In this document: one piece after another, positions 1-34,947 of the stretch
Numbering within the stretch: position 1 is the stretch's first letter
How the letters are laid out: every line of letters begins with the position of its first letter
DNA from: Hydrogenophaga intermedia
GTDB lineage: Bacteria; Pseudomonadota; Gammaproteobacteria; Burkholderiales; Burkholderiaceae_C
DNA: 34,947 bases
Direction of reading: 5' to 3'
NCBI GenBank assembly: GCA_945890705.1
Contig: CAMDCY010000014.1
Span: 1-34,947, forward strand
Program-made: the position numbers and the translations under genes
The notes under the pieces: generated by a model
Database searches by the model: none
Seen by the model: the letters and a program-made list of their open reading frames with translations, nothing else
Told to the model about the DNA's origin: nothing

Positions 1-3668
<3,668 letters not shown>

Positions 3669-3689
3669 ACACCCTCCAGAAAGCACACC

Positions 3690-4397
3690 ATGAACACCAC
3701 CGCCTACGAACAACGCCGCAGCCAGATCGAGCACTACTTTGACCGCACCGCAGCGGATGCCTGGGCGCGCCTGACCTCGAACGAGCCTGTGGGCCGCATC
3801 CGCGCGACCGTGCGCGCCGGTCGCGACACCATGCGCGAAACCCTGCTGTCTTGGCTGCCGCAAGACCTGCGTGGCCTGCGCGTGCTGGACGCCGGTTGCG
3901 GCACCGGCGCGTTGGCCTTGCAAGCGGCCCTGCGCGGGGCCGAAGTGGTGGCGATTGATTTGTCACCCACCTTGGTCAAGCTCGCCGCCGAACGCATGGC
4001 CGCCGAACACCCCACCCTACCCGGCTCGGTGGAGTTTTTGTCGGGCGACATGCTCAGCCCCGACTTGGGCCACTTCGACCATGTGGTGTGCATGGACTCG
4101 CTCATCCACTACGACAGCGACCAAATCGCCGAAGCGCTGGCCGGTTTGGCTCAGCGCACGCGCGGCTCCATGGCCTTCACGTTTGCGCCGCGTACCCCAC
4201 TCTTGGCCCTCATGCACAGCGCGGGCCGCCTGTTTCCCCGCAGCGACCGTTCGCCGTCGTTGTCGCCCGTGGCCCACGCCGACTTGCTCCAACGCATGCA
4301 GGGCCACGCCGATTTACAGGGCTGGCAAGGCGCGCGCATGCAGCGCGTGGCCAGCGGCTTCTACACCTCTCAAGCTTGGGAGTGGACCCGCTCATGA
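3690..4397 (+). CDS. bchM: Magnesium-protoporphyrin IX O-methyltransferase BchM
   Basis: 235-residue SAM-dependent methyltransferase that esterifies the ring-C propionate of Mg-protoporphyrin IX, giving the substrate of the AcsF cyclase encoded further down the same operon. The SAM-binding motif VLDAGCGTGALAL begins near residue 65, with the acidic motif-II residue in VVAIDLS about 20 residues later. Length is normal for BchM. The start lies 21 bases after the bchL stop, with only a weak purine-rich site. The stop overlaps the lhaA start as ATGA. The order bchH-L-M is the classical one of purple bacteria. Confidence 0.96.
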   Translation: MNTTAYEQRRSQIEHYFDRTAADAWARLTSNEPVGRIRATVRAGRDTMRETLLSWLPQDLRGLRVLDAGCGTGALALQAALRGAEVVAIDLSPTLVKLAAERMAAEHPTLPGSVEFLSGDMLSPDLGHFDHVVCMDSLIHYDSDQIAEALAGLAQRTRGSMAFTFAPRTPLLALMHSAGRLFPRSDRSPSLSPVAHADLLQRMQGHADLQGWQGARMQRVASGFYTSQAWEWTRS

Positions 4398-5851
4398 CAC
4401 TTCGCGTCCCCATGCCCCGCTGGTTGACGGCCCACGGCACGCGCTTCATGCCGTTTGCTGATGCGGCTTCGCCCGAGCTGCCGATGGCGCGCTTGCTGCG
4501 ACTGTCGCTGTTCCAGGTGGTGATCGGCATGGTGACGGCACTCTTGGTGGGCACGCTCAACCGGGTCATGATCGTGGAGTTGCAAGTGCCCGCTTGGTGG
4601 GTGGCACTGGCTGTGGCCATCCCCATGGTTTTCGCACCGCTGCGCACCCTGATCGGCTACCGCAGCGACACCCACCCCTCGGCGCTGGGCCTGCGCCGCA
4701 TCCCCTATATGTGGACGGGTACCTTGCTGCTGTTTGGCGGCTTGGCCATCATGCCGTTTGCCTTGTTGCTCTTGTCGGAGCCCGAAGCCGCCAACCTGTG
4801 GGTCGGCCAGTTGGGTGCTGGCTTGGCTTTTGTGATGGTAGGGGCGGGCATCCAAGTCACGCAAACCGCCGGCATGGCGCTCGCGCACGACTTGGCCACC
4901 GACGAGAAGCGCCCCCGCGTGGTAGCCCTGCTCTACAGCATGCTGCTGGTGGGCATGATCGCCAGCAGCGCGGTGTTCGGTTGGTTGCTCAGCGACTTCA
5001 GCCCACAAAAACTCATCCAGTTGGTGCAGGGTTGTGCGCTCATGGTGGCCTTGATGAACCTGGCCGCATTGTGGAAACAAGAGGCCCGAGGTGCCAAGCG
5101 CGGTCGGCGCGAAGCCGGCGGCTTTGCCAGCAGCTGGCGCGAGCTCATGACCCAGCCGCAGATGCGCCGCTTCTTGTGGACCCTGGCCTTGGGCACCTTC
5201 GCCTTCAACATGCAAGACATCGTGCTTGAGCCCTATGCCGCCGAGATCTTGAAATTTGACGTGGGCATGACCAGCGCCTTGACGGCCTTGAGTGCGGGTG
5301 GCGCTTTGCTGGCTTTCCTCTTGTCGGCCCGGTGGCTGTCGCGCGGCTTGCACGCCTGTCGCCTGGCCAGTCTGGGTGTGCTGCTGGGCTTGCCCGCGTT
5401 TGCGATGGTGATTTTTTCGGGCCCGCTCGAAGCGGCCTGGATGTTCCGCACTGGTGTGGGCCTGATCGGATTCAGCGGCGGTTTGTTTTCGGTGGGCATG
5501 CTGGTCACGGCCATGGGCATGGCCGCGCACGACAGCCCCATCGGTCACTTGGGCGGTCTGGTCATCGGCACTTGGGGCGCGGTGCAAGCCACCAGCGCGG
5601 GGGCGGCCATGGCGCTGGGCGGGGCTTTGCGCGACGGCGTGTCGGTGCTGGCCATGTCGGGCGCTTTGGGTGAGGTACTGGTCACCCCCATCACCGCCTA
5701 CAGCTTCGTCTACCACCTGGAAATGTATTTGTTGTTTGTCGTGCTGGTGGCCCTGGGCCCCATGTTGCGCGCCAGCCGTTTGGCGGCACGCGCAGAGGCC
5801 CAAAAAGCCAGCAACCCCCAACCCTTCGGCCTGGCGCAACTGCCGGGTTGA
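4394..5851 (+). CDS. lhaA: LhaA, PucC-family LH1 assembly/BChl-delivery membrane protein
   Basis: 485-residue polytopic membrane protein of the PucC/LhaA branch of the major facilitator fold, about 12 hydrophobic segments. Family members help assemble LH1, probably by handling bacteriochlorophyll at insertion. The N-terminal block FADAASPELPMARLLRLSLF and the segment GTLNRVMIVEL are nearly the same as in the paralogue PucC at 12908-14290, so the window holds both members. Position between bchM and puhA is the diagnostic location of lhaA. I chose the ATG at 4394 that overlaps the bchM stop as ATGA; the frame is open further upstream but that part overlaps bchM and has no family resemblance. 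Confidence 0.93.
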   Translation: MTLRVPMPRWLTAHGTRFMPFADAASPELPMARLLRLSLFQVVIGMVTALLVGTLNRVMIVELQVPAWWVALAVAIPMVFAPLRTLIGYRSDTHPSALGLRRIPYMWTGTLLLFGGLAIMPFALLLLSEPEAANLWVGQLGAGLAFVMVGAGIQVTQTAGMALAHDLATDEKRPRVVALLYSMLLVGMIASSAVFGWLLSDFSPQKLIQLVQGCALMVALMNLAALWKQEARGAKRGRREAGGFASSWRELMTQPQMRRFLWTLALGTFAFNMQDIVLEPYAAEILKFDVGMTSALTALSAGGALLAFLLSARWLSRGLHACRLASLGVLLGLPAFAMVIFSGPLEAAWMFRTGVGLIGFSGGLFSVGMLVTAMGMAAHDSPIGHLGGLVIGTWGAVQATSAGAAMALGGALRDGVSVLAMSGALGEVLVTPITAYSFVYHLEMYLLFVVLVALGPMLRASRLAARAEAQKASNPQPFGLAQLPG

Positions 5852-5879
5852 TGCACCGATTTTTTGAAGGAGAACAGCC

Positions 5880-6641
5880 ATGGAAACAGGCGCAATCACA
5901 CAGTACGTCGATGTGGCCCAAATCGTGTTGTACATGTTTTGGGCATTCTTTGCGGGTCTGATTTACTACCTTATCCGTGAGGGCCATCGTGAGGGTTACC
6001 CCATGGATTCGGGCCGAGACAACGGTCCCAAGATCGAAGGTTGGCCACCGGTTCCAGAACCTGTGGCCTACAAGACTGAAAGCGGTCACACCTACCTGTC
6101 ACCCGACCTGAACCGCCCGGACGGCGAGTACAGTTCCCAGCCGATGCACGGCTGGAACGGCGCCCCCCTGGAGCCAATGGGCGACCCCTTGCTCGCCGGT
6201 GTGGGCCCCGGTGCTTGGGCCATGCGCGCCGACGTGCCCGACATGGAACACGGCCACCCCAAGATCGTGCCCCTGCGCATCGCCACCGACCACTCGGTGG
6301 CCAAGCGAGACGTGGACCCCCGTGGCCTGCCGGTCTGGGGCGCCGACAAGGTCATCGCCGGCACCGTGGTCGAGTTGTGGGTGGACCGAATGGAAATGCT
6401 GTTCCGCTACGCCGAGGTGCAATTGGCGGACTCCGACAAGCGCGTCTTACTGCCCATGACCTTTGCGCGCATCAAGAAAGACGGCTCGCACGTGCAGGCC
6501 ATCTTGGCGCACCAGTTTGCCAACGTGCCGCAGACCAAGTCCCCCGACCAGATCACCATGCTCGAGGAAGAAAAAATCACCGCCTATTACGGTGCAGGCA
6601 CTTTGTACGCCACGCCTGAGCGCCAGGAACCCTTGATATGA
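5880..6641 (+). CDS. puhA: Photosynthetic reaction centre H subunit PuhA
   Basis: 253-residue H subunit, which caps the cytoplasmic face of the L-M pair and conducts protons to QB. One N-terminal transmembrane helix (about residues 10-31, TQYVDVAQIVLYMFWAFFAG region) is followed by a large cytoplasmic beta-rich PRC-barrel domain, with the typical segments GYPMDSGRD and LPVWGADKVIAG. A strong AAGGAG ribosome site at 5867-5872 precedes the ATG. The stop overlaps puhB by ATGA. The 28-base gap before it is one of the longest in this arm, so a local puhA promoter inside lhaA is possible, as known in Rhodobacter; none is clear by eye. Confidence 0.97.
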   Translation: METGAITQYVDVAQIVLYMFWAFFAGLIYYLIREGHREGYPMDSGRDNGPKIEGWPPVPEPVAYKTESGHTYLSPDLNRPDGEYSSQPMHGWNGAPLEPMGDPLLAGVGPGAWAMRADVPDMEHGHPKIVPLRIATDHSVAKRDVDPRGLPVWGADKVIAGTVVELWVDRMEMLFRYAEVQLADSDKRVLLPMTFARIKKDGSHVQAILAHQFANVPQTKSPDQITMLEEEKITAYYGAGTLYATPERQEPLI

Positions 6642-7297
6642 AAGCCACCCACGAACACGAATGGGAGGCCGCCCCCGGCTTGCCCAGCGCCTTGCCCCCG
6701 GGCGAGTACGTGGTCTGGCAGGGCGCGCCCGAATGGAAGCGCTTGGCCATCCACGCCTTCCATGTGCGCAAAGTGGCGATGTACTTTGTCCTTATGTTGG
6801 CGGTGCAGGTCATCAACCTGACGGCCCCAGAGGGCCCCGTCGATTGGAAACCCCTGTGGGTGGCGGGCAGTTTGTACGCCTTGGCACTGGGCTTGCTCTT
6901 GGGCACAGCTTGGATGTCGGCCCGCAGCACGCTCTACACCTTAACCAACAAGCGCGTGGTCATGCGCATCGGCATTGTGCTGACGCTGACCTTCAACCTG
7001 CCCTTCAAGCGCATCGCGGGTGCTTCTTTGAAGACCCAAGGCGCGGGCACAGGCGACATCGCACTGGCCTTGCACCCCGAAGACCGCATCGGCTGGGCCC
7101 ACCTGTGGCCACACCAACGCGCTTGGCATGTGACACAACCACAGCCCACCCTGCGCTGTGTGCCCCACAGCACACAAGTGGGTGAGCAATTGTTGGCCTT
7201 GTGGCGTGCCGAGCGTTCGGGCCAAAGCCTGCACTTGGGTGATACGGCTGTGAGCAGTCCCAGCACCCCCAACCGCTCGCAAGGGATGTTGGCATGA
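6638..7297 (+). CDS. puhB: PuhB, reaction-centre assembly membrane protein
   Basis: 219-residue membrane protein that assists reaction-centre assembly. It has two or three hydrophobic segments (about residues 44-62 and 68-92), followed by a bacterial PH-like domain beginning STLYTLTNKRVVMRIG, the normal PuhB layout. It overlaps puhA by ATGA at the start and puhC by ATGA at the end, so it is co-translated with them. Length is typical. No odd residue was noticed. Confidence 0.92.
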   Translation: MKATHEHEWEAAPGLPSALPPGEYVVWQGAPEWKRLAIHAFHVRKVAMYFVLMLAVQVINLTAPEGPVDWKPLWVAGSLYALALGLLLGTAWMSARSTLYTLTNKRVVMRIGIVLTLTFNLPFKRIAGASLKTQGAGTGDIALALHPEDRIGWAHLWPHQRAWHVTQPQPTLRCVPHSTQVGEQLLALWRAERSGQSLHLGDTAVSSPSTPNRSQGMLA

Positions 7298-7755
7298 GCA
7301 CCCTGCCCAAGCACGGCTGGCAAGCCCAGACCCTGAACCAACCCATGGCCTGGATCGGCGTGCTTCTTTTGTCCTTGCTGGTGGCCGTGGGTTTGGCTCG
7401 CTGGTCGGGTCTGGACCCGCGCACACCCGACGCCGCTGTGCAGTGGCAGCGCGACCTGCAGTTTCGCGATCTGCCCAGCGGTGACGTGCTGGTTATGGAC
7501 GCTCGCACCGGACAAGCCGTGGCCCAATTCAGCGGCGAACAAGGTTTTCTGCGCAGCACCTTGCGGGCCCTGGCCCGTGAACGCCAGCGCTCGAGTTTGG
7601 GGAAAGAAGCCCCCTTTGTGTTGGTCGGGCGCACCGACGGCCGCCTGACCCTGCAAGACCCCAGCACCGGGCAACGCATTGACTTGGAGTCCTTTGGCCC
7701 CAGCAACGCCGCCGTGTTTGCCAGCCTGCGGCTGGCCGGCACACCAGCCCCCTGA
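7294..7755 (+). CDS. puhC: PuhC, photosynthetic complex assembly protein
   Basis: 153-residue protein with one N-terminal membrane anchor (about residues 18-38, [20 protein letters not shown]) and a soluble domain with motifs of the PuhC family, [17 protein letters not shown] and [19 protein letters not shown]. PuhC is needed for normal RC-LH1 levels and organisation in Rhodobacter; its biochemical role is not settled. The start overlaps puhB by ATGA. 29 bases separate it from acsF. Confidence 0.9.
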
Positions 7756-7784
7756 CACCGCACCACACCGACTTGGAGAAGCCC

Positions 7785-8867
7785 ATGAACGCCACCACCG
7801 TCCAAACCATCGCCACCGCCGAAGACGCCAACAAAAAGGCCGTGCACGACGACATGATCAGCCCGCGTTTTTACACCACCGACTTCGCCGCCATGGACCG
7901 CATCAGCGTCGAACCGGTGCGGGCCGAATGGGACAGGATGATGGCCGAGTACGAGGGCGACAACAACCACGACCACTTCCAACGCGACGAGGCGTTTGCA
8001 GGCGAAGTGGCCGCGGGCATGGCCAGCCTCTCGCCCGAGATGCGCCAAGAGTTCATGGACTTTTTGGTCAGCTCCCTCACGTCTGAATTTTCCGGTTGTG
8101 TGCTTTACAACGAGATTCGCAAGAACGTCACCAACCCCGACATTAAGCAGCTCATGACCTACTTGGCTCGCGACGAATCGCGCCACGCAGGCTTCATCAA
8201 CCTGTCGCTGCGCGATTTCAACTTAGGGATTGACCTGGGTAATTTGAAGCGCACCAAGAAATACACCTTCTTCAAGCCCAAATACATTTACTACGCGACC
8301 TACCTGTCCGAGAAGATCGGTTACGCGCGCTACATCACCATCTTCCGCCAACTCGAAAAGCACCCCGAAAAACGCTTTCACCCGATCTTTCGGTGGTTCG
8401 AGCGGTGGTGCAACGACGAGTTCCGCCACGGCGAGTCGTTTGCGCTGATCATGCGCGCCAACCCCAAGTTGCTGAGCGGCGGCAACAAGCTGTGGATTCG
8501 CTTTTTCTTGCTGGCCGTGTACGCCACCATGTACGTGCGTGACCACACCCGCCCCATGCTGCACGAAGCCATGGGTCTGGATTCGAGTGAGTACGACTAC
8601 CAGGTGTTCCGCATCACCACCGAGATCACCAAGCAGGTGTTCCCGCTCGCGCTCGACACCGACAACCCCGACTTCCGCCGTGGCCTGGAGCGCCTGTTCG
8701 CCCTTTCGCAAGCCATGGAACAAGCCAAGGCCCGCGGCGGCGTGGTGGGCAAATTGCAGCAAGGTGTCTGCGCCGTGAAAGCCGCCGCCACCTTTGCCCG
8801 CCTGTACTTCATGCCGGTGATTCAACAAGACCTCTCGCCCCAGGTGCGCATGGAACCGGCATGGTGA
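7785..8867 (+). CDS. acsF: Oxygen-dependent Mg-protoporphyrin IX monomethyl ester cyclase AcsF
   Basis: 360-residue di-iron enzyme that forms the isocyclic ring E of protochlorophyllide using O2. The ligand motifs are visible: an acidic residue in [11 protein letters not shown] (101-110), DESRH (130-134) and, later, NDEFRHGES, the two E-x-x-H pairs of ferritin-like di-iron proteins. I took the ATG at 7785, which has GGAGAA at 7775-7780 just upstream, over the in-frame TTG at 7773 that lies inside this ribosome site. Only this aerobic cyclase, and no radical-SAM BchE, is seen in the window, which fits growth in oxygen. The last seven bases overlap puhE. Confidence 0.96.
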
Positions 8868-9646
8868 CTGAAGTCGTTTGGGCCTGCGTTTTCACGGCCC
8901 TGTGCTGGTGGCTCGGCACGGGCGTGATTTTGTGGCTCGACCGTCTGCCCGCGCGCAGCTTCCGTTTCAGCCTGGCCGGCTGGACGGTGCTGTTGGCTTT
9001 GAGTTTTTGGGGCGTGGCCCACAGCATGCAAGAGGTCAGCGTGTTCAACGCCTACCTCGCCTTTGGCAGCGTGATCGTGATGTGGGGCTGGCACGAGCTG
9101 GCCTTTTTGACCGGCTGGATCACTGGTCCGCGCAAAACCCCGCTGAATGCGGGCGCCACTGGTTGGCAACGTTTTGTGCAAGCGGTGCAAGTCATGCTTT
9201 ACCACGAGCTGGCCTTGCTGGCCAACTTCGCCGTGCTGTGGTGGATGCAAGAGGGTCAGCCCAGCCATGTGGCGATTTGTACCTTCGCGCTGCTGTGGTG
9301 CATGCGCCTGTCGGCCAAGCTGAATTTGTTTTTTGGCGTGCCCCAAACCGGCGCGCAGTACCTGCCAGCACACTTGGCTTACCTCGCCAGTTATTTCCGC
9401 AGCACCCGCGGCATGTCGCTGTGGTTCGTGCTCTCGATGGGCGTGGCCATGGGCACCTGGTTCTGGCTGGTCTGGCTGGCGCAGCAAGGCGCAGTGGCCA
9501 TCACCACCGGCTGGGTCATGCTGGCCACGCTGCTGGGCCTCGCGATCGTTGAACACGTCATCATGATTTTTCCTTGGCCACTGGAGCGGCTGTGGGGTTG
9601 GGCCATGGGCCAGACCACCAAACCGGCTTTGACCACACCCCCTTGA
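8861..9646 (+). CDS. puhE: PuhE (DUF3623) photosynthetic complex assembly membrane protein
   Basis: 261-residue polytopic membrane protein with about seven hydrophobic segments and several Trp-rich loops. The position immediately after acsF, the length and the motifs [14 protein letters not shown] and [13 protein letters not shown] match PuhE of other purple bacteria. Loss of puhE affects RC-LH1 assembly in Rhodobacter capsulatus; no reaction is known. The start ATG overlaps the acsF stop by seven bases. crtI follows after nine bases. Confidence 0.88.
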
Positions 9647-9655
9647 AGGCCCACC

Positions 9656-11227
9656 ATGAACACAATCACACACGCTTACCGCTCTGAAGGTTTCGGCATT
9701 CCAGCCGCACCCACGGGCACGGATCTGAGCACACCCTCCACGCTGCTCCAGCGCCCGGTGGCAGTGGTCATTGGCAGCGGCTTTGGCGGGCTGGCTGCAG
9801 CGATTCGCCTGAGCGTCAAGGGCTATGAGGTCAAGGTCTTTGAAAAACTCGACGCCCCCGGCGGCCGCGCCTATGTGCACCACCAGGATGGCTTTACCTT
9901 TGATGCGGGCCCCACCATCATCACTGCGCCTTTTTTGCTTGAAGAGCTGTGGGCGCTGTGCGGCAAATGTTTTTCTGACGACGTAAAACTGGTGGCCATG
10001 GACCCGTTTTACCGCGTGCGATTTTCCGACGGCACTTGGTTCGACTACAACGGCGACCCCGAGCACATGCGCGCCGAAGTCGCCCGCTTTGAACCCGGTG
10101 ACCTGCCCGGCTACGAACGCTTTTTGGAAGAAGCCGAGCGCTGCAAAACCCTGGGTTTTGAGGGCATGGGCGACATGGCTTTTGACAAGGTCAGCGACCT
10201 GATGGCCGCCATCCCCGACTTCTTGCGCATGGGTGCCTGGCGCAGCCTTTACAGCTTGGTGGCCAAACACATGCGCAACGACAAACTGCGCATCGTGATG
10301 AGCTTTCACCCGCTGCTGATCGGTGGTAACCCCTTTGCCGTGACCTGTGCTTATGCGCTGATCAACTCGCTGGAGCGCACCTGGGGCGTGCACTCGGCCA
10401 TGGGCGGCACCGGCGCGATTGTGAAAGGTCTGGTGAGTTTGCTTGAAGAACGCGGTGTGCCGCTGCGTTGCAACGCACCCGTCACACAAATTCGCATCGA
10501 AAACGGCCGTGCCCGTGGCGTCGAATTGCAAAACGGCGAGTTCGTGCCCGCCGACATCGTGGTCAGCAACGGCGACACCGCCTGGACCTACAAACACTTG
10601 GTGGCGCCTGAGCACCGCCGCGTGTGGACCGACCGCAAGATCGCTCAAGGTAAATACTCCATGGGCCTGTTTGTCTGGTACTTCGGCACCTCCCAGCAAT
10701 ACCCTGACGTGCCGCACCACATGATGGTGCTGGGCCCGCGCTACAAAGGTTTGTTGCAAGACATCTTCAACAAGCACAAACTCGCCGACGACTTCAGCCT
10801 GTATCTGCACCGCCCCACCGCCACCGACCCTTCGCTGGCGCCAGACGGCTGCGACACCTTTTATGTGCTCTCGCCCGTGCCGCACCTGGACAGCGGTACC
10901 GACTGGTCCGCCTTTGCAGAGACTTACCGTGCGGCGATTGCAGAGAGCCTAGAGGCCAGCGTGCTCCCCGGTCTGCGCGACTGCATCGTGACCAGCAAGG
11001 TCAGCACACCGCAGGATTTTCAGGACAACTTGTGGTCTTACAAAGGCGCGGGCTTTGGCCTGGAGCCGCTGCTGCTGCAAAGTGCGTGGTTTCGCCCCCA
11101 CAACCGCAGTGAAGATGTGCCGGGTTTGTTTGTGGTGGGCGCCAGCACGCACCCGGGCGCTGGCGTGCCGGGTGTACTCATGTCGGCCAAGGCCTTGGAA
11201 ACGGTGGTTCCCCATGTCAATGCCTGA
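9656..11227 (+). CDS. crtI: Phytoene desaturase CrtI
   Basis: 523-residue FAD-dependent desaturase that turns phytoene into neurosporene or lycopene; the number of steps cannot be read from sequence. The dinucleotide-binding motif VIGSGFGGLAAAIRL starts near residue 39, after an unconserved leader of about 35 residues. The C-terminal FAD-contact block GASTHPGAGVPGVLMSAKAL is intact. It follows puhE by nine bases and overlaps crtB, making the crtIB pair an extension of the bch-puh operon. The paralogue CrtD is on the other strand at 15668-17200. Confidence 0.95.
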   Translation: MNTITHAYRSEGFGIPAAPTGTDLSTPSTLLQRPVAVVIGSGFGGLAAAIRLSVKGYEVKVFEKLDAPGGRAYVHHQDGFTFDAGPTIITAPFLLEELWALCGKCFSDDVKLVAMDPFYRVRFSDGTWFDYNGDPEHMRAEVARFEPGDLPGYERFLEEAERCKTLGFEGMGDMAFDKVSDLMAAIPDFLRMGAWRSLYSLVAKHMRNDKLRIVMSFHPLLIGGNPFAVTCAYALINSLERTWGVHSAMGGTGAIVKGLVSLLEERGVPLRCNAPVTQIRIENGRARGVELQNGEFVPADIVVSNGDTAWTYKHLVAPEHRRVWTDRKIAQGKYSMGLFVWYFGTSQQYPDVPHHMMVLGPRYKGLLQDIFNKHKLADDFSLYLHRPTATDPSLAPDGCDTFYVLSPVPHLDSGTDWSAFAETYRAAIAESLEASVLPGLRDCIVTSKVSTPQDFQDNLWSYKGAGFGLEPLLLQSAWFRPHNRSEDVPGLFVVGASTHPGAGVPGVLMSAKALETVVPHVNA

Positions 11228-12350
11228 GCGGGCTCCCCACTTGAGCGCTGTGCCCACGCTTACAGTCAATCAGCCCACAGAGCCCGTGGTGCTGCAAGAA
11301 CTTGATTTCGATTCGCACGACCTGCAAGCCTGCGTGGCCATGATGCAAGGTGGATCCAAAACATTTTTTGCAGCCAGCCGCTTATTGCCGCTGCGTGTGC
11401 GAACCGCTGCGATCGCGCTCTATGCCTTTTGCCGGGTGGCCGACGACTTGGTCGATGAAGCCGCACCCGGCGATACGCCACTGGCTGAACTGCAAGAGCG
11501 CTTGGACGCCATTTACGCGAGCACACCGCACGACCACGTTGAAGATCACGCCCTGAGCCTGTTGGTGCAGCAGTACAAACTGCCCCGCCATTTGCTCGAC
11601 GCCCTGATCGAAGGTTTTGCTTGGGATGCTGCGGGTCGGACCTACGACAGCATCGAAGACCTGCACGCTTATGGCGCGAGGGTGGCCGGCAGCGTGGGCG
11701 CGATGATGAGCTGGATCATGGGCCCGCAAAGCATGGACACTTTGGCCCGCGCCTGCGAGCTGGGGGTGGCCATGCAGCTGACCAACATCGCGCGCGACGT
11801 GGGACACGATGCCAGCATTGGCCGCCTGTACCTGCCACGCCGTTGGTTGCTTGAAGCGGGCGTCAACCCCGAGGCTTGGTTAGCACAACCCACATTCACC
11901 CCCGCCATCGCACAGGTGGTGGCGCGCTTGCTGGACGAGGCCGATCGCATTTACAAACAAGCTCAATCCGGCATTGCCGCCCTGCCGCCCGATTGCCGCG
12001 CCGCGATTTGCGCGGCCAGCATGATCTACGCCGAAATCGGCCACCAGCTGCGCCGCGATGGCATGGATTCGGTCAACAAGCGCACGGTGGTCAGCACCAC
12101 GCGCAAGCTCATGCTCTTGGCCAGCGCCTGGACCCAGGTGCACTGGATCCGGGTGAGCGCGAGTAATCCCGTACCACTTCAGGCCATCGTGAGCTTGGTG
12201 CAAGGCTGCCGAAATGCAGCCCAGCAAACAAGCCCCATGGGGTATTTTCCCAACCGCGCCATGCCGCAGCGGGTCGCGTGGATGCTGGAGCTGTTCGAGC
12301 GCCGCGAAAACGAGCGCTTGGGCCGCAACCCACCGAGAGCCACACCATGA
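11214..12350 (+). CDS. crtB: Phytoene synthase CrtB
   Basis: About 378-residue head-to-head prenyl synthase that joins two GGPP to phytoene; CrtE at 28070 supplies the GGPP. The two Asp-rich substrate/Mg sites are present: CRVADDLVDE and NIARDVGHD, the latter followed by RLYLPRRWL as in the family. Two close starts are possible, ATG 11214 and ATG 11220; both overlap the crtI end (14 or 8 bases) and neither has a strong ribosome site, so translation probably depends on coupling to crtI. The stop overlaps the BLUF gene start as ATGA. Confidence 0.94.
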   Translation: MSMPERAPHLSAVPTLTVNQPTEPVVLQELDFDSHDLQACVAMMQGGSKTFFAASRLLPLRVRTAAIALYAFCRVADDLVDEAAPGDTPLAELQERLDAIYASTPHDHVEDHALSLLVQQYKLPRHLLDALIEGFAWDAAGRTYDSIEDLHAYGARVAGSVGAMMSWIMGPQSMDTLARACELGVAMQLTNIARDVGHDASIGRLYLPRRWLLEAGVNPEAWLAQPTFTPAIAQVVARLLDEADRIYKQAQSGIAALPPDCRAAICAASMIYAEIGHQLRRDGMDSVNKRTVVSTTRKLMLLASAWTQVHWIRVSASNPVPLQAIVSLVQGCRNAAQQTSPMGYFPNRAMPQRVAWMLELFERRENERLGRNPPRATP

Positions 12351-12769
12351 TCGTTCGCTTGCTTTACGTCAGCCGATCCAGTGGCCCGCAAACCACCACC
12401 GTCACGCGCTCCATCTTGGAACAAGCACAGACCCACAACGCGGCGCAGGGCATCACCGGCGTCTTGTGCCAAGGTCAAGGATTTTTCTTACAGGTGTTGG
12501 AGGGGCCGCGAAGCGCTGTGAACGCGCTGTACCGACACATCGCGGTCGACATGCGCCACAAAGACGTGGAACTGCTGATGTTCGAAGACACCCAAGAGCG
12601 CCAATTTTCACGTTGGTCCATGGCCTTGATCAAGCTCTCAGACCAAGACCCGATGGTCAAACTGCAGCACCCCGAGTTCGACCCCTACAGCGCCAGCGGG
12701 GCCCAAGCCATGCAACAACTGCTGCACTGGCTAGACAGCAGTCAGCCCATTGAGCGGGTGCTCGACTGA
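12347..12769 (+). CDS. Short BLUF-domain blue-light photoreceptor
   Basis: 140-residue protein made of one BLUF domain (residues 1 to about 94) and a short C-terminal helix-rich cap. All residues of the BLUF flavin photocycle are present at the spacing of short BLUF proteins such as Slr1694: Tyr7, Asn31, Gln49 in FFLQVLEGP, and Trp90 and Met92 in SRWSMAL. It should bind FAD and sense blue light. There is no output domain and no heme/cobalamin (SCHIC) domain as in AppA, so it would act by protein contact. ATGA overlap with crtB places it in the bch-puh-crt operon. Its target is unknown; a PpsR-type regulator or a diguanylate pathway are possibilities, neither shown here. Confidence 0.9.
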   Translation: MIVRLLYVSRSSGPQTTTVTRSILEQAQTHNAAQGITGVLCQGQGFFLQVLEGPRSAVNALYRHIAVDMRHKDVELLMFEDTQERQFSRWSMALIKLSDQDPMVKLQHPEFDPYSASGAQAMQQLLHWLDSSQPIERVLD

Positions 12770-12771
12770 GT

Positions 12772-12858
12772 TTATTTGCGGGGGCGGTTGAGCCAGTTGG
12801 CCACCATGAACAAACAGAACACCACGAACATGATGATGAGGATCTGATGGATTTCCAT
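12772..12858 (-). CDS. 28-residue single-span membrane peptide downstream of pucC
   Basis: Reading MEIHQILIIMFVVFCLFMVA then NWLNRPRK: a short polar N-terminus, one hydrophobic span of about 17 residues and a positively charged tail. A good AAGGA site lies six bases before the ATG. It starts 49 bases after the pucC stop, on the same strand, so it is the likely last gene of the puc operon. Some LH2 complexes carry an extra gamma polypeptide, and puc operons of some species hold extra small genes after pucC; I cannot assign it to one of these. It ends two bases from the BLUF stop. It could be a chance ORF, but the ribosome site, topology and place speak for a real gene. Confidence 0.6.
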   Translation of the reverse strand: MEIHQILIIMFVVFCLFMVANWLNRPRK

Positions 12859-12907
12859 GGGGATTCCTTGAGCGTTGGGTTAAAAGATTGTAATAACGGT
12901 GACGATA

Positions 12908-14290
12908 TTAATCGGAAGCGATCGGTTTCGGTCTGGGTCTGCGCATCAAAGGGCCCATGGCCCACAGGGTCAGCAATAGCAAGAGCATTTCCAAGGCGTA
13001 CACCGAGGTATATCCCAAGGCGGGTGTGCCGATCAAGGCCACGCCATCGCGGATGATGCCGCCCAGCGCCACACCCAAGCCCGCCGCGGTGGAGTGAACA
13101 GCACCCCAGGCCCCCATGGCCAAGCCCACTTGCCCTGACAAAGCCTGTTGCATGGTGGCGGTGAGGGTGCCGTGGGCAAACAAGCCGCCGCCCAAACCAA
13201 TCAAGAAGACCCCGATCACGAACAACACAGGCGAGGCCAAAGGCGCCGCTACGATGATGGCGGCAAAAGCGGGTAGGCCCAACCAAGCCCCCCAGCCGGA
13301 CATGCGGTAAGGATCCCCGCCACGGCCCAAAATGCGCGAAGCCCAGGCAAAGCCCAACAAACCGCCCATGGCCAAATTGGCCGACAGCAAGGTGGTGCCA
13401 GAGACGCTCCAATTCAAAATCTCGCCGCCATAGGGCTCCAGCAAGACGTCTTCCATGGTGAAAGCCATTGTGCCCAAGCCCACCGCAAGCAAGCGGCGCA
13501 AGGTGTTCGGTCCTTGGCAAAAAGTCTGCCAAGCTTCGGTGAAAGTTTGGTCCACGGGTGTGCCGGGTTTGCGCAAGGCGCTGCGCGGCTCTTGCTTCCA
13601 CATGGCCACCACGTTGAGCACCAAGGTGATCACGGCCACGGTTTGCACCACGCGGATGAGACGACCCGGTGAGTAGTCGTGCAACCAGTGCCCCAACAGC
13701 ACCGCGCTGCCGATCATGCCCAAGAGCTGCATGACGAACATCAGGCCCACGACCTTGGGGCGTTTGTCGGGCGCGGCCAAGTCGGTGGCCAAGGCCAAGC
13801 CTGCGGTCTGCACCATGTGCATGCCAAAGCCGACCAACAAGAACGCCACCGCCGCCCCCAAAGGGCCGACCCATTCAGGGGCTTGGCTGGACTGACCCGC
13901 CCCCGCAAGCACCAACAAGGCAAAGGGCATGATCGAGAAACCACCGAATTGCAACAAGCTGCCCATCCAGATGTAGGGCACTCGGCGCCAGCCGAGCTGC
14001 GAGCGGTGGTTGTCGGAGCGAAAACCGATGAGCGCACGCAAGGGCGCGATCAGCAAAGGCAAAGCCACCATCAAAGACACCAAGGTGGCTGAGACGCCCA
14101 ACTCCACGATCATCACGCGGTTGAGGGTACCCACCAGCATGACCATGGCCATGCCCACCGAGAGCTGGAACAGCGACAAGCGCAGCAGACGCGGCAGCGG
14201 AAGGTCGTCACTGGCCGCGTCGGCAAATGGCAAGAACCGCGAACCCATGTGGGTCAACGACCTGGCCAAAAGAGAAGGGGTTTTGTTCAT
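12908..14290 (-). CDS. pucC: PucC, LH2 assembly membrane protein
   Basis: 460-residue 12-span PucC/LhaA-family protein needed for LH2 assembly, probably a bacteriochlorophyll-delivery factor. It shares FADAAS, RLLRLSLFQ and GTLNRVMIVEL with LhaA at 4394-5851. The ATG at 14290 gives an N-terminus that lines up with LhaA; the next in-frame ATG is at 14248. There is no visible Shine-Dalgarno sequence, and a strong stem-loop ends only eight bases before the start, so translation is likely weak or controlled. It is the third gene of pucBAC. Confidence 0.92.
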   Translation of the reverse strand: MNKTPSLLARSLTHMGSRFLPFADAASDDLPLPRLLRLSLFQLSVGMAMVMLVGTLNRVMIVELGVSATLVSLMVALPLLIAPLRALIGFRSDNHRSQLGWRRVPYIWMGSLLQFGGFSIMPFALLVLAGAGQSSQAPEWVGPLGAAVAFLLVGFGMHMVQTAGLALATDLAAPDKRPKVVGLMFVMQLLGMIGSAVLLGHWLHDYSPGRLIRVVQTVAVITLVLNVVAMWKQEPRSALRKPGTPVDQTFTEAWQTFCQGPNTLRRLLAVGLGTMAFTMEDVLLEPYGGEILNWSVSGTTLLSANLAMGGLLGFAWASRILGRGGDPYRMSGWGAWLGLPAFAAIIVAAPLASPVLFVIGVFLIGLGGGLFAHGTLTATMQQALSGQVGLAMGAWGAVHSTAAGLGVALGGIIRDGVALIGTPALGYTSVYALEMLLLLLTLWAMGPLMRRPRPKPIASD

Positions 14291-14298
14291 ATACAAAT

Positions 14299-14322
14299 GG
14301 CCAGGCGCACAGGCGCCTGGCC
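14299..14322 (-). promoter_or_regulatory. Perfect 10-bp stem-loop between pucA and pucC
   Basis: The bases GGCCAGGCGC and GCGCCTGGCC are exact reverse complements separated by a four-base loop. The element lies in the 50-base gap between the pucA stop and the pucC start and has no U-run, so it is more likely a 3' stabiliser/processing block for pucBA mRNA than a terminator. In Rhodobacter puf and puc transcripts such intercistronic hairpins raise the ratio of antenna mRNA to downstream mRNA. Here it may also hide the pucC ribosome-binding region. Confidence 0.8.
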
Positions 14323-14340
14323 GTTCGGCGGACACACCGC

Positions 14341-14538
14341 TTATTTGGGTACCGCCGCATCGGCAGCGGCGGGCGCTGCTGCGACCACCTTGTTGCCACC
14401 GTTGAGGAAGTCTTTGACCCATGTGGTGTTCATCGTCAGTGCCAAGTGCACGCTGAACGAAGAAATCGCCACCGCGGCAATGAACACTGGGATGCCCACA
14501 GAGGGCTTCACCACCAACCACATTTTCGAATAGATCAT
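14341..14538 (-). CDS. pucA: LH2 antenna alpha chain PucA
   Basis: 65-residue LH2 alpha polypeptide. His31 in SFSVHLAL is the ligand of the alpha-bound B850-ring bacteriochlorophyll. After NTTW (37-40) come Phe44 and Leu45, where B850 antennae have aromatic residues (Tyr44 with Trp45 or Tyr45); Phe-Leu is the pair known from B800-820 (LH3) chains. The Ala-rich tail (about residues 51-65) resembles that of Rubrivivax LH2 alpha. It follows pucB after 12 bases with a GGGAG ribosome site and is followed by the 14299-14322 stem-loop. Confidence 0.95.
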   Translation of the reverse strand: MIYSKMWLVVKPSVGIPVFIAAVAISSFSVHLALTMNTTWVKDFLNGGNKVVAAAPAAADAAVPK

Positions 14539-14550
14539 GTCGTTGCTCCC

Positions 14551-14703
14551 TTACTTGAGCCAGGGCGAATAGATGTAGGCCAGCAGGTGAGCAAATGCGG
14601 CAATCATGCCGAAAATCTGCGTACCCTGGATGAGATTTCGGTGAATCTCTTCCGATTCGGCCTGGGTCAGTCCCGTTGGCCAGACTTTGTCTGAATTAGA
14701 CAT
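14551..14703 (-). CDS. pucB: LH2 antenna beta chain PucB
   Basis: 50-residue LH2 beta polypeptide. His39 in AAFAHLLAY is the ligand of the ring bacteriochlorophyll and His21 in SEEIHRNL corresponds to the conserved His near B800. At residue 29 (GTQIF) a Gln stands where Rhodoblastus-type LH2 has the Arg that hydrogen-bonds the B800 acetyl group. AAGGAG at 14710-14715 precedes the ATG; the longer open frame upstream is not part of the antenna chain. pucB starts about 105 bases after crtC on the same strand. Confidence 0.95.
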   Translation of the reverse strand: MSNSDKVWPTGLTQAESEEIHRNLIQGTQIFGMIAAFAHLLAYIYSPWLK

Positions 14704-14806
14704 GGTTTTCTCCTTGCAGAAGACGTGCAGGGCCCGCACGAGGGCTATTCTTGGCCACCATGACCAGGAATGGGTTTGCCTTGACATCACGTTCAAGGTT
14801 GTTCAT
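14696..14806 (-). CDS. Possible 36-residue leader ORF between crtC and pucB
   Basis: A frame opening with ATG one base after the crtC stop and closing eight bases inside pucB. The peptide begins MNNLERDVKANPFLVM and has no clear membrane span or known motif. It fills almost the whole crtC-pucB gap and would couple the two by termination-reinitiation, and its end covers the pucB ribosome site. It may simply be the chance frame of an untranslated leader carrying the puc promoter. I cannot assign a function. Confidence 0.2.
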   Translation of the reverse strand: MNNLERDVKANPFLVMVAKNSPRAGPARLLQGENHV

Positions 14807-14807
14807 C

Positions 14808-15671
14808 TCAAGCCCGCCTCGGCATGCGAAAGGGCAGCATGGCTTGAACCACCGGTGACACCAGTCGTGGCACCGACAGCGTTTCGTGAAAGGCGAGTAA
14901 GGGCTCGCCAGCGTGCTCAAATTGCAGCAAGGCGCGCTGATAGAACGGCGTGTCTTCGAGTTGTTCGTGCACGCGCACGACCTGCGTGCTGCGCATGCGC
15001 CGGTCGATGCGCCAGCCGGTCTTTGACAGGCGTTGCGCCGGGGGCGTGGCGATGGGCTCGACCATGCCTTGCGGCGTGAAGCGCAGCGAGAGCACGCGGT
15101 CTTCTGTGCCGGGCGCTTGCATGTCGTAAAACACCACGGTGCTGCCATCGCGGGTGCGGGCTCGCGACCAGTCCCAGGTGTGAAAACCCCGGTCAACGGG
15201 CTCGTCGCCTTCGTTGGAGTCCAGATAGGCATGGCCTTGCCACTTCAAATCGGGGGCACTCAAATCCACCTCAATGCGCGAGTCGGGTGCCAGCGGCCCC
15301 CAGCGGTGGCGAGCGTTCACATCGAGCGGTGTGGAATAGCCAAACATCTGCTGAGGCCAGAGCTTGATGCGGCCGCGCACGCGTCGTGGGATGGGCACAC
15401 ACACCTCTTCGATGTCGATGGTCAGGCAGTCGCCATCCCAACTGAGTTGGCTCGGGCCAATGGTGAATTGGCGCGCACTGCGGGCGCAGTGGCGCTGGCC
15501 ACGCTCGGTCATGGCCCAGCGGCCTTGGCCTTTGCTGTAAATGGCCACGTTCAAGGCGCAGTGGTTATCGGCCTGGGCCTGGCCTCGCCCAAGCGCCCAG
15601 GCGTAATAAGGAGAGAACACACTGCCCACAAACGCAATGAGGGTGATGCCGTGTTGGCCATCGTCACTCAT
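14808..15671 (-). CDS. crtC: Carotenoid 1,2-hydratase (hydroxyneurosporene synthase) CrtC
   Basis: At least 287 residues. The enzyme adds water to the C1-C2 double bond of neurosporene/lycopene-type ends, opening the spheroidene branch. Family motifs GSVFSPYYAW, LTIDIEEV and PDSRIEVDLSAPDLKWQGHAY are present. The ATG at 15671 overlaps the crtD stop as ATGA, the coupling used throughout this cluster. However, the conserved block GGYLWWYVDA lies just upstream of that ATG in the same frame, inside crtD. The only upstream ATG is at 16016 (402 residues), which resembles the reported size of the large Rubrivivax enzyme. No GTG or TTG lies between. The true N-terminus is unsettled. Confidence 0.92.
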   Translation of the reverse strand: MSDDGQHGITLIAFVGSVFSPYYAWALGRGQAQADNHCALNVAIYSKGQGRWAMTERGQRHCARSARQFTIGPSQLSWDGDCLTIDIEEVCVPIPRRVRGRIKLWPQQMFGYSTPLDVNARHRWGPLAPDSRIEVDLSAPDLKWQGHAYLDSNEGDEPVDRGFHTWDWSRARTRDGSTVVFYDMQAPGTEDRVLSLRFTPQGMVEPIATPPAQRLSKTGWRIDRRMRSTQVVRVHEQLEDTPFYQRALLQFEHAGEPLLAFHETLSVPRLVSPVVQAMLPFRMPRRA

Positions 15672-17200
15672 GGCATCGACATACCACCACAGGTAGCCCC
15701 CGTCGGGAACGTGCTGGTCGAAGCGAGGCTCGCCATCAGCGCCTCGGCCGCCCGCTGCCCGGACAAGGCCGCCATCGGCACGCCCGGTCCCGGATGCACG
15801 CTGCCCCCCGCTAAATAGAGACCCTTGATCGGCGTGTTCGCCCCCGGTCGCTGAAAGATGCTGGTCCAGCCGTGCGTCGCTTGCCCGTACAGGGCTCCCC
15901 CGCTGGCCGGAAAGCGGCGATGAAAATCCGTCGGCGTTGTGCGCATGCTGTTGCTCGCCGTGGGTTGCAGGTGCAGGCCCAGTTGGCGCAGGTGCTGAAA
16001 GGTGTGCGTTTGGCATTGTTCTAAAGCCTCCTCGGTGATTGCGTTGCCATCACCGCAGGCGGGTGCGTTGACCAAACAAAACAGGCGCTCGGCTTGGCCG
16101 TGCGCTAAGTGAGCGGGCCGGTCTTGTGCGCAGACATAGACCGTGGGTTGATTGGGCAAGCGCTGTCGCTCGAAGATGTCTTCGAACTCGCTGGCGTAGG
16201 TGTCTTGAAAAAAAACGTTGTGCCGGTCCAGGGCCACGCCATCGGCAGGGGTGTGCAGGGACCAGGTCAAGGCCGAGAGGGAGCGTGGCGGTGCGTCTGT
16301 TGGCACAGCGCGTCGCACGTCCTCGCCCAGCAGGCCTTGACGCAAAGCAGCGGCGTCGCCATTGAAGATGACGCGATCGGCCGGTAAAAATTCACCCGAC
16401 TGCAGGTGCACACCGCACACACGGCCCTGGCGCTGCTCGATGCGCTGGCAAGTGCTGTGATAACGGAACACCGCGCCTCGTCGACGAGCCACACGGGCCA
16501 AAGCCTCGGCCATACCGACCATGCCGCCTTCGACCGACCAGACACCGTCCATCTCGACCTGCGCGATCAGCATGAGGGTGGCGGGCGACTGCCAAGGCGA
16601 GGAGCCGCAGTAGGTGGCGTAGCGCGCAAACAGCTGGCGCAAACGCGGGTCAGCAAACTGGTGGCCCAGCTGCTGCCACAGGCTGCGCATGGGCCCAAGT
16701 TGGGCCAACACGCCCAAACCTTTGAACCCCAAGTCGCCCATGAAGCCACCCATGCTGGGGCGCTGGGCGCGGATCATGGGGCCTTCGAGCGTAGCGTAGA
16801 GTTGGCGTGTGGTCTTGCAAAAATCCCGGAAACGCTGGGCTTCGTCGCCACCCGACCAAGCGGCAATGGCCGCCTCACTATCGCGCGCGTCGGCCGACAA
16901 ATCGAGCTGACTGCCATCGGGCCAAAAGTGGCGGGCGAGCACCTGCAGCGGCGTGATGCGCATCTCGGCCTCGACACTAGTGCCGACACTGCGCAACAAG
17001 TCGTCAAACACCCAACGCATGGTGAACACGGTGGGGCCGCTGTCGATGTGGGCGCCGTTCACCTCGCGGCTGTGCACCTTACCACCGGGCGCACCCGAAG
17101 CTTCGACCAAGGTGACATCGAGCCCTCGGTGCGCGAGCGCGATGGCGCTGCACAAACCGCCCATGCCCGCGCCCACGATGACGACTCGTTGATCAGACAT
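15668..17200 (-). CDS. crtD: Hydroxyneurosporene (1-hydroxycarotenoid 3,4-) desaturase CrtD
   Basis: 510-residue FAD-dependent desaturase related to CrtI; it introduces the 3,4 double bond after CrtC has acted. N-terminal FAD motif VIVGAGMGGLCSAIAL (residues 6-21) with the acidic ribose-binding residue in VTLVEASG; the C-terminal block AGGSVHPGPGVPMAALSGQ is the family FAD contact. It overlaps crtA by eight bases at its start and crtC by ATGA at its end. Assignment as CrtD and not a second CrtI rests on its place between crtA and crtC and on its length. Confidence 0.93.
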   Translation of the reverse strand: MSDQRVVIVGAGMGGLCSAIALAHRGLDVTLVEASGAPGGKVHSREVNGAHIDSGPTVFTMRWVFDDLLRSVGTSVEAEMRITPLQVLARHFWPDGSQLDLSADARDSEAAIAAWSGGDEAQRFRDFCKTTRQLYATLEGPMIRAQRPSMGGFMGDLGFKGLGVLAQLGPMRSLWQQLGHQFADPRLRQLFARYATYCGSSPWQSPATLMLIAQVEMDGVWSVEGGMVGMAEALARVARRRGAVFRYHSTCQRIEQRQGRVCGVHLQSGEFLPADRVIFNGDAAALRQGLLGEDVRRAVPTDAPPRSLSALTWSLHTPADGVALDRHNVFFQDTYASEFEDIFERQRLPNQPTVYVCAQDRPAHLAHGQAERLFCLVNAPACGDGNAITEEALEQCQTHTFQHLRQLGLHLQPTASNSMRTTPTDFHRRFPASGGALYGQATHGWTSIFQRPGANTPIKGLYLAGGSVHPGPGVPMAALSGQRAAEALMASLASTSTFPTGATCGGMSMP

Positions 17201-17957
17201 GGCAGACCTCTGAGCTGGACACAGGGGTCACATCGAAGCTGCGGCCTTGCCAGTCCCCAGCCATCTGCAACACCTGCATGCGCACGAAGAGCGATTCGGA
17301 AAAAAACTGGTGCTTGTAAGCGGCCGCACTGGCCACCTGGTGAGCTCCTTGTTGGGCATAGGCCAACATGGCGGCCGTGTCCTGCCACAAGCTGAAGGTG
17401 CATTGGCGCACCAAAGGCACTTCACCCAAACCCATGGCCAACAAACAGCCAGGCGAGTGTTTCAAATCGGCCTGAGCGGCTGGCGCATAGCGCCAAAACG
17501 CCATCGTTTTGGTGGGCAAAATGCTGGCGCGGGTAAGCACCGCCAATGGGCCCTGCGGCGCGGCACTGTCGCCCAAGGCCTCAGCGGAGCTGGCCTGCCA
17601 GGCCTGCTTGTCCCAGTGTCCACGGCCCGACTGCACCGCCATCACGCCTGTCCAACACTCGCGTGCCCGACTTCGGTAAGCCTGCACCGCGGCGCTGTCC
17701 AAGAATTTCAAAGCGAAATCGAGGTGACTGAAGGTGCAAATCAAACCTTGGTGGGTGGGGCTCGGACGCAAGCTGAAGCCCCCGCCGTGGCCACTGCCCA
17801 TGACCTTGGCCATGGTCAAGCCGGACACGTCCTTGTACGCGCCTGCACCCGCCACCAACCTCAACCAACCCCAGCCTTGGTGCTGCCGCAACAAATCGAC
17901 CACCACCACCACGACCACGCCCGAAAGCGCGTCCTGAATCATGGGGTTGACCAACAT
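17193..17957 (-). CDS. crtA: Spheroidene monooxygenase CrtA
   Basis: 254-residue monooxygenase that makes the C2 ketone of spheroidenone when oxygen is present. Conserved family blocks seen: FWRYAPAAQADLKHSPGCLL and GLGEVPLVRQCTFSLW. Near the N-terminus is a run of seven valines (residues 14-20) coded by repeated GTG/GTC. Two starts are possible, ATG 17957 and ATG 17942. It lies 27 bases after pufC and overlaps crtD, linking the puf and crt parts into one transcription unit. With CrtA present, the organism should turn red-pink in air through spheroidenone, an inference. Confidence 0.93.
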   Translation of the reverse strand: MLVNPMIQDALSGVVVVVVVDLLRQHQGWGWLRLVAGAGAYKDVSGLTMAKVMGSGHGGGFSLRPSPTHQGLICTFSHLDFALKFLDSAAVQAYRSRARECWTGVMAVQSGRGHWDKQAWQASSAEALGDSAAPQGPLAVLTRASILPTKTMAFWRYAPAAQADLKHSPGCLLAMGLGEVPLVRQCTFSLWQDTAAMLAYAQQGAHQVASAAAYKHQFFSESLFVRMQVLQMAGDWQGRSFDVTPVSSSEVCHV

Positions 17958-17984
17958 GGCAAGCGTCCGAGCACAGACTTGGGC

Positions 17985-19073
17985 TTATTGGGCAGCGGGC
18001 TTGGCAGCCACTTTGTCGGCCAATGCGCTCACGCTTTGCTGGGGCTTTTGCAATTCAGGAAAGTCCTTGGCCATTTGCGCACCATTTAGAGGCTTGTAAG
18101 CACCTTGGTGGCAAGTCGCACAATTGAGCTTGGCCACGTCGCCCAGCGGTCCCTTGCGGTGGGCTGGGAACACCTCGGTGAGGGGCTCCATGTAGCTCAC
18201 GTTCAAGTCCCGAGCCATGCGGATGCCATGCCACGCGGTCATGCGCTGCGGTGGACTGATCTCCCAGCTTTGGAACGACTGCGTGTTGTGGCAATACGTG
18301 CAGTTCACCCCCAGCGAGGTGGACATGTGCGTCATCAAGCCATAGGTCCATTCGGCCTGTTTGATGGATTGGCGGTTGCCCGACGGCAAGGCGGTCGGTC
18401 CATTCAAGCGGATGTTTTGATCGCCCAACAAGAACGGGGTGAAAGGGTCGTTGGGCAAGGAAGACAGGTTGACCACTGGAGATGGCTCGTTTTGTCCCGA
18501 CTTGTCGCCGATGAAGTTGGAGCCTTGCGGTTGCGCATCGGCCGTGAACCAGATCTCTTTGGGCACAGGCTCGCCTCGGTGGCAGGTGTAGCAGGTCACG
18601 CCAGTTTGGGCCACGTGCGGCTGCCAATCGGCGTTGATGTGCTGCGTCATCTCCACCATGCGACGCGCCACCACCTTGGTGTACTTGCTGTCGTCGGCAA
18701 AATTCGGCAGTGCATGGCAATAAGCACACCCTTCGTTGGGCGCGACCCAATTGGTCATGGAGACCATGAGTCGGTTGAATTCGCCCACGCTCAAATTGCC
18801 CAAGACCTTGACGTTTTGATACACCTCAGAGGCTTTGGGGCCATCGGAGCCGGGCGAAGGGATGACGGGAGGGGGTTGGTTGTTTTCGGTCTTCGCGTCG
18901 AGCAAGCGCTCGTTGTAGACCTGCAGCATGCCGGTGCCACGGTAACCGCTTTGAACCGACTCGGGGCTGGGGCGTTCGCAGCCGGCCAGCACGAAACCGA
19001 TCAGCACCAAACCCAGCGCTTTGAACCAGTGCGTGTTGCGCACAGTGAAGGAGGTGAAGGTGCGCGCGTTCAT
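17985..19073 (-). CDS. pufC: Reaction-centre tetraheme cytochrome c subunit PufC
   Basis: 362-residue periplasmic electron donor to the special pair. The lipoprotein signal peptide ends in the lipobox LAGC with Cys32 as lipid attachment site. Four c-type heme motifs are present: CAYCH (116-120), CYTCH (161-165), CTYCH (258-262) and CATCH (318-322), the full tetraheme set, with Met residues placed before them as axial ligands. It overlaps pufM by ATGA. A bound cytochrome subunit separates this RC from that of Rhodobacter, which lacks PufC. Confidence 0.97.
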
Positions 19074-20047
19074 GGCTTGACTCCTGTGCTCAGCGCTGGG
19101 TCAGCCATCGCTGGAAAAATTTCGGGGTATGGTGGCGCCACGCCATGCTTGATGGCCCAGAGATACCAGTTGTCCACCACGGTGCCGGTCAGCAAGATGC
19201 CGATACCACCGGTGATCGGACACAGCACCGCGAACCACCAGGCCCAGCGGTGAATCGATTCCATGGTGGCGTTGAAGCCCATGGTCCAGCGCCAGAACAA
19301 GGCCGCGCGCTCAGAGGCGGTGCCCCGGTCGGTGATCTGCTCGATCTCGCGCTCGCCTCCGAAGCGGGTCACCGCCAAAATCGTCGCCCCGTGCATCGCA
19401 AACAGCAGCGCGGAGCCATAGAGGAATACGATGGACAGCGCGTGGAAGGGGTTGTAGAACAGGTTGCCGTAGCGCAGCGAGAAGGCCGCCGTCCAATCCA
19501 GGTGCGAGAAGATGCCGTAAGGCACAGCCTCCGCCCAAGAACCCATCAAGATGGGGCGGAACAAGCCCAACACCAAGAACAACCAAATGGCCGCGGCAAA
19601 AGCCCAAGCGATGTGCGTGCCCATGCCGAGTTCGACCGCGCGGCGGTAGGTGCGGGCCCACCAGAACAAGACCGATGCGGTGAGGAACAAGCCCACGATG
19701 AGGAACCAGCCGCCTTGGTTGAGCGGCGGCAGACTCAGGCCGTAGCTCGGCGGCGGCGGCTCCAGCGAGAGCCAGAACAACTGGCGCACGAACTGGATGG
19801 GGTCGAAATTCACCGAGGCCAGCATGTTCATGCCGATCAGGGTGAAGGCGATCAGACCACAAAACAGCGAGATTACGCCTAGACCTCCCAAATAGATTGG
19901 GCCTAACTGGGCATTGCCCAATTTACCAATCCAATAACTCAGTATGGGTTGCCCGGTGCGCGGGCTGTTGCCGTGTCCAAGCGGCACCCCTTGGTGCACC
20001 GGACCCACGGCTTGCACCGTGGTGAACAGGTTTTGATAGTCGGCCAT
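19070..20047 (-). CDS. pufM: Reaction-centre M subunit PufM
   Basis: 325-residue five-helix RC subunit that binds the special pair, QA and the non-heme iron with PufL. Signature segments visible: [17 protein letters not shown] with the special-pair His, [15 protein letters not shown] with an iron-ligand His, and [20 protein letters not shown] carrying the Glu and His iron ligands. A good GAGGAG site precedes ATG 20047, 48 bases after pufL. The C-terminus reaches about 20 residues beyond the last helix; no pufX-like gene follows, pufC does. Confidence 0.98.
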
Positions 20048-20095
20048 GTTCGCTACTCCTCAAATTTTGATTTCTTGGCTCTGAAACAGACCACA

Positions 20096-20932
20096 TCACA
20101 CCGGCCACTGAGACCAGATCGGCATGTTCAGCCACCAGCTCCACCACTCAGGCCAGCCGCGACTCCAGAAGGGGCCGCTGAGCACGATGCACAAGGCACT
20201 GAACAGCACGGCGGCTAGCGCCAAGAACAGGCCCAGGCGGTGGATGCCCAGGGTGCCGATCGAGTAACCGATGATGTCGCGAAAGAACGTGTCTTCGTGC
20301 TCAGGTGTCTTGACCAAGGTACCCGGTGCGGGGTTGGTGGACGACAAGATCAAACCACCGTGCAGCGATAAGGCAAACACACTGGCGAAGAAGAAGCTCA
20401 CGGCGATCATGTGCGCCGGGTTGTAGTGGAAATGCAGGTACTGGTAGCCCACGTTGGACACCCAGTCGAGGTGGCTGTAGATACCATACGGAAAGCCGTG
20501 ACCCCAAGCGCCCATGAGCACGGGGCGAATGATCACCAAAGAGACGTAGCCGAAGATGGCCACGCCAAAAGCAAAGGGCACGTGAAAGCCCATGCCCAAC
20601 TTGCGGCAAATTTCCACCTCGCGCAACATCCACGAGACGAAAGCACCGAGCGCGCAGACCGTGATGAGCTGCCACAGGCCGCCTTCCATCAGGGGCGCAA
20701 AGCGCAAGCCATACGACAGATCAGGCGGTGCGATGCTGATTTGCCAAAGGTTCCAAGTGGGTCCTTGTGAGGCACCCCACAAAATCAGGGCCGTGCCCAG
20801 GAACGAAAAGAACAGGGTTGTCACGCCGAAAAAACCGACGTAAAACGGTCCGACCCAAAAGTCGAACAAATCACCACCCAGCAGGGTACCACCGCGAACA
20901 CGGTACTTTTTCTCAAAACTCAGCATGGCCAT
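20096..20932 (-). CDS. pufL: Reaction-centre L subunit PufL
   Basis: 278-residue five-helix RC subunit; with PufM it holds the bacteriochlorophyll dimer, pheophytins and QB. Signature segments: [20 protein letters not shown] with the special-pair His, and [13 protein letters not shown] with an iron-ligand His, followed by [20 protein letters not shown] with the second. Ribosome site AGGAGGA at about 20940-20946 precedes ATG 20932. A gap of 83 bases separates it from pufA and holds stem-loops. Confidence 0.98.
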
Positions 20933-20962
20933 GGTAGGGTCCTCCTGCTTCAGTGGATGAAC

Positions 20963-21022
20963 AGGTGCCGCATCGACGCGAGGTCAATGACAGCACCTGA
21001 ACGACAAGTCCTGGATCAGGAC
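20963..21022 (-). promoter_or_regulatory. Stem-loops in the pufA-pufL junction
   Basis: Two inverted repeats. A compact one pairs GTCCTG (21008-21013) with CAGGAC (21017-21022) around a three-base loop and spans the pufA stop codon. A wider one pairs CAGGTGC (20963-20969) with GCACCTG (20994-21000). Neither is followed by a U-run. By analogy with the Rhodobacter pufBA-pufL region they may protect the antenna segment of the mRNA from 3' decay. Function is inferred from place and shape only. Confidence 0.55.
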
Positions 21023-21225
21023 CTGGGGACGACGATCGAAGCGACCGAAGGTGGCAGCGGCGAGTTTTGCGCCGATGCCGCCACGGGCTTTTTCGCGCCG
21101 TCGAGCCAGTTGAATTTGTTCGTGCTGAGCAAGATGAGGTGAATCATCGCGGCCAGGCCGAACAAGAAAATACCCTGTACCACCATGGCACGCAAAGGGT
21201 CGTAAAGTCGCCAAATTCTCCACAT
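21016..21225 (-). CDS. pufA: LH1 antenna alpha chain PufA
   Basis: 69-residue LH1 alpha polypeptide. It starts with the typical [13 protein letters not shown] membrane-entry sequence; His29 in [10 protein letters not shown] ligates bacteriochlorophyll and Trp40 in KFNWLDG is at the +11 position that hydrogen-bonds the pigment. The C-terminal tail of about 25 residues is longer than in many LH1 alpha chains. The ribosome site TAGGAG overlaps the stop codon of the preceding 74-residue ORF, so their translation is coupled. Unusually, it is not adjacent to pufB. Confidence 0.95.
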
Positions 21226-21235
21226 GGTGAATCTC

Positions 21236-21460
21236 CTAAATGATGTGGGACATGAAGGTGTACACAGCCGCGGTCACACCTTGACTCATGCTCTTGGCAT
21301 CTTCTGCGCCGGGCAGCAACTCTCGCCAGTGAACGCCGACCAGCTTGGCCAGTAGGACGACCACGAACAGACAGGCGAACCCGATGAAGAAAATGGACCA
21401 ATACGCAGGTGACTCATCCGCACGCGAATGGTCTTTGTGGAAGTGCTTGGTGTTTTGCAT
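21236..21460 (-). CDS. 74-residue membrane protein inserted between pufB and pufA
   Basis: I do not recognise this gene with certainty. It has a His/Lys/Asp-rich N-terminus (1-18), one membrane span (about 20-43, from [20 protein letters not shown]), then [13 protein letters not shown] and a second short hydrophobic tail ([16 protein letters not shown], 59-74). No His lies inside the span, so it is not an ordinary antenna chain. The R-x-L-L-P step after the span plus amphipathic tail recalls PufX; the HWRELL end also recalls the WRPW end of a beta chain; PufQ has similar length. GGAG at 21469-21472 precedes the ATG, and its stop overlaps the pufA ribosome site. It is almost certainly translated with the puf genes. 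Confidence 0.82.
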
Positions 21461-21487
21461 GGCAGTGACTCCGTCAATCGATGGATG

Positions 21488-21512
21488 AAAAAATCAGTTC
21501 TGAATCAGAACC
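21488..21512 (-). terminator. Terminator-like stem-loop at the pufB stop codon
   Basis: On the minus strand GTTCTG pairs with CAGAAC around a three-base loop (21497-21511), and six U residues follow after three bases (21488-21493). The stop codon of pufB is inside the hairpin. The stem is short (six pairs, three of them GC), so it should at most stop part of the transcripts or act as an mRNA 3' block, since essential puf genes lie downstream. Function is inferred. Confidence 0.55.
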
Positions 21513-21648
21513 AGGGACGCCACGCCCAGACCAGGATGTGGGCCAGCACAGCGACCGCTGTGAAGCCCACCAAGCCCTGCATCCAGTAGTGGTGGAACTC
21601 CTGGGCTTCCTCATCGGTGAGTCCGGAAATTGATGTCTTTGTGGACAT
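21505..21648 (-). CDS. pufB: LH1 antenna beta chain PufB
   Basis: 47-residue LH1 beta polypeptide. It carries the beta-chain signature [14 protein letters not shown], the bacteriochlorophyll ligand His37 in VLAHILVW and the C-terminal WRPWF with Trp46 at the +9 hydrogen-bonding position. AGGAG at 21655-21659 lies seven bases before the ATG and directly after the stop of a 31-residue ORF. It is the first antenna gene after bchZ, as in other purple bacteria, but pufA does not follow directly. Confidence 0.96.
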
Positions 21649-21660
21649 GTTTTGCTCCTA

Positions 21661-21756
21661 TTAACAAGGCCTTGCGACCGGGGATGCGCACAACCCGCGC
21701 AGATGGGCATCCGCAGCCAAAGGCCACGACATCTTGGTTGTGGGGTGGGTATTCAT
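21661..21756 (-). CDS. Possible 31-residue ORF coupling bchZ to pufB
   Basis: The frame starts with an ATGA overlap at the bchZ stop and ends one base before the pufB ribosome site. The peptide begins [20 protein letters not shown] and contains two Cys and no membrane span. This is where pufQ lies in Rhodobacter, but the peptide is too short and lacks the PufQ membrane helix. It may be a relay ORF for translation from bchZ to pufB, a remnant, or chance. Function unknown. Confidence 0.3.
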
Positions 21757-23279
21757 GCAGCCACCCCCAAGCCCAGTTCGCGGCTGGCCGCGTTCACATG
21801 GGCTTCGGTCACCTCGCCATGGCCTTGGGCCTGCGAGAGTTGTTCGGCCTGGTCGCGCAAGCGCTTGGCCGCTGAAATCTGCACCAGCACCGGCTGGTTT
21901 TGCACCACATCGCGCAAGCGCTGCTGGGCTTGGTCTTGCCAACTGGCGTTGGGCGGCGACACACCGCGCGCTTGCGTGGCTTCGACTTTGTCCATCTCCG
22001 TGCCCAAGGGCAGGATGTGGAAGAGCGCATCGAACAAGGCGTTGCACACTTCTTGGATCAGGTAGCTCGCACCGCTGTAACCCATGAAGGGCGTGCCGGT
22101 GTGGCGGCGGATGATGGCGCCAGGAAAGGACGCTGGGATGAAGGCCGCGCGCATAGGGCTGCCGCCCGAAATTTCGCTCAGGTACATGCGCTCGTTGTAG
22201 CTGCCGAACATGATGAGCGGCGTTTGCGTCTTCACCATTTCGCGCACCGCAGCGTTGTCGGTTTTCTTGCCCGCGGTTCGCGACACGCTGAAGCGGCAAG
22301 GCAAACCCATTTCGTTTTCGAGGAAGTTTTTCAAGCCCCTGGAATAGGTCTCGCCCGCCACCACGGCAAAGCTGGCGGTGGCAAAGAAGTCTTGCGTGAC
22401 CGAGCGCCACAGGTCCCACATGGGCTTCAAGGTGGTGTGCTTTTCGCGCTCAATGAAGGGCTCGGGGTCCAGGTGCAGCAGTTCGCCCAATTTGCGCAAG
22501 AAGTTGGTGGTGCTGTGCAAGCCAATCGGCGCTTGCAAATAGGGGCGCTCCAGCGCCTCGCACAACATGCGGCCGAACTCGCGGTACATGCAGATATTCA
22601 CATCGGCCTCGACCAAACGAGAAACGTCGGCGAGGTGGCTGCCCAAGGGGAAGACCATGTTGACCTCAGCGCCGATGCCTTGCACTAGGCGGCGGATCTC
22701 GGCCAAGTCACTCGCACTGTTGAAGATGCCATAGCAAGGTCCGATGATGTTCACGCGGGGCTTTTCATCGGCAGGGCGTTCTTCAAAAGGCTTGCGCGCA
22801 GGCACTTTGCGCAGACCGTATTCACTCCAGAGCCAGTACATGGCGCGGTTGGCGCATTGCCATTGGTCTTCGTCGATGGTGCGGGGCAAAAAGCGTGCGA
22901 TGTTGGTGCCTTCGGGCGTGACGCCGCCGCCGATCATCTCGGCGATCGAGCCGGTCACCACCACCGCGGGCAGTTCGGGGTCGAGCGTGGCATGCGCACG
23001 TTTCATGGCGCCTTCCGTGCCTTCACGGCCGAGTTGCTCTTCGGCCAGGCCCGTCACCACAATCGGCAGTTCGTGCGGAGGCAAAGCGTCGGTGTAGTGC
23101 AGCACCGAGGTCACGGGCAGGTTTTCGCAGCCCACCGGGCCGTCGATCACCACCTGCAAACCCTTGATGGCGGTGAACACATACACCGCACCCCAGTAAC
23201 CGCCTGCGCGGTCATGGTCGAGGATGAGCGGCGACTTGGGCTTGGCCACGGAGCTTGGCGGCAAGGTGACGTTGGTCAT
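21753..23279 (-). CDS. bchZ: Chlorophyllide a reductase subunit BchZ
   Basis: 508-residue NifK-like subunit of chlorophyllide a reductase (BchXYZ), which reduces ring B on the way to bacteriochlorophyll a. Family segments: [20 protein letters not shown] and [14 protein letters not shown] near the N-terminus, with the cluster-ligand Cys, and [13 protein letters not shown] mid-way. The ATG at 23279 overlaps the bchY stop as ATGA; the longer open frame upstream is bchY sequence. The C-terminus has a PCP-red-like helical region. puf genes follow on the same strand. Confidence 0.97.
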
Positions 23280-24829
23280 GAACCCATCTCCTCGGCTTTG
23301 CGCTTTTTCAGGATCTTTTCCAGTTGGCGGCGGGTTTCGGCCTTGAACTCGGGCCGGTCTTTGGGCACCGACTCCCACACGCCGGCGGCGTGGCCTGCAC
23401 CCACATCGCCAAAGAACGACTTCATGGCGTCAAAGCGGGCCTGGTTGCCCATGACCGCTTGCACCACTTGCACCAGCGATCCGGCACCGGCCACGCCCAT
23501 GAGGGGACGGGCCGAGATCAGATTGGTGAAGTACAAGGACGGCACGCTGTTTTGCTTGGCGATCTGCACCACCGGGGTGGTACCGATGGCCAGGTGCGGC
23601 CGGTATTCGTACATGGCGTTGAGGTCTTGCTCGAGTGAGGCGCGCATTTGCACCTGCACGCCCTTGGCTTGCAGCCAGGCGATGTCTTGTGCATTCCACT
23701 CGGTGGCGGGACAAGCCGAGCCCACGTAGCGCAGATCGGCCCCGCACTCGATGAGCAAACGGCCCACCAACAACTCGGAGCCCTCGTAACCACTCAGGGT
23801 GATGCGACCCGAGATGGGCTTTTGCATCAAGAGCCCGCGCATTTGTGCCAGCGACTGGTTGCGTGCCACATCGATCTGTGACTGCGCAATACCGGCCGCT
23901 TGGCCGATGTTTTGCAACCAGTCTTGAGTGCCATCCAAGCCCACCGGGGCCGAGCCCACGATGGGGCGACCGGCGGCTTTGAATTCGCGCACGCTGGCGG
24001 TGTAGAACGGGTGAATGGCGGCGGCCACCGAGCAGTCGAGCGCGGCATACAACTCGCGCCATTCGCGGGTGGGCACCACTGGGCCAGCAGCCAGGCCCAT
24101 GGGGGCGAGCATTTGGCCGATGATGACTGGATCGGCTGGGAACATTTCACCCAGCAGGGCCACCGTGGGCAGATCGCCACGACCGGCGCGGGGCGCGGCC
24201 ACCGGGCCACTCATGATTTCTTCGCGAGCGTATTTCAGCATCGCCCCGGCCAGCACGTCCTTGGCTTCGGCGTGCGTGGGCACGCCAAAACCGGGCACGT
24301 CAATGCCGATGATGCGCACACCGTTGATCTCTTTGGGCAGTAACTGCAGCGGCACGCCACTGGCCGTGGGCACACACAGGTTGATGATGATGACGGTGTC
24401 GACCTGACTCGGGTCGGCTTCAGCATGCACCGCTTCGCGGATGTCTTCAAACAGCTTGCCGGTGACCAGCGACTCAGAGTTGAAGGGCACATAGCCCACG
24501 CTGCGGCGTGCACCGTAAAAATGCGAAGTGAACGTGAGGCCATACACGCAACAGGCCGAGCCCGACAAGATGGTGGCGGTGCGCTTCATGCGCAAACCCA
24601 CACGCAGCGAGCCAAAGGCTGGGCACATGCTTTGCGGCTGGTCGTGTGGACCGGCATCGGGTTGGCGCGGGTAGTCACGAGCGAACTGCTCAAGCACCTC
24701 GGACTTTCCAGCTTGCTTGGCAGCAGCCACCATGGCTTCAGTACCGGCGTGGCAACCCATGCCGTCGCCTTGCAAGCCTGCAGGGTTGGGGGCGTCGGTG
24801 CTGGGGAGAATCGGGATGGTGCGCGACAT
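23276..24829 (-). CDS. bchY: Chlorophyllide a reductase subunit BchY
   Basis: 517-residue NifD-like partner of BchZ. The Cys residues expected to bind the catalytic-component 4Fe-4S cluster are seen in [19 protein letters not shown] and GSACCVYG. Conserved [20 protein letters not shown] follows. The start is 13 bases after bchX, the only non-overlapping junction within bchC-X-Y-Z. Length is normal for BchY. Confidence 0.97.
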
Positions 24830-24842
24830 GGCTGTGTCCTGC

Positions 24843-25850
24843 TCAGGCGGCGTCGTACACGACTTCGAGCGAAGGCTTGATGTCTTCGTGCTTGCCTACC
24901 ATGTCGAACACCGTCGCAGGCTCCAGCACCACGTTGCGACCGACCACGTCGGCGCTGAACAGACCCAACAACTGGTCTTGGGTTTGCGGCTTTGGACGCA
25001 TGGGCGGGGCTTCAGCCACGTTCTTGGCCAGTTCGGCAAACAGCGGACCCCACTCGCCTTCGGGGCGACCGATGATTTCGTAGCTGGCGCTCTTGCGGCG
25101 GATGTCTTCGTTGGCTGGAATCGCAGCCAACACAGGAATACCAGCGTTGGTAGCAAATGCTTGGGCTTCGCCCGTGCCGTCGTCTTTGTTGATGACCATA
25201 CCCGCCACGCCCACGTTGCCGCCGAGCTTGCGGAAATATTCCACCGCACTGCACACGTTGTTGGCGACATACAGCGACTGCAAGTCGTTACTGGCCACGA
25301 CAATGACTTTTTGGCACATGTCTCGGGCAATCGGCAAGCCAAAGCCACCGCACACCACATCGCCCAAAAAGTCGAGCAACACGAAGTCAAAACCCCAGTC
25401 GTGGAAACCGAGTTTTTCAAGGGTTTCAAAGCCGTGGATGATGCCCCGGCCGCCGCAGCCGCGACCGACCTCGGGGCCACCGAGCTCCATGGCGAACACG
25501 CCATCGCGCTTGAAGCACACGTCGCCAATACTCACGGCCTGGCCGGAGAGTTTGAGGCGCGAAGAGGTCTCGATGATGGTGGGGCAAGCCTTGCCACCAA
25601 ACAGCAAGCTGGTGGTGTCGCTCTTGGGATCGCAGCCGATCAGCAGCACTTTTTTGCCCTGCTGCGCCATCATGTACGACAGGTTGGCCAGCGTGAAGCT
25701 TTTGCCAATGCCGCCCTTGCCATAAATGGCGATGATTTGCGTCTCTTTGGTCACCTCGGAGGTGCTCACAGCGTCGGGCTCGACGTCGGCTTCGCGACGC
25801 AGCAATTCCACGAATTTGATGGGCTGGGCGGTGGTGGTGTCTGTGTTCAT
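24843..25850 (-). CDS. bchX: Chlorophyllide a reductase iron protein BchX
   Basis: 335-residue NifH-like ATPase that feeds electrons to BchY-BchZ. P-loop GKGGIGKS at residues 44-51; the 4Fe-4S cysteines lie in GRGCGGRG and [11 protein letters not shown]. The C-terminal extension after EIIGRPEGEWG is typical of BchX and separates it from BchL. I chose the ATG at 25850, which forms an ATGA overlap with the bchC stop; an in-frame ATG five codons further upstream lies inside bchC. Confidence 0.97.
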   Translation of the reverse strand: MNTDTTTAQPIKFVELLRREADVEPDAVSTSEVTKETQIIAIYGKGGIGKSFTLANLSYMMAQQGKKVLLIGCDPKSDTTSLLFGGKACPTIIETSSRLKLSGQAVSIGDVCFKRDGVFAMELGGPEVGRGCGGRGIIHGFETLEKLGFHDWGFDFVLLDFLGDVVCGGFGLPIARDMCQKVIVVASNDLQSLYVANNVCSAVEYFRKLGGNVGVAGMVINKDDGTGEAQAFATNAGIPVLAAIPANEDIRRKSASYEIIGRPEGEWGPLFAELAKNVAEAPPMRPKPQTQDQLLGLFSADVVGRNVVLEPATVFDMVGKHEDIKPSLEVVYDAA

Positions 25851-26800
25851 GCGGTGGCACTCCAATCAAGGATCATCTTGAGACAGCTCGCATCTCCGAA
25901 GGCGGTCTCGTAGGCAGAACCAGCTTGCGTCGATGGCTGGATGTGGGTGATCAATCCGTCGAGCGACAAACGGCCGGTGTTCACCAGCTCGTTGACGGCC
26001 AACAGGTCCGGGCGCTTCCACTCGGCGGCGATGCGCATGCGCGCTTCGCGCATGAAGGCCGGGGCGTAAGCAAAGGACAGGTCGTGTTTGTAAAAACCGG
26101 CCAACACCAATTCGCCACCGGGGCGCAGGCGCTGGATCAGGCCATTGAGCAGGCTGCCGTCGCCGCTCACGTCGTAAATGGTGCGGTAGTCGCGGCGTGG
26201 GTCGTCTTGCGGCTGGACGACGGTGTAGCCCTCAGCCCCCGCGAATCGCTCGGCCTGTGTTTCCCAGACGGTGGGTGCTGGCAGGCCAGCAGCGACAGTC
26301 AGGCGGGCCAGCAGGCGGCCCATGACACCGTGGCCCACGATGAGTTCAGGGGCTTCAAACGGGGCTTGTTGGCCACCGCCCGACACCGCGTGGTAAGCCG
26401 TGGCGGCCAAGGCCAGCAGCACCGATTGCGCGCCCAGCTGTTCGGCCACGGGCACCACTTTTTGCTCGCTCACCACCAAGCGCGATGCCGCGCCGCCGAA
26501 CAGGCTTTTGACGCCCGTGAAGCAATTGGCTCCTGGCACGAACACGCGCTGGCCGGCTTGAACACCGGTGTCCGAGGCGGCCCGAACCACGCGGCCCACG
26601 GTCTCGTAGCCGGGCACCAGCGGGTAGCCCATGCCCGGAAAGGGTGGCATGCTGCCGTCCCATAGCATGCGCTCGGTGCCGGTGCTGATGCCGCTGAACT
26701 CCACGGCAACGTCCAACTGACCGGCCTGCAGCTCGGGCAAGTCCAGGGCCTGCAGGGACAGGTGCCTGGGGCTGTTGAAGACGACGGCTTGCGATTTCAT
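25847..26800 (-). CDS. bchC: Bacteriochlorophyllide dehydrogenase BchC
   Basis: 317-residue zinc-less medium-chain alcohol dehydrogenase that oxidises the 3-hydroxyethyl group to the acetyl group of bacteriochlorophyll a. Family segments: VEFSGISTGTERMLWDGSMP, GYPLVPGYETVGRV and ELIVGHGVMGRLLARL for the nucleotide fold. ATG 26800 is the family-like start (MKSQAVVF). It has no clear ribosome site, and the best promoter places transcription start very near the ATG, so a leaderless message is possible. It heads bchCXYZ-puf. Confidence 0.95.
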   Translation of the reverse strand: MKSQAVVFNSPRHLSLQALDLPELQAGQLDVAVEFSGISTGTERMLWDGSMPPFPGMGYPLVPGYETVGRVVRAASDTGVQAGQRVFVPGANCFTGVKSLFGGAASRLVVSEQKVVPVAEQLGAQSVLLALAATAYHAVSGGGQQAPFEAPELIVGHGVMGRLLARLTVAAGLPAPTVWETQAERFAGAEGYTVVQPQDDPRRDYRTIYDVSGDGSLLNGLIQRLRPGGELVLAGFYKHDLSFAYAPAFMREARMRIAAEWKRPDLLAVNELVNTGRLSLDGLITHIQPSTQAGSAYETAFGDASCLKMILDWSATA

Positions 26801-26803
26801 GGC

Positions 26804-26821
26804 TGTATTCTTTGCTTTACA
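26804..26821. promoter_or_regulatory. PpsR/CrtJ-type palindrome at bchC, promoter-proximal
   Basis: TGTA-N10-TACA, fitting the TGT-N12-ACA consensus for the redox/light repressor PpsR (CrtJ). It starts four bases upstream of the bchC ATG and covers the likely -10 element AAGAAT (minus strand, 26812-26807). It lies exactly eight bases from the second palindrome, the spacing known for cooperative CrtJ binding at the Rhodobacter bchC promoter. Confidence 0.8.
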
Positions 26822-26835
26822 TTTAAACATGTCAA
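26807..26835 (-). promoter_or_regulatory. Predicted sigma70-type promoter of bchC
   Basis: On the minus strand TTGACA (26835-26830), a 17-base spacer and AAGAAT (26812-26807). The -35 is perfect, the -10 matches four of six consensus bases. Each half lies in one PpsR palindrome, so repressor binding would block RNA polymerase directly. The promoter overlaps the final codons of crtF, so bchC is probably also read from crtE-crtF. Confidence 0.6.
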
Positions 26836-26847
26836 AGTTAATTGACA
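26830..26847. promoter_or_regulatory. PpsR/CrtJ-type palindrome at bchC, distal
   Basis: TGTC-N10-GACA, an exact match to the extended PpsR/CrtJ consensus. It covers the -35 hexamer of the bchC promoter and the last codons of crtF. With 26804-26821 it forms the tandem pair described for bchC promoters of purple bacteria. Confidence 0.85.
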
Positions 26848-28055
26848 CTTTTCCCCGAAACCAAGGGTAAACACTGAGATTTGCGGCCCAGCAAAATGCG
26901 TGCGTGGATGGGCATGTCGTTGTTCAGCAACTCCACATGGGTAAAACCCGCCTCTTTCATCATTTCTTGGAGTTCTTGCGGCGTGCGCAGACGACCAGCG
27001 CCCATGGCCAAGAGGTAAAAATGGAAATACGCATCGGCCGAATCGCTGCCTTGGCCTGTGCCGTTGCTGGACTGCGCCATCGGTTCGGCCAGCATCAAGA
27101 CACCGCCCACAGGCAAGGCCGCATGGGCTTTGCGCAAGATTTGCCGCACCACGGCATCGGGGTGGTCGTGGGCCACGCGCACCAAGGTGATCAGGTCGGC
27201 CCCCTCGGGCAAGGGATCGTCCAAAAAGCTGCCCGGGTGCAAAGCCACACGGTGCGTCAAGCCCTTGGCCTGCAAGCCCTCGCGGGCCAAGGCCAACACC
27301 GGGGGCAAGTCGAACATCTTGAAACTCAGGTGTGGCGCGTGGGCCGCAAGCTCGCTCACGAACCGGCCCCGGCCTGCCCCCACATCGAGCACGCACAGGT
27401 GGTCGTCGAAGAAGTAGGAAGACAAAATTTCTTGCACCACAAACCCTTGTGATGCCGCCATCAATTCGGAATAGCGCGTGAATTTGTCGGCCACCGCCGC
27501 GGCGGGCAAGCCCGCTTGCGATTCTGCGTGGGCGTAGGGCCAATATCCGGCCATGCCGCCAGCCCAGGCATTGCCCAAAAACGCCACCGGGTCTTGCATG
27601 TCTTGGTAGAGCAAGTGGTTGTGCTCGATCATTTGGGCGATGCCTTCGTGCTGCGCCAGTGGCACCCCCAAGGGACCCAAACCAAAGCGCCCAGCGCTGC
27701 GGTGTTCCAGCAAACCCAAAGCCACAGCGGACAGCAACAAACGCTGCAAAACCGCCGGAGCAAGACCCGTGCGTCGCGCCAAATCGTTCAAGGTGGCGGG
27801 CGCTTGGTGCAGCGTGCGAAACACATCCAAACGCACACAGGCCAACACCACTTGGCTGTGCACAAAACCGGCCATCAAATCAAACAGCTGTCGGGTACGT
27901 CGGCGCGTGAGCCAGCGCGTCAGTGGGTTGCTGAGCGACCACCGGTACAGGCCCGGGTGGGCGTACCAGCGCTCCAAACGCGCTTTCCACGCATCCATGA
28001 GCGTGGTGGGCATGGTGTGGCTCGCTACCGAGGCCAGATCCAAAGGTGTTGACAT
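26838..28055 (-). CDS. crtF: Hydroxyneurosporene O-methyltransferase CrtF
   Basis: 405-residue SAM-dependent O-methyltransferase that methylates the 1-hydroxy group made by CrtC, giving the methoxy end of spheroidene. An N-terminal dimerisation/winged-helix region (residues about 55-150) precedes the SAM site VLDVGAGRGRFVSEL near 232 and the motif LMLAEPMAQ. ATG 28055 has AAGGAA upstream; the open frame extends further but into crtE. The 3' end overlaps a PpsR site of bchC. The order crtE-crtF-bchC is the classical superoperon. Confidence 0.95.
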   Translation of the reverse strand: MSTPLDLASVASHTMPTTLMDAWKARLERWYAHPGLYRWSLSNPLTRWLTRRRTRQLFDLMAGFVHSQVVLACVRLDVFRTLHQAPATLNDLARRTGLAPAVLQRLLLSAVALGLLEHRSAGRFGLGPLGVPLAQHEGIAQMIEHNHLLYQDMQDPVAFLGNAWAGGMAGYWPYAHAESQAGLPAAAVADKFTRYSELMAASQGFVVQEILSSYFFDDHLCVLDVGAGRGRFVSELAAHAPHLSFKMFDLPPVLALAREGLQAKGLTHRVALHPGSFLDDPLPEGADLITLVRVAHDHPDAVVRQILRKAHAALPVGGVLMLAEPMAQSSNGTGQGSDSADAYFHFYLLAMGAGRLRTPQELQEMMKEAGFTHVELLNNDMPIHARILLGRKSQCLPLVSGKSVN

Positions 28056-28069
28056 CGCGTTTCCTTCGC

Positions 28070-28996
28070 TCAATGCGGCAGGCGCTGGCGGGCCGGTGCC
28101 GATGGCATAGGGGTGTGCGGATGGGTCTTGAAGTAGCCCTCGCACAAGGCTTTCGGCACCAACCGCTCGGCTTCGACCTGCACCAGTTGGCGCAACATGT
28201 CGCGACAAGAACAGGCAGGGATGGACTCGGCAGCCTGTTCAATCAAGCGATCAAAATGTGCGATCGCGCCATCCAAACCCAGCGCCTGCGCCGAACTCGG
28301 GCGGGAGAGCAAAGCGTCTTGCCCCACCGGCTTGCCCAAGCTGGCGGCGTCGGCGATGACATCGCGGATGTCGTCCGCCACTTGGTAGGCCTCGCCCAAG
28401 TAGCTGCCCAAGGGCGCCCAAGGCTCGGGTTCGTGTCCACAACTCAGCGCGCCGGCGCAGGTGGCGGAGACGAACAAGGCGCCGGTCTTGGCGCGCTGGT
28501 ATTGGCTTAAATCGGCGCTGCTTTCGCACTCCCAAGCTTGACCGGCCACGATGCCATTGGGCAAACCCACGCCCGTGGTCATGTTGTCCATCAAACGAAT
28601 CAGGCGATCGGGGTGCGCTGCACCGGCTTCCAACAGCACGCGGTAGGCCATGACGATGAGGCCGTCACCGGCCAACAAAGCCAACGGCTCGCTGAAGGCC
28701 TTGTGAACGGTCGGTTGGCCGCGGCGGGTGTCGGCGTTGTCAAAGGCGGGCATGTCGTCGTGCACCAAGGATGCACAGTGCATGAATTCCAACGCCACCG
28801 CAGCGGCATTGGTCAGCTCGGGTCGGTCGTCGCCACAAGCCGTGGCCACGGCCATGCACAACTGCGGGCGGATGCGCGCCCCACCCGAAAACACTGCGTG
28901 CCGCATGGCCGCCACCAACCGAGAGGGCGCACCCACGCCGGCCGCTTGGTCAAAGTGGGCGCTCAAAGCGTGTTCGGTGCGTGTCAACAGACTCAT
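28070..28996 (-). CDS. crtE: Geranylgeranyl diphosphate synthase CrtE
   Basis: 308-residue head-to-tail prenyltransferase that makes GGPP for carotenoids and for the bacteriochlorophyll tail. First Asp-rich motif LVHDDMPAFDNADTRRG and second Asp-rich motif QVADDIRDV are intact. The residues before the first motif (EFMHCASL) fit a long-chain-limited GGPP/FPP synthase; an ispA-like role cannot be fully excluded, but crtF as neighbour and the PpsR sites upstream support crtE. A strong GGAGG ribosome site lies five bases before ATG 28996. Confidence 0.94.
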   Translation of the reverse strand: MSLLTRTEHALSAHFDQAAGVGAPSRLVAAMRHAVFSGGARIRPQLCMAVATACGDDRPELTNAAAVALEFMHCASLVHDDMPAFDNADTRRGQPTVHKAFSEPLALLAGDGLIVMAYRVLLEAGAAHPDRLIRLMDNMTTGVGLPNGIVAGQAWECESSADLSQYQRAKTGALFVSATCAGALSCGHEPEPWAPLGSYLGEAYQVADDIRDVIADAASLGKPVGQDALLSRPSSAQALGLDGAIAHFDRLIEQAAESIPACSCRDMLRQLVQVEAERLVPKALCEGYFKTHPHTPMPSAPARQRLPH

Positions 28997-29018
28997 GGGA
29001 CCTCCGGAAGGGAAGATC

Positions 29019-29036
29019 TGTCAACATGGGCTGACA
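29019..29036. promoter_or_regulatory. PpsR/CrtJ-type palindrome 1 upstream of crtE
   Basis: TGTC-N10-GACA, exact match to the PpsR/CrtJ consensus, in the 110-base gap between crtE and the divergent 56-residue gene. It lies between the predicted crtE promoter and the crtE start, so it would block transcription start or early elongation. Confidence 0.85.
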
Positions 29037-29044
29037 GACATGAG

Positions 29045-29062
29045 TGTCAATATAACCTGATA
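29045..29062. promoter_or_regulatory. PpsR/CrtJ-type palindrome 2 (one mismatch)
   Basis: TGTC-N10-GATA, one base off the consensus in the second half-site. Exactly eight bases separate it from the palindromes on both sides. It covers the crtE -10 hexamer. Confidence 0.65.
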
Positions 29063-29076
29063 ATCAATACTGTCAA
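29049..29076 (-). promoter_or_regulatory. Predicted sigma70-type promoter of crtE
   Basis: On the minus strand TTGACA (29076-29071), a 16-base spacer and TATATT (29054-29049). Both hexamers are close to consensus and each lies in a PpsR palindrome. It would drive crtE-crtF and, by read-through, bchCXYZ-puf. Confidence 0.7.
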
Positions 29077-29088
29077 CCTTTATTGACA
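29071..29088. promoter_or_regulatory. PpsR/CrtJ-type palindrome 3 upstream of crtE
   Basis: TGTC-N10-GACA, exact consensus. It covers the crtE -35 and ends 18 bases before the start of the divergent 56-residue gene, close to its ribosome site at 29094-29099, so it could control both directions. Confidence 0.85.
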
Positions 29089-29106
29089 CACACGAGAGGT
29101 CAAGCC

Positions 29107-29277
29107 ATGGGAATCTGGTTGGAGCTGGGTATTTTTGGTCTGGTTTTGGTGTTTGCCTTTTGGCAAATGCGCGACGTGCGCAAGGCGCAAGAACAGACGC
29201 GCCAACAGCGGGCGCGGGAGGCCGAAGAAGCCGACAAGGCCCGCCAAAGTGGGGGGCCAGAGGCCGACGGCCCCTGA
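29107..29277 (+). CDS. 56-residue membrane protein divergent from crtE
   Basis: Not recognised as a named family. An N-terminal membrane span (residues about 3-19, IWLELGIFGLVLVFAFW) is followed by a highly charged helix rich in Arg, Gln, Glu and Ala (about 20-47), likely a coiled coil in the cytoplasm, and a Gly/Pro-rich end. GAGAGG at 29094-29099 precedes ATG 29107; the longer frame with an upstream ATG at 29083 would overlap a PpsR site. Because its upstream region is the PpsR cluster, it is likely co-regulated with photosynthesis genes. It ends nine bases from the convergent ABC exporter stop. Confidence 0.75.
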   Translation: MGIWLELGIFGLVLVFAFWQMRDVRKAQEQTRQQRAREAEEADKARQSGGPEADGP

Positions 29278-29281
29278 AACG

Positions 29282-29298
29282 GCCGCTCAGTGAGCGGC
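29282..29298. terminator. Inverted repeat between convergent genes
   Basis: GCCGCTC and GAGCGGC are perfect reverse complements around a three-base loop, at the stop codon of the ABC exporter and just after the 56-residue gene. Only a short T-run follows on the minus strand, none on the plus strand, so it is at best a weak two-way terminator. Confidence 0.4.
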
Positions 29299-31074
29299 GT
29301 TGAACTGCAAGGCCGCCAAGCTGGCGTACAAGCCGCCTTTGGCTTGCAGCTCGGCGTGGGTGCCCTGCTCCACCAAGCGCCCGCGGTCCATCACCCAGAT
29401 CACGTCGGCGCGCTGCACCGTGGCCAAGCGGTGGGCGATCACCAGCGTGGTGCGGCCGACCATGGCCTTGTCCAGCGCGGCCTGCACCATTTTTTCGCTT
29501 TGTGCATCGAGCGCGCTGGTGGCTTCGTCCAGCAACAAGAGCGGCGGGTTTTTGAGGATGGCGCGTGCGATGGCGATGCGCTGGCGCTGACCGCCCGACA
29601 AGCGCACCCCCCTGTCGCCCAAGTAGGTGTCAAAACCGTCGGGCAACTCTTGGATGAAGCCTTGCGCGTAAGCGGCTTCAGCGGCGGCGTGCACGTCGGC
29701 CAGGCTAGCGTCGGGTCGGCCGTAGCGGATGTTCTCGATCACCGTGCCCGAAAAAATCACCGGCTCTTGCGGCACGATGGCCATGCGGTTCCGCAGGCCG
29801 TGCAAATCCATGTGGTCGATCGGCACACCATCGAGCACGATGCGGCCCGATTGCGGGTCGTGAAAGCGCATCAACAGATCGAACAAGGTGGTTTTGCCCG
29901 CACCGCTGGGGCCCACCACGGCCACGGTTTGGCCCGAACGGATCTGACCACTGAGCTCATCGAGCGCCCAGGTGTCGGGGCGCGAGGGGTAATGGAACTT
30001 CACCGATTCGAGTTGCAGCGAGGAGCCCCCTTGCGGCCAGGGCGCTTGCTGCGGCTGGGCCGCGATTTTCAAGTTCGACTCGGTGTGCAGCAACTCCATG
30101 AGCCGCTCGGTCGCGCCGGCTGCGCGCAGCAAATCGCCGTAAACCTCGCCGAGCACCGCAAACGCGCTGGCCAGCAAGATGACGTAGAACACCGTCTCAC
30201 CCAATTGGCCGGCGGTGCTGTTGCCCGCGCGCACCGCCAAGGTGCCCATGTACAAACCCCACAGCAGCACGGCGCTGGAGGCCACGATGATGAAACCCAC
30301 CAACACCGCACGGGCGCGGATGCGGCCCAGCGCCGAGCCCAAGGCACGCACCGTGGAGTCGATGAAACGTTGGGTCTCGCGGCCTTCAGCGGCGTAGCTT
30401 TGCACCACGCTGATGGCGTTGAGCACCTCGGACGCAATGGCGCTCGAATCGGCCACGCGGTCTTGGTTCGTGCGCGACAAGCGCCGCACCCGCCGCCCCA
30501 AATACACGCTGGGGAAAATCACCGCCACCAGCACCGCCACCACCTGCAGCATGAGCACCGGGTTGGTCCACACCAGCATGAGCAGCGCCCCCGCGCCCAT
30601 CACCAGGTTGCGCAGGCCCATGGAGAACGAAGACCCCACCACGGTTTGCACCAGCGTGGTGTCGTTGGTCAGGCGCGAGAGCACCTCACCGGATTGGGTG
30701 GTTTCAAAGAAAGCCGGGCTTTGCTTGAGCACATGGCCGTAAACCGCGTTGCGCAGATCGGCGGTCACACGTTCACCCAACCAACTCACGGTGTAGTAGC
30801 GCCCGGCTGAGAACACCGCCAAGGCCACCGCCACCGCAAACAACTGCAAAAAATTGCCCGATAGCTGGTCGGCCGTCGCCCCGCTGGCCAAGCCTTGGTC
30901 GATCAACTGGCGCAACACCCAAGGAAACGCCAAGGTGGTGCCCGCCGCCAAGAACAAAAACAGGGCGGCAAAGCCCAGGGCGACGCGGTAGGGTTTGAAA
31001 AAGGGGATCAGTCCCCGCAGGGATTTGGGTGTGGCTGCCATCGAATTCGGTCGTGTTGGTGTCGTGCGAAGCAT
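29287..31074 (-). CDS. MsbA-type ABC exporter (fused permease and ATPase)
   Basis: 595-residue half-transporter. Six membrane helices occupy residues about 28-315. The nucleotide-binding domain has Walker A GPSGAGKT (388-395), a Q-loop in IVPQEPVIFSG, signature LSGGQ (492-496), Walker B LLLLDEA (about 511-517) and the H-loop His in LVIAHRLATV, all intact. It should export a lipid, drug or other hydrophobic compound as a homodimer; substrate unknown. It resembles MsbA/lipid A exporters but no lipid A genes are near. The start is uncertain: ATG 31074 or ATG 31041 (584 residues), neither with a clear ribosome site. It diverges from groES. Confidence 0.88.
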   Translation of the reverse strand: MLRTTPTRPNSMAATPKSLRGLIPFFKPYRVALGFAALFLFLAAGTTLAFPWVLRQLIDQGLASGATADQLSGNFLQLFAVAVALAVFSAGRYYTVSWLGERVTADLRNAVYGHVLKQSPAFFETTQSGEVLSRLTNDTTLVQTVVGSSFSMGLRNLVMGAGALLMLVWTNPVLMLQVVAVLVAVIFPSVYLGRRVRRLSRTNQDRVADSSAIASEVLNAISVVQSYAAEGRETQRFIDSTVRALGSALGRIRARAVLVGFIIVASSAVLLWGLYMGTLAVRAGNSTAGQLGETVFYVILLASAFAVLGEVYGDLLRAAGATERLMELLHTESNLKIAAQPQQAPWPQGGSSLQLESVKFHYPSRPDTWALDELSGQIRSGQTVAVVGPSGAGKTTLFDLLMRFHDPQSGRIVLDGVPIDHMDLHGLRNRMAIVPQEPVIFSGTVIENIRYGRPDASLADVHAAAEAAYAQGFIQELPDGFDTYLGDRGVRLSGGQRQRIAIARAILKNPPLLLLDEATSALDAQSEKMVQAALDKAMVGRTTLVIAHRLATVQRADVIWVMDRGRLVEQGTHAELQAKGGLYASLAALQFNAAH

Positions 31075-31098
31075 AAAGCAAAGTTTTTCGGTCTGGAC

Positions 31099-31127
31099 TT
31101 GAAATCCGGCCTTGTCGCCCTTATCAT
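31099..31127 (+). promoter_or_regulatory. Predicted groES promoter
   Basis: TTGAAA (31099-31104), 17-base spacer, TATCAT (31122-31127), a sigma70-like promoter whose -10 abuts the CIRCE operator. The same stretch also reads CTTGAAA then CCCTTAT at about 13 bases, a possible sigma32 form, so heat control may be double. Confidence 0.6.
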
Positions 31128-31153
31128 TAGCACTCGCTCAAGTCGAGTGCTAA
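31127..31153. promoter_or_regulatory. CIRCE operator (HrcA site)
   Basis: TTAGCACTC, nine bases, GAGTGCTAA: a perfect match to the CIRCE inverted repeat bound by the heat-shock repressor HrcA. It lies directly after the promoter and 67 bases before the groES start, so HrcA would block transcription start at normal temperature. Confidence 0.97.
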
Positions 31154-31220
31154 CAACACGGCTTCGAGGCCGGCCCAAGGTCGGTCACTTTTTTCTTGAA
31201 CGCAACCTCTAGGAGATGCT

Positions 31221-31514
31221 ATGAACCTTCGTCCACTCGCCGATCGCGTGATCGTCAAACGCATTGAAAGCGAAACCAAAACCGCTTCGGGCATTTTTAT
31301 TCCCGACAACGCCGCCGAAAAGCCCGACCAAGGTGAAGTCTTGGCCGTGGGCCCTGGCAAACGCAACGACAAGGGCGACATCGCCCCCATGAACGTCAAA
31401 GTGGGCGACCGCGTCCTGTTTGGCAAATACAGCGGCCAGACCGTCAAGGTCAACGGCGATGAGCTGTTGGTCATGAAAGAAGACGACCTCTTCGCGATCG
31501 TTGAAGGCAAGTAA
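31221..31514 (+). CDS. groES: Co-chaperonin GroES
   Basis: 97-residue lid of the GroEL folding chamber. Starts [14 protein letters not shown], with the mobile loop around [12 protein letters not shown] and the roof-loop region near residues 45-57. AGGAG at 31211-31215 precedes the ATG. It is the first gene of groESL; 82 bases separate it from groEL. No link to the photosynthesis cluster beyond location, although chaperonins were named for Rubisco and RC folding in other contexts. Confidence 0.98.
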
Positions 31515-31575
31515 TCCTGTCACCCCGAAGGGGCCGCTCGCCGCGCGAGTGCCCCATGGGTTGGCAACCGTTTAA

Positions 31576-33249
<1,674 letters not shown>

Positions 33250-33261
33250 ATGCCCCTCGCC

Positions 33262-33322
33262 TGAGGGCTCCGGCCCTCAAGCCTTAAAAACCCCACAGGT
33301 GCAAACCTTGTGGGGTTTTTTT
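33262..33322. terminator. Hairpin plus strong bidirectional terminator after groEL
   Basis: First hairpin: TGAGGGC and GCCCTCA around a four-base loop (33262-33279), no U-run. Second: AAAAACCCCACAGGT pairs with ACCTTGTGGGGTTTTTTT (one bulged T) at 33286-33322, with T-run on the plus strand and A-run at the other side, so it can end transcription of groEL and of the convergent integrase, whose stop codon is eight bases away. Confidence 0.9.
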
Positions 33323-33329
33323 ATTGACC

Positions 33330-34601
33330 TCACCGCCGACTGTGCAACATCGCAATGTTTTGCTCAGCCTGCAAGGTGCTGGCGTAATGGCGCTCGATCA
33401 TTTGCACACTGGTGCGCGCGTTGCGCGCCAAGGTCAGTAAATCGATACCTGAACCGTAAAGCAATCGAAATGTGATGGCCGAATGGCGCAAGCTGTAGAG
33501 CGAGCGCATGGTGCCAGTTGGACTGCGTTTCAGTCCCGTGTTTTGCAGCACCCAATTAAAATGCACACCCAGCACCTTCAATGCGTGATCACGGTCGCTG
33601 ATGTTGGGCAACAAGAGGTAGTCGCTGGGTGACGAGGTGTTTTGCCGTTGGCTCAATATGTGACGGTAAACATGGACCGCTGCAGACATGGTGACGATGG
33701 GTGTCCCGTGCCCCTTTGTCTCTGGCAATGTCAAGCGTAAAAATGACCTAGCACCAGACAAAACCACTTCCACATGCTGATGCTTCAGATACTTGAGATC
33801 GCTGGGGCGCATGAAGCCGTTAACCAACAAACGGATAGCCCAAGACAGATCAACCGGCATCTTGGTATCGGCTTGACGCAAACGCATGTGCTGGCGCAAT
33901 TCAGATTGACTGGTTGGGTGCTCCTGCCCCACCAAACGACGCGACTCTCTTAGGAGGCACCAATATTCGTAGGGTTTAAAAGCGCCACGGGATTGCCCTT
34001 TCACTTTGATGGAAGGCACCTCAGGAACCACAGACAACAACTCCATTTGCTTAGCCAAGGACAAGACCTTGCGGACGATCACCACATGTTGGTGCACGGT
34101 CGTGGGCGTGAGGTATCGGCTCAATTGATGAACCAGCTCCATCACATCTCTGGTACCCAAACGGTCCAAGGGACGTGTACCCCACAAAGGATTCAAGGTC
34201 TTGATCAACCGGTTTCGCAGCACCTGCCAAGAACCCAGTGAAAACTCGCCTCGGCGAACCCTGGCCTGCTCATGGATCAGCAGGTGCTCTGCCGCTTGCA
34301 ACCAAGTGATCGTCGGGGCGTTATCCAACAGTTCGCGAGGCCGAGACAACAAGCTTTCATACAACTGCTTGGCCGACTCTTGCGCTACCCGCAGCGATTT
34401 GCTGCGCGTCGAACGACGATATGACTTGCCATGTACCCAGCAACGCACTTGCCAAAACTGGCTAGCTGCCATTTTAAAAAGTACCACCTTGCTTGGGTAA
34501 CCAGGTACAGGCACCATCGTGTGGGCAATGGGTGCCGTACGACTTAAAGGCCAAATAGATTCATTCGCGGCAGCCTGCGCCGATCCTTGTAAACGTTGCA
34601 C
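33330..34601 (-). CDS. Tyrosine recombinase / phage-type integrase
   Basis: 423-residue site-specific recombinase. N-terminal arm/core-binding region to about residue 210, then the catalytic domain: Arg in GFMRPSDLKYL, Lys in LPETKGHGTP, Arg and His in YSLRHSAITF and the nucleophile Tyr in QMIERHYAS. The first His of the usual H-x-x-R is Tyr and the third His is replaced, a pattern seen in a common integrase branch ending in TSVQMIExHY, so it may be active. Start uncertain: ATG 34601, or later Met such as the one before VPVPGYPSK. No tRNA or excisionase is near. It marks a possible mobile-element edge beside the cluster. Confidence 0.88.
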   Translation of the reverse strand: MQRLQGSAQAAANESIWPLSRTAPIAHTMVPVPGYPSKVVLFKMAASQFWQVRCWVHGKSYRRSTRSKSLRVAQESAKQLYESLLSRPRELLDNAPTITWLQAAEHLLIHEQARVRRGEFSLGSWQVLRNRLIKTLNPLWGTRPLDRLGTRDVMELVHQLSRYLTPTTVHQHVVIVRKVLSLAKQMELLSVVPEVPSIKVKGQSRGAFKPYEYWCLLRESRRLVGQEHPTSQSELRQHMRLRQADTKMPVDLSWAIRLLVNGFMRPSDLKYLKHQHVEVVLSGARSFLRLTLPETKGHGTPIVTMSAAVHVYRHILSQRQNTSSPSDYLLLPNISDRDHALKVLGVHFNWVLQNTGLKRSPTGTMRSLYSLRHSAITFRLLYGSGIDLLTLARNARTSVQMIERHYASTLQAEQNIAMLHSRR

Positions 34602-34765
34602 GATTTGACCTCAAGCCAGTTCACCAGTGGGACGGATCGTAACCCCTAGTCAATGACCCACGAAGAGTTCACCACTGGCAATGTGATGAACTGACAAGAT
34701 CAAAAGGCTTGAAACGCTTATAGTGGTTGATTCTAGACCAGTTTTAACTCGCCAGCACACGGGAT
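34602..34765. repeat. Non-coding gap with repeated AGTTCACCA motifs
   Basis: No gene is visible. AGTTCACCAGTGG (34618-34630) is repeated as AGTTCACCACTGG (34666-34678), 12 of 13 bases equal, and a related inverted copy, CAGTTCATCA on the minus strand, lies at 34684-34693. Repeats just upstream of an integrase gene can be its binding arms or att sites. A weak promoter-like TTGAAA with TCTAGA 17 bases on lies near 34709-34740. Confidence 0.4.
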
Positions 34766-34947
34766 GCTTTGGCTGCTGTCGCAGTCTCTTCCGCTGCTAT
34801 GGCTCAAGCTACCATGAGTGGTTATATCAACTGGCAACACGACAAAGTCGGCACCGCCGATGCTACAAATCAACTGAATGATGCAGGCTTTACACTTTCT
34901 GTTGCTGAAGACCTTGGCGGTGGCCTGAAGGCTTCGGCTTCGATCAA
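34766..34947 (+). pseudogene. Outer-membrane porin, 5'-truncated and cut by window edge
   Basis: The frame reads ALAAVAVSSAAMAQATMSGY, the second half of a porin signal peptide, then INWQHDKVGTADATNQLNDA and GFTLSVAEDLGGGLKASAS, the first beta strands of a Burkholderiales general porin. There is no ATG in frame: upstream codons are unrelated and a TAA stands at 34745-34747. About six signal-peptide residues, the ribosome site and probably the promoter are lost. It is a porin remnant or silent copy, unless translation starts unusually at TTG 34769. The rest lies beyond the window. Confidence 0.65.

Follow-up and report, generated by a model that had tools for sequence, protein, structure and literature searches.

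The window (the whole 34,947-nt stretch analysed here) carries on its minus strand a photosynthesis gene cluster in the order bchX-bchY-bchZ-pufB-ORF74-pufA-pufL-pufM-pufC, in which pufB and pufA were identified by family searches as ordinary LH1 genes and the names bchX, bchY, bchZ and pufC are ones that we presume. The gene between pufB and pufA is here given its published name, ORF74.

21753-23378, minus strand: presumably bchZ, 5' of pufB, named from its place in the order bchX-bchY-bchZ
21505-21648, minus strand: pufB, LH1 beta, short form (NCBIfam pufB, E 2.1e-23)
21469-21472, minus strand: GGAG, ribosome site of ORF74, 8 nt 5' of its ATG (duplex energy -6.1 kcal/mol)
21236-21460, minus strand: ORF74, 74 aa, ATG start, almost certainly an LH1-beta paralogue, without the bacteriochlorophyll (BChl) histidine
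21233-21237, minus strand: AGGAG, ribosome site of pufA, overlapping the ORF74 stop codon TAG (21236-21238)
21016-21225, minus strand: pufA, LH1 alpha (NCBIfam pufA, E 7.8e-18; ATG at 21223-21225)
20096-20932, minus strand: pufL, reaction centre L
19070-20047, minus strand: pufM, reaction centre M
17985-19073, minus strand: reaction-centre cytochrome, presumably pufC from its position and CxxCH motifs

The earlier note had described a 74-residue frame that separates pufB from pufA and has its own ribosome site and a stop codon overlapping the pufA ribosome site, all of which was borne out at these positions, with both neighbours identified by NCBIfam. The window pufB product ends in WRPWF and has no tail. 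The gene order ending in a pufC-like gene is common to the window and the puf loci of its relatives. A second LHC gene pair at 14416-14661 on the minus strand (32.7 and 30.4 bits to PF00556) is probably an LH2 (puc) beta/alpha pair.

The earlier note proposed the product as a candidate new RC-LH1 subunit; the gene is already published as ORF2 of Rubrivivax gelatinosus and as ORF74 of Roseateles depolymerans, with function unknown. The available sections of one paper state that the puf operon of Rvi. gelatinosus contains two functionally unassigned ORFs, one of them, ORF2, lying 5' of pufA, and align ORF2 with PufA/PufA2 proteins, remarking on the missing central histidine (PMC12817894). By place this is the same gene, and loci L059 and L061 carry ORF74 5' of pufA. 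The Rvi. gelatinosus ORFs reportedly go back to a 1994 paper. In those available sections ORF2 was compared with PufA/PufA2 only (PMC12817894), whereas here ORF74 was aligned to LH1 beta. The Roseateles gene, likewise matched by place, is RD2015_RS05155, flanked by pufB (RS05150) and pufA (RS05160); according to the available part of that report, pufA, pufB and ORF74 are co-transcribed on the major 1-kb puf transcript, their transcripts respond most strongly to carbon starvation, and in a sigma-factor mutant they retain 0.71, 1.09 and 2.34% of transcript, respectively (PMC10037100). A table in the same part includes ORF77 (RS05175), whose locus number adjoins that of pufM (RS05170) and which drops along with the puf genes (PMC10037100). 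In the open-access literature we found no paper giving ORF74/ORF2 a family or function; its beta paralogy is new here.

A scan of genome_contigs yielded 171 pattern-matched stretches, 122 of which encode an ORF74 relative. Among the best 80 of these 122, pufA lies within 60 nt 3' of ORF74 in every locus and pufB just 5' of it in 79, the remaining locus (L079) starting inside the operon. The order pufB-ORF74-pufA, which the earlier note had proposed to follow into relatives, is kept in Limnohabitans, Rubrivivax and others; named holders of the gene are Limnohabitans planktonicus, Rubrivivax gelatinosus, Rvi. benzoatilyticus and Piscinibacter defluvii. No ORF74 match was detected in the plasmid collection. 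Across 33 sequences of the Limnohabitans type, among them the window, the gene has a dN/dS of 0.108 as a whole and of 0.016 in the W-R-L-P-G-A-E loop that follows the membrane span. A chance ORF is ruled out by the 122 relatives, the fixed pufB and pufA neighbours and the overall dN/dS. The C-terminal helix motif AVYTFMSH is exact in 83 of 114 distinct proteins, and VYT[FLV][MIL]S is matched by 107 of the 114. A subgroup with a divergent pufA (MWRxWRxxDPxKAI...; L125-L129 and L147) has ORF74 tails such as YTVISQ in place of YTFMSH. Two loci whose titles name Akkermansia muciniphila and Candidatus Fonsibacter lacus (L012 and L053) hold a Burkholderiales-type puf cluster and are probably misbinned or mislabelled MAG contigs.

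Profile searches indicate that ORF74 is almost certainly a divergent LH1 beta paralogue. Searched against the PDB, a 37-sequence ORF74 profile placed 8z81_B at the top (E 1.2e-14), followed by 9m8m_B, which is labelled LH1 beta (2.7e-11), and 7xxf_B (4.5e-10); of the 45 sequences reached at E 10 or better, the first 39 are light-harvesting chains, among which the label beta is frequent and the label alpha by itself absent. Antenna chains also ranked first when the window protein alone was searched with phmmer (8z81_B, E 0.002; 9m8m_B, 0.011). Profile-profile comparisons, in which E-values are per single comparison and 14 reversed-profile ORF74 controls gave at least 0.049, matched ORF74 to long beta at E 4.9e-19 (probability 99.1%; reversed controls 0.093 and 0.3) and to short beta at 9.8e-10, and a relation to PufA was rejected at 0.078. 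In whole-genome searches, with E-values per one genome, the ORF74 profile took the adjacent pufB as its second match in 40 of 54 ORF74 genomes (E 2e-8 to 1.2e-4), these second matches being identified as pufB in the loci read. The single window protein gave no match to Pfam LHC and only DUF983 below the cut-off (E 0.043). Pfam LHC was reached by one of 37 ORF74 members (E 4.6e-4), and three of the 37 had slightly better weak matches to YdcZ and DUF2567 (best 5.1e-5 and 6.5e-5); these two and DUF983 were set aside as weak matches of hydrophobic segments.

In a joint alignment all 109 betas have the BChl-binding histidine but only 1 of 114 ORF74 proteins does, the rest having glutamine (57), lysine (33), serine (9) or another residue in this column. 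The window ORF74 has lysine, so the earlier note was right that its span has no histidine ligand. The columns W+6 (113/114), R+7 (108/114), P+11 (112/114) and G+12 (114/114) are kept, and the preset G-A-E filter applied to these counts removed 0 of 136 matches. ORF74 thus aligns with LH1 beta (PufB; PF00556, NCBIfam NF040862), especially the long-tailed 8z81_B, 9m8m_B and 7xxf_B, over the transmembrane segment, sharing W+6 and R+7 and retaining W-R-x-x-L-P-G-A-E, in which L-P-G follows W-R as in long betas. It differs in lacking the BChl histidine, the conserved EFH histidine and P+8, in its distinct and conserved tail (AVYTFMSH), and in occurring alongside a normal beta. The profile matches and the column counts (histidine, W-R, L-P-G) support the earlier suggestion that ORF74 is a beta-like chain whose pigment ligand was lost. 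The alternative that ORF74 is the severed tail of beta was rejected because it has a full transmembrane segment of its own. Glutamine can ligate chlorophyll in other antennae and may do so at this column for BChl, so that the pigment-free state of ORF74 is something we infer. An AlphaFold2 model (37-row alignment) has a helix at residues 18-48, a turn and a C-terminal helix at 58-73; its confidence is low (mean pLDDT 66, pTM 0.36), and we therefore take only a predicted two-helix outline from it. Foldseek with this model against the PDB returned nothing significant (best E 6.3).

The window's family (f1), which from its named relatives and from GTDB usage as we understand it we take to be Burkholderiaceae, was sampled with 399 genomes; 64 have reaction-centre genes, and these were covered by a six-frame ORF74 profile search and by reading of loci. 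ORF74 occurs with a short beta in 54 of the 64, the beta ending no more than two residues past R-P-W in every case, and seven have a long beta and no ORF74. One (G115) has a short beta and, 5' of pufB, the ORF called preB below, and two were unreadable; G374, where the sequence 5' of pufL is unrelated and may reflect a misjoin, and G209, at a contig end, were left out of the state counts. All seven family genomes with neither ORF74 nor preB encode a beta with a 28-residue tail, and the six-frame search gave no second match to the ORF74 profile in these seven, three of which are below 95% completeness. The beta is short in 79 of the 79 genome_contigs loci where it is visible. In a bchZ-pufL-pufM tree the long-beta genomes fall within the ORF74 genomes. 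A free quick search splits them in two (2 changes, forced by well-supported branches); a tree keeping the seven together scores higher and is not rejected (p-AU 0.66), from which we take the switch between ORF74 and long beta to be one event, perhaps two. A tree of pufL only, poorly resolved and with 5 changes for the long-beta genomes, was replaced by this one. The exchange of ORF74 for a long beta within one family suggests that ORF74 and the long-beta tail do the same job. Counter to such an equivalence, G115 has neither; tail-only profiles of ORF74 and long beta match within noise (E 0.0074, probability 5%).

In 101 of the 114 distinct sequences the ORF74 stop codon touches the pufA ribosome site, either overlapping it or directly adjoining it; in all 114 the stop is 10-18 nt 5' of the pufA ATG. 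These readings were made by script for 112 of 129 stretches and by eye for L125 and L126, neither of which has an overlap; the other 15 stretches are long-beta, G115 or outside loci. Median duplex energies of the ribosome sites are -8.0 kcal/mol for pufB, -6.4 for ORF74 and -7.3 for pufA (119, 123 and 123 sequences), so the three predicted strengths are comparable, with ORF74 the weakest. The overlap, the similar ribosome sites and the shared Roseateles message point to ORF74 being translated with coupling to pufA and produced at the pace of alpha and beta; this would favour a structural or stoichiometric role in assembly over that of a trace factor.

Our main reading, to which we give a probability of roughly 45%, is that ORF74 is a pigment-free chain associated with LH1 and substitutes for the beta tail. 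On this reading an LH1 beta gene was duplicated and one copy, ORF74, lost the BChl histidine while its transmembrane segment and its turn at the membrane edge (W-R / L-P-G-A-E) stayed beta-like; the helix at its C-terminus is strongly conserved. The chain would be translated from the message that also encodes beta and alpha, between the two, would adopt the topology of beta, N-terminus inside, and would sit within the LH1 ring or against it, where its C-terminal helix could supply in trans what the long-beta tail supplies in cis. Its contact at the membrane surface might aid assembly of the alpha-beta ring or keep the spacing of the ring around the reaction centre, and the chain may either remain in RC-LH1 or only assist assembly, like PufQ. 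What is at stake is an ORF that entered print without a name through the model organism Rubrivivax gelatinosus and that most phototrophic genomes sampled from the family carry; Limnohabitans and its kin are common lake bacteria. A beta that lacks the pigment ligand, is under strong selection beside a pigment-binding beta and is swapped with a beta tail offers a handle on the function of long tails. It also bears on the origin of PufQ, and both questions become testable in a genetically tractable host.

That the frame is mainly a translational relay setting pufA expression, with an incidental peptide, seems very improbable. The position of the stop codon would suit a relay, as would the last 13 codons (window 21239-21277), where dS is 0.124 among the 33 Limnohabitans-type copies, compared with 0.33-0.67 elsewhere in the gene, but the amino acids of remote copies are conserved and third codon positions differ across the wider set, the most constrained loop (dN/dS 0.016) lies away from the stop, and RNA folding at the junction is not significant (three stretches, z -0.46 to 1.27). 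No RNA fold accounts for the low dS at the 3' end; a hairpin hiding the pufA start, with the S-H-I codons pairing AUGUGG, was discarded because it folds no better than shuffles and third positions vary in distant relatives. PufX and protein-W are single-span RC-LH1 accessory proteins, and ORF74, with one predicted span, could resemble them in breaking the LH1 ring as one copy per complex and opening a quinone route. A span in the puf operon without the histidine ligand accords with this proposal, a pigment-less beta-like chain could fill one alpha-beta place, PufX (PF11511) was absent from all five family genomes searched for it, and the ORF74 profile matches, at E 0.0074, a single-copy chain of PDB 8k5o labelled antenna alpha/beta domain. 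We nevertheless consider a ring opener quite unlikely. The likeness to PufX put forward in the earlier note did not hold: the match to a profile of four PufX sequences is weak (E 0.0065, probability 5.8% versus 99.1% for long beta; reversed controls 0.075 and 0.61), a relation to PufX was rejected, and the R-x-L-L-P turn cited as a PufX trait aligns with W-R-P-W-L-P-G of long betas. The gene also lies in the pufBA segment and not directly after pufM, the place expected of pufX, and protein-W likewise differs from ORF74 in gene position; the window has a pufC-like gene, and in known cases pufC accompanies PufX-less rings. The LH1 gamma and gamma-like chains of Blastochloris and Rhodopila are extra single-span LH1 chains, as is proposed for ORF74. 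None of the 45 PDB sequences matched by the ORF74 profile bears the label gamma, and no solved chain corresponding to ORF74 was found by this search. The Rhodopila gamma-like polypeptide has 22 residues, and its gene lies far from pufLMC in the opposite orientation, according to the available part of its description (PMC9640540).

Outside the family the ORF74 profile found mostly tailed betas and, in three genomes (G414, G758 and G779), also an ORF 5' of pufB. An iterated search for this type of ORF, preB, detected it in 10 of the 27 phototrophs outside the family in the phylum sample, in G115, and in 10 additional genomes from a class sample of 385. preB matches the ORF74 profile at E 1.8e-10 (2.2e-13 with 21 preB sequences) and long beta at 1.6e-12; it aligns end to end with PufQ at E 3.1e-4 (probability 40%), and ORF74 itself matches PufQ weakly, at E 2.8e-4 (41%), with reversed controls of at least 0.049 for both. 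Ten preB members scanned had no Pfam or NCBIfam match over the cut-off, and one of them had matches below it to NCBIfam pufB (E 0.0012) and Pfam PufQ (E 0.021). Among the 27 outside phototrophs, 10 have PufQ alone (all of family f55), 10 have preB alone, 7 have neither and none has both; f55 and f38 are, at a guess from gene content, Rhodobacteraceae and Bradyrhizobium-like, respectively. No locus read carries two of ORF74, preB and PufQ; 37 outside loci were examined, two of them (L164 and L176) from one genome (G729), and preB was searched for in 18 of the 64 family genomes (8 of the 54 with ORF74), the others being judged from the loci read. Long beta accompanies preB in 20 of 20 outside loci and short beta accompanies ORF74 in 54 of 54, the betas beside PufQ or ORF74 having at most three extra residues. 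In the seven long-beta family genomes the preB profile matches only the long beta itself. The PufQ family PF05398 is over the cut-off in 0 of 53 family genomes searched (53 of the 64, window genome included), and among 80 genomes searched only in 10 of family f55.

The preB relatives in the pufQ position, together with this exclusive pattern, make a PufQ-type role a serious rival, and they argue for an accessory role of ORF74 against the ring-chain reading. On this account, which we hold as a tentative but real possibility, ORF74 is the Burkholderiales PufQ-type accessory, acts in assembly (pigment supply, tetrapyrrole flux or ferrochelatase contact) and then leaves the complex; a beta-derived ancestor 5' of pufB (preB, or PufQ where present) would have shifted between pufB and pufA. 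G115, alone among the readable family genomes in combining a short beta with the lack of ORF74, has an upstream preB, as such a shift would suggest. ORF74 and PufQ are of similar length, each have one predicted span and a conserved C-terminus, and are encoded in the puf operon, their profile similarity being weak; the available part of a PufQ study gives the transmembrane helix and C-terminus as its conserved parts (PMC5725709). They differ in that the PufQ gene lies 5' of pufB, PF05398 is confined to f55 among the 80 genomes, and PufQ is reported in the same part to act at the haem/BChl branch point via ferrochelatase (PMC5725709). Of the earlier idea of a PufQ-like factor, the related ORF in the pufQ position in other families stands in its favour, and the weakness of the direct PufQ match and the absence of PF05398 from the 53 family genomes searched count against it, as does the association of preB with long beta and of ORF74 with short beta. 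The C-terminus of LH1 beta is periplasmic. That of PufQ is instead predicted to be cytoplasmic in the sections available (PMC5725709), and the presence of the Roseateles gene on the major 1-kb pufBA message (PMC10037100, seen in part) would exceed what a trace factor needs. A broader scheme that we regard as rather unlikely would make PufQ, preB and ORF74 one family of degenerate LH1 betas no longer binding pigment, whose Burkholderiales member entered the high-dose pufB-pufA segment, took over the discarded tail of beta and became a stoichiometric pigment-free ring subunit setting ring closure or quinone passage.

The preB genes of the outside loci (L149, L151-L153, L155-L158, L161, L216 and L226-L235) are single-span ORFs between bchZ and pufB with a tail of the type SVFGEAKAMAxSxIPFAFMG. 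In the G115 locus (L122) the preB-type ORF occupies 3394-4179 on the minus strand and ends about 110 nt 5' of pufB, and the short pufB stands directly before pufA, an arrangement that is possibly the older gene order.
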